Shown: positions 1 through 64,000 of the stretch, one piece after another | Layout: each line of letters opens with the position of its first letter | Numbering within the stretch: the stretch's first letter is position 1 | Assembly (NCBI GenBank): GCA_900450455.1 | Contig: UGGN01000001.1 | Location: forward strand, 434,001-498,000 | Direction: 5' to 3' | From: [Eubacterium] infirmum | GTDB lineage: Bacteria; Bacillota; Clostridia; Peptostreptococcales; Anaerovoracaceae | DNA: 64,000 nucleotides | Notes under the pieces: model-generated | Told to the model about the DNA's origin: nothing | What the model saw: only the letters and a program-made list of their open reading frames with translations | Databases searched by the model: none | Position numbers and translations under genes: made by a program

Positions 1-1
1 G

Positions 2-205
2 CATATGGGATCAGAAGACTTTGCATATTATCAAGAAGAAATACCCGGGTCAATTTTTATGCTCGGATGTGCACAGGATGACATTCCTACAGGAACTCTT
101 CATGATGCTACACTTAATATTAACGAAGATTCAATATCGGTAGGGATAGAGATGTTTGTGAATTTGGCCTTAAGCCTATGCGGAAAGCAGGATGAACGAG
201 TGTAG
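2..205 (+). CDS. M20-family metallopeptidase/amidohydrolase, C-terminal fragment
   Basis: Only the last ~67 residues are in the window; the reading frame is open from base 2. The fragment has the GSEDFAYY motif that supplies a metal-ligand Glu near the C-terminus of M20 peptidases (N-acyl-amino-acid amidohydrolases, aminoacylases, hippurate hydrolases), then LHDATLNINEDSISVG, typical of the final helix. The family hydrolyses N-acyl or peptide bonds with two metal ions in the cytoplasm. The exact substrate cannot be told from this fragment. A terminator follows about 80 bp after the stop. Confidence 0.85.
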   Translation, partial: HMGSEDFAYYQEEIPGSIFMLGCAQDDIPTGTLHDATLNINEDSISVGIEMFVNLALSLCGKQDERV

Positions 206-283
206 GGGAATATGCTTTATCAAAAAATATACTATAAACTATTTGTGATTACTAAAGAAAACAAAGCTACTTTTTAGCAAAAC

Positions 284-331
284 AAAAAGCCTTGAATCTC
301 TGTAAAATACAGCATTTTCAAGGCTTTTTTT
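284..331. terminator. Bidirectional intrinsic terminator
   Basis: Arms AAAAAGCCTTGAA (284-297) and TTCAAGGCTTTTTT (317-330) form a strong hairpin with a T-run on both strands. It can end the M20 peptidase transcript on the plus strand and transcription through the tRNA on the minus strand. Confidence 0.85.
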
Positions 332-334
332 CTG

Positions 335-411
335 TGGTGCGCCATGAGGGACTCGAACCCCCAACCTACTGATTCGTAGTCAGGCACTCTATCCAATTGA
401 GCTAATGGCGC
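335..411 (-). tRNA. tRNA-Arg (anticodon ACG)
   Basis: Read on the minus strand, the gene starts GCGCCATTAGCTC and ends ATGGCGCA plus an encoded CCA, so the 7-bp acceptor stem is perfect. The anticodon loop is CTACGAA, giving ACG (reads CGN Arg codons after A34-to-I editing). The T-arm has GGGTTCGAGTCCC. Total is 77 nt with CCA. The gene appears intact. Confidence 0.96.
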
Positions 412-524
412 ATGTAAGTAATAATGCTTACCTAAAATATTATATTAAAAATCGGGGGCTTTGTAAAGTAGAATCTTTAGAAGCGACGGAGTACAAATCT
501 TTAGAAGGACGGTGTCATGTCTTT

Positions 525-576
525 AGAACTAGAGGGAGGCAGCGCACCTGACTCTTAATCAGGGTGTCCGGGGTTG
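525..576 (+). pseudogene. tRNA-Lys(CTT) remnant
   Basis: Bases 541-571 match the core of a bacterial tRNA-Lys: end of the D-stem (GCGCACC), a complete anticodon arm CTGA-CTCTTAA-TCAG (anticodon CTT), variable loop GGTGTC and the 5' half of the T-arm (CGGGGTT). The sequence then diverges (GATAAAG) and no acceptor stem can be made on either side. It is a truncated tRNA copy, perhaps left by a former integration or rearrangement. Confidence 0.7.
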
Positions 577-614
577 ATAAAGTACGTGCGAAGGCGATGG
601 TATAGCATAGAAAT

Positions 615-670
615 AAAAAGCGACCCGGTAGCTTGACTGCGATATAAACGCAGAACTTACTGAGTCGCCC
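615..670 (-). terminator. Terminator downstream of the F420-ligase-like gene
   Basis: On the minus strand GGCGACTC pairs with GGGTCGC and CTGCG pairs with CGCAG in a long interrupted hairpin, followed by TTTTTATTT. It lies about 70 bp beyond the stop of the 742-1935 gene and probably ends its transcript. Confidence 0.65.
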
Positions 671-741
671 TAAATCTTTAAGTAGAATCGGCATAGCATA
701 AAGCTTATACCGGCTTTTATGTAGTGTAGCTGTGCTAATAA

Positions 742-1935
742 TTAGTTTGTATAATTATCGAAGTAGCCCTGGATGTAGACTACCGGAGTTCCCTTGTCAC
801 CTGAGCCTGATGTTAGGTCGCAGAGGCTTCCGAGAAGGTCGGTTAGCTGTCTTGGGGTTGTACCCTGAGTTGCCATTTGGCCTACGAGGTTGTCCGACTT
901 CGATTTAATAGCATCTTTGATAGCTTCCTTGAGCTCATCGCCACTCAAATCCTTGAAATCATTGTCTGCGAGGTACTTGAGCTTTAGCTCGTTTGGGGTT
1001 CCTTCAAGACCGCTTGTGTAGCCCGGTGAAACAACCGGATCTGCAAGCTCCCAGATTTTTCCGACCGGATCCTTGAAAGCTCCGTCACCGTAGACCATGA
1101 CCTCGATGGTCTTGCCTGTGCGTTTCTTTACCTCGGCTTGAATAGCCTCTACAAGCGGCAAGCATTCGCGAGGGAAGAGCTTAATCTGATCTTCAGTTGA
1201 CTTGTTTGAGCCGAGAAGACCGTACTTTTCGTTGTAGCCTGAGCCGTCAACCGGTGTATTCATGATATCGTCGAGACTACGAACACATTCGGCTCCGCTC
1301 TTTAGAAGAAGATTCTTAGTACGCTTGCGAGTGTGAATATCACAGTTGATAACGTATTTGGTGTGGGCTAGAATTGATGTCGGATTATTTGAAAAGATGA
1401 TCTCGCACTCCTTACCGCATTCCTCTACGAGCTCCTTGTAATATGCAACATAGTCGATACCTGTGAACTCGTGCTTCTGATATCCGAATAGCTCGCGGTA
1501 CTTAGCCTCTGAGATAGTCTCCTTCCATGGGTTGATATCTGCATTGTCGAGCTGATCGAGTGTAATCAGGTGGTTTCCAACCTCATCTGATGGAAGTGAA
1601 AGCTGAAGAATTACCTTCTCCACATCAGCGCTTGCGATGGCTCTGAGAACTATAGCAAAGCGATTTCTGCTTAGGATAGGAAGGATTACTCCAAGCTCCT
1701 TACCGGCAAAGTCCGGATTTAGATCCTTGGCAACCTGATCTATGGTAACATAGTTTCCTTGTGTACGAGCGACAACGCTCTCGGTGATAGCAACGACGTC
1801 CTTCTTGCCAATTTCTATGTTTTCTGCTTCAAAAAATCTATCTAATAAATCGGGGATCATCCGGACAAGATCGTCGCCAGCTTTAAAAATTGGCGCACGC
1901 AATCCTCTTACAACCGTTCCCACTATTTTTTCCAT
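742..1935 (-). CDS. F420-0:gamma-glutamyl ligase-like protein (CofE-like)
   Basis: 397 residues. N-terminal MEKIVGTVVRGLRAPI, then the DVVAITESVVARTQGNYV region and FSNNPTSILAHTKYVINCDIHTRKRT, resemble the long F420_ligase (CofE-like) proteins that are widespread in Clostridia although these organisms are not known to make coenzyme F420. CofE adds glutamates to F420-0 using GTP; the substrate of the clostridial group is unclear to me, so only family membership is claimed. It is monocistronic, with a promoter at 1998-2026 and a terminator at 615-670. The start is supported by AAGGAG a few bases upstream. It is the last chromosomal gene before the ICE. Confidence 0.7.
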   Translation of the reverse strand: MEKIVGTVVRGLRAPIFKAGDDLVRMIPDLLDRFFEAENIEIGKKDVVAITESVVARTQGNYVTIDQVAKDLNPDFAGKELGVILPILSRNRFAIVLRAIASADVEKVILQLSLPSDEVGNHLITLDQLDNADINPWKETISEAKYRELFGYQKHEFTGIDYVAYYKELVEECGKECEIIFSNNPTSILAHTKYVINCDIHTRKRTKNLLLKSGAECVRSLDDIMNTPVDGSGYNEKYGLLGSNKSTEDQIKLFPRECLPLVEAIQAEVKKRTGKTIEVMVYGDGAFKDPVGKIWELADPVVSPGYTSGLEGTPNELKLKYLADNDFKDLSGDELKEAIKDAIKSKSDNLVGQMATQGTTPRQLTDLLGSLCDLTSGSGDKGTPVVYIQGYFDNYTN

Positions 1936-1997
1936 ATTATTCTCCTTTATATATAAAACGATAAAACGCTTTGTTAAATTTTTTACCAGCTATTAAG

Positions 1998-2026
1998 ATA
2001 ATATATCAAAATGGGCAAGATGTAAA
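1998..2026 (-). promoter_or_regulatory. Sigma-A-like promoter of the F420-ligase-like gene
   Basis: On the minus strand TTTACA (2021-2026) and TATTAT (1998-2003) are separated by exactly 17 bp and lie about 60 bp upstream of the start at 1935. This makes the DNA up to about 2030 chromosomal and limits where the ICE left end can be. Confidence 0.55.
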
Positions 2027-2165
2027 ATAGGAAATTTGTATACAGTTAAATTTGCTGAATGTTAGAATTAAATAGGAATTGAAAATCTATTAAAATTCTG
2101 ACACGTTGGAATTACTAAGTTTGAGCAGTCAAACATACAATTTAATATGATAAACACTAAATAAT

Positions 2166-2239
2166 AAGTTAGAGTTTTAGTTATGATTTTCAAACCAAGT
2201 GGAGATTTCTCCACATAGTTATAACTATAACTCTAACTT
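2166..2239. repeat. Nested inverted repeat near the ICE left end
   Basis: Outer arms AAGTTAGAGTT (from 2166) and AACTCTAACTT (to 2239) extend to about 18 bp with one mismatch. Inside sits a second perfect palindrome, GTGGAGA-TT-TCTCCAC (2199-2214). There is no T-run, so it is not an obvious terminator. Position suggests an operator, a recombination end or a replication structure upstream of the first ICE gene. Confidence 0.7.
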
Positions 2240-2294
2240 TTACTTTTTGAAAAGAGAAAAATAATAAAGTAATAAGAGATCTAAGGTGGTTTAT

Positions 2295-2888
2295 ATGAAG
2301 TATTTTTACTATCGATTAATAAACAACTTCTTTAGACAAGAGGTTATCAGAAATATGAAGCATATCCCAGTATACGGTTATCACTTTGTTGTAATCTATA
2401 TGGAGCTATGCGCACTTGCAACAGAGGAGCAAGGAATTTTAAAAGTACCAAAGCTCGGTGAAGTACCATATATAGCACTTCTTGCTAAAGACATAGGAGA
2501 AGAGGTAGAAATGGTAGGGCAAGCTTTCACATACTTTTTAAGTAATGGTCTTATAGAAAAAGTTGAAGATGAATACTCTGTTAATCTACTTGTACCTTAC
2601 GTTATTAATAATACTGGAAAAGGCAGCACACAAGCTGATGCTAAAAGGCTTAAATATAACAATATGAAGCAGCAACTCTTAACAGCCGGAAAAATAGATA
2701 CAAACTATAAAAAGTATGGTCTATATAATAAAGTCGAACTTACTAACTACGAATATAATCATCTAAAAAATGAGATAGTTAATCTTGAAGGTATTATAGA
2801 AAAATTAGATTTAGATAAAGCTATGGGTAAAGAATATGATATTAGCGATTATGATTTAATTCTTAAGCTTGCAGATGAAGATGAATAA
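2295..2888 (+). CDS. Phage/ICE replisome-organiser-like protein
   Basis: 197 residues. The start MKYFYYRLINNFFRQEVIRNMKHIPVYGY followed by a winged-helix-like stretch (GILKVPKLGEVPYIALLAKDIGEEVEMVGQAFTYFLSNGLIEKVEDEY) matches the N-terminal domain of phage replisome organisers, which bind origin DNA and help load the helicase. The C-terminal part (coiled coil, acidic end) is not the usual DnaD-type domain. I place the start at ATG 2295 because AAGGTGG (2283-2289) is 5 nt upstream; a GTG at 2286 lies inside that RBS. First gene of the ICE, upstream of a small HTH gene. Confidence 0.65.
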   Translation: MKYFYYRLINNFFRQEVIRNMKHIPVYGYHFVVIYMELCALATEEQGILKVPKLGEVPYIALLAKDIGEEVEMVGQAFTYFLSNGLIEKVEDEYSVNLLVPYVINNTGKGSTQADAKRLKYNNMKQQLLTAGKIDTNYKKYGLYNKVELTNYEYNHLKNEIVNLEGIIEKLDLDKAMGKEYDISDYDLILKLADEDE

Positions 2889-2906
2889 ATTTAAAGGAGA
2901 AAGTAA

Positions 2907-3179
2907 ATGAATAAGTTTTTTGATTTAGACAACAGAAAAAAATTACAGTTTTTACTATCAGATGGGTTTTCGCTCACAATAATTCAAAAGAAATTAAACA
3001 TTACAAGAAGCATACTCTATACGGAACTTAAGAGGGGGCTTACAGCTGAGGAATATCAAAATAGACAATATGTAAAATATAGTCCTGTAAAAGCTATAGT
3101 TTCCGAAATAAAAAAATATGTGGGCGAAGATAGTTGGGATGTCGTCAAGGAAGCATGCTATGAAAAGAGAGATCTATAA
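2907..3179 (+). CDS. Small HTH protein resembling the N-terminus of IS30 transposases
   Basis: 90 residues. The pattern FDLDNRKKLQFLLSDGFSLTIIQKKLNITRSILYTELKRG parallels the N-terminal HTH of the element's own IS30 transposase (29223-30281: HLDYSKRQQIERMLKKRYTPSEISSCL..IYLEIKRG). No DDE domain follows, so it is a free-standing DNA-binding protein, perhaps a regulator or accessory factor for recombination. RBS AAAGGAGA is 9 nt upstream. The next gene overlaps its end by 20 nt. Confidence 0.6.
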   Translation: MNKFFDLDNRKKLQFLLSDGFSLTIIQKKLNITRSILYTELKRGLTAEEYQNRQYVKYSPVKAIVSEIKKYVGEDSWDVVKEACYEKRDL

Positions 3180-3561
3180 TCTTGTTATGTGTAATATATC
3201 TGCATATTACATGGCTATTGTAAGGCTAAATGAAATGAAGATGGAAGCGTATAGTCTTAAAGGTATTAGTGAAACTGCTATAAATAAGGGGATCTCAGGA
3301 AACGCAGGATATCAAAACAAAATTAATGAATGTGTTGTTTTTGAAAAGAGCATAAAAGAAAAATTTCAAGCGGTATCAGATGCATTAGAGAAAATAGATG
3401 AAGATATCCGTTACTTATTGATTAAAAGTATTGTTAAAAAAATATATATACCTTGCAGGCTATCATCAAAGGAAATGATGAAACTTGAAACTGATTTAGT
3501 AAAAAATATTGCCTTTAATTTATTAGGGAAAAATTTATATGACATTTTGCACAGAGAATAA
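3160..3561 (+). CDS. Hypothetical protein, ICE replication module
   Basis: 133 residues from ATG 3160 (AAGGA at 3147-3151, 8 nt upstream), overlapping the preceding HTH gene by 20 nt, which suggests translational coupling. Largely helical and lysine-rich with no signal peptide or membrane segment. I recognise no domain. An in-frame ATG at 3118 is further upstream but lacks an RBS. Confidence 0.5.
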   Translation: MKREIYNLVMCNISAYYMAIVRLNEMKMEAYSLKGISETAINKGISGNAGYQNKINECVVFEKSIKEKFQAVSDALEKIDEDIRYLLIKSIVKKIYIPCRLSSKEMMKLETDLVKNIAFNLLGKNLYDILHRE

Positions 3562-3583
3562 AATGAAAGGGTAAGGGCAGCTT

Positions 3584-3925
3584 ATGAAAGTAATATTATG
3601 TAAGGAAGCTAAGAAAGCTGCAAGGAGTTTTGCAGCCGCCTATTACGAGATTAAAGCGGCAACTGATGCGTATAACAGATGGCAGAATATGAATAGGGAT
3701 GTTGATTTAGAAAGGCAAAAGGAATATGAGCTTAGAATAAGGCATTTAAAAACGATAGAAGAAACCTTCAGCCATGCTGTAGATCCGGATATGCAGAAAA
3801 AAGTATGGAACTATTTTTATAAAAGGATAAAAATAGAGGCGTTTGAAAAAGCGGAAATAGAAGCTGAAATAAACAAGTGGATATATAGCCTTGCTAAAGA
3901 GCTTGGGATAACTACAGATTTTTAA
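3584..3925 (+). CDS. Hypothetical helical protein upstream of parA
   Basis: 113 residues, strongly helical, rich in Lys/Glu/Ala (KEAKKAARSFAAAYYEIKAATDAYNRWQ), with a coiled-coil look over its whole length. No motif recognised. It sits 29 nt upstream of parA and is probably co-transcribed with the partition genes. Confidence 0.5.
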   Translation: MKVILCKEAKKAARSFAAAYYEIKAATDAYNRWQNMNRDVDLERQKEYELRIRHLKTIEETFSHAVDPDMQKKVWNYFYKRIKIEAFEKAEIEAEINKWIYSLAKELGITTDF

Positions 3926-3954
3926 AATTACAGATTTTTGAGGAGGAAAAGAAA

Positions 3955-4740
3955 GTGAAAGTAATCTCTATAATTAACTACAAAGGCGGCGTTGGAAAAA
4001 CAACAGTAACTTTTAACTTGGGAGCTGAGCTTGCGAAAGCAGGAAAGAATACGCTGTTAATAGATTTTGATGGACAGGGAAATCTAACAAAATTTGCAGG
4101 TATAGAAAAAGAGAACACTATAAAAGAAAATATTGTCGATGTACTAAACTCAATAATGGCAAATCAGGAATTGCTAAATGATCCAATTTATAAAGTTAAA
4201 GATAATCTTGATATAATTACTTGCGATATACGAAAAGAGTACTGGAGCATGAATGCAATGTCTGCTATGGGTAGAGAAAAGCTACTAAAAAAATACATAT
4301 TAACTTTAAGAGAAAAAAATAATTATGATTATGTATTAATAGACAATGCTCCGTCGGTTAATCTTGATTTTCAAAATGCACTTGTAGCTTCAGATGAATA
4401 TCTAATTATAACTGAGCCGGAAGTAGCAAGCTCTGATGGAATTTTTACAATAAATAAGGTTATTGAGCAAATAAAAAATGAATTTAACAAAGATTTAAAA
4501 GCAGCAGGAGTAATAATAAATAAGGTACAAGAAAAGACTAATTTTCATAAATTGATGAATGAAGTTATTAAGGTTTCCTGGGGAGAAGATGTATATATTT
4601 TTAACACACTTATTCCAAAGGCAATCGCAATACCTGAAAGTGAGTTTGAATCACTTTCTATAGGAGATTATTCGCCTAAAAGTAAAGCTGCAATAGCATT
4701 TAAGAAACTATCTGAAGAATTGTTAAGTAAAGGAGATTAG
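3955..4740 (+). CDS. parA: ParA/Soj-family partition ATPase
   Basis: 261 residues starting at GTG 3955 behind a very strong AGGAGGAAAAG ribosome-binding site. Deviant Walker A KGGVGKTT at residues 10-17, Walker A' LLIDFDGQGNLT at ~37-48, and Walker B-like YVLIDNAPSVN at ~124-134. ParA ATPases bind DNA non-specifically when ATP-bound and, with ParB on parS, segregate plasmids, excised ICEs or chromosomes. A small membrane protein gene separates it from parB, unlike the usual parAB arrangement. Confidence 0.92.
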   Translation: MKVISIINYKGGVGKTTVTFNLGAELAKAGKNTLLIDFDGQGNLTKFAGIEKENTIKENIVDVLNSIMANQELLNDPIYKVKDNLDIITCDIRKEYWSMNAMSAMGREKLLKKYILTLREKNNYDYVLIDNAPSVNLDFQNALVASDEYLIITEPEVASSDGIFTINKVIEQIKNEFNKDLKAAGVIINKVQEKTNFHKLMNEVIKVSWGEDVYIFNTLIPKAIAIPESEFESLSIGDYSPKSKAAIAFKKLSEELLSKGD

Positions 4741-4744
4741 TGAA

Positions 4745-4975
4745 ATGAATGATATAAATCTTACAGAAATTCTAGGGGTTTTAACTAAATATGTGCTGCC
4801 AATTTTGGGGATTTTTTTTTTATTAATTACGGTCACGATTATAATTAGGATAATCTCTTGCGATAGTAATAAAGGTTCTCATTCATCTAATCATCAAGAA
4901 GAAAAGATGGAGGATAATGATATATATTTATATGTAGCTGTTGGAATAGTAATTTGTTGGATAATTTTTAAATAA
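4745..4975 (+). CDS. Small membrane protein between parA and parB
   Basis: 76 residues with two predicted membrane segments: ~9-37 (ILGVLTKYVLPILGIFFLLITVTIIIRII) and the C-terminus (IYLYVAVGIVICWIIFK), with a short charged loop between. It follows parA by 4 nt, so it is clearly in that operon. Function unknown; it could tether the partition complex to the membrane, but that is a guess. Confidence 0.55.
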   Translation: MNDINLTEILGVLTKYVLPILGIFFLLITVTIIIRIISCDSNKGSHSSNHQEEKMEDNDIYLYVAVGIVICWIIFK

Positions 4976-4982
4976 AAAATGC

Positions 4983-5000
4983 TTGCAACAATCGTTGCAA
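4983..5000. repeat. Palindrome upstream of parB (parS or operator candidate)
   Basis: Perfect inverted repeat TTGCAAC-AATC-GTTGCAA in the 59-bp gap before parB. No T-run follows. Size and position fit a ParB binding site or an autoregulatory operator; this is inference only. Confidence 0.45.
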
Positions 5001-5034
5001 AGCTTACATAAATTTCATAAAGGAGAGAAAAAAT

Positions 5035-6219
5035 ATGGCTCTTAAAACAGGGAAAAATTTAGAAGAGATAAAGAAGCTTGTAGCAGAACGCAAAAAACTT
5101 CTTGAACAGGGCGATATAACAGGTAAGTATAGCGAACTTATGATTGATGTTACACCTGATGATTTAGGTAGCGTTAATAAAAATAATGATAAGGCTTTTG
5201 ACAATATCCTTAATAAGGCTAAAGATAAAGTTGTTGAGCTTGATATAAAGGAATTATCGGAATCTCCTAAAAATCACTTTTCAAAAATCAGCGGTGAAAA
5301 AAGGGAAGAGATGATAGGCTCTTTAAAAAGCTATGGACAGATTAACCCTATAATAGTTAGACCTAAAGAGTGCGTGCAGCATTATAAAGAGCTTATAGAA
5401 AATGACTTTGAAATCCTTGTAGGACATACAAGGGTTGAGTGTTTAAAAGAAATAGGAAGTAGCAAGGTAAACGCTATCATAGTAAGCTGTGATGATATAG
5501 AAGCAACGCTGCTTATCAATCAGTCGAATATCCAAAGAGAAAAAGTAAGCGATATAGAGCTTGCAAGAGCATATAAGGCTACATATGATGCACTTGTACA
5601 GGATAAAAACTGTAATCTTAGTCCTGGAAATTCCAAAAATGAAAACGTTGAAAATTCAACATCTCTTTCGAAGTGTCAAAGTGACACTTCGAAACGAACG
5701 GATGAAGAAGTTGCTAAGAAATATGGTATATCCGCTCGAACATTAACAAGAAAGATGGCGCTTGCAAATTGTTCAAATGGAATTGTTAGATTATATAACA
5801 GAAGTAAGGTTACGCAGGAAGAAGTGCAATATATATCTAAGCTTCCGGAAGCGGTACAGGATCAAGTATCTGAGATTATGACTAAAGAAAATAAAGAGAT
5901 GACAAAAGAAATCGCTAAAGGGCTTATTGATAAGTATAAAGAGGTGCAGAAAGATCCGCCCCTTAGGGCAAGCTTCCCATGGAATGCTTTAAGAGAAGTA
6001 ATTAATCAAGGGCAGGAAAATGTAGAAAAGCAAGAGAGAAAGCATAGATCTGTAAGTAAAAAAGCAAAAGCTGAAAAGAAAAAATATCATGTATCAGATG
6101 AGCTTTTTCCAAAGAATGTAAAGTTATCCGAGCGGCAAAGATATATAGAACTTGCGCTTAAATACATAGTAAGTCAAAAGATAGATGTTTTTGATACATC
6201 AATAGAAAACGAAAGATAA
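5035..6219 (+). CDS. parB: ParB/Spo0J-family partition protein
   Basis: 394 residues. ParB N-terminal domain at ~65-165: ELSESPKNHFSKISGEKREEMI, then GQINPIIVRP and the ParB box-like VGHTRVECLKEIG. A HTH (EEVAKKYGISARTLTRKMALA) lies at ~224-245, and the C-terminus is a lysine-rich segment. It binds parS and, with ParA, segregates the element when it is extrachromosomal. Start has AAAGGAGAG upstream. Last gene before the palindrome-rich non-coding region. Confidence 0.9.
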   Translation: MALKTGKNLEEIKKLVAERKKLLEQGDITGKYSELMIDVTPDDLGSVNKNNDKAFDNILNKAKDKVVELDIKELSESPKNHFSKISGEKREEMIGSLKSYGQINPIIVRPKECVQHYKELIENDFEILVGHTRVECLKEIGSSKVNAIIVSCDDIEATLLINQSNIQREKVSDIELARAYKATYDALVQDKNCNLSPGNSKNENVENSTSLSKCQSDTSKRTDEEVAKKYGISARTLTRKMALANCSNGIVRLYNRSKVTQEEVQYISKLPEAVQDQVSEIMTKENKEMTKEIAKGLIDKYKEVQKDPPLRASFPWNALREVINQGQENVEKQERKHRSVSKKAKAEKKKYHVSDELFPKNVKLSERQRYIELALKYIVSQKIDVFDTSIENER

Positions 6220-6363
6220 ATATAGACATTGCTCAAAAATGCATTTTTGAAAAAATTAACATAGCAAAAAATAGAGCTTTTTGTTATTTTTTACATAAGC
6301 AAAAAAAGGCAAAAAAATACATAAAACTTGTGATATAGTATTAGTGTCAGAAAGTATAAACAA

Positions 6364-6384
6364 GACTTAAAGACAGTTTAAGTC
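6364..6384. repeat. Hairpin 1 with GACAG loop
   Basis: Perfect 8-bp stem, GACTTAAA (6364-6371) with TTTAAGTC (6377-6384), closed by the loop GACAG. First of three hairpins with the same loop but different stem sequence. Confidence 0.8.
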
Positions 6385-6390
6385 AGTGTG

Positions 6391-6417
6391 CCGAAAGCTA
6401 ATGCTTTCGGTATTTTT
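6391..6417 (+). terminator. Terminator-like hairpin downstream of parB
   Basis: CCGAAAGC-TAAT-GCTTTCGG followed by TATTTTTG. Probably an intrinsic terminator for the replication/partition operon, sitting inside the candidate oriT. Confidence 0.65.
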
Positions 6418-6447
6418 GTATAAGCATTGATAATTCAATGTTTATAC
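6418..6447. repeat. Inverted repeat in candidate oriT
   Basis: GTATAA-G-CATTGA pairs with TCAATG-T-TTATAC around a short loop. It separates GACAG hairpins 1 and 2. Confidence 0.6.
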
Positions 6448-6453
6448 AGCTTT

Positions 6454-6508
6454 GCAAATTGCATAAGCTCTATTTAAGACAGTTAAATAGAGGGGGCGTG
6501 CAATTTGC
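6454..6508. repeat. Hairpin 2 with GACAG loop, nested inside an outer inverted repeat
   Basis: Inner perfect 10-bp stem CTCTATTTAA (6468-6477) with TTAAATAGAG (6483-6492), loop GACAG (6478-6482). Outer perfect arms GCAAATTGC (6454-6462) and GCAATTTGC (6500-6508) enclose it, so a branched single-stranded fold is possible. Confidence 0.8.
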
Positions 6509-6516
6509 GTATACAA

Positions 6517-6561
6517 GATATACCATATCTGCCCACCTGCGGTGGGCAGATATGGTATATC
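6517..6561. repeat. Perfect 21-bp inverted repeat with 3-nt loop
   Basis: Arms 6517-6537 (starts GATATACCATATC, ends GCCCACC) and 6541-6561 are perfect reverse complements around TGC. The longest palindrome in the window and the most likely relaxase-recognition or strand-termination hairpin in this region. Confidence 0.85.
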
Positions 6562-6575
6562 CGACCTATCGGTCG

Positions 6576-6592
6576 CTCGAAGACAGTTCGAG
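6576..6592. repeat. Hairpin 3 with GACAG loop
   Basis: CTCGAA (6576-6581) pairs with TTCGAG (6587-6592) around the loop GACAG; a further G-T pair extends the stem. Loop centres of hairpins 1-3 are at 6374, 6480 and 6584, i.e. 106 and 104 bp apart. Confidence 0.75.
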
Positions 6593-6758
6593 TTGCCAGC
6601 AGGGGCGCTGCCCCCTTTGGATTACCCCCAGCGCATTACCGGCCAAAGCAGCATAGCTCCTTAAGCCTGTAATGCTAAGGGAAAAGCCTTACGGCTTTTC
6701 AAGGAAAATTTTCACTTTGTGAAAATTAATCTCTTATCTATTGAAAAGGAGAAGAACA

Positions 6759-7094
6759 GTGTTTTGGTATATTTTGAAGAAATTAATTAAACCGGCTCTT
6801 GTGCTTTTAATTATAGGATTAATTTTGCATAGCAATAAAAAAAGAAAGCTTCACAGGATATCATCACAAGATATATATAAGTATCTATATCAATATGAAA
6901 TAGGATTATCAAATGGAGATATATTAAAATTACAAGGTTCTTCAGATTATGATAAACATAACCGTGAATCTTTTCTAATGTACTATTGCAATATACAAGA
7001 GAATCCTTTAAATTATGTTATTAATCTCAACGGTGAAGATATTACTATTAATAAAAAGCAAATATCTTTTGAAAAAATATATAGATTGAGGTAA
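6759..7094 (+). CDS. Small membrane-anchored protein upstream of the relaxase
   Basis: 111 residues from GTG 6759 (AAAAGGAG 9 nt upstream); a TTG at 6741 would lengthen it but overlaps that RBS. N-terminal membrane segment FWYILKKLIKPALVLLIIGLILH, then a lysine-rich cytoplasmic part. No known domain. Ends 2 bp before the relaxase gene, so the two are co-translated; an accessory mobilisation role is inferred from position only. Confidence 0.6.
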   Translation: MFWYILKKLIKPALVLLIIGLILHSNKKRKLHRISSQDIYKYLYQYEIGLSNGDILKLQGSSDYDKHNRESFLMYYCNIQENPLNYVINLNGEDITINKKQISFEKIYRLR

Positions 7095-7096
7095 GT

Positions 7097-7900
7097 ATGG
7101 CATCTAATCAAAAGTTTAATAAACATGCTGTATATAATCAGCTCAAGCATGTATCAAGAGAACTTAAATATCCTAAAAATATTGATATCGATAAAAACAG
7201 AAGTCACTTAAATTATTCTTTAGCTCCGGAAAGAAATATGACGGAGTTTGAATATCTAAAAAAAAGGCTTGATGAAATATATATACACAGCGATAGACAA
7301 GATATTAACTATATGAGCGGATGGATTATAACTAAGCCTAAGGAATTACCGGATGAATACGAAGAAAAGTTTTTTAAAGCTTGTTATGATTTTCTTTCCA
7401 ACAGATATGGCGGAGATAAAAATGTTATAAGTGCTGATGTACATAAGGATGAATCAGGAGAGCCACATTTACATTTTTGTTTTGTGCCGGTGGCGCAAAA
7501 CATACCTAATGAAAATATGGTAAAGGTAATTAATTATCTTAAAGAAAATCCGGATGCAAATAACACGAAAGCAGCTAAGGAGCTTGGGATAAGCAGAAAG
7601 ACGGTAAGAAGATATAGAAATTGCACGGACAAGGATATAAAGTATGAAAAGCTTTCAGCGAAAGATGTAATTAATAAAGCTGACCTTCAAAGTTTTCATC
7701 AGGATTTACAAAAGTATCTTGATAAACTGAGAATCCCGGCAAGGGTATATACTGGAATTACAAAAGCACGAGGCGGCAATATGACAGTGCAGCAACTCAA
7801 GATGCAAAGAAATCATTTAATAGAGCATGGTGGAAATGTAGATGAGATAGTTAAAACTATAGATAATATATTGAATGAGTTTGATAATGGTATAATATAG
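7097..7900 (+). CDS. MobV-family (Pre/Mob) relaxase with internal HTH
   Basis: 267 residues. Motif I-like NRSHLNYSLAPERNMT (~35-50) and the histidine motif HKDESGEPHLHFCFVPV (~116-132) identify a Pre/Mob (MobV) relaxase, which nicks oriT and attaches to the 5' end of the transferred strand. Next to the HxH motif is an HTH, TKAAKELGISRKTVRRYRN (~155-173), unusual for MobV enzymes I know. Shorter than the ~400-500 residues of plasmid Pre proteins; it ends without the long C-terminal coiled coil. The candidate oriT lies upstream. Confidence 0.85.
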   Translation: MASNQKFNKHAVYNQLKHVSRELKYPKNIDIDKNRSHLNYSLAPERNMTEFEYLKKRLDEIYIHSDRQDINYMSGWIITKPKELPDEYEEKFFKACYDFLSNRYGGDKNVISADVHKDESGEPHLHFCFVPVAQNIPNENMVKVINYLKENPDANNTKAAKELGISRKTVRRYRNCTDKDIKYEKLSAKDVINKADLQSFHQDLQKYLDKLRIPARVYTGITKARGGNMTVQQLKMQRNHLIEHGGNVDEIVKTIDNILNEFDNGII

Positions 7901-7914
7901 AAAGATGAGTGGAT

Positions 7915-8562
7915 ATGGATTCATTTAAAAAATTGATGAAAATGAACTTACCCCTTATAATAGGATTAATAACGGCGTTAGTAGTTATATATAAAGGGGA
8001 AAATAATATCATGACAAATTATATCGGATTAATAATCGCACTTATAACTGTAGCAGGAAGCATATTGGCAAACTTCTTTCAGTACAGGAAGGATAGCAAT
8101 ACAATAGGCACGGTTAAGTCTGATACTTCAAATATGCTTCCGAAAGTTGATACTATTAATGAAAACACTAAAGAAATTAATAAATATATTGTGGATGATG
8201 TGAAAGGCAGTTTACAGGATATAATCAATATAGGTAATAAAATTCATGAAAACAATGTTGATATAAAGCTTATTGCTGATGATGTTAAATTCAGGCAAAG
8301 ACTAAGCAGTGAATATAAAGGCGTTACAACAAGAGATACGCTCATAAGTGGAATTGATGAGGTATATACTAATAATTCAGTGCTACAGGAAATTATCAAA
8401 GAAAAGGATAAAAGCATATTAGAGCTTTCAAGAAGTATTAAAAGTATGAAGCAGGAAAATGAACTTCTGAATAAAGAAAATATCAATTTGAAATCACAAA
8501 TCAGAAAACTGGAAGAAGAAAAAGAACAGACAAACGAAAAAGAAGATGATTTTGAGCTTTAG
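7915..8562 (+). CDS. Membrane-anchored coiled-coil protein with acidic EDDFEL tail
   Basis: 215 residues from ATG 7915 (GTG at 7909 is an alternative). Two membrane segments near the N-terminus (LPLIIGLITALVVIY and YIGLIIALITVAGSILANFF), then a long helical part ending in a clear coiled coil (~165-208, KEKDKSILELSRSIKSMKQE). The C-terminus EKEDDFEL is a variant of the acidic tail shared with five other ICE proteins. Follows the relaxase by 15 bp. Function unknown; topology would fit a structural or docking subunit of the transfer machine. Confidence 0.6.
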   Translation: MDSFKKLMKMNLPLIIGLITALVVIYKGENNIMTNYIGLIIALITVAGSILANFFQYRKDSNTIGTVKSDTSNMLPKVDTINENTKEINKYIVDDVKGSLQDIINIGNKIHENNVDIKLIADDVKFRQRLSSEYKGVTTRDTLISGIDEVYTNNSVLQEIIKEKDKSILELSRSIKSMKQENELLNKENINLKSQIRKLEEEKEQTNEKEDDFEL

Positions 8563-8598
8563 CAAATTATATTAAAAAGTAAAGGAGAAGATGATGTC

Positions 8599-9216
8599 AT
8601 GAAGATTAAGAAGAAAGAACTGATTATAGGCATAGTAGCTATTCTCTTAATAGTAGCTATCGGTATAGCGTATGGAATAAGTAAGTCAGGCAGTAAAGCA
8701 GTTGAACCAAAGAAAATAGAAAAGACGGCAAAGAAAGAAAACAAAAAAGAAAAAAGTAAAGTGTCTAAAGCAGATAGATTAGAGGATAAAAAAACAGACG
8801 CTAAGAGCGATGCAAAGGCGGAAGATGGGAAAAAGGAAGATAGCGGAGATAAAGCCGTTAAAAGCGAAAATAATGGCACTAAAACATCATCAAATTCAAA
8901 GTCAAGCACGCATAGTGCAAGCACACCTTCGCATAGCGGTTCATCGGGATCAGGAACAGCTCCTGCACCTAAGCCTAAACGCTGGGTAGTCGATCAGGCT
9001 GCTTGGGATGAAACGGTAACTAAATATAGAACTGAAACAGTAACTAAATATTATTGTGGTGGTCAGTATTTTGATGATTATAATAGCGGCTATGCTTATT
9101 ATATGAGTGAACTTGAAAAAGGTAACAATGTAGGAAGCCTTTCACCTGTGACGCAGGAAATTCAAGTACCATACCAAGAAGTTATACACCACGATGAAGT
9201 AGGACATTGGGAATAG
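8599..9216 (+). CDS. Secreted/membrane-anchored Lys-Ser-rich protein
   Basis: 205 residues. N-terminal signal anchor (KKKELIIGIVAILLIVAIGIAYGIS), a long low-complexity Lys/Glu/Ser/Asp spacer (~30-130), then a Tyr/Trp-rich C-terminal module (RWVVDQAAWDETVTKYRTETVTKYYCGG ... HHDEVGHWE) with a repeated TVTKY. Looks like an exported protein whose spacer crosses the wall. No database family recognised. Two hairpins follow its stop. Confidence 0.6.
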   Translation: MKIKKKELIIGIVAILLIVAIGIAYGISKSGSKAVEPKKIEKTAKKENKKEKSKVSKADRLEDKKTDAKSDAKAEDGKKEDSGDKAVKSENNGTKTSSNSKSSTHSASTPSHSGSSGSGTAPAPKPKRWVVDQAAWDETVTKYRTETVTKYYCGGQYFDDYNSGYAYYMSELEKGNNVGSLSPVTQEIQVPYQEVIHHDEVGHWE

Positions 9217-9222
9217 GACATT

Positions 9223-9248
9223 TAGCAGCTTCGGCTGCTATTTTATTT
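9223..9248 (+). terminator. Intrinsic terminator
   Basis: TAGCAGC-TTCG-GCTGCTA followed by TTTTATTT, 7 bp after the stop of the 8599 gene. A textbook UUCG tetraloop terminator. Confidence 0.85.
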
Positions 9249-9275
9249 GGAAAGAGCAGGATAAAATCGGTTGAG

Positions 9276-9300
9276 AAGGACATAGCAATATGTTCTTTTT
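9276..9300 (+). terminator. Second hairpin with T-run before the adhesin gene
   Basis: AAGGACATA-GCAA-TATGTTCTT (one G-U pair) followed by TTT. It lies between the first terminator and the small leader ORF, so it may be an attenuator for the adhesin gene. Confidence 0.5.
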
Positions 9301-9331
9301 ATATACCTTGAATTTGGGAGGAGATTAAATT

Positions 9332-9358
9332 ATGAGAAAAAATGTAAGACCGCCATAA
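9332..9358 (+). CDS. Possible 8-residue leader peptide (MRKNVRPP)
   Basis: ATG 9332 has a very strong RBS (GGGAGGAG, 7 nt upstream) but the frame stops after MRKNVRPP. It is too short for a normal gene. Either a leader peptide for the adhesin gene 58 bp downstream or the scar of a decayed gene. A second short frame (9364-9423, MKQLNQLLLK...) overlaps the adhesin start. Confidence 0.3.
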   Translation: MRKNVRPP

Positions 9359-9416
9359 ATAAAATGAAGCAGCTAAATCAGTTATTACTAAAAATTAATA
9401 AGGGGAAAAATTTAAC

Positions 9417-12284
9417 ATGTTAAAGAAATTAAAACTAAAACAAATTATTGTAAGTACCATAATTGCAATTATGGTGCTTATGCCCGGCATAGTAAATGCC
9501 GACACCGCAAATGTAAATGTGAGCGGAAGCACAGGCGGTAGCTTTACATTTGACTGGACATACGGTTCATACTTTTCGCCGGCAGGTGTTCCGTCACAAG
9601 CAAATCTTAATTTGCATAGCGCAAGCGATACAAGCGGAAATGTATTTTGTATGAATCCATATGCTTCATTTTACAGCGGGGTAAAGACGGTAATGCCTAT
9701 TACAAGCTATTACACAAACCTATCGCAGTATGATGTAAATTATCTTGCAGCGGGCATAGATTACATCCTAAACCGTGCAGGTATAGGAGATTATGCTACA
9801 AAAAATGCTATAGCTCAGGTTTGGATATGGACATATGTGTCAGGAAAAACCACGGTAAATATCACATCATATAACTATAGCGGTACAGGTTCATCTCTAT
9901 TTTCCGCAGTTAAAGCAAATGCTGATTCCTGGGCTGCGGCAAATGCTTCTACTTGTCAAGGTCAAGGATGGGTATATGTAGGAGCAAATGACGGATTTTC
10001 CATGGATCACAGCAAAGGACAAATTTCAGCAAGATTTACAGTAAGTTATGGTGGCTATCTAACACTTGTTAAAGAAACGGCATCAAATAAAGACCTTGTG
10101 AACCTTTGCCCTGAAAACTACAGTTTAGAAGGCGCAACATATAGAATTTCAGCCAGTCCGGATTTTGGTAACAACGCAGGTGAGCTTGTAGTAAATGCTG
10201 ACGGTACATCAAACACTCTACATCTTCCTATTGCAGGAAAGTATTATGCAAAGGAAATTGTTGCCCCTAAAGGGTATAAGCTTGATCCGAAAGTGTATGA
10301 AATAAATGTGGTGAGCGGACAGACTGCAACATTAAGGGTTAGTGATGAGCCGCTATTTGATCCTCTGACTTTAAAAGTGCAGAAGAAGGCTGCTGAGGGA
10401 GCAGATAAAAACCTAAGCCTTGAGGGTGCTGAATATACTGTTAAGTACTATAAGGAATATTTAACAGAAGAACAGGCTCAAAGTACAACTCCATTTAGAA
10501 CATGGGTATTTAGGACTGATAAAAATGGTATTTTTGGCTACAATGATAAATGGAAAGTCGGGGGGGATGATTTATTTAAAAACGAAAGTGGTATTCCAGT
10601 TGGACTGCTTGGTACATATACAGTGGAAGAGACTAAAGCACCTAAAGGTTTTGCACGGACAAACGGTGTTGTATCATTACAACATGTAAAACAAAATAAT
10701 ACTTTTGAAGGAATAACTGTACTAAAGGATGTAATTGACGAAGAAAAAGAGCAGACAGTATCCCTTGAAATAAACAAAAAGGATGCAGAAACAGGAGAAA
10801 ATAAAGCACAAGGAAGTGAGCTTGGCGGCACACTAAAAGGTGCTAAATACGATGTATTTTACTATGATGCTGTTACTGATAAAATGGTAAAAGCAGGCAC
10901 AATTACAACTGATGAAAATGGAAAAGGAAAGCTCGAAGGCTTAAAGCCTCGTATATACAAAGTCGTTGAGACGATAGCTTCAGCAGGATATCTTGTAGAT
11001 AAGACTGAAAAAGAAATAAAGGCAGGAATTAAAGAACCTAATACAGCTAATTTCAACTACATTGTAGAAAGTCTTGAAAAGCCTATTACAGTAGAAGTTG
11101 AAAAAACAGGAGAAAATGAGCAGGGCGTTAAAAGTAAAATAGCAGGTGCAAAGTTGCAGCTTAAGAAGGCTGATGGTACAGCACTATCTACTTGGACTAC
11201 AGAAAAGGATAAGAGCCGTATTTTTAAGGGGCTTCCAAAAGGCAAATATATCTTACATGAGGTAGAAGCTCCAAAGGGTTATGTGAAGGCAGCCGATATA
11301 ACTTTTGAAGTTAGAGAAACTGAGGACGTGCAAAAAGTAAGCATGCACGATGATCACACAAAGGTTAAAATATCAAAGCAGGATATAACTACAAGTAAGG
11401 AACTTCCAGGAGCTGAGCTTGAAATAGTTGATGAACATGGAAATACTTATGATAAGTGGACATCAACAGATAAGCCTCATTTGATTGAGCGTATGCCGGT
11501 TGGCAAGTATACACTTAAGGAAAAAGTACATCCTGATGGATATCTATTTGCAAGTGAGATTCAATTTGAGGTAAAAGAAACAGGGGAAGTTCAGAAAGTC
11601 GTTATGAAAGATGACTATACCAAAATTGATATTTCAAAGCAGGATATAACTACAAGTAAGGAACTTCCAGGAGCTGAGCTTAAGGTGGTGGATAAGGACG
11701 GTAAAACAGTTGATGAATGGACATCAGGAAGTGAACCACATAGAATAAACCGTTTAAAGACAGGAAAGTATACCCTCATCGAAGAACTTGCTCCAAAGGG
11801 TTATGTGACAGCAACAAATATAACATTTGAAGTTAAGGAAACAGGGGAAGTTCAGAAAGTCGTTATGAAAGATGATATTACAAGAACAGAATTTTCCAAG
11901 ACTGATGCCAAGACGGGTAAGCTTCTTGCAGGTGCTACTATGCAGATACTTGATGAAAAGGGAAAGGTAGTAAAAGAGTGGGTATCTGAAGATAAGCCTA
12001 CTAAGTTTGAAAAACTTCCGGTTGGTAAGTATACACTACATGAAGCAAAAGCTCCTTTAAGATATGATCTTGCACCTGACATATCATTTGAAGTAAAAGA
12101 TACCGCAGACGTGCAAAGCTATACTATGGCAGATAAGGTTAAGATTGGTAAAATTATAATAGATGACAAATTTAAGCTAAGAGTTAATACTGGCGACAGT
12201 AACCATATGATTTATTACATGATAACCTTACTTTTAGCTGCTGCATTAGTAGGTTTTCTTACAGTTAAAGCAAAAAGAAAGTAG
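9417..12284 (+). CDS. Surface adhesin with thioester domain and Cna-B/SpaA repeats
   Basis: 955 residues. Signal peptide to ~NADTA (residue 29). N-terminal thioester-type domain: candidate Cys78 (VFCMNPYA) and Gln134 (AIAQVWIW), which in TQXA domains form a bond that couples covalently to host surfaces. Then about seven Cna-B/SpaA-type domains with recurring LPxGKYTLxExxAPKGY and KISKQD-type segments; two consecutive repeats are almost identical with an 87-residue (261-nt) period. The end has TGD, a hydrophobic segment and a KAKRK tail, but the motif reads LRVNTGD rather than LPxTG. Likely mediates mating-pair contact or host adhesion. No sortase in the window. Confidence 0.88.
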   Translation: MLKKLKLKQIIVSTIIAIMVLMPGIVNADTANVNVSGSTGGSFTFDWTYGSYFSPAGVPSQANLNLHSASDTSGNVFCMNPYASFYSGVKTVMPITSYYTNLSQYDVNYLAAGIDYILNRAGIGDYATKNAIAQVWIWTYVSGKTTVNITSYNYSGTGSSLFSAVKANADSWAAANASTCQGQGWVYVGANDGFSMDHSKGQISARFTVSYGGYLTLVKETASNKDLVNLCPENYSLEGATYRISASPDFGNNAGELVVNADGTSNTLHLPIAGKYYAKEIVAPKGYKLDPKVYEINVVSGQTATLRVSDEPLFDPLTLKVQKKAAEGADKNLSLEGAEYTVKYYKEYLTEEQAQSTTPFRTWVFRTDKNGIFGYNDKWKVGGDDLFKNESGIPVGLLGTYTVEETKAPKGFARTNGVVSLQHVKQNNTFEGITVLKDVIDEEKEQTVSLEINKKDAETGENKAQGSELGGTLKGAKYDVFYYDAVTDKMVKAGTITTDENGKGKLEGLKPRIYKVVETIASAGYLVDKTEKEIKAGIKEPNTANFNYIVESLEKPITVEVEKTGENEQGVKSKIAGAKLQLKKADGTALSTWTTEKDKSRIFKGLPKGKYILHEVEAPKGYVKAADITFEVRETEDVQKVSMHDDHTKVKISKQDITTSKELPGAELEIVDEHGNTYDKWTSTDKPHLIERMPVGKYTLKEKVHPDGYLFASEIQFEVKETGEVQKVVMKDDYTKIDISKQDITTSKELPGAELKVVDKDGKTVDEWTSGSEPHRINRLKTGKYTLIEELAPKGYVTATNITFEVKETGEVQKVVMKDDITRTEFSKTDAKTGKLLAGATMQILDEKGKVVKEWVSEDKPTKFEKLPVGKYTLHEAKAPLRYDLAPDISFEVKDTADVQSYTMADKVKIGKIIIDDKFKLRVNTGDSNHMIYYMITLLLAAALVGFLTVKAKRK

Positions 12285-12293
12285 GTTTAAATA

Positions 12294-12324
12294 CCTTGAC
12301 GGCAGATAATTTCTACCGTCAAGG
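12294..12324 (+). terminator. Hairpin after the adhesin gene
   Basis: Perfect CCTTGACGG (12294-12302) with CCGTCAAGG (12316-12324). No good T-run, so it may only partly terminate or may protect the 3' end of the adhesin mRNA. Confidence 0.5.
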
Positions 12325-12350
12325 CATTAATCAGCCGGAAAGAATATAAT

Positions 12351-12776
12351 ATGTTTTTATCAGAAAGAAAGCTAAAGGAAGTATTTTGGAAAAACTATAA
12401 TTATAGCAAGAGAGCTTTGAGATATCAGTTTGAGTGCGCAATTCGGGAAGGTAATGCAGACCTTGTTACTGTAGAGCAGTTTCAAGGTTTTATTCAATTT
12501 AACGCTTTTGAATTTAAGCTTTCAGATATAAAGAAAGCTATGGCTCAAGCACTCGAAAATTCCGACTTTGTACATAAGTCTTGGATTGTAATACCTATTG
12601 AAAAGAAAAATCTCATAAAAGATAGGTATATAAATAAGCTTGAAAGAATAGCTTATGTAGGTGTCATTACAGTATCAGAGAGTGGAAGATGGGAAATGAT
12701 ATATAAACCTAAATTCAGAAAGGATATATGCTTATCCCAGGAAATATTAAAGCTTATGTTAAACGAAAGGATATGA
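12351..12776 (+). CDS. Hypothetical protein upstream of ssb
   Basis: 141 residues, no signal peptide or membrane segment. Rich in aromatic and basic residues (FWKNYNYSKRALRYQFECAIREGNADLVTVEQFQGFIQFNAFEFK). No family recognised, though the size and place next to ssb fit a DNA-processing or regulatory accessory protein. Three nt separate it from ssb, so they are co-transcribed. Confidence 0.5.
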   Translation: MFLSERKLKEVFWKNYNYSKRALRYQFECAIREGNADLVTVEQFQGFIQFNAFEFKLSDIKKAMAQALENSDFVHKSWIVIPIEKKNLIKDRYINKLERIAYVGVITVSESGRWEMIYKPKFRKDICLSQEILKLMLNERI

Positions 12777-12779
12777 AAG

Positions 12780-13145
12780 ATGAATAAGGTAATATTTATA
12801 GGAAGATTAACAAAAGATCCGGCAGTAAGAGATGGTGGAAATACAAAGATAGCCAATTTCTCACTTGCAATAGATAGATTTTCTAAGAGCGAAGAAAATC
12901 TGACAGATTTTCCGAGAATAACCGTGTTTGGAAAGCAAGCTGAAAATGCGGAAAAATATCTTAAGAAAGGGCAGCTTGTTTGTGTAGAAGGCAGCGTGCG
13001 CACAGGGCAGTTTATAAACAAAGATGGTGATAAAGTATATACAACAGACTTTATCGCTGATAAGGTTGAATACTTATCATGGGCAAATGACAAGGAAGAT
13101 GAAGAAGTTGAAAAAGATATAAGCACAGAAGAACCTGAAATGTAG
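12780..13145 (+). CDS. ssb: Single-stranded DNA-binding protein
   Basis: 121 residues with an OB-fold: MNKVIFIGRLTKDPAVR, IANFSLAIDRF, FPRITVFGKQAENAEKYLKKGQLVCVEGSVRTGQF. It would coat the transferred or replicating single strand. Shorter than chromosomal SSB (~150-180 residues): the linker is almost absent and the C-terminus EEPEM lacks the DDDIPF-type tip that recruits host repair and replication proteins. Confidence 0.93.
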   Translation: MNKVIFIGRLTKDPAVRDGGNTKIANFSLAIDRFSKSEENLTDFPRITVFGKQAENAEKYLKKGQLVCVEGSVRTGQFINKDGDKVYTTDFIADKVEYLSWANDKEDEEVEKDISTEEPEM

Positions 13146-13175
13146 ATATAACCATTTGAAAGGAAGGAAGTAAAA

Positions 13176-13283
13176 ATGGATATAGTTATAAAAGACATAA
13201 AAGAGCTTAAAACTATAGTAGAAAATATGAAAGAAAACGAAGTTATAAGCTTGGATTTAGGTGGTATCGATGGAAGAAAATAA
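13176..13283 (+). CDS. Small 35-residue protein upstream of radC-like gene
   Basis: MDIVIKDIKELKTIVENMKE... ending GGIDGRK. RBS AAAGGAAGGAAG sits 5 nt upstream, better than most in the element, so it is probably translated. Its end overlaps the next gene by 14 nt and its last codons contain that gene's RBS (AGGTGG), suggesting translational coupling. No function recognised. Confidence 0.5.
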   Translation: MDIVIKDIKELKTIVENMKENEVISLDLGGIDGRK

Positions 13284-14271
13284 TAAGCTTGATGTTGTAA
13301 GAGTTAGGCTTGCACCTGATATACCATTATATAGTGATAAAGCAGCTGATTCGGTAAAAGCTGCCATAGAAATCCTCAAGGGGGAGCTAAGCACATATGA
13401 TAGAGAGGTCTTTGGAATATTAAATCTAAATACAAAAGGTATTCCTATAAACTTTAATGTTGTAAGCATAGGTACACTTAATGCTTCGATTGTGCATCCA
13501 AGAGAAACCTTTAAAGCAAGCATTTTATCAAATGCAAATTCATTTATTGCTATCCATAATCATCCGAGTGGAATTGCAGAGCCAAGCTTTGAGGATTTAG
13601 CCCTAACAAAGAGGCTTTATGATGCCGGAAAGCTTTTAGATATAAAAATGATAGATCATATTATAGTTGGAAATGATGAGGTTTTCAGCTTTGCAGAGCA
13701 TGATGTTTTAGGAGTAAGTGCAGATCAAGCCGAAAAAATTATAGGCGTAAGAGAAGAACCTTTAGAATATAACAAAGACGTTTTTAGAAATAAGAATGGC
13801 AGCATATATGCTGTAATTGCAAGCAACGATAAGGATGTACTACTTAAAAATCAAAGGACAGGAGATTATGTTATAGCTTGTGGTTTAGATAGAAATTCAG
13901 GTGAATGGGAACACGGTATTTACTATGGCAATACACCTGATCAGCTTGCTTTTGCATCGTTAGAGTTTAACGAAAGGTGTGAAGTAAATCCAAATTTTGG
14001 AGAGAAAGTCTTTGAAATACTTAGATATGAAGAAATTTTTAATGGGCTTATGAGCATCGAATTTGATCAATGGAAAAAACTTGATTGTAAGAGCAAAGAA
14101 AGTATTTATCAGGAGTTTTTCTCAGATGATAATACGATGTTGATAGATCAAGACTTGTTTAACAAGGTAGAATCAAGTATTTCTAAAAAGCTTTTGGAGA
14201 AAGATTTTGATGAGGCTCGAAGGCTGATAAACGTTTTCGGTCACTTGGAAGAAGAGGAGATAGAGTTTTAA
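13270..14271 (+). CDS. RadC-like JAB/MPN metalloprotease-fold protein with acidic tail
   Basis: 333 residues from ATG 13270 (AGGTGG 5 nt upstream). JAMM motif: Glu79 (HPRETFKAS), His96-x-His98 (IHNHPSG), Ser106 and Asp109 (PSFEDL), all present. RadC-type JAB proteins are common in phages and ICEs, with proposed roles in anti-restriction or conflict; no enzymatic activity is firmly established. The C-terminal half (~165-333) is a separate domain I cannot name, ending GHLEEEEIEF, the acidic tail shared across the ICE. Confidence 0.8.
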   Translation: MEENNKLDVVRVRLAPDIPLYSDKAADSVKAAIEILKGELSTYDREVFGILNLNTKGIPINFNVVSIGTLNASIVHPRETFKASILSNANSFIAIHNHPSGIAEPSFEDLALTKRLYDAGKLLDIKMIDHIIVGNDEVFSFAEHDVLGVSADQAEKIIGVREEPLEYNKDVFRNKNGSIYAVIASNDKDVLLKNQRTGDYVIACGLDRNSGEWEHGIYYGNTPDQLAFASLEFNERCEVNPNFGEKVFEILRYEEIFNGLMSIEFDQWKKLDCKSKESIYQEFFSDDNTMLIDQDLFNKVESSISKKLLEKDFDEARRLINVFGHLEEEEIEF

Positions 14272-14301
14272 TCATTTGAAAGGAAAAGGAAGGAAGTAAA
14301 A

Positions 14302-15261
14302 ATGGTAATAAAGAAAACAGCAGCTGTTTTAATTATAGCAATGCTTGTTATGCTCCAAGCTTTGCCGATTTATGCAGCTGAAAATGCTGAGGGTGATATA
14401 ACAAAGACTTATACATACATATCAAGAGATAAGTATGGAAAGGATAAAGAGATTGCTAAGCATATAACAGAAGGTGGCAAGACTTACAAATTAAAAGATA
14501 TAAGGTATGAAGTTGAGCCGTTAAGTTTAAAGCGTAATGTTAAAACAGGAGCTGATAAGAAATTTGATAAAAATATCAAAGCTAAAGTGGGCAGCAAAGA
14601 ATTTTCTTTTGTTAGCTCTACGGATATTAAATGGACAAAAGAAGCAGAAAGAAAGGAGATTACAAAAGATGTAGAATATTTAAATCGAGCTGATATTCCA
14701 AAAGAGGTTCATGAGGGAGATTACACATTAAAGCTTAATACCATAGAAGAAAAGAGCAGAACGGAGAATTTTACCGCACCTGCTCTTTTTTTATCCTATT
14801 CATCTGATGCGACAGAATACTATTTTAACGGTAAAAGAGTATCTATCGGCAGCGTTCCGGTATGGGAAGGCTACGCAAAGGATATAAATGAGTATTTAGG
14901 TGTAAATGGAGCAAATTACCTAATCACAGGCGGAAAGTTTACAGGTGAAAATTTGCCTTCAGGAAGTGCTGATGGACATTATGAAAGAACTGCTATATAC
15001 AGTGGAACAAGACAAGTACCGTATTATTTAGCTAATTTTAACTATAGTGGTGATGATCTTGAAAATGTAAGCTATAAGGCTTCTGTTCTTTATACTTCAA
15101 CAGATGGATATAAAGTCAAAGCCACAGCCTATTATGAAAAAGAAGGCATGAGTTTAAAGCAGAAAATCATAGTTTTCTCAGCCGGGATATTAGTTTTAGC
15201 AGTAGCTGCTGCTATAGTTATAGTTTTAGCAAAGAGAAAAAAGAGAGAGAAGAAAATTTAA
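14302..15261 (+). CDS. Exported membrane-anchored protein of the transfer operon
   Basis: 319 residues. Signal peptide (IKKTAAVLIIAMLVMLQALPIYA), a long extracellular part rich in Thr/Lys/Tyr, and a C-terminal membrane segment (IIVFSAGILVLAVAAAIVIVLA) followed by RKKREKK, so type I topology. No named domain. It sits between the RadC-like gene and the pilin-like gene, and is likely a surface-exposed part of the Gram-positive secretion channel or a contact protein. RBS AAGGAAGGAAG. The 5' leader repeats the TCATTTGAAAGG sequence also seen at 13150 and 22252. Confidence 0.6.
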   Translation: MVIKKTAAVLIIAMLVMLQALPIYAAENAEGDITKTYTYISRDKYGKDKEIAKHITEGGKTYKLKDIRYEVEPLSLKRNVKTGADKKFDKNIKAKVGSKEFSFVSSTDIKWTKEAERKEITKDVEYLNRADIPKEVHEGDYTLKLNTIEEKSRTENFTAPALFLSYSSDATEYYFNGKRVSIGSVPVWEGYAKDINEYLGVNGANYLITGGKFTGENLPSGSADGHYERTAIYSGTRQVPYYLANFNYSGDDLENVSYKASVLYTSTDGYKVKATAYYEKEGMSLKQKIIVFSAGILVLAVAAAIVIVLAKRKKREKKI

Positions 15262-15301
15262 TTTCTATTGTTATTTAATTGTTTAAAGAAAGGAAGAAAA
15301 T

Positions 15302-15526
15302 ATGAACGGATTAGCAAACGGAATATATAAACTTTGTAATGCACTTACACCGGTAGCTACAGCGGTACTTATTCTTATGCTTGCGATTGCAGGAATATCT
15401 ACAATTATAGGTGGTGAAGAAGCAAGAGGATTTATCAAGGAAAAATTTAAATTTATGATTTTGGGGGCTGCGGTTTTCTACGGTGCAACTTCTTTAGGAA
15501 AAGAAATAGCAGCTTGGTTTATGTAA
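15302..15526 (+). CDS. VirB2/TrbC-like small membrane protein
   Basis: 74 residues, two hydrophobic segments (ALTPVATAVLILMLAIAGISTIIGG and FMILGAAVFYGATSL) flanking a short charged hairpin (EEARGFIKEKFK). Size, topology and position just upstream of virB4 match the VirB2/TrbC pilin-like subunits of conjugative type IV secretion systems. Family similarity is inferred from architecture more than from motif. Confidence 0.7.
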   Translation: MNGLANGIYKLCNALTPVATAVLILMLAIAGISTIIGGEEARGFIKEKFKFMILGAAVFYGATSLGKEIAAWFM

Positions 15527-15533
15527 ATTTAAT

Positions 15534-15554
15534 GGGGGTAGCTTTGCTATCCCC
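15534..15554 (+). terminator. Hairpin between pilin-like gene and virB4
   Basis: GGGGGTAGC-TTT-GCTATCCCC (one G-U pair) with no T-run. It may set the ratio of the small subunit to VirB4 by mRNA processing or partial termination. Confidence 0.5.
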
Positions 15555-15576
15555 ACACTTTTGAAAGGGAAATGAT

Positions 15577-18069
15577 ATGAAAAAGTCTAAGAAAAAACCT
15601 GTGATGACAAGAGTTAATAAAGGCGGCGTTTTATCGCTTATACCAATCAGAAAATATGACTATGATTTAGATGCTTTTGTATTAACTGATGGAAGATATA
15701 TGGGAATTGAAAAAATCATAGCAAGAGATATTGAAAATATGAGTGATGATGAGCTTGATATGGAGCTTCTTAACCTTATTAAAATCTATAAGACAGCTCT
15801 TTTTGATATAAAATTTATATCCATGAATTTTCCGCTTAATACACAAAAACAAAAGGACGTACTTTTAAAGCATAAGGAAAAAACAAAAGATACTGTAAAG
15901 ATAAGATGGATTGATCGTCAGATAGATGAACTTAATAGAGCTGAAAGTGGAGTTCTTACAAGGGAATTTTATATATTCTATTTTGGAAAAAATAAAAGTT
16001 CTTATGAAAAAAATAAGGAGCTTTTGTCAAAGTATATGGGAAATGGCTACCTTAAACTTACAGAAAGCCTTTCTTTGCCGGAGAAAATACAGATATTAAA
16101 CAAATTATCAAACATGAATACAACGCTAAGCAGATCGCAAGGTGATGAACATATAGAAAATATAATTGAAAGGGGAAAAGATAAGGAAGAACTTGATACA
16201 GCCTTGTTTGAAAAAATTCAGCCGAAAGGCGGCGTATCCTTCAAAGAACCGTCATATGTAAGATTTGGTGACGGATATGCAAGATGTCTTCATGTATATG
16301 CTCTGCCATCATATATAAGCGAGTTTTGGCTTATAAACTTATTTAATATCCCTGGTTGCATATGTACTTTCGATGTAACAAGTAAGAATAGAAATGCTGT
16401 AAAAAAGAACATAACAAAAAGTATATCTGAAGAAAAAAGCAGAATTGGTGGTGCAACAGACTATGAAGAGTTTTACGAAGCAAGTAAAAGAAAGGCTGAG
16501 CTTGAGCAGCTCTTTGATAATATAAGCAGACTTGGTGAGGTTATAAAGCTTGTTGATTTTAGGATTTTTGTTAAAGCAAGAACTCTTAAAGAGCTTGATG
16601 AAAAATCAGCTGAAGTTTTGGAAAATCTTGACGGAGATGGATACCTTGCAACCACAATGCTTAATGAACAAAGAAAAGAATGGCAAAGTCTCTTTGAGCC
16701 ATATCAAATTACGCATAGCAAAGCAGCAACACTTAAAGGCTTAACACTAACGAGTGAGCAGCTTGCAATGGGATTTCCATTTAACTATAGTGAACTTCTT
16801 GATGAAGAAGGCGTGCTTCTTGGATTTTCTAAATCCGGCGGCGTGATACTTTATGATCCTTTTACAAAAACGGCTAAAAGAAAACACTATAATTCCATCG
16901 TATGTGGAGATATGGGAAGTGGAAAATCAACGCATCTTAAAAAACTATTTAAGCATAGCGCAAGTATAGGTAATTACATTAGGGTATTTGATGTTTCCGG
17001 AGAATTTGCATCGCTCACTAATGAATTTGGTGGCAAAATCATACGCTGCAGCGGAAGAGAGGGTATGCTTAATCCGCTTGAAATATTAAGAGCCGGAGAA
17101 AACGACGAAGTAAGTTATGCAAATCATATTAGTAAATTACAGACTTTCTTTAAGTGCATAATTCCTTCTATGGATGACATCTTGAGGCAAGAGCTTGCTA
17201 ATCAATTAAGATCCTTTTATGCTGCATATAACTTAACTCCGGAAAATGATAATCAAATAACAGGAAGGGCAGCAGTAGATTATCCAATACTATCAGATTT
17301 TAAGAATTATCTTATTCAAATGATTAACAAGATTAAAAATGCTGATGAACTTGCGCTTACAGATGTTGAAACCAATCTTAACATTGAAAAAGCAAGGAAT
17401 CTTTCAAGCCTTCTTGGTGCTGTAGATAATCTAATAAATAACTATGGCAGCATCTTTAACGGACATAGTGCAATCAATAATATCACAAGTGAGCAGATAG
17501 TTTGTTTTGATATCTCATCAATAAAAGATCTTGGAGATATATTTGCAGCGCAGATGCAAATATTAGTATCGCTATGCTGGGATAATGCTGTAAGTAACGG
17601 CACGAAAATGAAAGAAAGATGGGAAAATGAAGATGGTGTTGAAAGTACCGATATAACAAAATTCCTGGTACTAATTGATGAAAGTCATAGATGGATTAAT
17701 ACCTCTATGCCACAAATTCTTGACATGATTTTAAGGTATATGAGAGAAGCTCGAAAATTCTTTGCCGGAATTGTACTTGCTTCTCAATCTGTACGTGACT
17801 TTATGCCGGAAAGTACAGGAGAAAACATTGAAAAAATAAAACAGCTTTTTGAACTTTCACAGTATAAATTCATGTTTAAGCAAGATAGCAGCGTTAAGGA
17901 GCATATTAAAAATAAGTTTTCGTTTGAGCTTACAATGTCGCAAGTAGATAGAATCCCTATTCTTGAAGTTGGAGAAACAATACTTTCGATTGCCGGTGAT
18001 TGCAGCATAGAATTTAAAGAGTGGCTATCTAAAGACTATGAGGAAAAGCTTTTTGCAGGGGGCAGATAA
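15577..18069 (+). CDS. VirB4/TraE-family conjugation ATPase
   Basis: 830 residues, the usual size for Gram-positive VirB4 proteins. Walker A GDMGSGKSTHLKK at ~445-457; Walker B FLVLIDESHRW at ~694-704; then ILRYMREARKFFAGIVLASQS, typical of the TraE/VirB4 group, and a conserved GE-IL-AG C-terminus. It energises assembly and substrate passage through the type IV channel at the inner face of the membrane. The stop is immediately followed by the hydrolase gene start (1 nt gap). Confidence 0.95.
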   Translation: MKKSKKKPVMTRVNKGGVLSLIPIRKYDYDLDAFVLTDGRYMGIEKIIARDIENMSDDELDMELLNLIKIYKTALFDIKFISMNFPLNTQKQKDVLLKHKEKTKDTVKIRWIDRQIDELNRAESGVLTREFYIFYFGKNKSSYEKNKELLSKYMGNGYLKLTESLSLPEKIQILNKLSNMNTTLSRSQGDEHIENIIERGKDKEELDTALFEKIQPKGGVSFKEPSYVRFGDGYARCLHVYALPSYISEFWLINLFNIPGCICTFDVTSKNRNAVKKNITKSISEEKSRIGGATDYEEFYEASKRKAELEQLFDNISRLGEVIKLVDFRIFVKARTLKELDEKSAEVLENLDGDGYLATTMLNEQRKEWQSLFEPYQITHSKAATLKGLTLTSEQLAMGFPFNYSELLDEEGVLLGFSKSGGVILYDPFTKTAKRKHYNSIVCGDMGSGKSTHLKKLFKHSASIGNYIRVFDVSGEFASLTNEFGGKIIRCSGREGMLNPLEILRAGENDEVSYANHISKLQTFFKCIIPSMDDILRQELANQLRSFYAAYNLTPENDNQITGRAAVDYPILSDFKNYLIQMINKIKNADELALTDVETNLNIEKARNLSSLLGAVDNLINNYGSIFNGHSAINNITSEQIVCFDISSIKDLGDIFAAQMQILVSLCWDNAVSNGTKMKERWENEDGVESTDITKFLVLIDESHRWINTSMPQILDMILRYMREARKFFAGIVLASQSVRDFMPESTGENIEKIKQLFELSQYKFMFKQDSSVKEHIKNKFSFELTMSQVDRIPILEVGETILSIAGDCSIEFKEWLSKDYEEKLFAGGR

Positions 18070-18070
18070 T

Positions 18071-18748
18071 ATGTCAAACTTAAGAAATAAAGCAGCTAAA
18101 AAAGCAGGTAAGACAGGTCTAAAAGCAGGAAGAAAAATATTAGCAAAAATAATAGGTTATATCGGACTTCCTATCCTTATACTTACATTTTGCCTTGTAA
18201 TTGTGATAGGTGGTATAAGTTCACAAACGCAGAAGCAAGTAAGTGCATTAAGTATAGCGGATAATAAAAATGAGAGTCCTTCAAGTGATGAAAGCCTTGG
18301 AAAAGGGAAAGCGACTTATGTTGGAGTAGATGATACTGATACAGAGTTTTCCAGGAAAATACTTGCACAGACAAGTAGATATAGCAACAGCTATAATCCA
18401 TACTATCACGGATATACAAATCTTTGTCAGAAATTCTGTGGAGATATGTATAGAAAAGCAGGAGTTCCTTATCAAGGTACATGTTGTGCTTTTAGGCACT
18501 CTACTATTGCTCAAAAGTCAGGAAAAATCCCTAAAGGTGCTTTAGTGTTTTCCGGGAGAAAGCCGGACGGAAGCTTTTATGAAAATAACCACGCCCCAGG
18601 AACATATTGCGGTTTCTGTAACTCATGGGCAGGGCATATAGGAATTTATGTTGGAAATGGCATAATAGTTGGAAGTCAAATTCCATATGCTATGAGTGTA
18701 GATGCGTGGATTGAAATGTGTGGATATGGTGGATGGAGTACATATTAA
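18071..18748 (+). CDS. Membrane-anchored NlpC/P60- or CHAP-type cell-wall hydrolase (VirB1-like)
   Basis: 225 residues from ATG 18071 (GGGGG RBS). Membrane anchor at ~35-55 (IIGYIGLPILILTFCLVIVIGG), spacer, then a papain-fold-like hydrolase from ~105: Cys in TNLCQKFCGDMYRKAG and His in WAGHIGIYVGNGIIVG. Ten or so cysteines in the domain is unusual for this family. Such enzymes open the peptidoglycan for the conjugation channel. The CHAP/NlpC choice cannot be settled here. Confidence 0.8.
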   Translation: MSNLRNKAAKKAGKTGLKAGRKILAKIIGYIGLPILILTFCLVIVIGGISSQTQKQVSALSIADNKNESPSSDESLGKGKATYVGVDDTDTEFSRKILAQTSRYSNSYNPYYHGYTNLCQKFCGDMYRKAGVPYQGTCCAFRHSTIAQKSGKIPKGALVFSGRKPDGSFYENNHAPGTYCGFCNSWAGHIGIYVGNGIIVGSQIPYAMSVDAWIEMCGYGGWSTY

Positions 18749-18758
18749 GGGGGAGTGT

Positions 18759-20657
18759 ATGAAGAAATTTAAAAGAATAGCAGCTATTATCATTGGACTT
18801 TTAGTTAATATGCTGCTTGTAAGCGCTGCATATGCTACTGATGTATCATGGCAAGTAAGAAATTCAGCTATTTTATCAAATAACTCCGTAGCAGTTGATG
18901 GCTTTAGATATGTAGGATGGGGGCTTACAAAGCTTTTTGCAAGTCTTGGTGCTATAGCAGAATCTTTATATAACAAGACTTTTGGAATGATAGACATTAC
19001 AAAATATCCGGCAGTCGAAGCACTAATCAAGCGCTTTTATCCGGTGCTTGTAGCACTTATAGTATTATGCATAATGGGACTTGGGATATCATATATAGTC
19101 CTTCAGGAAAAAAAGCCGCTTGTTAGAAATATACTTTTAATAGGGCTTACTTTAAGCTCAAGCGTTTACTTATTTACAACTGCAAACGGACTTGTAAATA
19201 GCTTTAAAGGTGCAGTATTAAATAATGAAAAAAGTAGTTCTGTTTATGAAATAGTAAATAATAACATGATCGACCTTGTCGGGGTTGATAAAGCAGGTAA
19301 AATTTCTGCCTTAGACTATAGCAAAGGAAATGGAATCGTTCATAACAGCGGTATTAAAAATAAAGATACCATGGACTCTATTGATATAACAGAAGTTATT
19401 AACTATAGCGATAAAAAAGCTGGGCAAGACTTATACAAGTGGAGTGATACCTTTAATGAATATATGAAGTGGAGAGCAGTAAATATTAATGGGAAGTATG
19501 TGCCTGAAGAAATATATAACGGAGTACTAACAACAACTATAGGTAATAAATTTTACTATAGATATAGCTTTGACTTTTGGACAGCTTTTCTTGAGCTTGG
19601 AACTATAATCCTTTTATATTTTGCTATGTCGTATAAAAATGTTAGAATAGCTTATGAACTTATTATATCAAAATTCATGGCGTTTTTCTTTTCAGCAGAT
19701 ATATCAAGCGGAGAGCGGCTTAAACAGATTCTATATTTCATCAGAGATACATATATAGCGCTTTGCATATCGATAATGTCTATAAAAATATTTTTAATAA
19801 TGACAGAAGCTATGCCATCGCTTGGCATTACAGGACTTACAAAAGGCATTGTATCTTTATTTATTGCTTTTGTAGTAATTGACGGACCAAACCTATCTGA
19901 AAGGTTACTTGGCATCGATGCCGGACTAAGCTCATCATTTGCAAGAACTATGGCTATATTTGGTATGGCAAGAACTGCTGCAAATGTTGGAAGAAGAGGC
20001 GTAAGTGGTGGTATCAAGGGTGCTGTTAATACAGGTATGGCAGCAAAGACAGGAAAAACTGCGCAAGAAAGAAAACAGGCATCCGGATATGCAAGTGCAG
20101 GCGAAAGTATAGGTAAAAAGATTCATAGTAAGTTCGGTGATAAAAACCAAAATACTAATTCTGATGGACAAGGAAGTTCAGAAAAATCATCATATAAAGC
20201 TGCGGACTTCATGGATGAAGGTAAAGTATCAAGAAAAAATTCAAATGCTAAAGGAGATGACATTGCATCATCTTCCAAAGTTGGAAGCGGCTATGCTGTA
20301 TCTGCCTTTATGAATGAGGGCAAAACTTCCGAAAGTAGTCAAAACAGCTTTATGGAGCAAAGTCCAGGAACTGATGCTAAGACACATAGAAACGAAGCAA
20401 GTAAGAGCAGCACAAGATTTTCAAATCCTGAATTTGCAAAGAAGGTTAAGGAGCTTGCTCCTGGTAAAGAAGCAAGCGTAGGAGAGCGAAGAGATTTTAA
20501 CAGGCAGGTAAGTAACATCGTAAGGGGTGATCACAAAGCGATTAAGCCTGATGAAAAATCAAGAGCAGATTACAAAGAAACTAATTACAGAAAAGCTCAG
20601 GTTTTAGAAAAGGCATATCATAGCAGGAAGGGAGATAATAAGGATGGCACAAAGTAA
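18759..20657 (+). CDS. CD3337/EF1877-family mobilome membrane protein (VirB6-like)
   Basis: 632 residues from ATG 18759 (GGGGAG RBS). Signal-like N-terminus, then at least six membrane segments (e.g. LVALIVLCIMGLGISYIVL, FLELGTIILLYFAMSY, GIVSLFIAFVVIDGPN). The motif LSERLLGIDAGLSSSFARTMA near ~385 is typical of the CD3337/EF1877 proteins of Tn916-like and related ICEs. The last ~220 residues are hydrophilic Ser/Lys-rich, probably cytoplasmic. Forms the inner-membrane core of the channel. Confidence 0.88.
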   Translation: MKKFKRIAAIIIGLLVNMLLVSAAYATDVSWQVRNSAILSNNSVAVDGFRYVGWGLTKLFASLGAIAESLYNKTFGMIDITKYPAVEALIKRFYPVLVALIVLCIMGLGISYIVLQEKKPLVRNILLIGLTLSSSVYLFTTANGLVNSFKGAVLNNEKSSSVYEIVNNNMIDLVGVDKAGKISALDYSKGNGIVHNSGIKNKDTMDSIDITEVINYSDKKAGQDLYKWSDTFNEYMKWRAVNINGKYVPEEIYNGVLTTTIGNKFYYRYSFDFWTAFLELGTIILLYFAMSYKNVRIAYELIISKFMAFFFSADISSGERLKQILYFIRDTYIALCISIMSIKIFLIMTEAMPSLGITGLTKGIVSLFIAFVVIDGPNLSERLLGIDAGLSSSFARTMAIFGMARTAANVGRRGVSGGIKGAVNTGMAAKTGKTAQERKQASGYASAGESIGKKIHSKFGDKNQNTNSDGQGSSEKSSYKAADFMDEGKVSRKNSNAKGDDIASSSKVGSGYAVSAFMNEGKTSESSQNSFMEQSPGTDAKTHRNEASKSSTRFSNPEFAKKVKELAPGKEASVGERRDFNRQVSNIVRGDHKAIKPDEKSRADYKETNYRKAQVLEKAYHSRKGDNKDGTK

Positions 20658-20958
20658 TGTTATTACAAATATTGAAAGTAAAACAAAGGTAAACAAATTC
20701 TTTTCGCTTAAAAGTTTATTTTTCTTTGTGGTTTGGATGCTAGTAAGCCATATATTTAGTGGTAAGGTGCTTTTAATCTTGTATATACCATATATGCTGT
20801 TTAGTATGTCAATGTGTATTTATCTACTAATGCCTTCAAGCTTGAACAAGGGAAGAAATAACTTTGAAAGCATATATATCATGCTTTTTGCAGATAACTA
20901 TGTATATAAGCCATTTTATTCAGAAATTGGAAATGAGGGTGAGCCGGAAGATGAATGA
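20644..20958 (+). CDS. Small two-span membrane T4SS subunit (VirB3/TcpE-type position)
   Basis: 104 residues with two adjacent membrane segments (LFFFVVWMLVSHIFSG and VLLILYIPYMLFSMSMCIYLLM). Start overlaps the end of the VirB6-like gene by 14 nt and the next gene starts inside its last codons, so all three are translationally coupled. Size and topology resemble VirB3/PrgI/TcpE-type subunits; assignment rests on position. Confidence 0.6.
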   Translation: MAQSNVITNIESKTKVNKFFSLKSLFFFVVWMLVSHIFSGKVLLILYIPYMLFSMSMCIYLLMPSSLNKGRNNFESIYIMLFADNYVYKPFYSEIGNEGEPEDE

Positions 20959-21766
20959 TAAAATAAAAAGTGCAAGAGAGAAAATAAAGCAGTTACAATA
21001 TAGGCGAAGTGACAAGAACCTTAAGATTTTTCTTGTGATTTTCATTATTGGATTTGCTTTTTTCTTTTCAAGTAGATTAATTTTCCCAAAAGTATATAGA
21101 GGAATAGATATAGCTATTCCGGGAGATGTGATAGATATGGAAAGCTATATATTTACCCTCGAATCTTGGGATTATGCAGAAGATGACAGAGCTTTTGAGA
21201 TAATATTATCAGTGCAGAATTTAACCCTTAATAAGCATCCAAAATATGATTTTACTTTAAAAGCGGATAATGATGTCATAGAAACTAAGATTTATAGAAT
21301 TATCAAAGATGAAAGAATCGTATTAAGGGCATATAATGTGCCGAGAAGATGGACAGAGGTTATCCTTTCAATTTCAGCCGGGCGTTCTAATAGCCATATA
21401 GGTATGAATGATAAAGAGGTTAATAAAACGGATAAACTTGAAAATTTATCAAACAAAGACTATGAGATTAAAGCAAGAAAAGCTCTTATGGCAGGACTAA
21501 AGGTAAAAATTCAAAATGAAGAAAGGGAAATTAAAAAAATAGATGCTAAAATAAATTATGCTTATGATAAGCTTGTAAAGCTTGATAAAGAAATGGAAAA
21601 TCAAACTGAAGCCGAAAAGGAGAAGACGAAAGCAAGTAAATCACAAATTGCAAATGAAATGGAACGTCTAAAAGGTGAGCTTGATGTTAAGATGGCAGCA
21701 TATAACGAAAATAAGGAAAGATACTTAAAAGAAGCACAGATTGTTGATAAACTGGTAAAAAAATAA
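20951..21766 (+). CDS. Membrane-anchored coiled-coil transfer protein
   Basis: 271 residues from ATG 20951, overlapping the previous gene by 8 nt. One membrane segment (LKIFLVIFIIGFAFFFSSRLIF, ~22-44), a beta-rich domain (~45-145), then a long coiled coil with many Lys/Glu (~165-270). A bitopic protein with an external beta domain fits a VirB8/TcpC-like or periplasmic-bridge function, but no family motif proves this. Last gene of the main transfer operon; terminator copy A follows. Confidence 0.6.
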   Translation: MNDKIKSAREKIKQLQYRRSDKNLKIFLVIFIIGFAFFFSSRLIFPKVYRGIDIAIPGDVIDMESYIFTLESWDYAEDDRAFEIILSVQNLTLNKHPKYDFTLKADNDVIETKIYRIIKDERIVLRAYNVPRRWTEVILSISAGRSNSHIGMNDKEVNKTDKLENLSNKDYEIKARKALMAGLKVKIQNEEREIKKIDAKINYAYDKLVKLDKEMENQTEAEKEKTKASKSQIANEMERLKGELDVKMAAYNENKERYLKEAQIVDKLVKK

Positions 21767-21786
21767 AATATAACAATAAGATATAG

Positions 21787-21846
21787 CAAGGCTTATAAAG
21801 TCGCTTAAAAACGATTTTAGAGCCTTGTTTTTATGTGGAAAGGTAG
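21787..21846 (+). terminator. Repeated hairpin/RBS cassette, copy A
   Basis: CAAGGCT (21787-21793) pairs with AGCCTTG (21821-21827), inner TAAAGTCG with CGATTTTA (one G-U pair), loop CTTAAAAA, then TTTTTATG and the RBS GGAAAGGTA. A 48-nt core is identical to copies B (24399) and C (27362). It ends the upstream operon and sits only ~20 bp before the next start, so it could act as a conditional terminator. Confidence 0.85.
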
Positions 21847-21850
21847 TAAA

Positions 21851-22252
21851 ATGACAAACTTTCAAAATTATGTATTAGAAAGCTTAAGTACGCAGACTAT
21901 GAAGTGGACTGATGAGGAGAAGGTTAGTTGCCTTATCAATCATTATGAAAAAAATATTGAGTTATATGAAAATGTGGTAGCATCCGGTCTTGTTAGTAGC
22001 CCGGCAGAGATAGTAGATAAAGATTACTTTAATTTAGATATGATTTACTTTGATCCATATGAAGATGTAAGTTCTGAAAAAATAAAAGAAGTAAGAGAGT
22101 ACTTTAACAACAATGAAGATATATATTTTGAAGAAGATACTGCTTCAGGATGTAAATATCTATACTCTCTAACACTTCCTATAACGAATAATTTTAATAA
22201 AAAAGAGCTTCTTGAAAATGAAGTATCTGAAGATGAGGAATTTGAATTTTAA
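21851..22252 (+). CDS. Hypothetical acidic protein with EDEEFEF tail
   Basis: 133 residues from ATG 21851; an upstream in-frame ATG at 21833 lies inside the repeated cassette, so I reject it. Helical N-terminus (NYVLESLSTQTMKWTDEEKVSCLINHYEKNIELYENV), acidic overall, no membrane segment. C-terminus SEDEEFEF is one of the shared acidic tails. First gene of a unit headed by cassette copy A. Resembles the small accessory domains found around anti-restriction genes in Firmicute ICEs, but I cannot name one. Confidence 0.6.
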   Translation: MTNFQNYVLESLSTQTMKWTDEEKVSCLINHYEKNIELYENVVASGLVSSPAEIVDKDYFNLDMIYFDPYEDVSSEKIKEVREYFNNNEDIYFEEDTASGCKYLYSLTLPITNNFNKKELLENEVSEDEEFEF

Positions 22253-22279
22253 TCATTTGAATGGGAAAGGAAATTTAAA

Positions 22280-22891
22280 ATGTTATATCAAATTTTAAAA
22301 AAGAAAACTAACGGACATAATGTTACAATTTTATATTCACCTGAATTGGAAAGAAAAAATATTAATAAATATATATGTTGCTATGCAGTTATTGATGAGA
22401 ATATCATGGTTGAGGCTGAATTTATTCCTTCTTCATATCCGAGTTGCGGTGATGATTTTGATGAAGTAAACGAACATACAGGGTTTAGATTTAAATATAA
22501 AGACAAAGATGTTATTTTAACTATAGACGAAATTCAAGAAGAAAAATTTCTTCAAAACAAAGACCGTTATTATTGGCTTGAAAATAAGCGGAAGCCTTTT
22601 ACTATAAAATTATTCGCATCGCTGGAAGATGATAGAATTGTACATTTTTCATTTACTGAATTAGAAGCAAAACATATTAGTAATTCATATAAAGAGTTTT
22701 TAGTAACATTTGAATACGAAGTAGAGAAAGAAGAGATATTTAATACAATTAATGAATATAATAATGTGGATTGTAAAAATGATAAGGATCCATTTTATAT
22801 TCACACATTATATGATTTACATGATGTGTGTTTTTCTGGTGAAGAACATACAGAAAATATAATTGAGCGAGATGAGGAGATGGAGTTTTAA
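22280..22891 (+). CDS. Hypothetical protein with RDEEMEF tail
   Basis: 203 residues, soluble, predicted alpha/beta, no domain recognised. Ends NIIERDEEMEF, again the shared acidic tail. The gap before it (TTTTAATCATTTGAATGGG...) repeats the sequence after the radC-like gene (14269-14282), so tail and downstream spacer may have been copied together. 12 nt separate it from the next gene. Confidence 0.6.
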   Translation: MLYQILKKKTNGHNVTILYSPELERKNINKYICCYAVIDENIMVEAEFIPSSYPSCGDDFDEVNEHTGFRFKYKDKDVILTIDEIQEEKFLQNKDRYYWLENKRKPFTIKLFASLEDDRIVHFSFTELEAKHISNSYKEFLVTFEYEVEKEEIFNTINEYNNVDCKNDKDPFYIHTLYDLHDVCFSGEEHTENIIERDEEMEF

Positions 22892-22903
22892 GGAGGAGTT
22901 GGC

Positions 22904-23677
22904 ATGATTTATAAACATGAAGATGGAACAATTAATACCTTTTATCAAAAAGGTGAAACAGTCGAATATCCGAGCGATGAGGAAGTAATTAAATATATAG
23001 ATAATGCAGACTCATGGGATGCGGTTGATAATGAAGTATATGAAGAGTTATGCGAAAGGCTTGGAATAGACAGTAGTGAGTTTGATGATCCTGATTCTTT
23101 ATTTATAGAAATACAAACACAATTTATTTACAACAAGTGTAACCTTGAATGTTGGCGAAGAGGCGAAATCCGTGAAGATTTTGAGAATGGATTAACTTTT
23201 GAGCAGGTTAAGCTTTACGCTAAGCCCGAGTTTGAGTATGGGCAGATTATAAATATTAGGAGAGGACTTGAAGGCGGGCTATCAAAAGAGCAGGTTCAGC
23301 TTTATGCTAAGCCGGAGTTTAAATACTGGCAGATGGAAGAAATTCGTGCAGGCTTTTATAACGGACTAACTTTTGAACAAGTAGAACTTTACGCTAAGCC
23401 CGAGTTTAAATACTGGCAGATTATAAATATTAGGAGAGGACTTGAAGGCGGGCTATCAAAAGAGCAGGTTCAGCTTTATGCTAAGCCCGAGTTTGAATAC
23501 TGGCAGATGGAAGAAATTCGTGCAGGCTTTCAGAACGGACTAACTTTTGAACAAGTAGAACTTTACGCAAAGCCTGAGTTTGAGTGTCTACAAATGGATC
23601 AAATTAGGAGAGAACTTGAAGACGGATTAACTTTTGAGAAAGTGATGGCACAGATTTCAGAACAATCTAATGGATGA
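22904..23677 (+). CDS. Tandem-repeat protein (29-residue YAKPEF repeats), tail out of frame
   Basis: 257 residues. After an acidic N-terminal ~85 residues come about five tandem units of 29 residues with core LYAKPEF-(E/K)-Y-x-Q-x-x-x-I-R-x-G and GL(S/T)xEQV. The DNA repeats every 87 bp and is nearly identical in a 174-bp higher-order unit. Similar helical-repeat proteins occur in clostridial ICEs; function unknown. The frame stops at TGA 23675-23677, but the +1 frame from after 23645 continues into MDEEMEF and TAA at 23691, i.e. the shared tail, so a recent frameshift is likely. Confidence 0.7.
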   Translation: MIYKHEDGTINTFYQKGETVEYPSDEEVIKYIDNADSWDAVDNEVYEELCERLGIDSSEFDDPDSLFIEIQTQFIYNKCNLECWRRGEIREDFENGLTFEQVKLYAKPEFEYGQIINIRRGLEGGLSKEQVQLYAKPEFKYWQMEEIRAGFYNGLTFEQVELYAKPEFKYWQIINIRRGLEGGLSKEQVQLYAKPEFEYWQMEEIRAGFQNGLTFEQVELYAKPEFECLQMDQIRRELEDGLTFEKVMAQISEQSNG

Positions 23678-23692
23678 GGAGATGGAGTTTTA

Positions 23693-24397
23693 ATGATAAT
23701 AATTGTGGGAAGTGAATATAGACTTTCTGCTATGGCTGAGGTTGTAACAAAAAGGTTAAATGAAAATGTTGGATATATCCCGGAGAATATAAGCATTAAA
23801 AATCAAGAAAATGATATCCTGGCACTTGGTGAAGCAAAGTATATAATATATGATATTGATCAATACTTTGATGAAACTGTTGAGATAATAAATATCATTA
23901 AAAGAATTCAAAGGGTGAACAAAGCTAAGCCTATTTTATATGTTGCTACAGATAATCCAAAGAGTGAGATTATAAAGGCAGCGGTTGCGGCACAAATCAA
24001 AAGCTTTGTAAACGAAAGCCTTAGTCTTGGGATGCAGAAAGACCAACTTGAAAAAATAATAAACGGCTTTTATGAAGTGCATGGAAGAGAGGATGTAAGA
24101 GCAGCAGAGGATGAGGTAAATAACGACAATAAAACTCTTAATGAGTTTGTAGGTGAGCTTTACGATGCGAAACAAAGAGAGGATGAAAAAGAACATACCA
24201 TAATCATAAACAAAAAAGGAAGGCTTGAGGTTGTTATAGATGTAGTTATAAGTATTTTAAAATTCCTATTTGCTGCACTGTCGGTTGTGCTAATTGCTAT
24301 TGCTATAATTACTTTAATTTACAAAGATACAAGGGAAGCATTATTTTATGTTTTAGATAATACTTTAGGAGAAATATTATCTATGATTAAGTTATAA
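23693..24397 (+). CDS. Receiver-like domain protein with C-terminal membrane anchor
   Basis: 234 residues; start ATG overlaps the TAA of the out-of-frame tail (TAATG). N-terminal ~120 residues have a flavodoxin/response-regulator-like beta-alpha pattern (IIIVGSEYRLSAMAEVV, AKYIIYDIDQYF, AKPILYVATDNPKSEIIKAAVAAQIKSFVN) with Asp55 and Asp57 in the place of a receiver phosphosite, but no full acidic pocket is evident. A C-terminal membrane segment (VISILKFLFAALSVVLIAIAIITLIY) follows. It may be a membrane-tethered signalling or ATP-binding-like protein (compare ICE 'AAA' regulators). Followed by cassette copy B. Confidence 0.5.
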   Translation: MIIIVGSEYRLSAMAEVVTKRLNENVGYIPENISIKNQENDILALGEAKYIIYDIDQYFDETVEIINIIKRIQRVNKAKPILYVATDNPKSEIIKAAVAAQIKSFVNESLSLGMQKDQLEKIINGFYEVHGREDVRAAEDEVNNDNKTLNEFVGELYDAKQREDEKEHTIIINKKGRLEVVIDVVISILKFLFAALSVVLIAIAIITLIYKDTREALFYVLDNTLGEILSMIKL

Positions 24398-24398
24398 A

Positions 24399-24458
24399 CA
24401 AGGCTTGTGAAAGTCGCTTAAAAACGATTTTAGAGCCTTGTTTTTATGTGGAAAGGTA
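24399..24458 (+). terminator. Repeated hairpin/RBS cassette, copy B
   Basis: Same structure as copy A: CAAGGCT (24399) with AGCCTTG (24434-24440), T5, then GTGGAAAGGTA. Placed 2 bp after the stop of the 23693 gene and just before the 39-residue ORF and ArdC gene. Confidence 0.85.
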
Positions 24459-24463
24459 TAGAG

Positions 24464-24583
24464 ATGGATAAGAAACAAAATGAGGAAGTAATATTTGTAG
24501 ATACGGAAACTTTATCTGAAGAAGAAATGCTTCAGGGTGACAGTTATGAAAGAGAGGACGATTCTGATGACGAAGAATTATAG
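24464..24583 (+). CDS. Small acidic 39-residue protein
   Basis: Starts MDKKQNEEVIFVDTET and ends REDDSDDEEL, so even this small protein has an acidic, hydrophobic-ended tail. RBS GGAAAGG is provided by cassette copy B. It overlaps the start of the ArdC gene by 17 nt. No family recognised. Confidence 0.5.
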   Translation: MDKKQNEEVIFVDTETLSEEEMLQGDSYEREDDSDDEEL

Positions 24584-25598
24584 AGAAGAAATAGCTGATT
24601 TTTTTATCCTGGCACTCGATGAAGACCCGATTGAATTTATTAAGGGATGGAATTTTTCGCAAACAGGAAGTCCAATGAACTCTTTCACATATAAAGAGTA
24701 TAGTGGAATTAACAAGCTTTATCTTAAAATAATTGAGGTAAAAAACGGTTATGGAGATAACAGATGGCTTACATTTAAACAAATCCAGGACAAGGGGTAT
24801 CATCTACAAAAGGGTGCTAAAGGTGCCAAGGTTGAATATTATATTCCATATGACAATAAAGAGAAGAAGTGGATAAGCTTCGATGAATATAATAAATATT
24901 CTCGTGATCCTGAGTTTGATGACGAAAGATTTAGTTTAAAGCAAAGAATATATACAGTATTTAATGCAAGCTTGATTGATGGAATAGAGTAGTTTAAGCC
25001 TTCATATACAGCCAATAAAATAAATGAAGAAGAGGTAATAGAGAGAATATCCGATAGTATAGGGGTTAAAATTGTTGAAAGAAGAAATTCACAAAGTGCT
25101 TTTTATGATCCTGGAGAGGATTACATATTAATTCCTGAAAAGGAGCAATTTAAGTCACAAGAGGACTATTGTAGAACAGCGCTGCATGAACTATCTCATT
25201 CAACAGGGCATAAGGATAGACTTAATAGAGAGCAAAATAACAAATTCGGGAGCAAAAAATATGCCTTCGAAGAATTAATTGCCGAAATATCATCAAGTTT
25301 TATGGGAGAATATATAGAAGAACCTTTAACAGATGAGATTCTAGATAAGCATAAAGCATATATTCAGAGCTGGGCAAAGGAAATTAGAAATAATAAAAAT
25401 TTCCTTTTTAAGGCAATAAAAGAGGCTGAAAAGGCAGCAGATTATATGATTGAAAATGCACAGCTATACCAATACAAGAAGGATAATATTATCAATATTG
25501 GAAGTTGCGATAAGGAAAATAATAATACGTTTACAGAAAAATGCCAGGAACAAGAAGTAATTTCTTTTTCAAAAGACGATGAGGAATTGGAGTTTTAA
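24567..25598 (+). pseudogene. ArdC-type antirestriction protein with zincin domain, interrupted by in-frame TAG
   Basis: N-terminal ArdC-type ssDNA-binding domain (~1-140: NYREEIADFFILALDEDP, NRWLTFKQIQDKGYHLQKGAKGAKVEYYI, YTVFNASLIDGIE), then TAG at 24990-24992. The same frame then stays open: zincin-like peptidase with HELSHSTGH (25189-25215) and FEELIAEISSSFMG, ending SKDDEELEF. Full-length ArdC proteins protect incoming DNA from restriction. The stop falls in the linker between the two domains, so two separate pieces or a read-through product are possible; a start for the second part is not obvious (first ATG at 25302 is after HExxH). Start ATG 24567 follows GAGAGGA. Confidence 0.85.
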
Positions 25599-27014
25599 AT
25601 GAACACTTATTTAACGCCCTTGCTATGGAAAATCAGCTTTATAGCTGTAGCAATATTTATAGTTACTGCAATTTTAAAGCTAATTTATCTTAAGCTTAGC
25701 GGTAAACCTATAAGTAAAATAGCTGGAAAAGATACTGGTGCAAGAAATACTATATTAGGAAGTGGTCTTAAAAAAGCACTTTCCCCGCATGGTTTTATTT
25801 TTGGTTTTCTCAAGAAAAACAAAGTATATCTTGAGAATACTAAAGAAGGACACATTGCCATTTTCGGTGGCAGCGGTATAGGAAAGACTTCAGCGCTTCT
25901 TGTTCCTACGCTTAGAGCCTGGAATGCACCTTTCTTTTCAATAGATATTTCCGGCGATATATCAAAAAATGTAAAGCTTGCTTCTGAGGAAAAGATAATT
26001 ATTGAGCCGGAAAACCCGGCAAATAGCGTTACATATAATGTTTTCTATCTTATTGATAAAGCTACTGATGAAAACGATAAAAGGACAATGCTTGAGCAGC
26101 TTGTTATGCTTATAGTAGACATACCATCAAATGCAAACGATGCTAACCTTTACTTTCTTGAAACTGCAAGGAAAATTTTTTTAGCAGGACTTCTTGCTTT
26201 TTATGATATTGGACTAGATTTTACAGATATCTGTAAAACTATATTTTTTAATAATATAAACGAGCTTGTTAAGCTTATTTCTGAAACTCAAAACGAACTT
26301 GCTTTAAGCTACATAAAGCCACTTGCAGGAGAGAACGAGAAAAATATCTCCGGAGCAAAATCAGCGCTTAATAACAAGATAAAGCTTTTTTCTGATAACG
26401 CAAATATGGAAAGTATTCTTTGTAGAGATTATCCAGGTAAAGAAAGCTTCAATCCTGGGATGATCGAAGAAAAGAAAATTTTTCTTAAAGTATCAGATAA
26501 AAAGCAGGAATACTATGCTCCGTTTATCCATATTGTAACAGCACAGCTGCTTGAATATATAGGAAGCAGAAAATTTGTTCCTGGAAAAGACGAAAGGATA
26601 CTTCTTGCACTTGATGAATTTACAAGCCTTGGTCATTTTGATGTGCTTGCTCCATTTAGAAAGTTTAGAAAAAATGGATGTAACTTATGTATCCTAACAC
26701 AGTCACTTGTGGATATAGATCTTGTTTACAGTGAAAAAGAGAGAAAGGTGATCCTTGATAACTCAAAATATATTGTTGTTCTTGACTCGACAGATAACAG
26801 CACAAGAGAATATTTTTCAAATCTGATTGGAAAGAAAGATGTAGACAAAAAAAGTATATCAAAAGGAAAGGGCGGAACAAGTACAAGTATAAGTACGCAA
26901 AGGGATTATGTAATTCAGCCAGAAGAGTGGAAGGAACTTGGCGATGATCTTATTGTTATACATAAGGCAGGATATTTAAGACTTAGGAAAAACTACTATT
27001 ATAATGAAAAATAA
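25599..27014 (+). CDS. VirD4/TraG-family type IV coupling protein
   Basis: 471 residues. N-terminal membrane segment (LWKISFIAVAIFIVTAILKLIYL), Walker A GGSGIGKTS at ~90-98, FSIDISGDI, and Walker B ERILLALDEFTSLGHF at ~331-345, then RKNGCNLCILTQSL. It brings the relaxase-DNA complex and protein substrates to the channel. Shorter than typical VirD4 (550-650) with one membrane span rather than two. Starts immediately after the ArdC stop codon, so the coupling protein and an anti-restriction substrate are produced together. Confidence 0.92.
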   Translation: MNTYLTPLLWKISFIAVAIFIVTAILKLIYLKLSGKPISKIAGKDTGARNTILGSGLKKALSPHGFIFGFLKKNKVYLENTKEGHIAIFGGSGIGKTSALLVPTLRAWNAPFFSIDISGDISKNVKLASEEKIIIEPENPANSVTYNVFYLIDKATDENDKRTMLEQLVMLIVDIPSNANDANLYFLETARKIFLAGLLAFYDIGLDFTDICKTIFFNNINELVKLISETQNELALSYIKPLAGENEKNISGAKSALNNKIKLFSDNANMESILCRDYPGKESFNPGMIEEKKIFLKVSDKKQEYYAPFIHIVTAQLLEYIGSRKFVPGKDERILLALDEFTSLGHFDVLAPFRKFRKNGCNLCILTQSLVDIDLVYSEKERKVILDNSKYIVVLDSTDNSTREYFSNLIGKKDVDKKSISKGKGGTSTSISTQRDYVIQPEEWKELGDDLIVIHKAGYLRLRKNYYYNEK

Positions 27015-27028
27015 GGAAAAAGTATAAG

Positions 27029-27340
27029 ATGAGTAAAAATGGAAAAGATAAATTGATATTAGACAAAGAAATAGAAGTTGTAACAAGTGATAATAAAAAA
27101 ATCATCGGTAAGCTTGAAAAAATTAAGTACAAAGGTAAAGAAATTTACACATACACCTTAGGGCTTCCTGAAGAAACGCTTGGACATGTATGGAGCAAAG
27201 AAGAACGAAAAAGGCTTTATCAAGGCGAAGAAGTCAATGTAGATGGCTTTATTAGTGATAAGACCGGAAAGCCTTTTTCAGGAGTAGCTAAATGGGATTC
27301 CAAAGGAAATAAAATAATATTAGAGGATAAAAGTGAGTAG
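27029..27340 (+). CDS. Small basic protein, DUF3945-like
   Basis: 103 residues. The end, W-SKEERKRLYQGEEVNVDGFISDKTGKPFSG-A-W, has the pattern of DUF3945-type modules (Lxx-GK-V-V-GM-SKKGK-F-A) found fused to topoisomerases, primases and other polyvalent proteins in mobile elements. Such modules are thought to bind DNA or partner proteins. 14 nt after virD4, before cassette copy C. Confidence 0.5.
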   Translation: MSKNGKDKLILDKEIEVVTSDNKKIIGKLEKIKYKGKEIYTYTLGLPEETLGHVWSKEERKRLYQGEEVNVDGFISDKTGKPFSGVAKWDSKGNKIILEDKSE

Positions 27341-27361
27341 AATAAATAGAATGTAAAGGAT

Positions 27362-27418
27362 AAGGCTTAAAAGTCGCTTAAAAACGATTTTAGAGCCTTG
27401 TTTTTATGTGGAAAGGTA
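27362..27418 (+). terminator. Repeated hairpin/RBS cassette, copy C
   Basis: AAGGCT (27362-27367) with AGCCTT (27394-27399), T5, then GTGGAAAGGTA. The core is identical to copies A and B; only the left flank and the last bases differ. Heads the DUF3991-Toprim gene. Confidence 0.85.
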
Positions 27419-27423
27419 AAGAG

Positions 27424-29016
27424 ATGAATAAGAAAGATTACATTGAACCTAACTTAGTTAAAATTGCAGCAGATCAGGATGTATTTGATATATTATCAAG
27501 AGATGGCGTGCCAATGAAGCTTACCTCAGGAGTGTATAGACATAGAGAACATGACAGTATGGTTATATCACCGGGGAAAGGTTTTTATTGGTTTTCGCAA
27601 GGGTACGGATCTAAAAATCCTATAGATTACTATATTAAGGTTGAAGGTATGCCTTTTACTACGGCAGCATACCATGTTCTTGAGGTGATGAACTATGATT
27701 TCACAAGAAAAGATATAGTAATATCAGATAGTTTTGCTGCAAATCCAAACTATATACACGGTGAATTTTCTCTTCCGGAAAAGGCTGAGAATAACAAGAA
27801 CGTCTATGCATATCTTACAAAAACAAGAGGGCTTAACAAAGATATTGTAAAAAGTCTTTTAGACAAAGGGCTTATTTACCAGGATAAAAAATACAATAAC
27901 GCTGTTTTTGTAGGTAAAGACTATGACGGTAATATTGTAAGTGCTTTTAAGAGAAGTACAAGAACATATGGAAACTCTAACTTCAAAAGTGGTGATGAAT
28001 ACGGTAGCATGAAAGAATATAGATTTAGAGTTGAAAACCATACAAATACTACAGTAAATGTATTTGAGAGTGAGATTGATCTTTTATCGTACCTTAGCAT
28101 GCTTCCGGAGCTTGCAAGAAATGAAAACTATATAGCACTCGGTGGCGTAAGCGATAGAGCATTAACTGCTTTTTTGGAAAGGAACGCTGCCATAGAACAT
28201 ATTAATATATGTACAGATAATGATAAGTATGGATATAGATTTTGCACAAAGATAGCAGAAACGATAGGTAAGGACTATTACATTACCCGGGAAATTCCAA
28301 TAAATAAGGATTTTAACGAGGATTTAACAAAAGGCTTGCAATATGAAAGAAATAGAATAGATGTTATAGTCTTCGATGACGCTACAAAGCAAATGACAAA
28401 AAAAGAAAAGATAAAGTATATTAATGAAATATTTAGCAATAAGTACCAGGGCATGCAGGTTGAGCTTCCGTTCCCTGATATAAACGCTTTTTCTGATAAA
28501 GAAAAAAATGCAAACATCAATAGAATCACTAATCACCATTTCAAACATATGGATAAAATTGAAAGCTATAAATCATATAAAACAAAATTAAATATAGGTG
28601 TTGAAAAGGACTTGGTTAATTTGATAGAAACATCGACGTATGTTGGAAGTAAGGAAGAAGCTAAAGAAAACCAAAATTCAATTCATAAAGCAACTGAAGG
28701 GTGGCATTACTTTAACAAACCTCTTATTATTGATGATTATATTTGCATGATGATAGTTGATATAAGAGAAAATAGTAATAATGATTTATTCGTACATAAG
28801 ATAAGGCTAAAGGAAATAGAGTTTAACTTGTTAAATAGAAAAGATGGCGAGTTCTCCCAAACTCTCTTTACGAGAGCTTTAACCCGGGAGCAACCGCCAT
28901 CAGATATATATAATAATAAATGTGATGGGAATAAAAGTCAAGACCTTAAGAAACAAAAAAAGAATGAAGATGAAGAATTTTTCCTTTCAAAAGATGAGGA
29001 GGAATTTGAATTTTAA
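27424..29016 (+). CDS. DUF3991/Toprim-domain protein with DEEEFEF tail
   Basis: 530 residues from ATG 27424; the in-frame ATG at 27406 is inside cassette C. DUF3991-type segment FYWFSQGYGSKNPIDYYI (~54-71), then Toprim: VFESEIDLLSYLSML (~213-227, acidic Glu) and ICTDNDKYGY (~262-271, DxD). A primase-like Toprim but without the zinc finger and RNA-polymerase parts. Plasmid primases such as RP4 TraC are sent into recipients during mating; here the C-terminus LSKDEEEFEF carries the shared tail. A strong terminator follows at once. Confidence 0.85.
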   Translation: MNKKDYIEPNLVKIAADQDVFDILSRDGVPMKLTSGVYRHREHDSMVISPGKGFYWFSQGYGSKNPIDYYIKVEGMPFTTAAYHVLEVMNYDFTRKDIVISDSFAANPNYIHGEFSLPEKAENNKNVYAYLTKTRGLNKDIVKSLLDKGLIYQDKKYNNAVFVGKDYDGNIVSAFKRSTRTYGNSNFKSGDEYGSMKEYRFRVENHTNTTVNVFESEIDLLSYLSMLPELARNENYIALGGVSDRALTAFLERNAAIEHINICTDNDKYGYRFCTKIAETIGKDYYITREIPINKDFNEDLTKGLQYERNRIDVIVFDDATKQMTKKEKIKYINEIFSNKYQGMQVELPFPDINAFSDKEKNANINRITNHHFKHMDKIESYKSYKTKLNIGVEKDLVNLIETSTYVGSKEEAKENQNSIHKATEGWHYFNKPLIIDDYICMMIVDIRENSNNDLFVHKIRLKEIEFNLLNRKDGEFSQTLFTRALTREQPPSDIYNNKCDGNKSQDLKKQKKNEDEEFFLSKDEEEFEF

Positions 29017-29058
29017 AAACGGCGGCATGTGAGAGTAATCTCATATGCCGCCGTTTTT
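29016..29058 (+). terminator. Strong intrinsic terminator at the end of the ICE operons
   Basis: AAAACGGCGGCAT and ATGCCGCCGTTTT with inner GTGAGA/TCTCAT form a near-perfect 19-bp stem with a 4-5-nt loop and a run of T. It starts on the last A of the Toprim gene's stop codon. Confidence 0.92.
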
Positions 29059-29222
29059 TCGTTTTTAAGAAGATATATAATAAAAGCGAGTTGACTTATA
29101 TACTAATATGGTTAAAGCTGCTTAAACACTAAAATAGAGGCTTGAAGGAATAGCATTATGTTATAGACAAGGGAAAACCTTTTTTGTATAACGATAACAG
29201 GGGAAAATATTGGAGATGTTAT

Positions 29223-30281
29223 ATGAGAAAATTTAAGCACCTTGACTATTCAAAGAGACAGCAAATCGAGCGTATGCTAAAGAAAAGATATACACCTTCC
29301 GAAATATCAAGCTGTCTTGATGTTGCACTTAGTACAATTTATCTTGAGATAAAGAGAGGTACTTGTGAGCAGTTGAAATCAGATTTAACCAAAGTAATGG
29401 AATATAAAGCCGATTTTGCACAATATAAATATGAAGCTAATCTTAAGAAAAAGGGAAGAAGAGCAAAGATAGAACGAGATCAAAAATTAAATAAGTACAT
29501 ATACAGCCTTATAAAGGATAAAAAGTATTCTCCTAAAGCCATTATATATGAGCTTATAAACAGTGGTATTAATTTTGATGAAAGTATCAAGTCATATACC
29601 ACAATATATTCTGCTATAAAAAAAGGGTTTATTCCGGGAATTAAAAGAAAAGATTTACCGAGAGGAAAGTATAAGGTAAGGCTTCCTAAGGATAAAAAAT
29701 ACAAAAGAAATATCCCTGGTAAAAGCATTGAAGAAAGACCTTTAGAAGTGGATGAAAGAAAGGTTTTCGGTCACTGGGAAATGGATTGCGTTTTAGGCAA
29801 AAAGGAGAATAAGAAGGCAGCACTTGTTTTCACTGAAAGAAAAACAAGATATGAAATTATTGAAAAATTAAAGTATCACACAACAGATGAAGTAGTAAAA
29901 GCATTGAATCGTGTTGAAAAAAGATGTAAGAGCAGCTTTTATACTGTGTTTAAATCTATTACTGTTGATAATGGACACGAATTTATGGATTGCAGTGCTA
30001 TGGAAAAGGCTTTATATCGCAAAGGAAAGCGCACAGAAATATATTATTGCCACCCAAATTCTCCTGGAGAAAGAGGCAGTAATGAGAATTGTAATTTGCT
30101 TGTGAGGAGATTTCTCCACAAGGGTATGGATTTCGATAAATATCTTACAACTGTAAAAGCAAAAGAAGTTCAGGAATGGATCAACACATACCCAAGGGGA
30201 ATACATAAAGGAAAAACTTCAAAAGAGCTTTTTATCACTGAACTTATAAAGCTCGGAGTGGCGCATTATTACAGATGTTGA
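29223..30281 (+). CDS. IS30-family DDE transposase (likely ICE recombinase)
   Basis: 352 residues from ATG 29223 (GGAGATG upstream; the ATG at 29184 has no RBS). N-terminal HTH (HLDYSKRQQIERMLKKRYTPSEIS...STIYLEIKRG), catalytic Asp in HWEMDCVLGKKENKKAAL, Asp in SITVDNGHEF, Glu in SPGERGSNENCNLLVRRF: an intact DDE triad in IS30 style. It is the only recombinase of the element and sits at its right edge. ICE6013 of Staphylococcus aureus is known to move with an IS30-like DDE transposase, so I infer the same here; a plain IS30 passenger is the alternative. Confidence 0.9.
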   Translation: MRKFKHLDYSKRQQIERMLKKRYTPSEISSCLDVALSTIYLEIKRGTCEQLKSDLTKVMEYKADFAQYKYEANLKKKGRRAKIERDQKLNKYIYSLIKDKKYSPKAIIYELINSGINFDESIKSYTTIYSAIKKGFIPGIKRKDLPRGKYKVRLPKDKKYKRNIPGKSIEERPLEVDERKVFGHWEMDCVLGKKENKKAALVFTERKTRYEIIEKLKYHTTDEVVKALNRVEKRCKSSFYTVFKSITVDNGHEFMDCSAMEKALYRKGKRTEIYYCHPNSPGERGSNENCNLLVRRFLHKGMDFDKYLTTVKAKEVQEWINTYPRGIHKGKTSKELFITELIKLGVAHYYRC

Positions 30282-30539
30282 AGTAAATGTAAATGAATTT
30301 ATAGTATCGAACAGTCAGAAATATATCACGAAAAAATAAAAATCCTTGTATGAATCAATCTATACAAAAGGATTATTTATAATGCATAGAAATTACAAAT
30401 AATCAGTGTTTAATTTAGTAATATGTTCTTAATTTTATATAAACAATTTGATAAACATTTGAGCGTGCTTATATAATAACTTTATCATATACATGATAAA
30501 AAAATTATAATATTATTTGAAAAAAATTCCGATTTAGTG
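30282..30539. other. AT-rich non-coding stretch holding the ICE right end
   Basis: No gene on either strand. It contains the transposase terminator, a perfect palindrome ATCAT-GTATATG-like region near 30484-30499 and many A/T runs. The ICE-chromosome junction must lie here but I cannot place it to the base. Confidence 0.5.
30341..30378 (+). terminator. Terminator-like hairpin after the transposase
   Basis: AATCCTTGTAT pairs with ATACAAAAGGATT (2-nt bulge), followed by ATTTAT. Ends the transposase transcript and keeps it from reading into the uvr region. Confidence 0.6.
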
Positions 30540-30568
30540 TTGACATTTAATAAAAGATTTTTTGTAAA
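30540..30568 (+). promoter_or_regulatory. Promoter of the uvrB leader
   Basis: TTGACA (30540-30545), 17-bp spacer, TGTAAA (30563-30568). A consensus -35 with a weaker -10; transcription would start near 30575. Confidence 0.6.
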
Positions 30569-30574
30569 ATTTTT

Positions 30575-30754
30575 TTAACTTTTTTTTAAAAAAAATGAAC
30601 CTGGAGGGAACTAAAGATATCTATATATTAAAGGGGATTAAGGTTTGAGTCGATAGCCAAGGCTGGAGACCGAAGGGCTGTTTCCGTTCGAAACACAGAA
30701 TACTGATTAGAGGGGTAAGATATCTAAAGGTGTTCGAATCGGGGCAGCCCTTTT
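30575..30754 (+). ncRNA. Structured leader RNA or small RNA upstream of uvrB, with terminator
   Basis: AGATATCT at 30616-30623 and again at 30718-30725 can close a domain of about 100 nt with inner stems (AGCC-AA-GGCT near 30657). A second, competing fold pairs GGGCTG..TTCCG..TTCG (30675-30690) with CGAATCGGGGCAGCCC (30735-30750) followed by TTTT, a terminator. This is riboswitch-like geometry. I compared from memory with T-box, FMN, glycine, SAM, M-box, yybP and ydaO consensus sequences and none fits. Confidence 0.5.
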
Positions 30755-30838
30755 CGTTGTGGAAACTTTTGAGACCAAATGGATGAAATATAAAAAGTTA
30801 TAACAATTGAGGATGGATAGCAGTGCTGAAAATCGGCA

Positions 30839-30883
30839 AACAGGGCGGCTTTTCGGATTTATTTCCGAGAGTCGCCTGTTTTG
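30839..30883 (+). terminator. Second terminator-like hairpin in the uvrB leader region
   Basis: AACAGGGCGGC with GTCGCCTGTT and inner TCGG/CCGA, then TTTG. With the first terminator it makes two barriers between the promoter at 30540 and uvrB. Confidence 0.55.
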
Positions 30884-30996
30884 ATGCAAAAAAGAACATA
30901 TGTTGCAAAAAATGTGCTAAAGATTTATAATCAAAGCTATGAATTTGGTGTATAAGTACTTAGTGTACTAGAGATAGATGAAAGGAATTTAGCTAT

Positions 30997-32970
30997 ATGT
31001 CAGGGTTTAAGCTCGTTTCAGATTTTGCTCCGACCGGGGATCAGCCACAGGCTATAGAAAAATTGGTAAAGGCTTTTCAAAGCGGCAAGAAGGCGCAGAC
31101 TCTTCTCGGTGTTACAGGATCAGGAAAGACTTTTACCATGGCGAATGTCATCAAGGAGCTCAATCGTCCTACTTTGATAATCAGCCATAATAAGACGCTT
31201 GCGGCTCAGCTTCACGGGGAGTTCAAGGAGTTTTTCCCTGAGAATGCGGTTGAGTACTTCGTTTCTTACTACGATTACTACCAGCCGGAGGCCTATGTTC
31301 CTTCAACGGATACCTATATAGAGAAGGATTCGGACATCAATGCGGAGATTGAAAAGCTCAGGCATAGTGCGACTGCGGCGCTTTCAGAGAGGCGCGACGT
31401 TATCATAGTTGCCAGCGTTTCGTGCATCTACGGTCTCGGTAGTCCGCTCGATTATGAGAATCAGGTTCTTTCGCTGCGTCCGGGGATGGAGAAGTCGCGC
31501 AAGGACATTTTGATGAAGCTCGTTGATATTCAGTATATGCGTAATGATGTTGATTTTGATCGCGGAAGCTTCCGTGTCAGGGGTGATATCATCGATATTT
31601 TTCCTGCCGGAGCTGACCATGCGGTGAGAATCGAGTTGTTTGGCGATGAGATAGAGACTATAAAGGAGATGAACCCTTTGACCGGTGAAATCCTTGGACT
31701 CAGAAAGCACGTTGCCATTTACCCTGCGTCCCACTATGTTACATCAAAGGAAAACATGGAGAGGGCTCTTGTCACGATTGAGGAGGAACTCGAGGATAGA
31801 ATCAAGTGGTTCAAGGACAGAGGAAAGCTTCTAGAGGCACAGAGGATAGAGCAGAGAACAAGGTATGACATGGAGATGCTCAGAGAGGTCGGAACCTGCA
31901 AGGGTATCGAGAACTATTCGAGACATATAAACGGTCTTGAGGCGGGGTCGCGGCCATATACTTTGATTGACTATTTCCCGGATGATTTTATCACGATTAT
32001 CGATGAGTCTCACGTTATGCTGCCGCAGCTTAGGGCTATGTACGCCGGCGACCGCTCGCGAAAGAGCTCGCTTGTAGAGTACGGCTTCCGTCTTCCTTCT
32101 GCACTGGATAACAGGCCTTTGCAGTTTGACGAATGGGAAAGTCTAATTCACCAGATAATGTTCTGCAGTGCAACGCCTGCACCATACGAAAAAGAGCAGT
32201 CTGGGGGAATTACGGCTGAGCAGGTTATCAGGCCTACGGGTCTTCTCGATCCGCCGATAGATATAAGGCCTACGGAGAATCAAATCGATGATATAATCGG
32301 TGAGCTCAATGCTGTTGTGAAGAAGGGTGAAAGGGCGTTTATTACCACTCTGACGAAAAAGATGGCCGAGGGTCTCACAGAGTACCTGCAGAAGGCAGGG
32401 ATCAAAGTGAGATATCTGCACTCGGAGATAGATACGCTTGAGCGACTTGAGATTATAAGGGATTTGAGACTTGGTGTCTTTGATGTTTTGGTGGGTATCA
32501 ACCTTCTCAGAGAGGGACTCGATATTCCGGAGGTTTCGCTTGTGGCAATTTTGGATGCCGATAAGGAGGGTTTTTTGAGAACGGAGACCTCTCTGATTCA
32601 GACCATCGGTCGTGCAGCAAGAAATGTGGACGGCAGGGTTATAATGTACGCCGACCATATCAGCAGAGCGATGCAGGCGGCTATTGACGAGACCAATAGA
32701 CGTAGAGGAATTCAGTCGGCATATAACGAGGAGCATGGAATCACGCCAAAGAGTGTTTCCAAGTCGGTTAGAGAGGTTATCGAGGCGACCAGGCAGGCGA
32801 ACGGTGAGGAAAACTACAAGGGCAAGAAGGCTTCTGAGCTTACGACTAAGGAGCTTAAGACTCTGGTTAAGAAGCTTGAGATTGAGATGAAACAGGCGGC
32901 CAAAGACCTGCAGTTTGAACGTGCAGCTGAGCTTAGAGATATTGTTTTTGAGTACAAGTCAAGGCTATAG
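30997..32970 (+). CDS. uvrB: Excinuclease ABC subunit B
   Basis: 657 residues, full length. Walker [11 protein letters not shown] at ~39-48, the beta-hairpin region [21 protein letters not shown] (~90-110), the DESHV helicase motif (~338), the motif VI-like QTIGRAARN (~535) and the C-terminal UVR motif ([23 protein letters not shown]), which contacts UvrC. It verifies DNA damage with UvrA in nucleotide excision repair. RBS AAAGGA. Followed by uvrA after 49 bp. Confidence 0.99.
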
Positions 32971-33019
32971 GCTTTGATAAATATGGTATGGATATTTACG
33001 GACGGAAGGGATTTTGTAA

Positions 33020-35863
33020 ATGCAAAACGAGATATATATAAAGGGCGCGAGGGCAAACAACCTGAGAAATATAGACTTGAAGATACCGCGCGACAAGATG
33101 ATTGTCTTCACGGGGCTTTCGGGCTCCGGTAAGTCGTCACTGGCTTTTGATACAATCTATGCGGAGGGTCAGCGTCGATATGTGGAGAGCCTTTCTTCAT
33201 ACGCAAGACAGTTTTTGGGGCAAATGGAAAAGCCTGATGTGGAGTTCATAGAGGGTCTTTCGCCGGCGATTTCCATTGATCAAAAGACGACGAGCAAGAA
33301 CCCGCGCTCAACCGTTGGTACGGTTACGGAGATTCACGATTATTTAAGACTTCTCTATGCGAGGGTTGGAGTGCCTCACTGTCATGTTTGCGGACGTGAG
33401 ATTAGCAGCCAAAGCGTTGACCAAATAGTCGATGCTTTGATGGAAAATGAAGAAGGAACCAAACTGATTCTGCTTGCTCCTGTTGTCAGAGGACGAAAAG
33501 GGCAGCACGAGAAACTCATAGACAGAATCAGACGTGAGGGATTTACCAGAGTCAGAATAGACGGCGAAGTCTACCAGATCAATGAAGAGGAGATTAAGCT
33601 AGAGAAGAACAACAAGCATAATATTGAGATTGTCATAGATAGAATAGTTATCAAGGACGGGCAGCAGGGAAGAATTTCAGAGGCAGTGGAACTTGCCATC
33701 AAAGAGGGCGAGGGTCTTGTACTTGCGCAGCTCGGAACGGGTGAGAACAGTAAGGAAAGGATGTTTTCAACTAAGCTTGCCTGCCCGGATCATGGCATTG
33801 GAATTGAGGAGCTGGAACCTAGAACTTTCTCCTTCAATAACCCTTTCGGTGCATGTCCTGTTTGTAACGGTATCGGTTTTACCGAAAAAGTCGACGAGAA
33901 GGCGATTATAAAAGAGGACGAAAGCATAGAAGAGGGCGCCTTGAGCCGCATATTTGCAACGATGCAGTTCACAAAGTACTACTGGGATGTGATCAGGATT
34001 CTAGCTGAAATGCACAAAGTTGATCTAAGTAAGCCGTTTAAAGAGCTTCCTAAGAAGTTTAAAGACGAGCTGCTCTACGGAACCGGTGACCGCAAGCTCA
34101 AGTACGAGCTGACAAGCAACAGAGGCCAGGTTCAGCAGAGGGAACACACCTTTGAGGGGCTGATTGTAAATGTTGAGAGACGCTATCGTGAGTCGAACTC
34201 CGATCTTATGAAGGAGTGGATGGGTAAGTTCATGACCGTTCACAAGTGCGAGGCATGTCAAGGCAAGAGATTAAGACCTGAAGTTTTGGCGGTTACGGTC
34301 GGAGGAAAGAACATCGCAGAACTATCGGATCTACCGGTACGCGACGCTCTCAGCTTTGTTGAAAATCTTGAGCTAAGCGAAAAGGATATGATGATTGCAA
34401 GGCAGATTGTCAAGGAAATCAAAGAGAGGCTATCATTTCTTGTAAATGTCGGGCTCGACTATTTGACGCTATCGCGCTCTGCGGGAACGCTTTCGGGTGG
34501 CGAGTCACAGAGAATTAGACTTGCAACACAGATAGGCTCAAGCTTAGTAGGGGTACTTTACATACTCGATGAGCCGAGCATAGGGCTCCACCAAAGGGAT
34601 AACGACAAGCTTTTGGCGACGCTAAGGCATCTGACGGATATAGGTAATACTTTGATTGTCGTAGAACACGATGAGGATACGATGTATGCGGCGGATCAGA
34701 TTGTGGATATCGGACCCGGAGCAGGAATTCACGGTGGAATGGTCGTGGCTCAGGGAACTGCAGAGGAAATCAAAGCAAATCCGAACTCTATCACAGGGCA
34801 GTATCTGTCAGGAGCAAAGAAAATAGAACTGCCGGAGCATCGCAGAGAAGGAAACGGCAAGTTGATCTCAATCAAGGGCGCGCGTGCGAACAATCTCAAA
34901 AACATCGATGTCGATATTCCTCTAGGAGAGCTTGTATGTGTTACAGGTGTTTCGGGATCGGGTAAGAGCAGCCTAATTAACGAAATACTCAACAAAGGAG
35001 CTTCGTCGATAATTAACCGCACTCATGCAAATGCGGGCGAGCACGAGGCTATTTTGGGCCTTGAGAACATAGATAAGGTTATAGACATAGATCAGAGTCC
35101 TATTGGAAGGACTCCTCGATCAAATCCGGCGACATACACGGGAATGTTTACCAAGATAAGAGATCTGTTTGCGGCTTTACCGGAAGCAAAAATGAGAGGC
35201 TTCGGGAAGGGAAGATTCAGCTTCAATGTGAAGGGTGGACGCTGCGAGGCTTGTAATGGTGACGGAATCATTAAGATAGAGATGCATTTTTTACCGGATG
35301 TTTATGTTCCCTGCGAAGTTTGTGGAGGCAAGAGATATAACAGGGAGACTCTTGAGGTTAAATATAAGGGCAAGAGCATCTTTGATGTGCTAAATATGAG
35401 CGTCGACGAGGGAGTTGAGTTCTTCAAGAATATCCCAAGCATAATGCGCCACCTAAAGACACTTAAGGACGTAGGACTGGGATATATCAAAATCGGACAG
35501 CCCTCGACTCAGCTATCAGGCGGAGAGGCACAGCGCATAAAGCTTGCCACGGAGCTCTCAAAGAGAAGTACGGGAAACACTCTCTATATCCTTGATGAGC
35601 CGACAACAGGGCTTCACTTTGCAGATGTGGATAAGCTGGTATCAGTGCTTCAGCAGCTCGTTGACGCCGGAAACACCGTCGTTGTCATAGAGCACAATCT
35701 TGAAGTAATCAAGTGCGCAGACCACATAATCGACCTCGGACCGGAGGGTGGCGACAAGGGAGGACGGATTGTCTTCAGCGGAACTCCTGAAGAAATAGCG
35801 AAGTATAAGCAAAGTTATACGGGACACTACCTGGCACCACTTTTGAACAAAAAGGGCAATTAA
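33020..35863 (+). CDS. uvrA: Excinuclease ABC subunit A
   Basis: 947 residues, full length. Two ABC modules: Walker [11 protein letters not shown] (~31-40) with signature [12 protein letters not shown] (~492-503), and [10 protein letters not shown] (~640) with [16 protein letters not shown] (~833). Zinc-binding CxxC pairs are visible ([37 protein letters not shown]). It scans for DNA damage and loads UvrB. The stop is followed by a new promoter for pncB. Confidence 0.99.
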
Positions 35864-35865
35864 GG

Positions 35866-35893
35866 TTGAAATAACTATGAATTTTGTTACAAT
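35866..35893 (+). promoter_or_regulatory. Promoter of pncB
   Basis: TTGAAA (35866-35871), 16-bp spacer, TACAAT (35888-35893), 45 bp before the pncB start, so pncB need not depend on uvr transcription. Confidence 0.6.
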
Positions 35894-35937
35894 ATATTCG
35901 ACTAATTAATGTAATTGTTAAGCGTAGAGGTAGCAAA

Positions 35938-37374
35938 ATGTTTAAAAAAATAAATCTGACAATGCTTACAGACTTTTATGAAATAACCATGGCAAACGGT
36001 TATCTGGAGGCGGGAATAGAGGACGAAATTGCATATTTCGACATGTTCTTCCGCAAGGTGCCGGACGGTGGCGGATTCGCTATCATGGCGGGCATTGAGC
36101 AGGTTGTAGATTATCTCGATAATCTAAAGTTTACTGAAGAAGATATAGAGTACCTTAGATCAAAGGGTGCTTTCTGCGAGGAGTTCCTCGATTATCTTCG
36201 CAACTTCAAGTTCAGCTGCGATGTGTGGGCGGTTCCGGAGGGAACGCCGATATTTCCACATGAGCCGATTTTGACGGTAAGAGGCCCGGTTATGCAGGCG
36301 CAGTTCGTCGAGACGATGATTCTGCTGATTATAAACCATCAGAGCCTAGTTGCAACAAAGGCAAGCAGAATTGTCAGGGCGGCGCAGGGAAGACCGGTTC
36401 TTGAGTTTGGTACAAGAAGAGCTCATGGTCCTTCGGCAGCGGTATACGGTGCAAGAGCATCCTATATAGGCGGATGTGCAGGAACAGCCTGTACGATAGC
36501 TGACAGAGATTATGGGATTAAGGCCCTCGGAACCATGGCTCACAGCTGGGTTCAGATGTTCCCATCAGAGTATGACGCATTTAAGAAATATGCTGAGATT
36601 TACCCGGAAAATTGTGTTCTGCTCGTGGACACATATAATGTTTTGAAGTCCGGTGTTCCAAACGCAATAAAGGTATTCAAGGAGATGAAACCTGCAAAGA
36701 TGGGCATCAGAATTGATAGCGGTGATATGACCTATCTGACAAAGAAGGCGCGTAAGATGCTCGATGATGCCGGGCTTACAGATTGCCAGATTACCGTAAG
36801 CAACTCTCTGGATGAGTTCATCATCAGAGACGTCATTCTGGAAGGCGCGCAGATAGATGCATTCGGAGTTGGTGAAAGGCTGATAACAGCCAAGTCAGAA
36901 GCCGTGTTCGGTGGTGTTTACAAGCTCGTTGCTTTAGAAAAAGACGGTGTAACAATACCTAAGATCAAGGTGTCTGAGAACGTTGAAAAGATTACAAATC
37001 CGGGATTTAAGACACTTTACCGCCTGACTGATAAGACGAGCGGCAAGGTGCTCGCAGATGTTATGACTGTCGATGGCGAGACTATAGAGGAAGTTGATGG
37101 ATATGAAATCTTTGATCCGAAGGCGGTTTGGAAGCGTAAGAAGTTATATAACTTTGAAGCTAAAAACCTTCGCGTTCAGCTTTTTGATAAGGGTAAGAAC
37201 GTGCACAAGCCGCGTGAAATAGAGGAAATCAAGGTATACTGTAAGAATCAGATTGACAGCCTTTGGGATGAGATGCTGAGATTTGACAATCCACAGACCT
37301 ACTATGTAGACCTTTCACAGAAGCTCTATGACATGAAGCAGAACTTGATAAAGGAGCTTCATCTAGAAAACTAG
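35938..37374 (+). CDS. pncB: Nicotinate phosphoribosyltransferase
   Basis: 478 residues from ATG 35938 (GAGG upstream; earlier ATG at 35884 lies on the promoter). TDFYEITMANGYLEAG at the N-terminus, ILEFGTRRAHGP-like EFGTRRAHGPSA (~158), GTMAHSWVQMFPSE (~200, conserved His) and the RIDSGDM phosphate-binding stretch (~258). Converts nicotinate, PRPP and ATP to nicotinate mononucleotide in NAD salvage. An IS1249 copy has inserted exactly at the stop: the native TAA became TAG because the third base is now the first base of the IS. Confidence 0.97.
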   Translation: MFKKINLTMLTDFYEITMANGYLEAGIEDEIAYFDMFFRKVPDGGGFAIMAGIEQVVDYLDNLKFTEEDIEYLRSKGAFCEEFLDYLRNFKFSCDVWAVPEGTPIFPHEPILTVRGPVMQAQFVETMILLIINHQSLVATKASRIVRAAQGRPVLEFGTRRAHGPSAAVYGARASYIGGCAGTACTIADRDYGIKALGTMAHSWVQMFPSEYDAFKKYAEIYPENCVLLVDTYNVLKSGVPNAIKVFKEMKPAKMGIRIDSGDMTYLTKKARKMLDDAGLTDCQITVSNSLDEFIIRDVILEGAQIDAFGVGERLITAKSEAVFGGVYKLVALEKDGVTIPKIKVSENVEKITNPGFKTLYRLTDKTSGKVLADVMTVDGETIEEVDGYEIFDPKAVWKRKKLYNFEAKNLRVQLFDKGKNVHKPREIEEIKVYCKNQIDSLWDEMLRFDNPQTYYVDLSQKLYDMKQNLIKELHLEN

Positions 37375-38717
37375 GGCTATAGGACAAAAAGTGTGTGTAA
37401 AAACCGACATAACAGTTGATATTTCAATAGTTATGTCGGTTTAATCTTTTTTGAAAGAAGATTGAGGGTGGACAAAAAGTGTGTGTGAAAACTCTTTAAA
37501 ATATTGGAATTTCAATGATAAAACGTGGTATATCTTCCTTAGAATTAGTGTTCTTGGAGGAATATATTATGAAGCAGGTAAATTGTCCAATTTGTAATTG
37601 CAAATGTATAAAACACGGTAAGATAAAATCTGGCTCTCAAAGGTGGTTTTGTAAGTCTTGTAAGTTAGCGTTTACGCCAAAGATAGATAATGATACTAAA
37701 CAGCTTCAGCATTTCTTGGCTTGGTTATTCAGTAAAGAAGTACAAAGTAATATGTCAGGTGGTGGAAGAACTTTTAGAAGAAAAACCTCCAAGTTTTGGG
37801 ATATATGGGTTATGGCACCAAAGATTGAAAAATCAAAAGATGTACTGTATTTTGATGGTATATATCTATCGCGTAAATCGTGTATTTTGATATGTTGTGA
37901 CAAAGAACATGTATTAGGTTGGTACGTATGCAGATATGAGCATTCAGGAGCTTGGGAGGCTCTAATGAGTCGTATAGCAGAACCTAAGGTGGTTGTATCC
38001 GATGGTGGTAAAGGATTTAGAAAAGCACTTAAGAGAAAGTGGCCAAAGGCAAAGCATCAAAGATGCGTATTTCACGTGTTTTCACAGGTTAAAAGATATA
38101 CAACAAGTAGACCAAATACTTTAGCCGGGCTAGAGCTTTATGCACTGGCAAGGGATTTGTTTGATGTTAAAAGTATTGAAGACTCAAAGATATGGGTTGA
38201 TCGTTTTACAGGTTGGATTGTCAAGCATAAACGTTTTTTAAGCGAAGTAACATATGATGAAAATGGAAAGATAAGACCTAAGCATGAAAGACTGATAAAG
38301 GCTGAAAAATCAATGCTAAGACTACTTAATGATAATACTCTATTCACGTATCTTAATGAAGAATTAAGGGCTGAGTTTAAAATTCCATCGACAAACAATC
38401 GAATTGAAGGTGGTGTAAATGCTTGTCTTAGGGAGATGCTGCATAACCATAGGGGGTTATCTGTTGAGAGAAGAATTAAAGCGGTTTTTTGGTGGTGCTA
38501 TATGCACTCACCAAAACCGCTTTCTGCTTCTGAGATATTAAAAACAATGCCTACAAACAAGAGCATAGATGATATTTACAAGAAGATGACTGCCAAGAAA
38601 CAACTAGAAGATACTATTCCTATGTGGGGTGATGCAGTTGTATGGAGCGAGCTACATCATTCGAGCAATTATCCGGTGTACTGGGATTAGTCACACACAC
38701 TTTTTGTCCTATAGCCC
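37374..38717 (+). mobile_element. IS1249-family insertion sequence, copy 1
   Basis: 1,344 bp with perfect ~26-bp terminal inverted repeats beginning GGGCTATAGGACAAAAAGTG. Flanked by an 8-bp target duplication GAAAACTA (37366-37373 and 38718-38725). The left end carries a second, internal copy of the GGACAAAAAGTGTGTGTGA repeat at ~37469 and a hairpin (ACCGACATAAC/GTTATGTCGGT, 37403-37441) that may block read-in transcription. Appears identical to copy 2. Confidence 0.95.
37569..38690 (+). CDS. IS1249-family transposase (IS256-like)
   Basis: 373 residues from ATG 37569 behind GGAGG. N-terminal zinc-ribbon-like CPICNCKCIKHGK..WFCKSCK, then a DDE core: Asp in LYFDGIYL, Asp in VVVSDGGKGFRKAL and Glu in STNNRIEGGVNACLREML, with the CVFHVF motif of the IS256/mutator group. 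Looks fully intact and identical in translation to the copy at 51862-52983, so probably active. Confidence 0.9.
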   Translation: MKQVNCPICNCKCIKHGKIKSGSQRWFCKSCKLAFTPKIDNDTKQLQHFLAWLFSKEVQSNMSGGGRTFRRKTSKFWDIWVMAPKIEKSKDVLYFDGIYLSRKSCILICCDKEHVLGWYVCRYEHSGAWEALMSRIAEPKVVVSDGGKGFRKALKRKWPKAKHQRCVFHVFSQVKRYTTSRPNTLAGLELYALARDLFDVKSIEDSKIWVDRFTGWIVKHKRFLSEVTYDENGKIRPKHERLIKAEKSMLRLLNDNTLFTYLNEELRAEFKIPSTNNRIEGGVNACLREMLHNHRGLSVERRIKAVFWWCYMHSPKPLSASEILKTMPTNKSIDDIYKKMTAKKQLEDTIPMWGDAVVWSELHHSSNYPVYWD

Positions 38718-38755
38718 GAAAACTAAGACTAGTTGATAAGTGCTACAAGACCGAA

Positions 38756-38790
38756 ATACCCTTTGACCGCAGAGCTTGGTCAAAGGGTAT
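38756..38790. terminator. Native pncB terminator, now separated by the IS
   Basis: Perfect 13-bp arms ATACCCTTTGACC and GGTCAAAGGGTAT around CGCAGAGCTT..., 38 bp after the IS right end. Can serve pncB read-through (plus) and the SemiSWEET/fba transcript (minus). Confidence 0.8.
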
Positions 38791-38827
38791 TCTAATGTAA
38801 AAATCATCTTATGTTTAGGCTTATATA

Positions 38828-39088
38828 CTAGAAAATAGATGTCAAAACTGCAACGAACCCGAATACGATCCCCGGAGCGTTTGCAAACATAATAGGATAA
38901 TCTCTCTTCTCTTTTAGGAGACCATAGGCAAACCAAACGATGCAATTGAAGGTTGCAGCTAAAGGTTGCGCAAATCCACTCTTATTTCCGCCTAAATTAC
39001 CCATGATTACGAAAATATATGAAACGTACATTACGATTGATAAGCAGGTTCCCATCCAACCCAGGATTGTTACTTTCTTTTGATCCAT
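38828..39088 (-). CDS. SemiSWEET-type sugar transporter subunit
   Basis: 86 residues with three membrane segments (ILGWMGTCLSIVMYVSYIFVIMG; PLAATFNCIVWFAYGLL; PIMFANAPGIVFGFVAVLTSIF), the 3-helix bundle of bacterial SemiSWEETs (MtN3/PQ-loop), including the PLAA-NCxxWFxYG pattern. Works as a homodimer moving sugars down gradient. Follows fba by 14 bp on the same strand, suggesting shared use in sugar metabolism. Confidence 0.85.
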   Translation of the reverse strand: MDQKKVTILGWMGTCLSIVMYVSYIFVIMGNLGGNKSGFAQPLAATFNCIVWFAYGLLKEKRDYPIMFANAPGIVFGFVAVLTSIF

Positions 39089-39102
39089 ATCTTTTCTACC
39101 TA

Positions 39103-40032
39103 CTATCTCTGGTTACTTGCGTTCAGCACATTCTTAATCTTGTGCTGAACCATCTTTGTAATCGCATCACGACCCGGTCCCAGATACTTACGCGGGTCGA
39201 ACTCTGAAGGATTCTCTATCAAAATACGACGAATCTCAGCTGTCATAGCAAGTCTCAAATCCGTATCGATGTTAACCTTACAGATTCCATACTTGGTGGA
39301 CTCTCTGATCATCTCTTCGGGAACGCCCTGAGCACCCGGAATTTGTCCGCCGAATTTGTTGCATCGGTCAACGAACTCCTTCAAAACTGATGAAGCTCCA
39401 TGTAGAACTAGTGGAGTATCCGGAAGAAGGCTATGTATCTTCTTTAGTCTTTCGTAGTCAAGGTAAGGCTCACCTTTGAATTTGTATGCACCATGGCTTG
39501 TTCCTATTGCAATTGCAAGTGAGTCAACACCTGTGCGTTCTACAAACTCAACTGCTTCGTCAGGGTCGGTAAATGTAGCGGAGCGTGCATCAACCTTGAT
39601 GTTATCTTCAACGCCGGCAAGCTTTCCGAGTTCGGCCTCTACTACAACGCCGTGAGCGTGTGCATATTCAACAACCTGCTTTGTCAAAGCAATATTCTCT
39701 TCGAATGGATGCTTTGAACCGTCAATCATAACGGATGTGAAGCCGTCGTCAATGCATTTCTTACATATATCAAAATCTTCTCCGTGGTCGAGGTGCAGTG
39801 CGATATCAAGACCGGTGTCTTCGATAGCAGCTTCGACAAGCTTTAGTAGGTATGCAGGCTTTGCGTATTTACGAGCACCGGCAGAAACCTGAAGAATCAA
39901 AGGTGCATTCTCTATGCTTGCCGCATCCACGATACCCTGAATAATCTCCATGTTGTTGACGTTAAATGCACCAACTGCATAGTCGTTCACTAATGCTTTC
40001 TTAAACATCTCTTTTGTTGTTATAAGTGCCAT
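39103..40032 (-). CDS. fba: Class II fructose-bisphosphate aldolase
   Basis: 309 residues. Zinc ligands in LHLDHGEDFDICKKCIDDGFTSVMIDGS (~80-107), VEAELGKLAGVED (~132), GTSHGAYKF (~178) and LVLHGASS (~208). Splits fructose-1,6-bisphosphate into DHAP and glyceraldehyde-3-phosphate in glycolysis. Start preceded by AAAGGAGG on the minus strand. Confidence 0.97.
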   Translation of the reverse strand: MALITTKEMFKKALVNDYAVGAFNVNNMEIIQGIVDAASIENAPLILQVSAGARKYAKPAYLLKLVEAAIEDTGLDIALHLDHGEDFDICKKCIDDGFTSVMIDGSKHPFEENIALTKQVVEYAHAHGVVVEAELGKLAGVEDNIKVDARSATFTDPDEAVEFVERTGVDSLAIAIGTSHGAYKFKGEPYLDYERLKKIHSLLPDTPLVLHGASSVLKEFVDRCNKFGGQIPGAQGVPEEMIRESTKYGICKVNIDTDLRLAMTAEIRRILIENPSEFDPRKYLGPGRDAITKMVQHKIKNVLNASNQR

Positions 40033-40045
40033 TTTAATCCTCCTT

Positions 40046-40075
40046 TAAAATAACCGCGTGCCGATGGCAACGCGG
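40046..40075 (-). terminator. Terminator between the 40097 gene and fba
   Basis: On the minus strand CCGCGTTGCC-ATC-GGCACGCGG followed by TTATTTT. It separates the transcript of the upstream membrane protein from fba, unless fba relies on read-through. Confidence 0.75.
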
Positions 40076-40096
40076 AGACTTGAGCCTTAACTGAGG

Positions 40097-40606
40097 CTAT
40101 TTAGATAACACTGCTTGTATGATGTCAGACTGTGAATATCCTGCATCAAACTTGTAGGTTCCGGGAATAATTGAAGTAGGATCTAAGCCAAGCTGCTCTG
40201 ACAAAGTTGCAAAGTCATCGTATGACTTAAAAAGGCCTGCCTCAACCAATCCGGCTACGGCATCTGTAGCAGATCCTGATGGAACCTTAACTGACATATT
40301 GTTCTTAAGGACCCCGTCCTTCCAAATAGTTCCGTCTTCAACAGTACTCTTTTCGTGAGTTTTATTTTCGCTATCTTTCTTATCTTTGTTGGTTTTCTCG
40401 TCCTTCTTATCCTTAGTCTTAGATGTGATTTTAGCTTTGTCGTCATCTGTCTTTTGGCTGGTTTGAACGGTCTGGGCAGCAACTGTCTTTGGATAACGCA
40501 TTATTATATCGACGCGCCACAGAATCAAAAAAGCCGCAATAGCTAGAATGCAGAGCACGATGACAATATCATTGAAATTATAGAAAAAATCTTTTAATCT
40601 TTTCAA
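40097..40606 (-). CDS. Membrane-anchored protein with YceG/MltG-like end
   Basis: 169 residues. One membrane segment (IVIVLCILAIAAFLILW, ~14-31), a long Lys/Asp/Glu/Thr low-complexity linker (~45-95), then a ~65-residue domain (VPSGSATDAVAGLVEAGLFKSYDDFATLSEQLGL..IIPGTYKFDAGYSQSDIIQAVLSK) like the small LysM-type subdomain of YceG/MltG, without the transglycosylase domain. Short MltG-like proteins occur in many Clostridia; role unknown. Confidence 0.65.
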   Translation of the reverse strand: MKRLKDFFYNFNDIVIVLCILAIAAFLILWRVDIIMRYPKTVAAQTVQTSQKTDDDKAKITSKTKDKKDEKTNKDKKDSENKTHEKSTVEDGTIWKDGVLKNNMSVKVPSGSATDAVAGLVEAGLFKSYDDFATLSEQLGLDPTSIIPGTYKFDAGYSQSDIIQAVLSK

Positions 40607-40676
40607 AATGCTTGCCTCCTAAAATTCTTAAAGCTATTTATAATTTATCATATTTCACAGTTTTACACAAATACAT

Positions 40677-40706
40677 TTTGCATAAGGTTTTGGTATGGTA
40701 TATAAT
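40677..40706 (+). promoter_or_regulatory. Possible promoter of rluA-lepB-smpB
   Basis: TTTGCA (40677-40682), 18-bp spacer, TATAAT (40701-40706). If used, the transcript begins close to GTG 40713 and rluA would be translated leaderless. Confidence 0.4.
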
Positions 40707-41726
40707 TATTTCGTGAAGATAATAGGAATCAATGATAATGAATCCGGTCAAAGATTGGATCGTTTTCTAAGAAAATATTTGAATAATGCACCGCTTTCTC
40801 GCATATATAAATCGATACGGAAGGATATCAAAGTTAACGGCAAAAGATGTAAGGAAGACTACATTTTGCAAGTCGGAGACGAGGTATCATTTTACATATC
40901 GGAAGAAGAACTCGCTTCTCTATCCAAGAAGAAGCCTAGAGGCAGAGCAAAGCGACAGTTTTCGATAGTCTATGAGGATGAGCATATCATTGCGGTAAGC
41001 AAGCCCTTTGGACTTCTTACCCATGGAGATAGTTTTGAGAAGAAGAACCATCTCGCTAACCAGGTCGTAGACTATTTGATAGAAAAGGGCGATTACAATC
41101 CGCGTTTGGAGAAATCATTTACACCGGCTCCTGTTAACCGTCTCGACAGAAACACAACAGGCATTGTGCTATTCGGTAAGAATGCACAGTCCCTAAGAGA
41201 ATTGAATAAATACATCAGGGATAGAGGCAGCATTGAGAAGTTTTATATGACAATAGTCAAGGGAAAACTTAAGGAAAAACTTCACTTACAGGACTTCATG
41301 GTCAAGGATAGAGAGAAGAATGTCGCATCCGTTGTGACCGAGAAGCAGGCTGCTCGCATGGGCAGTAAGGCACTCAGCATGGAAACCTTTGTTGAACCGG
41401 TGGAGTCATGCAATGGCTACACATTGGTAAAGGTGCAGATTGTGACAGGAAGAACACACCAGATAAGGCTTCATATGTCCAAGGCCGGCTACCCTGTCAT
41501 CGGCGATATTAAGTATGGCGACAGGAAAGTAAATCAATTTGTTTCACACAAATTTTCATTAAACACACAGTTACTTCACGCATATGAGTTAAAATTTTTG
41601 ATGGAAGATGGGCCCTTGTCATATATGAATGGTAAGGTTTTGACATGTGAATTACCTGAAGAATTTCAGAGAATATATAGAGGGTTATTTAGGGAGAAAG
41701 ATGGAAAAAGAATCCAAAATCGATAA
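40695..41726 (+). CDS. RluA-family 23S rRNA/tRNA pseudouridine synthase
   Basis: 343 residues. S4 domain at the N-terminus (GQRLDRFLRKYLNNAPLSRIYKSIRKDIKVNGKR), then the catalytic motif PVNRLDRNTTGIVLFGK (Asp ~152) and TGRTHQIRLHMSKAGYPVIGDIKYG. Closest to the RluC/D type. Start choice: ATG 40695 has AAGG 7 nt upstream, while GTG 40713 would begin at KIIGIN, the usual N-terminus of the family, just after a possible TATAAT. The end overlaps lepB by 26 nt. Confidence 0.93.
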   Translation: MVYNYFVKIIGINDNESGQRLDRFLRKYLNNAPLSRIYKSIRKDIKVNGKRCKEDYILQVGDEVSFYISEEELASLSKKKPRGRAKRQFSIVYEDEHIIAVSKPFGLLTHGDSFEKKNHLANQVVDYLIEKGDYNPRLEKSFTPAPVNRLDRNTTGIVLFGKNAQSLRELNKYIRDRGSIEKFYMTIVKGKLKEKLHLQDFMVKDREKNVASVVTEKQAARMGSKALSMETFVEPVESCNGYTLVKVQIVTGRTHQIRLHMSKAGYPVIGDIKYGDRKVNQFVSHKFSLNTQLLHAYELKFLMEDGPLSYMNGKVLTCELPEEFQRIYRGLFREKDGKRIQNR

Positions 41727-42645
41727 TAAATTTAATACTCAGGAAGTACCGGATCTCAAGGAATACCTGAAGAACGAGCCTCCGCTAATCGATAAGGCAA
41801 AGAGCGAAGTCGCAGCAGAAGAGGGGGTAGCTCGTCAGACTGAGGATCATCAAAACAACACGCAGAAGGATACAGATAAAGCAGACATAGAGACCGTTAC
41901 AAGTGAGGATGTCGTAGAAAGCACTGAGGCAGCAGTTCAGCTTTCCGGAGCACTAACAGGCGCATCAATGAATAAAACACCTAGAGCATCGCGCAGAGCT
42001 AAGCCGGAGAGCACGTCACAGGCTGTAAGCACGGTGGGGCAGACGCCTTCGAGACGACGTAGAAGACGAAATCAGAAGGCAGAAACCCCAAAGAAGACAA
42101 CCGGTGCATTCGTTAGAGAATGGGGTAAGGATGTTGCCATAGCTGTTGTAATTGCAGTTATTGTTATGCAGTTCATCAAGCCGACAATTGTGAAGCAGCG
42201 CTCTATGCAGCCTAATTTCTATACAAACGATTATCTGTTCATCAGTAAGCAGTCATATAAGTTGTTTGGAGGACAGCCTCAAAGAGGGGATGTAATCGTA
42301 TTTAAATCCAAGCTCGAGGACGCCGAGGGTGAGACCAAGATGCTTATCAAGAGAGTAATAGGGGTGCCGGGCGACGTAATCAGCATTCACGACGGCAAGG
42401 TATATATAAACGGCAAGGAAATCGACGACAGCTACACGATGGATAGCTATACAAATGGTGATATAAAGGAGCTTGTAGTACCGGCCGATCACCTTTTCTG
42501 CATGGGTGATAACAGGGCCGTGAGCATAGATAGCAGATCCGAAAGTGTAGGACTTGTTTCCTATGATGATATTATAGGCAAGGTCGTATTCAGGGTATTC
42601 CCGCTCCGAAAGTTCGGCACGATTCACAATCCGTACAAGAATTAG
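41701..42645 (+). CDS. lepB: Type I signal peptidase with long disordered N-terminal extension
   Basis: 314 residues from ATG 41701 (AGGGAG). Residues 1-~135 are low-complexity, charged and Ser/Thr/Ala-rich, ending in RRRRRRNQK. Membrane segment VAIAVVIAVIVMQFIK, then SPase boxes: QRSMQPNFYTND (catalytic Ser ~168), MLIKRVIGVPGDVISI (catalytic Lys ~217) and CMGDNRAVSIDSR. Typical Firmicute SPases are 170-200 residues, so the extension is notable. Cleaves signal peptides of exported proteins. Confidence 0.95.
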   Translation: MEKESKIDNKFNTQEVPDLKEYLKNEPPLIDKAKSEVAAEEGVARQTEDHQNNTQKDTDKADIETVTSEDVVESTEAAVQLSGALTGASMNKTPRASRRAKPESTSQAVSTVGQTPSRRRRRRNQKAETPKKTTGAFVREWGKDVAIAVVIAVIVMQFIKPTIVKQRSMQPNFYTNDYLFISKQSYKLFGGQPQRGDVIVFKSKLEDAEGETKMLIKRVIGVPGDVISIHDGKVYINGKEIDDSYTMDSYTNGDIKELVVPADHLFCMGDNRAVSIDSRSESVGLVSYDDIIGKVVFRVFPLRKFGTIHNPYKN

Positions 42646-42663
42646 AGGAGTAAGAGGAGTAAA

Positions 42664-43125
42664 ATGGCAAAAAAACAAAGAAAGCTGATAGCTAACAACA
42701 AAAAGGCTCGTCACGACTATTTCATAGAGGAGACATACGAGGCAGGAATTGCCCTCACAGGTACCGAGATAAAGTCTGCCCGCCTTGGCAAGGTCAGTAT
42801 CAAAGAAAGCTACGCGCGAATCGAAAAAGAAGAAGTGATAGTATACGGAATGAATATCAGTCCCTACGAGCAGGGAAATCGTTTCAACGTAGATCCACTC
42901 AGACCACGAAAGCTCCTCCTGCATAAGAGGGAGATTCGCAAGCTAATCGGTGCAACCAAGTTAAAGGGCCTCACTTTGATTCCGTTGACCATGTACATAA
43001 ATGAGGCAGGTCTGGCGAAGCTTGAGATAGCCCTTGCCAGAGGCAAGAAGAACTACGACAAGAGAGATGCTATAGCAAAGCGCGATGCTTCAAGAAATAT
43101 GGAGCGCGCAATGAAACAAAGATAG
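42664..43125 (+). CDS. smpB: SsrA-binding protein SmpB
   Basis: 153 residues. [34 protein letters not shown], the OB-fold signature, and the C-terminal tail [26 protein letters not shown], which enters the mRNA channel of stalled ribosomes. Works with the tmRNA encoded 96 bp downstream. RBS AGAGGAG. Confidence 0.98.
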
Positions 43126-43221
43126 ATATCATAGTTGTAGGATTGACAGCCCAGTCTGCTTAATCCTGCTTTACTAGGGTATATCATATATAAGCAAGGC
43201 GAAGCTTTGCCTCATAGATAT

Positions 43222-43577
43222 GGGGATGTAAAGGTTTCGACGGGGGTGTAGAAGCCCGATAAGCGAGCCGTGGTTCCGGATCCACGTAAAAAGTCGGACG
43301 TTAAATATAAACGCTAAAAATAACAACAAACTCGCATTTGCTGCGTAATTAGCAGCCCGCGTGCCAATTCAGATTCACCTATAGGTCTGATGTCGGCATC
43401 GACTATGTAGGAAAACTTTGCGGTGAGGCCCGTAGCCGTAAGGGAATAACGGGATAACTGCGGTAGTAGTCTGCTGATGAGCGGCTGCCGTGGCGAAAAT
43501 TTATTCATCAGATGCGCTCGGAGAAAATCGAGTGGAAATGCTTTCGGACGCGAGTTCGACTCTCGCCATCTCCACCA
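43222..43577 (+). ncRNA. ssrA: tmRNA (SsrA)
   Basis: 356 nt from GGGGATGTAAAGGTTTCGACGG to an encoded CCA; the 5' and 3' ends form the tRNA-Ala-like acceptor (GGGGATG with CATCTCC, one G-U pair) and the T-arm GAGTTCGACTCTC is present. The tag frame starts at GCT 43313 and reads AKNNNKLAFAA before TAA 43346. Rescues stalled ribosomes with SmpB. Confidence 0.97.
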
Positions 43578-43584
43578 AAACAAG

Positions 43585-43628
43585 TTGCCCCGCGACTGGA
43601 TTAACCAGAGCGGCGAGGCAGCTTTTTC
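43585..43628 (+). terminator. tmRNA terminator
   Basis: TTGCCCCGC with GGCGAGGCA and inner CTGG/CCAG, then TTTTT. Confidence 0.75.
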
Positions 43629-43971
43629 GCTAGGGATGCCTGCGATTGATGAAACTTGTTGAAATCAGAGCAGTTGCAGCCCGAACGTGAATTCAAGACC
43701 CAGGTAGTAATTCCTATGATTTAATTTTGGGTAAAGGTGTGTCAAATTTTATGTACACGATTTATATCTTAAATATGGGGTTATAGGTTAGAAGTTCTAA
43801 GGTCTAGCAATAGGAACGGATGCAAAGATTAAGGCTATAACATTATTTTTCGCTGAAATAACGTATGTTTATAAGATATAGGGCATATTAGCTGGCAAAA
43901 AATATGCTTAAAGTTGATTTAAAGAAATATATTTGATATTGCAATTTGCTTTTAGCAAAAGTTGAAATATA

Positions 43972-43993
43972 AATACCGTTGCGGAACAACGGC
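43972..43993 (-). terminator. Terminator-like hairpin after the YjzC-like gene
   Basis: On the minus strand CCGTTG-TTCCG-CAACGG followed by TATTTATATTT, 14 bp beyond the stop of the 44006-44167 gene. Confidence 0.6.
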
Positions 43994-44005
43994 ATTTACA
44001 TGAAC

Positions 44006-44167
44006 TTACTTTTTCCAACCACGACCAGGCTTTTGTGTTGGAGGCAATCTATCGCCCTGGTCAATGTGAACGGTTCTGCCTGTTTTAAGAATTTGACCGT
44101 TTACACCGGTTTCATGGTAAGTCCCAGCAGGTTTATTATCAGTACCTGGCTTAATAGGAGTACTCAT
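44006..44167 (-). CDS. YjzC-like small protein
   Basis: 53 residues, MSTPIKPGTDNKPAGTY ... ending PPTQKPGRGWKK. Pattern FKPG-x-xAPxxGxY ... LxKGDxxPP ... W-KK is that of the YjzC family of Bacillus and Clostridia (function unknown; in B. subtilis a small sporulation-era protein). RBS GAAAGGAG is 6 nt upstream of the start on the minus strand and a hairpin follows the stop, so this is a genuine gene although short. Confidence 0.7.
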   Translation of the reverse strand: MSTPIKPGTDNKPAGTYHETGVNGQILKTGRTVHIDQGDRLPPTQKPGRGWKK

Positions 44168-44526
44168 ATTATCATCTCCTTTCTATGATTATTTAGCGAA
44201 TAACTTTATGAACTAGTGTTCGCATATATAGTGTATATCAACTTTATAGAAAGGTCAATGATACAAAATGTAGATTAATAAAGGGTAGACGATGTGTAAA
44301 AATTGGCAAACAGATATGTTGTGCAGAACTGCAGATGAGTGAAGCATAATCATTGAGGATTTCCGTACGAAAGGAGCAGAAATAGATACAAAAAACATCT
44401 ACAGAGAAAACTCATTTGCTTAACGAAATTTTCACGTCGCTGAAGAAACAGAGTATTGATAGTAAATTAGGGATATTGTCAGTTTTTTGCAGACATTAAT
44501 ATTATAATAAAGATAACAACTAGAAA

Positions 44527-44643
44527 GAGATATACCTTTTGATGGCACAAGGAAATACACTTTACCTGATTGAAATTAAAATGCCTAAGAATCCTTCTGC
44601 ACCTGAAAAAACCATAACCAACTGCTCAGCTAGAGCCTTATAA
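44527..44643 (+). pseudogene. Remnant of an AAA/DUF4143-type ATPase gene, C-terminal part
   Basis: Frame from 44527 reads EIYLLMAQGNTLYLIEIK, then MPKNPSAPEKT, matching the nuclease-like PIEIK/VEVK segment of DUF4143 ATPases (E-I-D-L-L-x-x-x-G-x-x-x-P-I-E-I-K-x-T-x-N-P). It then stops at TAA 44641, and no upstream frame continues it. Only this fragment survives. Confidence 0.5.
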
Positions 44644-44854
44644 GGGGCTTTTGCTAGCAATGTCTCATGGTGTACTGAATGTTTCGCAATCGCACTTTTT
44701 CTAAAAGTCCAAAGGAGAATATATAGTATAAAATAAATCGAAAATAAGAAAAACGTTCAAAAGTTTTTAAAATATAAGAGAAAAATGTGCAATTATGCCA
44801 TTAAATTTAGTAGAAAAATGTGTTTTAAATATATAAAAGGAGAAAAATCATTCC

Positions 44855-45406
44855 ATGCCTGTAGAAATAATTGAAGATATCTTAGAAGAAATAAAAAGAG
44901 ATAATATAGAAACGGGACGTCGGATTATTTTAGATGAATATCCTTTTCAGCCAACGCTTATTCATACAAGACAATATAGCGAAAAACAGAAAATGGAACA
45001 GTTTAAGAGAGATGGTTTCATTGATAGATATACGGGTGAAAAGTTAGTAAATCCGGGCGTGTTGAAGGTGATATCTTTTATCTATCCTAAAGAGTTTCCT
45101 TATCATGCGCATTGGAAAATGACAGACACACATATGGCATATATGGAGCTTATACCAACAATTGATCATATTGTTCCTATTTCCAGAGGCGGAGAGGACA
45201 ATAAAGAAAATTGGGCGACTACATCAATGAAGAAAAATGCTATAAAAAGCAATTGGTCACTTGATGAGCTTGGATGGGAGCTATACCCAGCAGGGGATAT
45301 AGATGATTGGGATGGATTGACTAAATTATTTATTTCTCTAGTCAATAAACACCCACAGATTCTAAAGGATAACTATATTGCTAAATGGTATAGAGTTTCG
45401 TTATAA
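44855..45406 (+). CDS. HNH endonuclease-domain protein
   Basis: 183 residues, RBS AAAAGGAG 11 nt upstream. HNH motif: TIDHIVPISRGGEDNKENWATTSMKKNAIKSN (~104-135) with the DH, the GG-D-N and the final N-x-x-K. The cysteines usually binding structural zinc in McrA-like HNH proteins are absent. A stand-alone HNH nuclease of this size could be a restriction or homing-type enzyme. Located in an accessory patch. Confidence 0.8.
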   Translation: MPVEIIEDILEEIKRDNIETGRRIILDEYPFQPTLIHTRQYSEKQKMEQFKRDGFIDRYTGEKLVNPGVLKVISFIYPKEFPYHAHWKMTDTHMAYMELIPTIDHIVPISRGGEDNKENWATTSMKKNAIKSNWSLDELGWELYPAGDIDDWDGLTKLFISLVNKHPQILKDNYIAKWYRVSL

Positions 45407-45455
45407 GAAGGTATGTTCTAATATAGCACATATCTTCATTAAAAAGGAGATAACT

Positions 45456-45962
45456 ATGCACAACATTATAATCCGAGAAGCGACAGTATCTGATGCGGCA
45501 GCCTGCATGGAGTATTCGAGAAAGGTAGGATCTGAGACTGACAACCTATCATTTGGAGAGGGAGGCTTTCAAATTTCGCTTGAAGGTGAAAAAGAATTCT
45601 TAGAGATGATGCATGAGTCACCGCACTCGGTTTTTTATGTTGCCGTGAGAGATGATGAAGTCGTGGGTACGGTCAGCTTGAACGGGCTTCCGAGAAGGAT
45701 GAGCCACCGCGCTGAACTGGGGATTACCGTTTTGAAGTCTGAATGGGGTAAGGGTCTTGGCAATAGGCTCATGGAAACTGTGATTGATTATGCTAGGGGA
45801 AGTGGTATTGAGATTGTCGAACTTGCTGTTAGGAGTGACAATGAGAGAGCGATTAGGCTTTACGAGAAGCACGGCTTTAAAGAATTTGGAGTGTACAAAT
45901 CCTATTTCAAAATAGACAAAAAATACATTGATTTCAAGCTAATGAATCTATATTTAACTTAA
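45456..45962 (+). CDS. GNAT-family N-acetyltransferase
   Basis: 168 residues from ATG 45456 (AAGGAG upstream). IIIREATVSDAAACMEY at the start, VGTVSLNGLPRRMSHRAELGITVLKSEWGKGLGNRLMETVIDYARGSGI carrying the acetyl-CoA loop (Q/R-x-x-G-x-G/A: KGLGNRL), and ERAIRLYEKHGFKEFGV, the end motif of GNATs. Substrate unknown. Confidence 0.88.
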   Translation: MHNIIIREATVSDAAACMEYSRKVGSETDNLSFGEGGFQISLEGEKEFLEMMHESPHSVFYVAVRDDEVVGTVSLNGLPRRMSHRAELGITVLKSEWGKGLGNRLMETVIDYARGSGIEIVELAVRSDNERAIRLYEKHGFKEFGVYKSYFKIDKKYIDFKLMNLYLT

Positions 45963-45973
45963 GATAATTCATT

Positions 45974-46095
45974 TGACGGTGGGTAGAAAGCTATTATATA
46001 ATTTTTTATATAAGGGAAACAGGTGCAAGTCCTGTGCGGTCCCGCCACTGTGAGTCTAATTTTATTATGACAAGCCAGATACCTTTAACTCCATC
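45974..46095 (+). promoter_or_regulatory. Cobalamin (B12) riboswitch aptamer
   Basis: The B12-box core is clear: AAGGGAAACAGGTGCAAGTCC, then GCGGTCCCGCCACTGTGA (46037-46054) and the 3' conserved GACAAGCCAGATACC (46069-46083). Binds adenosyl- or other cobalamins in the nascent RNA. It lies in the leader of the 46200 surface-protein gene, not next to a cob/btu operon. Confidence 0.93.
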
Positions 46096-46138
46096 ATGCG
46101 ATGTACATGGGAGTTGTGATTTTTGGTGCGTAAATACG

Positions 46139-46160
46139 GTCGCATTTAAGCGACTTTTTT
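46139..46160 (+). terminator. Expression-platform terminator of the B12 riboswitch
   Basis: GTCGC-ATTTAA-GCGAC followed by six T, 40 bp before the start of the surface-protein gene. With the alternative ACTCC/GGAGT hairpin (46088-46114) it suggests control by premature termination: cobalamin bound, transcription stops. Confidence 0.8.
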
Positions 46161-46199
46161 ATTTTTAAAAACTAAATTATTTTATGAAAGGAACGACAA

Positions 46200-49100
46200 A
46201 TGAAACAGAAAAGCAAAACTAGAAAATTATTAGCATTTGTTCTACTTTTTGCAATGACACTGAGCAGTGTTCAGTTCGTGTTTGCGAATACAGGAGAGAA
46301 TGCGAATAACTCTGCTGCCGGTGAAAATCAGGTAAGCGAGAGAACGGCGCAGCCGCGCGCTGCATCCGGCAAACCTTCTACGGTGGATGAGACCAAGAAC
46401 TCTCTTGATGAGCCACATTTTGCTGTTGTTGCAATGAATAAAGAGGACGGACTCATATTTGAGCCACATAATGTCTGGGTGACGGATAATGAACCGATAT
46501 GGCTTGCACTTAAGAACAGTGGGCACAATTTTGAAAGCCTGGACACTGAAATTAAGAAGATTGACGGCAAGGTCGGAAACTATGTCAGATATTACAATGG
46601 CGACAAGTATGATTTGAGTGGACTTGGTAAGGATGCCGGTGCACTGGTTTTCACCGAGAGGCTCGATGAGGATGTAAAAACAAAGGAATATCAAGCACTT
46701 GTTGCGCTACTTGCTGATCATAAGAGTAAGCCTGAAGAGGAGAGGCAGTTTGACGATGTCAAGGCTGCTTATGATAAGGCTATACGAGAGCTGCCAAAGG
46801 CGGACAAAGAAAAGGCTGTAGCTCTGGCAAATGAACTTAAAAGCGCATATCAGAAATACAAGGAATGGACATCACAGGAAAAGGCAAAGGTAAGTTTTAA
46901 GGTAAGTAAGGATGGTAAGGCTGTTAACGATGCCAATATTTCTGCTGTAAACAAGTATGGCAAGGAATTCAAGGGCACGAGCGGAGCTCCGCTTGCTTTG
47001 AACAGCGGTGAATACAAGTTTGTCGTGAGCCACGGGCAGAACGAGGTGACCGGGACTTTTACGGTAAAATCCGCGGAGAACAAGACTATCGAGGCTCCTT
47101 TGATGCTTGATAACATGATCGATGACATGAAGTTCATGTCAGGAAATCCGGGGAGGACCGAACTAAATACTGTAAAGTCGGGATTTGATGTAAGTGTAAA
47201 GGCCTATGACGCTGATTCCGATCTCTATGCGAATATTACGCCGGGAACAGCAGTGCAGGGATATTCATGGAAGTACAAGCTTTATGCTGTTTACAAGGGC
47301 GTCTATGATGGCAGGGACTACGGTGACGAGAGTGAATCAAAAAATGTAATACCGTGGTCGAGCAACAACAGAAAGCTAAAGAATGTTATAAATTATGGAA
47401 TGTCGGCAGACAACTTTAAGATTAAGGTAGTTCATAAGCTGGATAGCGGTTACATGCAGAGGCAGTATTATCAGGTTAACACTCAGAGGATTCCAACGCT
47501 GAGTAAGCTGAATGTAACCGACAAAAATGGAAACACCATACCTATTAGCTTTGATCCTGAGACTTTAAGCTATACATTCGATACAACGGATGATAGGCTG
47601 ACATTTGACCTGGCTACGCAGAGAAAAAATGCTAACGCGAGCTACGGAAGTGCCGAAGAAGGATACGTAATCAAAATTAACGATAATTTCGTTGATGCGG
47701 GCAAGCACGAGGTAGATGCTACTCAAGGAAATGTAACTATTTCGGTAATGAACCTGAATACATATACCGAGAATACATATAGGATTGGCATCCAGAGGGT
47801 ACCTAGCTACAAAGTTACGGTAAATAAGGCAAAGGGTGTCGAAGTAAAGCTTTTAAACCGCATGGGCGGCTCAATCAAGGCTGATAAGGTCAATGATACA
47901 GAGGCGATCTTTCATGTCGGAGCCGGTGACTACGAGTGGATTTCAACCATAGATAAGGACTATCACGCAAAGGCGACAATCAAAGTTGAAGCCGGTAAAA
48001 CCAACACCTTTGAGGCAAAGACTCCGGTAAAGGAAGCTTTGATAAAGTCGCTTGCAACAGCGAGAAACTATAATGCAAGCAAACCTAACCCATACAAGGA
48101 AGCTAACGGAAAGAACTTTGACTGGAAGGAACACAGCTATAAGTATGTGGTTCCGGACTACTCGAGCATCTTTGATGTAAAGATTGAAAAAGCTGATAGC
48201 GATGTCACAATTTTCAGAGGCGAATACACTACCTACGATGGAACAAAGATAAAGGCTGAGAAATGGCTAAGTGGCGTTAATACGCAGAAAATCAGCAAGT
48301 TTATCAATGTCGGCGGACTCAATAATTCTGTGAATATGACAGCATCAAAGACCTCCGGCAATGTAACATACTATCAGGAATACAAGATTAGCACAGCGAG
48401 AAGTACATCGCTTCATTCACTAGATATCACAGATAACTTCGGAAAGGCTGTAGAGCTTTATGCGAATGGAAAGACAGGCTATAGCGATACCGTAAACAAG
48501 TATCAGACCGAGGTTTCTAGTGATGTAAGCTCAATTGATCTAAGCTTTACCTTCCCGGGAGAAGACGAAAGTGAAGAACTTGTCGGCAAGTATGTTGCGA
48601 AGATTCGCGGCAAGGAATATGTCCGCACGCAAGACGGTAAGACCATCAAAGTGAAACTCGATCTTGACAAAAACAAATCCGAGGAAGATGTTGAAATCGA
48701 GGTTGTAAACACGGAGACAGGAAATGTTAGCAATAAGTACACTGTAAAGGTTACGAAGAGACAGCCTGTAGCTGTGAGATTTAATACCAATCCTAAGGAT
48801 TCACGAATAAGCCTAAAGAACGAGAAGAGCGGTAAGGCCGTAAGTCCCGAGGCTGATGGAAGTTTCCTGCTCGTAAAGGGTACGTCCTATACATATACCA
48901 TTACACATGCTGATTACCTCTCTCAGTCAAAGAGATTTAAGCAGGAAGATCAGACTGAGATAAATGTTACCTTGATTAAGGCTCCCGTAAATACAAAGCT
49001 AAACAAGAATCTCAAGGCGGAGTGGCCAAATTTCAGATACGATACAAACAACAACGGCGTGCTGAACTATCCGCTTCCAAGAAATTCTTCAGAAACAGCT

Positions 49101-51575
49101 TTGTACTGGGCAACAAAATTCGGAACAGCTGACATGTACGGCTCGCTCGGATGCCCAATCATGGTAGATGGATACATTTATAACTATTCGGGAACAACAC
49201 TCCTGAAATTCGATTCTTTTACAGGAGAAATCGTAAAAACTGCACCTATGAAGAAGAAGTCTTCATTTGCTATAAACTCGCCTACTTATGCAGAGGGTAT
49301 GATTTTCGTAGGATTGGAGGATGGAACGATTCAGGCCTTTGATGCAGAGACTCTGGAGTCTCTGTGGATCTATGAAGCGCCTCACGGCGGACAGCCAAAC
49401 TGCCCGATTACATACAAGGACGGCTACATATATACAGGCTTCTGGGTTGGTGAGGAAAGCAGAGCGGATTTTGTTTGCCTATCTGTTACGGACGAGGATC
49501 CGACAAGAAAGGACGAAGTCAAGTCGGCTTCATGGGTTCACGAGGGAACCGGCTACTACTGGGCAGGTGCCTATGTAGGAAACGGTAATTCCGGCGAAAT
49601 AGAGATTGCATCAAAGCAGGCCAGAACCTATGTAGTTGTCGGTTCAGATGATGGCAAGAGTACGGGAAAAGCTTACGGAGAGCTTCTTTCACTTGATCCG
49701 ATAAACGGAAGAGTAATCGATTCAATCAAGGATACCTTTATTGGTGATATCAGAAGCACAATAATGTTCGATAAGGATACTGCCAGGTACTACTTTGTTA
49801 CAAAGGGCGGATATTTCTGCTCAGTTAAACTAAACGAGGACGGAAGCTTTGATAGAAGTTCAATCAAAACGCTCTCTCTCCTGCCAAAGAACTACCAAAA
49901 GTACCTATCGGGCAGCTCAAAATCATACATACCTATGAGCTCATCTACACCTGTAATACATAATGGAAGAGCATATATTGGAGTCGCCGGAAGCGGCAAT
50001 TTCTCAGCATATAGCGGACATAATATCTCAGTAATCGATCTGAAGAGCAACACCATTGCCTACTCGATTGAGACTAGAGGATATCCACAGGCTAGCAGCT
50101 TGCTGACTACAGCCTACGAGAAGGATGATCAGAGTGTATATGTATACTTCTTTGAGAACCTGACACCGGGAAAGATGAGAGTTATTAAAGATAAGCCGGG
50201 TCAGACTGAGCCTTCTGAGGTTGAAATCGAGAAAACTAATGACCAAAAAGAACATACGGTTGCGCCAACGCTTTTCACACCGTCAGGTGCTCATGCGCAG
50301 TATGTAATTTGTAGCCCTATAGCTGATGAGTACGGAAATATTTATTTCAAGAATGATTCATCACATATGTTCATGATAGGACCTACAATCAAGGAGATTA
50401 GGATTACAAGCAAGCCAAAGAAGACTGAGTACACTGTGGGAGATACCTTTGATCCTACCGGACTTAAGGTAGAAGCTGTATATAGCACCGGTAAGACCAG
50501 AGATATAACAAAGTATCTGGATTACAACAAGAGTCCGCTTACATTGGATGATGAGGACTTCGAAATTAGATTAAAAACAGGCTCTAGAATGTATCAGGAT
50601 AAAGATGGAAAGACTGATGTCACATATACTCCACCAACTGCATTCCTAGACCTGACAATAAAGCTTAAGAATAAAGATGACCCATCAAAGGAGCCAGTAA
50701 GACTAGCAGGCTCTGACAGATACGAAACATCAATCAAGGTAGCCCAAGAGCTTAAGAAAACGATGAATGTCGATAAGTTTGATGCAGCTGTCGTGGCATA
50801 TGGTGATAACTACGCAGATGCACTGTCAGGTTCATATTTAGCAAAAGTTAACAATGCACCGCTTCTTCTAATCAACGAGCATAATATGCAAGGTGCTCTA
50901 GATTTTATTAGAAACAATGTCAAAGCAGGAAAATCGAGCAAGGTTTACCTCCTGGGAGGCAGAGCTGTAATGCCTGAACTTATGAGAACAAAGCTGGAGG
51001 ATAGCTATACTGTGAAGAGACTTTCCGGCGACGATAGGTTTGCAACTAATATAGCCATCTTAAAGGAGGCAGGTGTAACCAATGAGGAGATAATTATTTC
51101 CTCCGGATACGGATTTGCAGATAGCCTTGCCGCATCGGCAACTGGAAGACCTATACTTCTTGTAGGTGATGAAATGACAAGTGGTCAAATGGCATACTTG
51201 AAGAGCCTAAAAACCAGAAAGTATACAATAACGGGTGGCTTTAAATCTGTAAATAGAGCAATTGAAGGATGGTTAAGCAGTTTAGGCTCGGTGAGCAGAG
51301 TATACGGAGAAGATCGATATATGACATCCCTTGAAATAGCAAAGCACTTCTTCAAGAATCCTAAGAGTGTGGTTATAGGATATGGAGATAACTTCCCTGA
51401 TGGACTTTGTGGAGGGGTACTTGCTGAGAAACGTGGGGCAGCAATGCTTTTGATTAATGAGTACAACTTTGATTTTGCCAAGCAGTATGTAAAGGATAAT
51501 GCAATAAAGGATCAAGTAGTGCTTGGAGGAAAAAGATTAATATCGGACGATTTACTAAATTATATAGTTCGATAG
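46200..51575 (+). CDS. Giant cell-wall protein: cadherin-like and PEGA-like domains, PQQ-like beta-propeller, Ig-like domain, CWB2 repeats
   Basis: 1,791 residues; RBS AAAGGA. Signal peptide (KTRKLLAFVLLFAMTLSSVQFVFA). Region ~75-150 (FAVVAMNKEDGLIFEPHNVWVTDNEPIWLALKNSG) looks like a ligand domain. Cadherin-like sandwich domains (~430, ~736), PEGA-like segments (~545, ~857), a PQQ-like propeller (~937-1390; e.g. FVGLEDGTIQAFDAETLESLWIY), a bacterial Ig-like domain (~1396) and three CWB2 modules (~1498-1791; VRLAGSDRYETS) that bind wall polymers. Under B12 riboswitch control, so a role in corrinoid capture at the surface is inferred. The PQQ fold may bind a non-PQQ ligand. Confidence 0.9.
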   Translation: MKQKSKTRKLLAFVLLFAMTLSSVQFVFANTGENANNSAAGENQVSERTAQPRAASGKPSTVDETKNSLDEPHFAVVAMNKEDGLIFEPHNVWVTDNEPIWLALKNSGHNFESLDTEIKKIDGKVGNYVRYYNGDKYDLSGLGKDAGALVFTERLDEDVKTKEYQALVALLADHKSKPEEERQFDDVKAAYDKAIRELPKADKEKAVALANELKSAYQKYKEWTSQEKAKVSFKVSKDGKAVNDANISAVNKYGKEFKGTSGAPLALNSGEYKFVVSHGQNEVTGTFTVKSAENKTIEAPLMLDNMIDDMKFMSGNPGRTELNTVKSGFDVSVKAYDADSDLYANITPGTAVQGYSWKYKLYAVYKGVYDGRDYGDESESKNVIPWSSNNRKLKNVINYGMSADNFKIKVVHKLDSGYMQRQYYQVNTQRIPTLSKLNVTDKNGNTIPISFDPETLSYTFDTTDDRLTFDLATQRKNANASYGSAEEGYVIKINDNFVDAGKHEVDATQGNVTISVMNLNTYTENTYRIGIQRVPSYKVTVNKAKGVEVKLLNRMGGSIKADKVNDTEAIFHVGAGDYEWISTIDKDYHAKATIKVEAGKTNTFEAKTPVKEALIKSLATARNYNASKPNPYKEANGKNFDWKEHSYKYVVPDYSSIFDVKIEKADSDVTIFRGEYTTYDGTKIKAEKWLSGVNTQKISKFINVGGLNNSVNMTASKTSGNVTYYQEYKISTARSTSLHSLDITDNFGKAVELYANGKTGYSDTVNKYQTEVSSDVSSIDLSFTFPGEDESEELVGKYVAKIRGKEYVRTQDGKTIKVKLDLDKNKSEEDVEIEVVNTETGNVSNKYTVKVTKRQPVAVRFNTNPKDSRISLKNEKSGKAVSPEADGSFLLVKGTSYTYTITHADYLSQSKRFKQEDQTEINVTLIKAPVNTKLNKNLKAEWPNFRYDTNNNGVLNYPLPRNSSETALYWATKFGTADMYGSLGCPIMVDGYIYNYSGTTLLKFDSFTGEIVKTAPMKKKSSFAINSPTYAEGMIFVGLEDGTIQAFDAETLESLWIYEAPHGGQPNCPITYKDGYIYTGFWVGEESRADFVCLSVTDEDPTRKDEVKSASWVHEGTGYYWAGAYVGNGNSGEIEIASKQARTYVVVGSDDGKSTGKAYGELLSLDPINGRVIDSIKDTFIGDIRSTIMFDKDTARYYFVTKGGYFCSVKLNEDGSFDRSSIKTLSLLPKNYQKYLSGSSKSYIPMSSSTPVIHNGRAYIGVAGSGNFSAYSGHNISVIDLKSNTIAYSIETRGYPQASSLLTTAYEKDDQSVYVYFFENLTPGKMRVIKDKPGQTEPSEVEIEKTNDQKEHTVAPTLFTPSGAHAQYVICSPIADEYGNIYFKNDSSHMFMIGPTIKEIRITSKPKKTEYTVGDTFDPTGLKVEAVYSTGKTRDITKYLDYNKSPLTLDDEDFEIRLKTGSRMYQDKDGKTDVTYTPPTAFLDLTIKLKNKDDPSKEPVRLAGSDRYETSIKVAQELKKTMNVDKFDAAVVAYGDNYADALSGSYLAKVNNAPLLLINEHNMQGALDFIRNNVKAGKSSKVYLLGGRAVMPELMRTKLEDSYTVKRLSGDDRFATNIAILKEAGVTNEEIIISSGYGFADSLAASATGRPILLVGDEMTSGQMAYLKSLKTRKYTITGGFKSVNRAIEGWLSSLGSVSRVYGEDRYMTSLEIAKHFFKNPKSVVIGYGDNFPDGLCGGVLAEKRGAAMLLINEYNFDFAKQYVKDNAIKDQVVLGGKRLISDDLLNYIVR

Positions 51576-51666
51576 CAAATGACAAAAACAGGAGCATTTA
51601 ATTGATATTAAACGAAGGGTGATGTTGCAGAATAGGTGATTCTATTCTGCGTATCAAAAAAGACGA

Positions 51667-53010
51667 GGGCTATAGGACAAAAAGTGTGTGTAAAAACCGA
51701 CATAACAGTTGATATTTCAATAGTTATGTCGGTTTAATCTTTTTTGAAAGAAGATTGAGGGTGGACAAAAAGTGTGTGTGAAAACTCTTTAAAATATTGG
51801 AATTTCAATGATAAAACGTGGTATATCTTCCTTAGAATTAGTGTTCTTGGAGGAATATATTATGAAGCAGGTAAATTGTCCAATTTGTAATTGCAAATGT
51901 ATAAAACACGGTAAGATAAAATCTGGCTCTCAAAGGTGGTTTTGTAAGTCTTGTAAGTTAGCGTTTACGCCAAAGATAGATAATGATACTAAACAGCTTC
52001 AGCATTTCTTGGCTTGGTTATTCAGTAAAGAAGTACAAAGTAATATGTCAGGTGGTGGAAGAACTTTTAGAAGAAAAACCTCCAAGTTTTGGGATATATG
52101 GGTTATGGCACCAAAGATTGAAAAATCAAAAGATGTACTGTATTTTGATGGTATATATCTATCGCGTAAATCGTGTATTTTGATATGTTGTGACAAAGAA
52201 CATGTATTAGGTTGGTACGTATGCAGATATGAGCATTCAGGAGCTTGGGAGGCTCTAATGAGTCGTATAGCAGAACCTAAGGTGGTTGTATCCGATGGTG
52301 GTAAAGGATTTAGAAAAGCACTTAAGAGAAAGTGGCCAAAGGCAAAGCATCAAAGATGCGTATTTCACGTGTTTTCACAGGTTAAAAGATATACAACAAG
52401 TAGACCAAATACTTTAGCCGGGCTAGAGCTTTATGCACTGGCAAGGGATTTGTTTGATGTTAAAAGTATTGAAGACTCAAAGATATGGGTTGATCGTTTT
52501 ACAGGTTGGATTGTCAAGCATAAACGTTTTTTAAGCGAAGTAACATATGATGAAAATGGAAAGATAAGACCTAAGCATGAAAGACTGATAAAGGCTGAAA
52601 AATCAATGCTAAGACTACTTAATGATAATACTCTATTCACGTATCTTAATGAAGAATTAAGGGCTGAGTTTAAAATTCCATCGACAAACAATCGAATTGA
52701 AGGTGGTGTAAATGCTTGTCTTAGGGAGATGCTGCATAACCATAGGGGGTTATCTGTTGAGAGAAGAATTAAAGCGGTTTTTTGGTGGTGCTATATGCAC
52801 TCACCAAAACCGCTTTCTGCTTCTGAGATATTAAAAACAATGCCTACAAACAAGAGCATAGATGATATTTACAAGAAGATGACTGCCAAGAAACAACTAG
52901 AAGATACTATTCCTATGTGGGGTGATGCAGTTGTATGGAGCGAGCTACATCATTCGAGCAATTATCCGGTGTACTGGGATTAGTCACACACACTTTTTGT
53001 CCTATAGCCC
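51667..53010 (+). mobile_element. IS1249-family insertion sequence, copy 2
   Basis: 1,344 bp, apparently identical to copy 1 and in the same orientation. Target duplication AAAGACGA (51659-51666 and 53011-53018), which is also the left arm of the terminator that follows, so the terminator was regenerated on the right side. Confidence 0.95.
51862..52983 (+). CDS. IS1249-family transposase (IS256-like), copy 2
   Basis: 373 residues, same translation as the copy at 37569-38690, with intact zinc-ribbon and DDE residues. Two identical copies mean recent transposition and make recombination between them possible, which would delete about 14.3 kb (fba to the surface protein). Confidence 0.9.
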   Translation: MKQVNCPICNCKCIKHGKIKSGSQRWFCKSCKLAFTPKIDNDTKQLQHFLAWLFSKEVQSNMSGGGRTFRRKTSKFWDIWVMAPKIEKSKDVLYFDGIYLSRKSCILICCDKEHVLGWYVCRYEHSGAWEALMSRIAEPKVVVSDGGKGFRKALKRKWPKAKHQRCVFHVFSQVKRYTTSRPNTLAGLELYALARDLFDVKSIEDSKIWVDRFTGWIVKHKRFLSEVTYDENGKIRPKHERLIKAEKSMLRLLNDNTLFTYLNEELRAEFKIPSTNNRIEGGVNACLREMLHNHRGLSVERRIKAVFWWCYMHSPKPLSASEILKTMPTNKSIDDIYKKMTAKKQLEDTIPMWGDAVVWSELHHSSNYPVYWD

Positions 53011-53046
53011 AAAGACGAGGATTTTTTAGCTTTCCTCGTCTTTTTA
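53011..53046 (+). terminator. Terminator of the surface-protein gene, beyond the IS
   Basis: AAAGACGAGG with CCTCGTCTTT and T-rich tail. Originally next to the 46200 gene; the IS now sits between. Confidence 0.85.
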
Positions 53047-53076
53047 TTATAGAACTTTTGTAACAGCCACATTTGT

Positions 53077-54702
53077 TTACTTATTTTCGTTTTGGAAGTG
53101 TTCCTTGGCAAAATCCATCTCCTGGACGAACTCAGCTGTACCTAGGTACTTTCCGTCCTTGTCGCGTACTGCCATATACTTAACGAGCATTGTCTTGCCT
53201 TGCTTCTCCACCCATACAGGGAACTCATCTCTAACGCCGTTCCTGAAGTCCTCGATGATTGTTCTCACCATCGGTTCAATCTTAGGAGGATGGCAGGAAA
53301 AAACTTCCCTATCTATGGCCATCGTCGGTCTCTTAAAGAGCTTTGGCCCCTCGTTGAAGTAGCGATTGATGTTGTTATCATCCACGAATGTAATCTCTAA
53401 AGGAATCGTATTCAAGAGTGCTGTCATCTGTTCAAGTGTGACGTGTCCTCCCGGCATTACAATTTCATCGTTATTAGGCGATGAAATTGTATTTTCAACC
53501 GATTCTGCTTCCGCAGCCTTATCGAACATTGTCTTTTCATATTCCTCAGCCTCAGGCCAAACATTTGCAACTATGCCCATGCAGTCAGCATAATCCTTTG
53601 AGTCGTGATAGATTCCATACCACTCTTCTGTGGTAAAGTTTAGTGCGCAGATAGGGAAGAGGATGTTTGACTCCTTGTAGATCATCTCATCAGCTCTTAC
53701 CAAAACCGCTGAAACCTTGTCAAACCATGCTTCATCAAAAGTACAGTTCTTTATCAGTGCAGACATCTCATCTCTAATCTCATCATCAACGGTCCACATA
53801 ACATTTGATGGACCTGAAATTCCATATTTTACATTTAGATGAGGATAGATGAGGTCACCTTTCTCAGCGTAGTGGATAGCGATTTCCCTTACACCTTCGA
53901 ATTTGCTTAGAAGATCTTCCTTGCCGGACTTGTTTTCAATAGCTGATCTCATGTCGCTAATTCTTTCGGCAAGAACTTCGTTTTCACGAGTCAATGTCTC
54001 AAGTGGGTGACCGGGTATAGCTATAAGGCTTGCCGCAAGCTGCAACTTATCCTGCTGAAGCTTCTCTCTCTCTTCGGCTGTGCTCATCGGTCCCGTGCTG
54101 TTAGTAGCTAGAGTCTTCTTGATTTCTTCCTGTTTCTTTGCTTTCATGGAAGCAATTGCGGCCTTTTCTGCGTTGGCAATCTTTTCTTCCCTTGTCGAAC
54201 CGTGGAAAAGTGATGAGTGTAGGTCACAAAGCTGCTGAATCTCTGAAATAGGTGTTCCTTCTGCGATGAGCTCCTGTTCGGCTTGCATAATCTCCGAAGC
54301 ATCAACACTGCTGAACTTCTCAACGAAATCTGCCCTGACGGATTCTATGTCTTCGCCCTCGCCAAGCCTCTTTAGGTAGACCTTGAGGAGTGCATTTCTT
54401 TCTTCCTTTGATTCAGGGGTTGTAGAAGCAGACGCTACCTCGGCGTCTTGCTTATCCGAATTTATGTTGCTTGGCATTTCGCCAACAATCTTAAATCCCT
54501 TTGATGTAAGAGTGCTGATAATGTCCAGCATTGAAATTCCCTTCATCTTTGCACCCTTTGGAATGGTCATAATCTTTCCAACCGAGTGAAGCATTGCTTT
54601 CTTGTTTATTTCTGTAAACCCTAAATCGTACATAATCTGCTGAAGCTCAGGGTATTCTTTTACCAAATCGTATACTGAACGACTTAAATCTAATGGTTTC
54701 AT
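53077..54702 (-). CDS. DUF1858/DUF438/hemerythrin/PAS protein
   Basis: 541 residues from the ATG at 54702 (GAGGAGG upstream on the minus strand). N-terminal DUF1858-like ~1-60 (LDLSRSVYDLVKEYPELQQIMYDLGF), DUF438 ~85-165 (LLKVYLKRLGEGEDIESVRADFVEKF), a hemerythrin-like helical bundle ~170-375 with His in LHSSLFHGS and YPHLNVKYG, and a C-terminal PAS-like part (~410-540, ITFVDDNNINRYFNEGP). Proteins with this layout are thought to sense or handle NO/O2 or redox through a di-iron site in anaerobes; the exact role is uncertain. Confidence 0.85.
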   Translation of the reverse strand: MKPLDLSRSVYDLVKEYPELQQIMYDLGFTEINKKAMLHSVGKIMTIPKGAKMKGISMLDIISTLTSKGFKIVGEMPSNINSDKQDAEVASASTTPESKEERNALLKVYLKRLGEGEDIESVRADFVEKFSSVDASEIMQAEQELIAEGTPISEIQQLCDLHSSLFHGSTREEKIANAEKAAIASMKAKKQEEIKKTLATNSTGPMSTAEEREKLQQDKLQLAASLIAIPGHPLETLTRENEVLAERISDMRSAIENKSGKEDLLSKFEGVREIAIHYAEKGDLIYPHLNVKYGISGPSNVMWTVDDEIRDEMSALIKNCTFDEAWFDKVSAVLVRADEMIYKESNILFPICALNFTTEEWYGIYHDSKDYADCMGIVANVWPEAEEYEKTMFDKAAEAESVENTISSPNNDEIVMPGGHVTLEQMTALLNTIPLEITFVDDNNINRYFNEGPKLFKRPTMAIDREVFSCHPPKIEPMVRTIIEDFRNGVRDEFPVWVEKQGKTMLVKYMAVRDKDGKYLGTAEFVQEMDFAKEHFQNENK

Positions 54703-54816
54703 ATCAATCCTCCTCGTATAACCGCTTATCATAATAAGAGCCCGTGGGCTATCTTTTATTCTCTATGTCTCTATTATACATATCCACAAAAGATAATTAC
54801 GTAACATCGGTTACAT

Positions 54817-57090
54817 TTATTCGTTATTTTTCAGAGCTTCTGAAATTGGAATCCTTTTGATATGTCTAAACTGCAAAGCGGCAGATACGACAAAGCTTGC
54901 AATAGAGATTATTAAAGTCTTGATGTATACGGATTTGCCTACGTATAGATCTATCCAACCGGAGAAAGAACTTACCGACACTTTGTAAGACACCACCATG
55001 ATTTTGTAGCCGATAGGTAAGCTCAAGGCCAGACTTATCATGAAGACAACTGCGCTTGCAATTACATAGAGCTTTGCTATCTCTGTACTTCTGTAACCGA
55101 GAATCTTTATCAGCGATATTGAAACCACGTTGTTATCGAGGATGACCTTTGTGACGAGATAGGCTAGAATCACGCTCATTATTGCCGATACGAACACGAT
55201 CATTTCGAAGATGCCGGACAAGGAGTTCAGCATTTGCTCAGCTATTGCGGTATAATCCTCAGGAGTATTTATGCTGTGAATATTGCTCTCAGGGATATCC
55301 GTGAGCTTCTTATTTGTGAGATATGAATTGAACCAGGAGTCATCCTTGTCAAAGTCTTTTCTGAAAAGACTCTGCCTCATGAAAACCGAAAGCCCCTGCT
55401 TGTATTCGTAACTTCCCGCAATCCTATAAGTATAGCTTTTATCGCTGTATTCAGTTTTGAGTTTTATCTTATCACCAATCTTGAGGTCGTATTTCTGAAG
55501 GTATCCATCACTTACAATGACGGATTTATCGTCATTTGGCAGCTTTGGCATGTTCTTATAGTAGGCGGATTTATCAGGAACACCGAAAACGTAGATATCA
55601 TCGGGATTCTCAAAGCCTTTCTGCTTGTATTTCAACGTGTTTACACATATCTTCTCAGCATCCTTATTTGCGGTTTCTGTAGGAGTTTTTAGCACGTACT
55701 GGTACTTTGCCGGTGCAGTCTCTGCTACTGTGTCCTTATAGTGAATGAAGAGATTCTGCATGCATAGGCTGTAAATCATGAGTGTGCTGGCGAAAACAAC
55801 TCCGAGGAACAAAACGAGAAAGTTTCCCTTGTTCTGCAGTATTACCCTTAGCCTAAATCTCGACATGAAGCTAAAAGGTGGTAGTTTCGTAGCATTCTTT
55901 GATTTCTTCCTCTTAAGGTCATGTCTTAGAAATTTAAGTGGAGATAGTCTTAGCGAGTAGCTTATAATCAAAATGTTTACGAGCAAAACTATGACTATCG
56001 TCGAGACTGTTGTCGCATAAAAAGCGTATGAACTCCAAGTCATTTTATACGGTGGGAGAGAGTATGAATTATAATAAAGTCCCGCAACCAGATCCTTAAA
56101 ATAAGTATATCCCATTACATTTCCCAAAATCGCGGCAAGCATGGTTATGAGAATAGGAATCCTCATGTAATGTCTTGTCAGTTCAGCACGCGTATAGCCT
56201 GATGCGAGCAAGGTTCCTACTGACTTGGATTCTTTATCTATCATGCTTAGTGTTGTAATTGCAAAGATAAAGGCCATGATAACCATGACTATAGCGAGCA
56301 TAACCATCATCACAGATTGATCTCTGCCCATGTCGTTTCCTGTGAATATTATCGCTTGGTTTTCTTTAGCCGGAATGAACTCGTCAAGGCTAATTTGCCT
56401 GTAGGCACCGTTAACTGCTATATACTTTGCCATGTCATCATAGAGACTCTTCTGCTTGGCATCGCTCAGGGTTTTGTTGTTCTTCCATGCGAATACATGA
56501 GTCTTTGCAGTATCACTTAAGCGGGCAAAACCCTTGCCGGTAACGGTTGCTACTGTGAAATCCTGCGCATTAAATATTGTATCAGTGTTCTTTGGGAAAA
56601 GAGCGCTGTAATCTGAAAGGGCGATGAGTCCGACGATTTTAAATTTCTTACCTTTTAATTTGACGGTGTCACCAATTTTTAGGGAATTGTTTTTCGCAAA
56701 GAGTCTATCTATGCCGAGCTCGTCACTCTTCTTAGGAAGCCTGCCGTCTAAAATGCTGGCTTTATTTACTTTTTCACGGTTTACGAAGATGCGGTATTTG
56801 TTTTTGCCGTTTTTAATTTCCTTATATGATATGTCGTAGAGCTTGACATCGTTTTCGTCCTCAATGCTTTTTATAAAGCTTGCGTCAGGGGCATTGGATA
56901 GGCGAAAGTGCCCGTCCTCTATATTGTATTTCTTGAAGCTCTCGTTATATGTGACCTGCATGCTGTGGTCGGTTGCGAGCATGCCTGAGGTAAAGCCAAT
57001 CATCAAAGTGATAAAGAAGAATATAGCCAGATATCTTCCCCACTCCTGTCTTAGTTCGCGTTTAGTGCGCTTGTTTAAAGGGTTTCTCAT
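54817..57090 (-). CDS. FtsX/MacB-type ABC transporter permease
   Basis: 757 residues. N-terminal membrane segment, a long external domain (~35-245), membrane cluster ~255-375 (MVMLAIVMVIMAFIFAITTLSMID), a second external region and a final cluster (MIVFVSAIMSVILAYLVTKVIL..). Two FtsX-like permease domains in one chain, as in exporters of peptides, lipids or lipoproteins and in Bce/Vex-type systems. Partner ATPase is encoded just upstream (7-bp gap). Confidence 0.92.
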   Translation of the reverse strand: MRNPLNKRTKRELRQEWGRYLAIFFFITLMIGFTSGMLATDHSMQVTYNESFKKYNIEDGHFRLSNAPDASFIKSIEDENDVKLYDISYKEIKNGKNKYRIFVNREKVNKASILDGRLPKKSDELGIDRLFAKNNSLKIGDTVKLKGKKFKIVGLIALSDYSALFPKNTDTIFNAQDFTVATVTGKGFARLSDTAKTHVFAWKNNKTLSDAKQKSLYDDMAKYIAVNGAYRQISLDEFIPAKENQAIIFTGNDMGRDQSVMMVMLAIVMVIMAFIFAITTLSMIDKESKSVGTLLASGYTRAELTRHYMRIPILITMLAAILGNVMGYTYFKDLVAGLYYNSYSLPPYKMTWSSYAFYATTVSTIVIVLLVNILIISYSLRLSPLKFLRHDLKRKKSKNATKLPPFSFMSRFRLRVILQNKGNFLVLFLGVVFASTLMIYSLCMQNLFIHYKDTVAETAPAKYQYVLKTPTETANKDAEKICVNTLKYKQKGFENPDDIYVFGVPDKSAYYKNMPKLPNDDKSVIVSDGYLQKYDLKIGDKIKLKTEYSDKSYTYRIAGSYEYKQGLSVFMRQSLFRKDFDKDDSWFNSYLTNKKLTDIPESNIHSINTPEDYTAIAEQMLNSLSGIFEMIVFVSAIMSVILAYLVTKVILDNNVVSISLIKILGYRSTEIAKLYVIASAVVFMISLALSLPIGYKIMVVSYKVSVSSFSGWIDLYVGKSVYIKTLIISIASFVVSAALQFRHIKRIPISEALKNNE

Positions 57091-57097
57091 ACTACAC

Positions 57098-57796
57098 CTA
57101 CCAATCCAGATCAGCTACTGAGGTCTTGACCTTGTTATGGTATGCATCTCTCACAGCACCGTCGCGGAGTGTGATGACAGTGTCTGCCATATTTTTGATT
57201 GCATCATTGTGGGTTACGATGATTATCGTACTCTGATACTTCTTGTTGACCTCACTGATAAGGCCGAGTATTTCCTTTGACGTCTTGTAGTCGAGTGCAC
57301 CCGTCGGCTCATCACATAATAACAAATCAGGGTTTTTAACTATGGCTCTACCTATGGAAACCCTCTGCTGTTGTCCTCCGGAGAGCTGGTTAGGAAGTTT
57401 ATGCTGATGTTCTGTAAGCCCTAGAGTTTCAATCAAATCATCGATGTCTAGAGGCTGTTTACTGAGGTATGCTCCGACCTCAATGTTCTCTCTGGCTGTG
57501 AGGTTGGGAATCAGGTTATAGAACTGAAAAACATAGCCGAGATGGTTTCGCCTGTAGTTTGAAAGCTCTTTTTGATTCATGCCCTCTATGGCCGTGCCAT
57601 CTATTATTATCGAACCGGAGTCGGCGTTTTCTATGCCGCCTATGATGTTCAAAAGGGTTGATTTTCCGGAACCGGATGGACCCAGCAAAACGCAAAGCTC
57701 ACCGCGTTCTATGTCCAAACTGATTCCGTTTAAAACCTTTGCCAAGCTATCGCCGTAGCCATAGGATTTATTGATTTCTTTAATCTGTAAAAACAT
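57098..57796 (-). CDS. ABC transporter ATP-binding protein (MacB/LolD type)
   Basis: 232 residues. Walker [10 protein letters not shown] (~38-46), Q-loop [19 protein letters not shown], signature [15 protein letters not shown] (~138), Walker [13 protein letters not shown] and His switch VTHN. Forms an exporter with the FtsX-type permease. The C-terminal ATDLDW-type tail ends 7 bp from the permease gene. Confidence 0.95.
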
Positions 57797-58103
57797 TAAT
57801 ATCCTCCTAGTGTTATGTTACAATCCGATTTTGACGTGAACCCTTGGCTTTCAACATCAAAAGGGGATTTTGATATATGTACAGTGCTGCTTAGTTAGCT
57901 ATGCCTAACTCAACAAGATAATTATAAAACTAAGAATTTAAAGATACAAGCTTTCTGTGAAATAAAATATAGATATTTCTTTATGGAATGATTGAATAGA
58001 AAAAATATAGGGTAATATTTTTTACTAAGAGGGAATATTAGGTATTAAAAAAATATTAGGTATAATTTAACGGCATATATTTTGTGTTTCGGGAGGGAGA
58101 GAC
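57797..58103. promoter_or_regulatory. Divergent regulatory region with inverted and direct repeats
   Basis: 307 bp between the ABC operon (minus) and cysK (plus). Inverted repeat AGTTAG-CTATGC-CTAACT (57894-57911) looks like an operator. A direct repeat ATATTAGGTAT occurs at 58035-58045 and 58053-58063 (18-bp period), the second ending in TATAAT, so it probably marks the cysK promoter and a regulator site. No gene in it. Confidence 0.5.
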
Positions 58104-59036
58104 ATGGCAAAGATATACAAAGATGTAACAGAGCTTATAGGAGGAACACCACTGCTTGAAGTAAAGAACATCGAGGATGTAGAAAATCTCGAAGCGAGAG
58201 TTTTAGTTAAGCTGGAATACCTGAATCCTGCGGGCAGCGTTAAGGATAGAGTCGCAAGAGCAATGATAGAGGATGCAGAGACTAAGGGTTTGCTCAAGGA
58301 AGGTGGCACTATCATTGAACCGACATCCGGGAACACCGGAATTGGACTCGCTTCTGTGGCGGCATCAAAGGGATACAGAATCATTATGACCATGCCTGAG
58401 ACTATGAGCGTTGAGCGTAGGAATATACTTAAGGCTTATGGAGCGGAGCTCGTTTTGACAGATGGATCAAAGGGAATGAAAGGTGCTATAGCAAAGGCTG
58501 AGGAACTGTCAAAGGAGATAGAGGCAAGCTATGTACCCGGACAGTTTGTGAACCCGGCGAATCCAAATGCTCACAGGGAGACAACAGGTCCTGAAATCTG
58601 GAGTGATACAGATGGAGAGGTAGATATCTTCATATCAGGGGTAGGTACCGGCGGAACGGTTTCAGGAACAGGAGGATACCTCAAGAGCAAGAATCCAGGT
58701 ATAAAGGTCGTAGCTCTTGAGCCGGAAAACTCTGCCGTAATTTCCGGTGAGGCGGCCGGCGCTCATAAGATTCAAGGCATCGGTGCAGGATTTATTCCTG
58801 ACACTCTTGATAAAGAGACATTTGATGAGATTGTTAAGGTTAGTGATGAGGAGAGTTTTGAGGCCGCAAAACTTCTAGCACATAAGGAAGGCATTCTTGT
58901 AGGAATTTCGTCCGGGGCCGCTTTAAGTGCGGCGCTCAGACTTGCTAAACTGCCGGAGAATAAAGGAAAGACAATAGTTGCACTTCTTCCTGACAGTGGA
59001 GACCGATACTATTCGACACCACTATTTACAGAATAG
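58104..59036 (+). CDS. cysK: Cysteine synthase (O-acetylserine sulfhydrylase)
   Basis: 310 residues. PLP lysine Lys47 in [11 protein letters not shown], substrate loop [20 protein letters not shown], glycine-rich phosphate cradle [16 protein letters not shown] (~178) and [13 protein letters not shown]. Makes cysteine from O-acetylserine and sulfide. Very strong RBS GGGAGGGAGAG. Monocistronic with its own terminator. Confidence 0.97.
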
Positions 59037-59059
59037 GATTTTTAATAAAATATGATTTT

Positions 59060-59093
59060 ACCCGTGCTCACGCTTTAGTGAATACGGGTTTTT
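59060..59093 (+). terminator. cysK terminator
   Basis: ACCCGTGCTCAC pairs with GTGAATACGGGT (one mismatch), then TTTTT. Confidence 0.85.
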
Positions 59094-59167
59094 ACGTGTT
59101 TGAGAAAATCTATGTTTTACTTTTATCTCAAGTCGATACATGATAACATATTGCTTAGGAGATTTGG

Positions 59168-59881
59168 ATGAACATAGACTTGATTTTTAAAATTTTCATA
59201 TACGGATGTGCGGTCTTCTTCTCGATTTTGCAGGGTAACGCGGCTGTCTATTTATTCAACAGAATGCCGGCGGAATGGCTTTGCGACTACGACGAAGATC
59301 CTTCTGAGGAACTTAAGAGCAGGGATGTGCAGCGTGTTAAGAGTATGCCTTGGAAATACCTTTCTAGCATGCTCTTTATCGTCATCAATATGACACTTAT
59401 AAGGGAAGATCTGCAGTTTGCAATAGCTACGAGCTTGGTGCTTTGGCTTTTGCTTGAACTTTCTATAGCCGATGTGAAATATAACATTTTACCTGACCAG
59501 CTGATAATTTTGCTCGCTGTATGCAGTATCGGATTCATTCCGTATAAGGATGGATTTTGGGAGATTTTGGCCGGGGGTATAATCGCCTTCGTAATTATTT
59601 TTACGATTGCACTTATTGGGAAGTTGAGCTATCGCAACAACACCATGGGAGGTGGAGATATCAAGCTGTTTACAGCAATTGGATTTATCTGCGGAAGCTT
59701 TGGCAGCTTTTTCATACTGATAGGAAGCTATATGCTGCTTGCACTTCATGCTATATTTCTTCTCGTATATGCCGTCGTTAAACCTGAGTATAAGCTAAGG
59801 GAGTATATGCCTATGGCACCGTATATTTCAATAATTACCGCAATATATTTGATATTCTACTGGGACATTCAGTTTAAATGA
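59168..59881 (+). CDS. Prepilin peptidase (A24 family)
   Basis: 237 residues, six or so membrane segments. Aspartyl sites: first Asp in ELSIADVKYNILPDQL (~100) and GGGDIKLFTAIG (~163), the GxGD motif. Cleaves type IV prepilin-like leader peptides. The N-terminal methyltransferase domain with CxxC pairs is absent, as is common in Firmicutes. No pilin genes lie nearby. RBS is weak (AGGAG 59156-59160). Confidence 0.87.
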   Translation: MNIDLIFKIFIYGCAVFFSILQGNAAVYLFNRMPAEWLCDYDEDPSEELKSRDVQRVKSMPWKYLSSMLFIVINMTLIREDLQFAIATSLVLWLLLELSIADVKYNILPDQLIILLAVCSIGFIPYKDGFWEILAGGIIAFVIIFTIALIGKLSYRNNTMGGGDIKLFTAIGFICGSFGSFFILIGSYMLLALHAIFLLVYAVVKPEYKLREYMPMAPYISIITAIYLIFYWDIQFK

Positions 59882-59926
59882 TAATTTATATAGCTGTATA
59901 GAGCCGATTTTGGTATAATAATATCT

Positions 59927-60733
59927 ATGGAAAAAAATATTCTTTTGACATTGGAATATGACGGCAGCCTTTTTCACGGCTGGCAGGAGCAGGAGGGTCA
60001 GATAACCGTTCAGGGGAGGCTCGAGGAGGCGCTCAGCTCGGTGTGTCTAAAACCGATTAAGGTCTTTGGAACGAGTAGAACCGATGCGGGCGTTCATGCA
60101 CTCGCACAGTGTTGTAACTTCAAGGAGAATATTGATATTCCTACGGACAGGATAGCGCATGCCGTAAACAACATGCTTTCAGGCGGAAGATATGGAGCCG
60201 GCAGTAAGCTAAGTGCAATCAGGGTTCTTTCAGCTGAGGAAAAACCGGCCGGTTTTCATGCTCGTTTTGACTGCAAGGGTAAGAAATACATATACAGACT
60301 ATGTGATGAGGGTGCAAGCGTATTTGAACGCAATTATTGTTACTTTGTAGATGAAAAGCTCGACGTTCAAGCCATGAACGAGGCTTGTAAGTACATCGTT
60401 GGGACTCATGACTTCGCTGCATTTCAGTCGTCCGGAGCTAGTCCTCGCAGGACCACGGTGAGGACCATAAGCTCAGCAAAGGTGAGCCGAATACATAGAG
60501 ATAATGGAGATTCATCGGAGGTGCAGATAGAGATATGTGGTGACGGTTTTCTCTACAATATGGTGAGAATTGTCACAGGAACTCTAGTCGAAATCGGTAT
60601 CGGCAAAAGGTCTTCGAGCGATATGAAATCAATAGTTTCAAGTCTTGATAGGAAACAGGCGGGACACACTGCACCGCCCTGCGGACTCTACCTCGCAGAA
60701 ATCTATTTTGAGGATTTATTTGGGCAGGAGTAG
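59927..60733 (+). CDS. truA: tRNA pseudouridine(38-40) synthase TruA
   Basis: 268 residues. LEYDGSLFHGWQEQ, catalytic Asp53 in GTSRTDAGVHAL, FHARFDCKGKKYIYRL and GDGFLYNMVRIVTGTLVEIGIG. Modifies U38-40 in tRNA anticodon arms. Ends 2 bp before the next gene. Confidence 0.97.
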   Translation: MEKNILLTLEYDGSLFHGWQEQEGQITVQGRLEEALSSVCLKPIKVFGTSRTDAGVHALAQCCNFKENIDIPTDRIAHAVNNMLSGGRYGAGSKLSAIRVLSAEEKPAGFHARFDCKGKKYIYRLCDEGASVFERNYCYFVDEKLDVQAMNEACKYIVGTHDFAAFQSSGASPRRTTVRTISSAKVSRIHRDNGDSSEVQIEICGDGFLYNMVRIVTGTLVEIGIGKRSSSDMKSIVSSLDRKQAGHTAPPCGLYLAEIYFEDLFGQE

Positions 60734-60735
60734 AT

Positions 60736-61884
60736 ATGGATTTAAATGTGGATTTAAATATTTATGAAATATTAGCGGCCTTTGGTCTGTCAGCTGTAAT
60801 TGCTTTTGCGTTTACTCCCATTAGCATCAAGCTTGCACATCTAATAGGCGCAATAGATGTACCTAAGGACTGGAGAAGGATGCACCGCCGTCCAATTCCT
60901 CGCTTTGGAGGTCTAGCTATTTTTACCGGAGTAATGGTGGCTCTGGCAGTTTTTCAGTGGGATGAGCCTAAGATTAGGATTGCTATGCTGGGCGGGGCTT
61001 TGATGTACCTGCTTGGCGTAGTCGATGATCTCAAGAATTTACCGGCTATAGTCAAGCTCATAGGTCAGACAGTAATCGCAATTTTGATGTTTTCTATGAA
61101 TATGAGGATATCTTTTATCGCAAACTATCTTGGTGAGGGAAGACTGCATTTTAACACGGCTATATGCTTTGTTGTTACGGTTCTTTGGATAATAGGTATC
61201 ACAAATACAATAAATATTATAGACGGACTTGATGGACTTGCTGCAGGAATATCAGCCATTGCAGCACTTTGCATTGCGTATATCGCGTACATTCATGGCT
61301 CTATTGTCGGAATGCCGATCGTCTGCCTTGCCATGGTTACTATAGCAGGAAGCTGCATAGGATTTTTGCCTTTTAATTTCTCTCCTGCAAAGACCTTTAT
61401 GGGTGATGGTGGAGCACTGTTCCTAGGTTTTATGATTGCAATACTATCGGTCGTAGGCCCTCTCAAGAGATCGACTATAATCGCAGTTGTTGTTCCTGTT
61501 GTGGTTCTTGCAATTCCAATCTTCGATACATCCTTTGCGATTTTGAGAAGAATGGTGAATCGCAAGCCTATAATGGGGGCGGATAAGGAACATCTTCATC
61601 ACAGACTTATGGCATACGGATACGGGCAGAGGCGTACCGTAATCATGCTCTATGGCATAAGTGCGATTATGGGAATGTCTGCTGTTTTGATAAGCCGTGA
61701 GCTTTACAAGGATGCGGTGGTTCTTGCTTTGATTGCAGGAGCTTATCTCTATGTATTTTTGACCGATCCGAACCACAAGATGCCTCGGATTAAGGCGGTC
61801 AACATCGCTCAGGAGGAGAAGAAGGCGCGTTTTAAGAACAATGAATCAAAGACTTCTGAAGAGGTGATAGAAAAAGATAAATAG
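60736..61884 (+). CDS. Undecaprenyl-phosphate sugar-1-phosphate transferase (WecA/TagO/MraY superfamily)
   Basis: 382 residues, about ten membrane segments. RRPIPRFGGLAIF, the DD motif GVVDDLKNLP (~95), NTINIIDGLDGLAAG (~156), FMGDGGALFLGF (~215) and the HLHHRL His motif (~284), all of the GT4 phospho-sugar transferases. Adds GlcNAc-1-P (or similar) to undecaprenyl phosphate to start teichoic-acid or wall polysaccharide synthesis. The C-terminal ~35 residues are charged. Confidence 0.92.
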   Translation: MDLNVDLNIYEILAAFGLSAVIAFAFTPISIKLAHLIGAIDVPKDWRRMHRRPIPRFGGLAIFTGVMVALAVFQWDEPKIRIAMLGGALMYLLGVVDDLKNLPAIVKLIGQTVIAILMFSMNMRISFIANYLGEGRLHFNTAICFVVTVLWIIGITNTINIIDGLDGLAAGISAIAALCIAYIAYIHGSIVGMPIVCLAMVTIAGSCIGFLPFNFSPAKTFMGDGGALFLGFMIAILSVVGPLKRSTIIAVVVPVVVLAIPIFDTSFAILRRMVNRKPIMGADKEHLHHRLMAYGYGQRRTVIMLYGISAIMGMSAVLISRELYKDAVVLALIAGAYLYVFLTDPNHKMPRIKAVNIAQEEKKARFKNNESKTSEEVIEKDK

Positions 61885-61948
61885 AGTATGCTCAGGGAAG
61901 TGAGTGTATTGGATTTTGCAAAATAGTGCATATGATAACAGTAGTAAA

Positions 61949-61980
61949 TTAGCGCCTCGTCTAAAGTGAGCGCTATTTTT
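61949..61980 (+). terminator. Terminator of truA-tagO-like operon
   Basis: AGCGC with GCGCT around a 14-nt loop, then ATTTTT. Shorter stem than the others, but well placed. Confidence 0.6.
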
Positions 61981-62003
61981 GGTATAGGTTTTGTGGGGGC
62001 AAT

Positions 62004-63383
62004 ATGGAAATGGCAGAATGTCTCAGCGCGGAGAAGCGCGAGAAAGCGGCTCTGCGAAGGCAGCTTATTAAAATCGCAGTGCCGATTGCAATTCAGGGAG
62101 TGGTATCCACGACTTTAGGTCTTGTGGATGATTTGATGGTTGGTTTTCTCGGAGAAGTCGAGCTTGCGGCCGTTGGCGTCGGAAATCAAATCTTCCTGAT
62201 TCACTACATGCTTATATATGGAATGACGAGCGGAACATCTACATTTGTTGCACAGTTTTACGGTGCAAACGATAAGAAGAACATGCGAAGATGTATCGGA
62301 TTTTCGGTTACTGCGATGCTTGCTGTGAGTACCCTTATATTTATTATAGGTACGGTGTTTACCAGGGAATTGCTATCGTTTTATACGAATGATACACAGG
62401 TGCTCGAGCTTGCTGTTGTCTACATGAGAACAAATAGTTTGCAGTTTATATTTATAGCGTACTCGGTGCCGGTAATGATGGGATTCCAAGCGTCACAACA
62501 GACGAAGCTTCCTATGCTGGTCAGCGTAGTTGTATTTACGACGAATACTTTCCTGAACTACCTTTTCATCTATGGGAAGTTCGGCATGCCTATGCTCGGT
62601 GTTCAGGGCGCGGCTCTTGGAACTGTGATTGCAAGGCTTATGCAGGTCTTGATTGTTACAGGATTTCTCTTCTCAAGCAACAATATGTTCAAAGGACCGA
62701 TACGTGATTACTTTGACTACAATAAAGAGCTTGTGAGAAGAATTATAAAAAATGCAACTCCGACAACTGCAAACGAGGTGCTTTGGGGTGTCGGACAGAC
62801 TATGTATGCAGCCGCATTTAATCGCATAGGAACGACAGCTTTTGCCGCTTTTCAGGCGGCAGGTTCCATTTCGAGCATATTCTTCTTTGCAGCTTTTAGT
62901 GTTGGGGATGCGAGTCTGACTTTGATAGGGCAGAGGCTCGGAGAGGGTAAAAAAGAAGAGGCTTGGAGGACTTCAAAATATGTGCTTAAGGTGGGAGTGC
63001 TGCTTGGTGTGCTTACAGGTCTTGTGATGATGCTTCTGTCAAAGCCTTTCAGTGAGCTGTTTAATCTTTCGGAAAACGGAAAGCACTATACTTTTCTGAT
63101 ACTTATAATACAAGGGGTATTCATGTCGCTCACGCTTCACAATGGGATTCAGATTACAGGGACTCTTCGCGCAGGAGGAGATACTCGTTTTGCTATGCTC
63201 GCCGAGTCCGGTTGCGTTTGGCTGGTTGCTGTTCCTCTTGCCTTTGCATCTGCAATGTTATGGCAGCTTCCGATTTATTTTGCCGTGATTCTTGTGAAAA
63301 TGGAGGAAGTTGTGAAGTTCTTTGTCGTATTTAAGCGCTATATATCCAAAAAATGGATGAATGTAATGATAGATAATCTCTAG
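62004..63383 (+). CDS. MATE-family efflux transporter
   Basis: 459 residues with 12 membrane segments. N-terminal IAVPIAIQGVVSTTLGLVDDLMVGFLGEVELAAVGVGNQIF and the second-half repeat PTTANEVLWGVGQTMYAAAFNRIGTTAFAAFQAAGSI follow the two-fold MATE pattern. Exports drugs or metabolites by Na+ or H+ antiport; substrate unknown. Confidence 0.92.
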   Translation: MEMAECLSAEKREKAALRRQLIKIAVPIAIQGVVSTTLGLVDDLMVGFLGEVELAAVGVGNQIFLIHYMLIYGMTSGTSTFVAQFYGANDKKNMRRCIGFSVTAMLAVSTLIFIIGTVFTRELLSFYTNDTQVLELAVVYMRTNSLQFIFIAYSVPVMMGFQASQQTKLPMLVSVVVFTTNTFLNYLFIYGKFGMPMLGVQGAALGTVIARLMQVLIVTGFLFSSNNMFKGPIRDYFDYNKELVRRIIKNATPTTANEVLWGVGQTMYAAAFNRIGTTAFAAFQAAGSISSIFFFAAFSVGDASLTLIGQRLGEGKKEEAWRTSKYVLKVGVLLGVLTGLVMMLLSKPFSELFNLSENGKHYTFLILIIQGVFMSLTLHNGIQITGTLRAGGDTRFAMLAESGCVWLVAVPLAFASAMLWQLPIYFAVILVKMEEVVKFFVVFKRYISKKWMNVMIDNL

Positions 63384-63404
63384 CATAGCGTTTTGACGGC
63401 ATCA

Positions 63405-63452
63405 AAAAAGACTTGTACAAGATGCCGGATAAGCAGTGCACAAGCCTTTTTA
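63405..63452. terminator. Bidirectional terminator between MATE and phzF-like genes
   Basis: AAAAAGACTTGTACA pairs with TGCACAAGCCTTTTT (two mismatches), T-runs on both strands. An overlapping alternative stem CGGCATC/GATGCCG (63397-63427) is also possible. Confidence 0.7.
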
Positions 63453-63459
63453 TATAATT

Positions 63460-64000
63460 TTATAGCATGATTTCGCCGCTTGCGAGCACAACGGCCTTGC
63501 CTCCGACTTTGATGTTGCAGTCAACGGAGCCGTCAGCCTTTGAGTCTGCAGTAATTTCGGTGAGTATTTCCGACGGTCTACCCATGGCTTCTCCCTGAAC
63601 CAGATGGCAGCGGTCATTAGCGCCAATCACTCTATTTAGGTAGAGATAGTATGTCAAAGCACCGCTGGATGTTCCCGTTGCAGCCTCCTCGTCTATATCG
63701 TATAGAGGAGCGAAGTTTCTGCAGTGTGCGGTGATGCCGTCCTCAGAATCGAGAGTAAATGCGTGAACACCTGTAACTTTGTACTCCTCGGAAACCTTTG
63801 ATAGAAGGAACATATCAGGCTGAAGAGCCTCTAGCTCATCTCTTGTCTTAAACGGCAGAATTATGTCCGGAAGTCCGGTCGAGATAATCATAGGGCGAAG
63901 ATCCAGACTTGCATCGTACTCAGCACCCATTATCTCGTAGATTCTATCCAGCTCGAGCGGATTATCCATAAGGTGCATGAACTTAGGCGCAGCCATTCCC
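63460..64000 (-). CDS. PhzF-family isomerase, C-terminal part
   Basis: At least 179 residues; the frame is open to the window edge, so the N-terminal ~100 residues are outside. CRNFAPLYDIDEEAATGTSSGALTYYL (~95-121) is the conserved PhzF segment (F-A-P-x-x-G-I-x-E-D-x-A-T-G-S-A), here with Asp/Glu variants. PhzF-like proteins isomerise diaminopimelate-type or other metabolites; the substrate is not known. Confidence 0.88.
   Translation of the reverse strand, partial: GMAAPKFMHLMDNPLELDRIYEIMGAEYDASLDLRPMIISTGLPDIILPFKTRDELEALQPDMFLLSKVSEEYKVTGVHAFTLDSEDGITAHCRNFAPLYDIDEEAATGTSSGALTYYLYLNRVIGANDRCHLVQGEAMGRPSEILTEITADSKADGSVDCNIKVGGKAVVLASGEIML

Follow-up and report, generated by a model that had tools for sequence, protein, structure and literature searches.

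Why should the gene for a giant cell-wall protein stand behind a sensor of vitamin B12? The question is raised by one locus of [Eubacterium] infirmum within the window, the whole 64,000-nucleotide stretch of DNA that was analysed. Genes and predicted folds point to an answer that we consider likely, namely that the gene encodes a wall-anchored component of a corrinoid (vitamin B12-type) capture system.

A compact cobalamin riboswitch and a terminator precede a single giant surface gene

The Rfam scan of the whole window matched the leader to the cobalamin riboswitch family (RF00174, 45.4 bits versus a gathering score of 31.5, E 3.4e-8), and the match was seen again on a 361-base subsequence. 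The leader contains the following features.

45963..46109, + strand: cobalamin riboswitch aptamer, compact form (RF00174, 45.4 bits)
45973..46002, + strand: putative promoter-like TTGACG-18-TATAAT, overlapping the 5' part of the riboswitch match
46086..46116, + strand: stem-loop 3' of the aptamer, candidate P13-L13 of the expression platform (fold -9.6 kcal/mol, z -2.1)
46138..46165, + strand: intrinsic terminator with GC stem and T tail (fold -9.5 kcal/mol, z -2.2)

The initial annotation had described a B12 riboswitch and a terminator in front of a single giant surface gene, and the Rfam match, the hairpin with its T tail and the 1,791-residue open reading frame bear this out; the element starts at 45963, not at 45974 as was given there. 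The aptamer is compact in that 13 bases replace 64 model positions of the peripheral region, and its RF00174 alignment contains the conserved core and the B12-box region, with the expression platform (stem-loop and terminator) downstream. The name P13 for the stem-loop at 46086..46116 is our inference, and its counterpart in the orthologue folds less clearly (z -1.2). The terminator-like hairpin with T tail at 46138-46155 was found once, compared with 0.2 ± 0.4 times in shuffled sequences. Leader and orthologue leader, the latter from another genome of the same genus, share a mean column identity of 92%, and the hexamers of the promoter-like site are identical in both. This site agrees with a sigma-70-type promoter at 11 of 12 positions and overlaps the first 40 bases of the Rfam match, which puts the transcribed extent of the riboswitch 5' part in question.

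The wall protein combines a predicted transcobalamin-like domain, a propeller and a wall anchor

The gene and its product are organized as follows.

46200..51575, + strand: wall protein gene, 1,791 aa (open reading frame; domains by Pfam)
46200..46289, + strand: putative signal peptide, about residues 1-30 (read from the sequence by eye)
46431..46667, + strand: N-terminal domain, residues 78-156, predicted transcobalamin beta-domain fold (model pLDDT 91.0)
46680..46871, + strand: helical segment after the N-terminal domain, about residues 161-224 (predicted model)
47499..47798, + strand: cadherin-like domain, residues 434-533, below the Pfam cut-off
49017..50399, + strand: eight-bladed PQQ/BamB-like beta-propeller, residues 940-1400 (PQQ_2 by Pfam; model pLDDT 93.5)
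50412..50630, + strand: Big_3 Ig-like domain, residues 1405-1477 (Pfam)
50700..51551, + strand: three CWB2 cell-wall-binding repeats (Pfam)

CWB2 (three stretches, E 1.4e-45), PQQ_2 and Big_3 reached or passed the Pfam cut-offs, in agreement with the wall-binding, propeller and Ig-like parts of the domain list proposed earlier. The cadherin-like domain of that list scored 21.3 against a cut-off of 24.2 in this protein and was above the cut-off in six of six relatives scanned, and no PEGA domain was found in the 1,791-residue protein by Pfam. The protein was not assigned to either of two named NCBIfam equivalogs: the S-layer protein SlpA (59.2 versus 650 bits) and BamB (13.7 versus 285.2 bits, though the propeller has the BamB fold).

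Cobalamin riboswitches can control B12-independent isozymes. It had been suggested that the protein might replace a B12-dependent process. Nothing was found for this suggestion. No catalytic domain was recognised across the 1,791 residues by Pfam and NCBIfam, and transport partners adjoin the genes of relatives, which makes a replacement role very improbable.

The N-terminal domain is predicted to fold like the transcobalamin beta domain

The region at residues 75-150, which the initial annotation had named for binding assays along with the propeller, is predicted to have a transcobalamin beta-domain fold. Model residues 1-79 of the domain superpose on residues 317-409 of transcobalamin with Z 6.2-6.6 and rmsd 2.8-3.0 over 76-77 residues, a moderate score under the level that the structure-comparison tool calls clear; the cyanocobalamin-bound form 5np4 gave Z 6.2 and rmsd 3.0 over 76 residues. 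The beta part of the model matches the transcobalamin beta domains (structures in PMC5599065) over their entire length, and strands come after its helix, where a B12-contacting beta-hairpin insert would be expected. Foldseek returned nothing for the domain at E ≤ 0.001.

The sequence tie to the DUF4430 family is weak. Pfam DUF4430 (PF14478) matched neither the window protein nor any of 20 aligned N-terminal domains, and hhalign gave a probability of 23%; the cut-off of PF14478 was passed by two of six full-length relatives. The N-terminal domain of the window protein is too divergent for this Pfam model. A profile built from ten DUF4430 domains and run alongside nine control proteins had L016 (7e-5), another giant protein of the same genome, as its sole match outside the training rows; L019, L012 and the window protein scored no better than chance, and neither did any of the nine controls. 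The Ruminococcus gnavus structure 3u7z, which we take to be a DUF4430 member, was not returned by PDB sequence searches with DUF4430 domains.

The propeller defines a family of relatives

The propeller model superposed on the designed protein Cake8 with Z 37.2 and on BamB with Z 34.2, and its eight blades were counted by eye from the model strands. The most conserved loop residues lean toward one face, with marginal significance (p 0.05-0.07). BtuG, the cobalamin-binding propeller of Bacteroides, was not among the 50 structural matches listed, an absence that excludes nothing.

One set of relatives was obtained by a search with propeller profile A2, which found 77 loci; 74 of them (L096-L169) were kept, and L170-L172 were dropped as short weak matches (E 5e-9 to 2e-4). 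Cultured carriers of such a gene found in this way are Proteiniclasticum ruminis, Acetitomaculum ruminis and Eubacterium aggregans. No relatives were found in genome contigs scanned with the single propeller sequence or in viral contigs scanned with profile A1, and E. coli genomes searched with the propeller DNA gave no match. The phage search gave one weak match, and the plasmid search one relative, in Vescimonas fastidiosa, covering 78% of the query; the only RF00174 match of that plasmid is below the cut-off and lies 21 kb upstream.

Relatives are frequently preceded by cobalamin riboswitches

Homologues without the riboswitch would have spoken against a role in corrinoid acquisition. The outcome was favourable: a same-strand cobalamin riboswitch was present within 16 kb upstream of propeller relatives in 27 of 40 places from 35 other genomes, far above the 0.66 expected by chance, and in 24 of the 40 when only riboswitches over the Rfam cut-off were counted. 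On the opposite strand the count was 0 of 40, and same-strand riboswitches within 16 kb downstream were seen in six places. Eight of the 35 genomes had none within 16 kb upstream; the contig leaves room for one in three of these, G004 (two copies), G144 and G406. In a second, overlapping set, 61 of the 74 loci were scanned, with a same-strand upstream riboswitch in 24, no downstream same-strand riboswitch and two matches on the other strand. All calls in relatives are by Rfam only, since the core proved too diverse for detection by a regular expression.

Eleven genomes had exactly one RF00174 match, and in nine of these it lies upstream of the propeller gene; for one of these nine the match scores under the cut-off.

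Transport genes and transcobalamin-like partners recur beside the relatives

DUF4430 proteins, a toroid lipoprotein, an ECF importer and MoxR-DUF58-transglutaminase genes recur near the propeller genes of relatives. Of the named loci, 47 are at least 12 kb long; in these the raw counts, taken without a random-locus baseline, were 38 for DUF4430, 24 for transglutaminase, 23 for the toroid, 19 for EcfT and 19 for EcfAA, with at least one partner in 45. The toroid lipoprotein weakly matches the transcobalamin alpha domain by sequence: two of six toroid partners matched Pfam Cobalamin_bind (best E 5.9e-5, 22.6 bits versus a cut-off of 25), and a PDB sequence search with the toroid profile returned squalene-cyclase-type toroids and not transcobalamin. 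Position behind riboswitches together with these ECF, DUF4430 and toroid neighbours supports the corrinoid-acquisition role first put forward from the sequence of the locus.

The wall protein gene in its own genome stands alone behind its own riboswitch, and, as had been noted, no cobalamin gene was seen on reading through the 54 open reading frames of at least 120 aa in the window. On the same contig, at a distance of about 80 kb, begins a partner cluster with EcfT, EcfAA, an ECF S component, DUF4430, a toroid lipoprotein, MoxR, DUF58 and transglutaminase. Elsewhere the genome holds a riboswitch-led cbi operon, a FecCD-type ABC importer and the ECF cluster; because of the cbi operon, it may make corrinoid itself.

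Such a system might import something other than a corrinoid, for example cobalt, another tetrapyrrole or a base for the lower ligand, that the cell requires during corrinoid shortage. EcfT is similar to the cobalt-transport family CbiQ (28.9 bits for L059 and, slightly short of the cut-off of 25, 24.7 bits for the own genome), the own S component is closest to riboflavin-type ECF S components, and a reviewer of the 2007 paper discussed below cautioned that members of the clade may differ in their ligands (PMC1796856). A small metal ion would be an unlikely ligand for a wall-bound receptor, however, and the resemblance of the alpha and beta parts to transcobalamin argues for a corrinoid; we regard a non-corrinoid substrate as quite improbable.

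Eleven of the 15 cobalamin riboswitches of the genome precede giant surface proteins

Adhesin-type domains (LRR_5, GLUG, SHIRT and CWB2, with SpaA just under the cut-off) occur among the 11 riboswitch-led giants. DUF4430 was detected by Pfam in four of them (L010, L018 and L020, with L015 below the cut-off) and by the ten-domain profile in a fifth, L016; L009 has a toroid match (below the cut-off) instead. Together with the predicted beta fold of the window protein this amounts to seven of 11, and in the other four neither a DUF4430 nor a toroid domain was detected.

These proteins, and a propeller of the BamB/PQQ kind, would also fit a scaffold or adhesin function, in which the corrinoid level tells the cell about its habitat and the riboswitch sets when a whole group of surface adhesins is displayed, none of them binding corrinoid. 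A habitat signal leaves unexplained, however, why relatives cluster with ECF importer, DUF4430 and toroid genes, and the sole riboswitch serves the propeller gene or its operon in nine of the 11 single-riboswitch genomes. We judge this explanation unlikely and retain corrinoid capture as the preferred one.

Discussion

The anatomy of the locus suggests how corrinoid capture could operate. Plentiful corrinoid in the cell would bind the riboswitch, the downstream terminator would form and transcription would stop; under scarcity, synthesis and export of the protein would follow, with the CWB2 repeats fixing it in the wall. Corrinoid may then be caught by the propeller, the transcobalamin-beta-like domain or the two together, either directly or through a partner that they hold, and it would be handed to membrane-bound partners, the alpha/alpha-toroid lipoprotein, the DUF4430 membrane protein and the ECF importer. 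The toroid lipoprotein and the DUF4430 membrane protein together would resemble a transcobalamin split over two genes.

In 2007, low-GC Gram-positives were proposed to scavenge B12 with transcobalamin-like proteins, secreted or wall-bound, that carry toroid, Ig-like or propeller domains (one Clostridium propeller fusion being named) and whose operons include genes for a CbiO-like ATPase and a CbiQ-like membrane protein (PMC1796856). The earlier description of the wall protein as a new type of scavenger is too strong because of this proposal, and we regard it as a further variant of that kind. Shared features are the transcobalamin-beta-like domain (here predicted), the Ig-like and propeller domains, the toroid and the CbiO/CbiQ-type neighbours. 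Added here are the frequent riboswitch control (the word riboswitch is absent from the main text of PMC1796856), the propeller as a conserved family, the MoxR-DUF58-transglutaminase neighbours and the finding that 11 cobalamin riboswitches of a single genome lead giant surface genes; unlike in the 2007 clade, the N-terminal domain here escapes the Pfam DUF4430 model. Among the matches listed from open-licence PMC articles (no preprints), none besides PMC1796856 concerned Gram-positive cobalamin-riboswitch-linked DUF4430 or propeller wall proteins.

BtuG of Bacteroides is a seven-bladed lipoprotein that partners the outer-membrane BtuB and binds with measured femtomolar affinity, and its authors detected no homologues outside Bacteroidetes (PMC6143338, PMC10404256). 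Both BtuG and the wall protein are surface beta-propellers of cobalamin-riboswitch loci, whereas the wall protein, a putative corrinoid binder, has eight predicted blades, a CWB2 anchor and ECF genes near its relatives. Human transcobalamin shares the predicted beta-domain fold at 78-156 and the alpha-domain-like toroid of the relatives' clusters; here, in contrast, the alpha-like and beta-like parts are on separate proteins and the sequence similarity is weak. The membrane step is likely an ECF-type importer like the vitamin B12 importer ECF-CbrT, for which the available text of PMC5997447 mentions no wall-bound partner, whereas one is proposed here and the substrate of the S component is putative.

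A wider reading, which we offer tentatively as a real possibility though not the likelier one, is that Clostridia carry a dispersed transcobalamin system. Toroid alpha and DUF4430 beta halves on separate surface proteins would be joined by a wall-anchored propeller protein playing the part of BtuG; cobalamin riboswitches would control the system, and an ECF importer would receive its cargo. In this genome it would have expanded to some twelve giant surface proteins under B12 control. If this is true, the system would be the Gram-positive equivalent of BtuB/BtuG and a surviving relative of the form from which intrinsic factor arose.

Capture of the B12 cofactor at the surface has been worked out for Bacteroides (BtuG, BtuH), and for Gram-positives only the 2007 proposal was found among the matches listed. 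Judged from genes and predicted folds, a set of surface proteins partly built like the human B12 carriers probably serves B12 capture in some Gram-positives. As a conserved group linked to riboswitches and containing transcobalamin-like parts, these proteins offer defined objects for study; they bear on how B12 is competed for in the gut, and through them the 2007 proposal that animal B12 carriers originated in bacteria can be tested biochemically.

Riboswitch and terminator in front of the wall-protein gene

The wall protein is encoded by an ORF of 1,791 aa (window 46200–51575). The initial annotation had placed a B12 riboswitch and a terminator before this single giant gene, and both were confirmed: the RF00174 match at 45963–46109 (+) scored 45.4 bits against the Rfam cut-off of 31.5, and its alignment showed a compact form in which 64 model positions are replaced by 13 bases. 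The elements downstream of the riboswitch are as follows.

46086–46116, + strand, stem-loop (−9.6 kcal/mol, z −2.1)
46138–46165, + strand, terminator

The leader and that of the orthologue in another genome of the same genus showed 92% mean column identity, with the terminator sequence retained. A near-consensus promoter-like site (11/12 match, window 45973–46002) overlaps the riboswitch match in its 5′ part, and other short cobalamin riboswitches of the genome (loci L015, L016 and L017) have promoter-like sites overlapping or abutting their start; transcripts may therefore start within the Rfam match.

Riboswitch linkage in relatives

Propeller relatives were found in 22 of 148 genomes of the family sample, own genome included, and in 18 of 391 genomes of the class sample (E ≤ 1e-15), four of them already in the family count. 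Linkage was counted at 40 places in 35 genomes, with the own gene excluded, two genes reported in two pieces merged and contig-end pieces retained. A same-strand RF00174 match lay within 16 kb upstream at 27 of the 40 places (three below the Rfam cut-off, in genomes G089, G510 and once in G423), compared with 0.66 expected from uniform placement. Opposite-strand upstream matches were absent (0/40), and same-strand downstream matches occurred at six. Where a genome had exactly one RF00174 match, it was upstream of the propeller gene in 9/11; in the other two (G036 and G092), the contigs that carry the gene are 4.5 to 6.3 kb long. Homologues are thus commonly, but not always, behind B12 riboswitches: eight of the 35 genomes (G004, G019, G036, G083, G092, G144, G406 and G461) lacked a match within 16 kb upstream, and the contigs of G004, G144 and G406 are long enough to reveal one.

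A public-genome scan gave 77 loci, of which 74 were retained as a second set that overlaps the first (e.g., locus L096 and genome G086, L133 and G438) and includes Clostridium cadaveris, Acetitomaculum ruminis, Hominisplanchenecus faecis, Eubacterium aggregans, Proteiniclasticum ruminis and Syntrophaceticus schinkii, among others. The Rfam search covered 61 of the 74 loci, which span at most 9 kb upstream. Same-strand upstream RF00174 was detected in 24 of the 61 (26 matches) and same-strand downstream in none; two matches were on the other strand. Whole-genome search for eight loci or records showed same-strand matches just outside the locus stretch in three close relatives: 10.6 kb from the propeller in L096, 15.1 kb in L112 and, provided that its contig is C1, 9.1 kb in L107. 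For the other five, no match could be placed near the gene; one of these, a Vescimonas plasmid, has a match below cut-off 21 kb upstream.

Riboswitch targets and the ECF cluster of the genome

The window represents bases 434001–498000 of contig 2 in a 1.9-Mb genome with 15 RF00174 matches, 13 over cut-off. Giant proteins (873–1,791 aa, export-type start by reading) stand behind 11 of the 15 and 9 of the 13, with a 330-aa ORF between riboswitch and giant gene at locus L020. The non-giant targets were a cbi operon beginning with CbiK, a FecCD-type ABC importer, a methyltransferase-like gene with a binding-protein-dependent ABC importer (locus L010 7264–13496) and a xylose-isomerase-like (PF01261) TIM-barrel gene (L009 7760–8976). 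NikABCDE-type systems behind B12 riboswitches are described in Clostridium tetani (PMC2667541).

A gene that resembles the TIM-barrel gene by eye lies ahead of a riboswitch-ECF locus (L072 359–1093), and this gene type is possibly an unrecognised corrinoid-related gene. Three proteins (L011 4053–4694, L014 3866–4675 and L013 3999–7406) share, by eye, a DGTYS-type stretch; the one beside cbiK had a sub-cut-off match (17.7 vs 32.8) to the haem-binding NEAT family. They are perhaps tetrapyrrole or corrinoid binders.

A cluster at contig 565–582 kb has the order EcfT-EcfAA-EcfS-DUF4430-unknown-toroid lipoprotein-MoxR-insertion sequence-DUF58-transglutaminase, followed by a weak match to the riboswitch (28.2 bits) and then a CWB2 protein of 1,297 aa. 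The insertion sequence (L075 13508–14674), presumably IS110-like, splits moxR from DUF58. Given the location of this cluster, the window gene (480.2–485.6 kb) is a cluster member that stands apart, under a riboswitch of its own. Eight CWB2 genes with at least two repeats, one frame-broken, were found in the genome, four behind riboswitch matches.

Repeats and mobile DNA

An insertion sequence is present in two window copies of 99.6% identity, 37361–38721 and 51653–53013, the latter directly 3′ of the wall-protein gene; further copies occur at L013, next to the giant gene that follows a riboswitch there, and at L076 and L077, close to CWB2 genes. The CWB2 part of the wall-protein gene (window 50699–51668) shares 98.0% identity across 970 bp with that of another, frame-broken CWB2 gene (L078 6161–7130), which indicates a recent copy or gene conversion of this anchor module. 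Window 27366–30551 equals L013 1–3186 (3,186 bp, 100% identity), an apparent mobile element whose L013 copy is near the start of contig 1, next to a further cobalamin riboswitch with a giant surface gene. An ORF at window 22904–23677 has repeated AKPEF-type units and a 287-bp direct repeat of 87.5% identity.

Domains and predicted folds of the wall protein

CWB2 (three repeats, E 1.4e-45), PQQ_2 and Big_3 scored above the Pfam cut-off, and the cadherin-like domain below it. The model of the propeller (residues 940–1400, pLDDT 93.5) has eight blades as read from its strands and, among the matches listed, most resembled designed propellers and those of the BamB/YxaL kind (Z 37.2 for designed Cake8, 37.0 and 36.9 for YxaL, 34.2 for BamB). 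The loops of one face carry 21 of the 28 non-Gly/Pro loop residues with the highest conservation (e.g., W1082, W1121, R1185, Q1065, Q1297 and N1320); this face holds 63% of such loop residues, so that about 18 are expected (p 0.05–0.07). The skew in the model is marginal and is a pattern that a ligand site would give.

For the N-terminal region (78–240, pLDDT 91.0), Foldseek alone returned no significant match. In a second structure comparison, eight of the 50 matches listed start at the first model residue and end at 79 or 80, and nearly all the remaining ones are on the helical part. Seven of the eight are transcobalamin entries (Z 6.2–6.6, rmsd 2.8–3.0, 76–77 residues), including a cyanocobalamin-bound beta domain, suggesting a moderate likeness of the predicted domain to transcobalamin. 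The eighth is 3u7z (Z 6.2) from Ruminococcus gnavus, deposited as a putative metal-binding protein, which we take to be a DUF4430 member. The sequence link of the region to that family is weak, although two of six whole-protein relatives passed the Pfam DUF4430 cut-off (23.8 bits) in their N-terminal part (L059, 24.1; L060, 33.8).

Neighbour genes in relatives

Among the 47 named loci that span 12 kb or more, 45 had at least one partner gene, a count obtained with queries from the same cluster type and without a random-locus baseline. DUF4430 occurred in 38, transglutaminase in 24, toroid in 23, MoxR and DUF58 in 20 each, EcfT and EcfAA in 19 each and EcfS in 15. The recurrent layouts were DUF4430-toroid-MoxR-DUF58-transglutaminase-propeller and propeller with EcfT-EcfAA-EcfS. 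Among six toroid partners scanned, four matched prenyltransferase-type toroids and two the transcobalamin alpha family, Cobalamin_bind, at best with E 5.9e-5 and short of the family's cut-off; a toroid-partner profile searched against PDB returned squalene-cyclase-type toroids and not transcobalamin.

A probable route for corrinoid acquisition

The analysis showed the sequence of the riboswitch and terminator, the domains, their fold predictions and the riboswitch linkage of relatives; the mechanism that follows is the most likely one and is an inference. Corrinoid would repress the wall-protein gene through the terminator, and when corrinoid is scarce the protein would be displayed on the wall. 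The N-terminal domain and/or the propeller would capture corrinoid and pass it to the toroid/DUF4430 pair and then to the ECF importer. One guess at the role of the MoxR-DUF58-transglutaminase set is that it may fit surface proteins in place or cross-link them.

In Bacteroides, the surface propeller BtuG is encoded in riboswitch loci, and its binding of B12 has been measured; it has seven blades, compared with eight predicted here, and its authors report detecting no homologues outside Bacteroidetes (PMC6143338, PMC10404256). The present propeller family, though not classed as BtuG, may work like a BtuG-type receptor.

The interpretation as a corrinoid-acquisition protein was largely right in direction, but its novelty is lower than claimed. 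A "new type" of Gram-positive scavenger was anticipated in 2007, when B12 scavenging was proposed for transcobalamin-like SLBB proteins from low-GC Gram-positives, a number of which carry toroid, Ig-like or propeller domains and have CbiO/CbiQ as neighbours (PMC1796856). The scope is larger than claimed, because the window gene belongs both to a set of giant surface proteins linked to riboswitches and to a family that occurs in many Clostridia.
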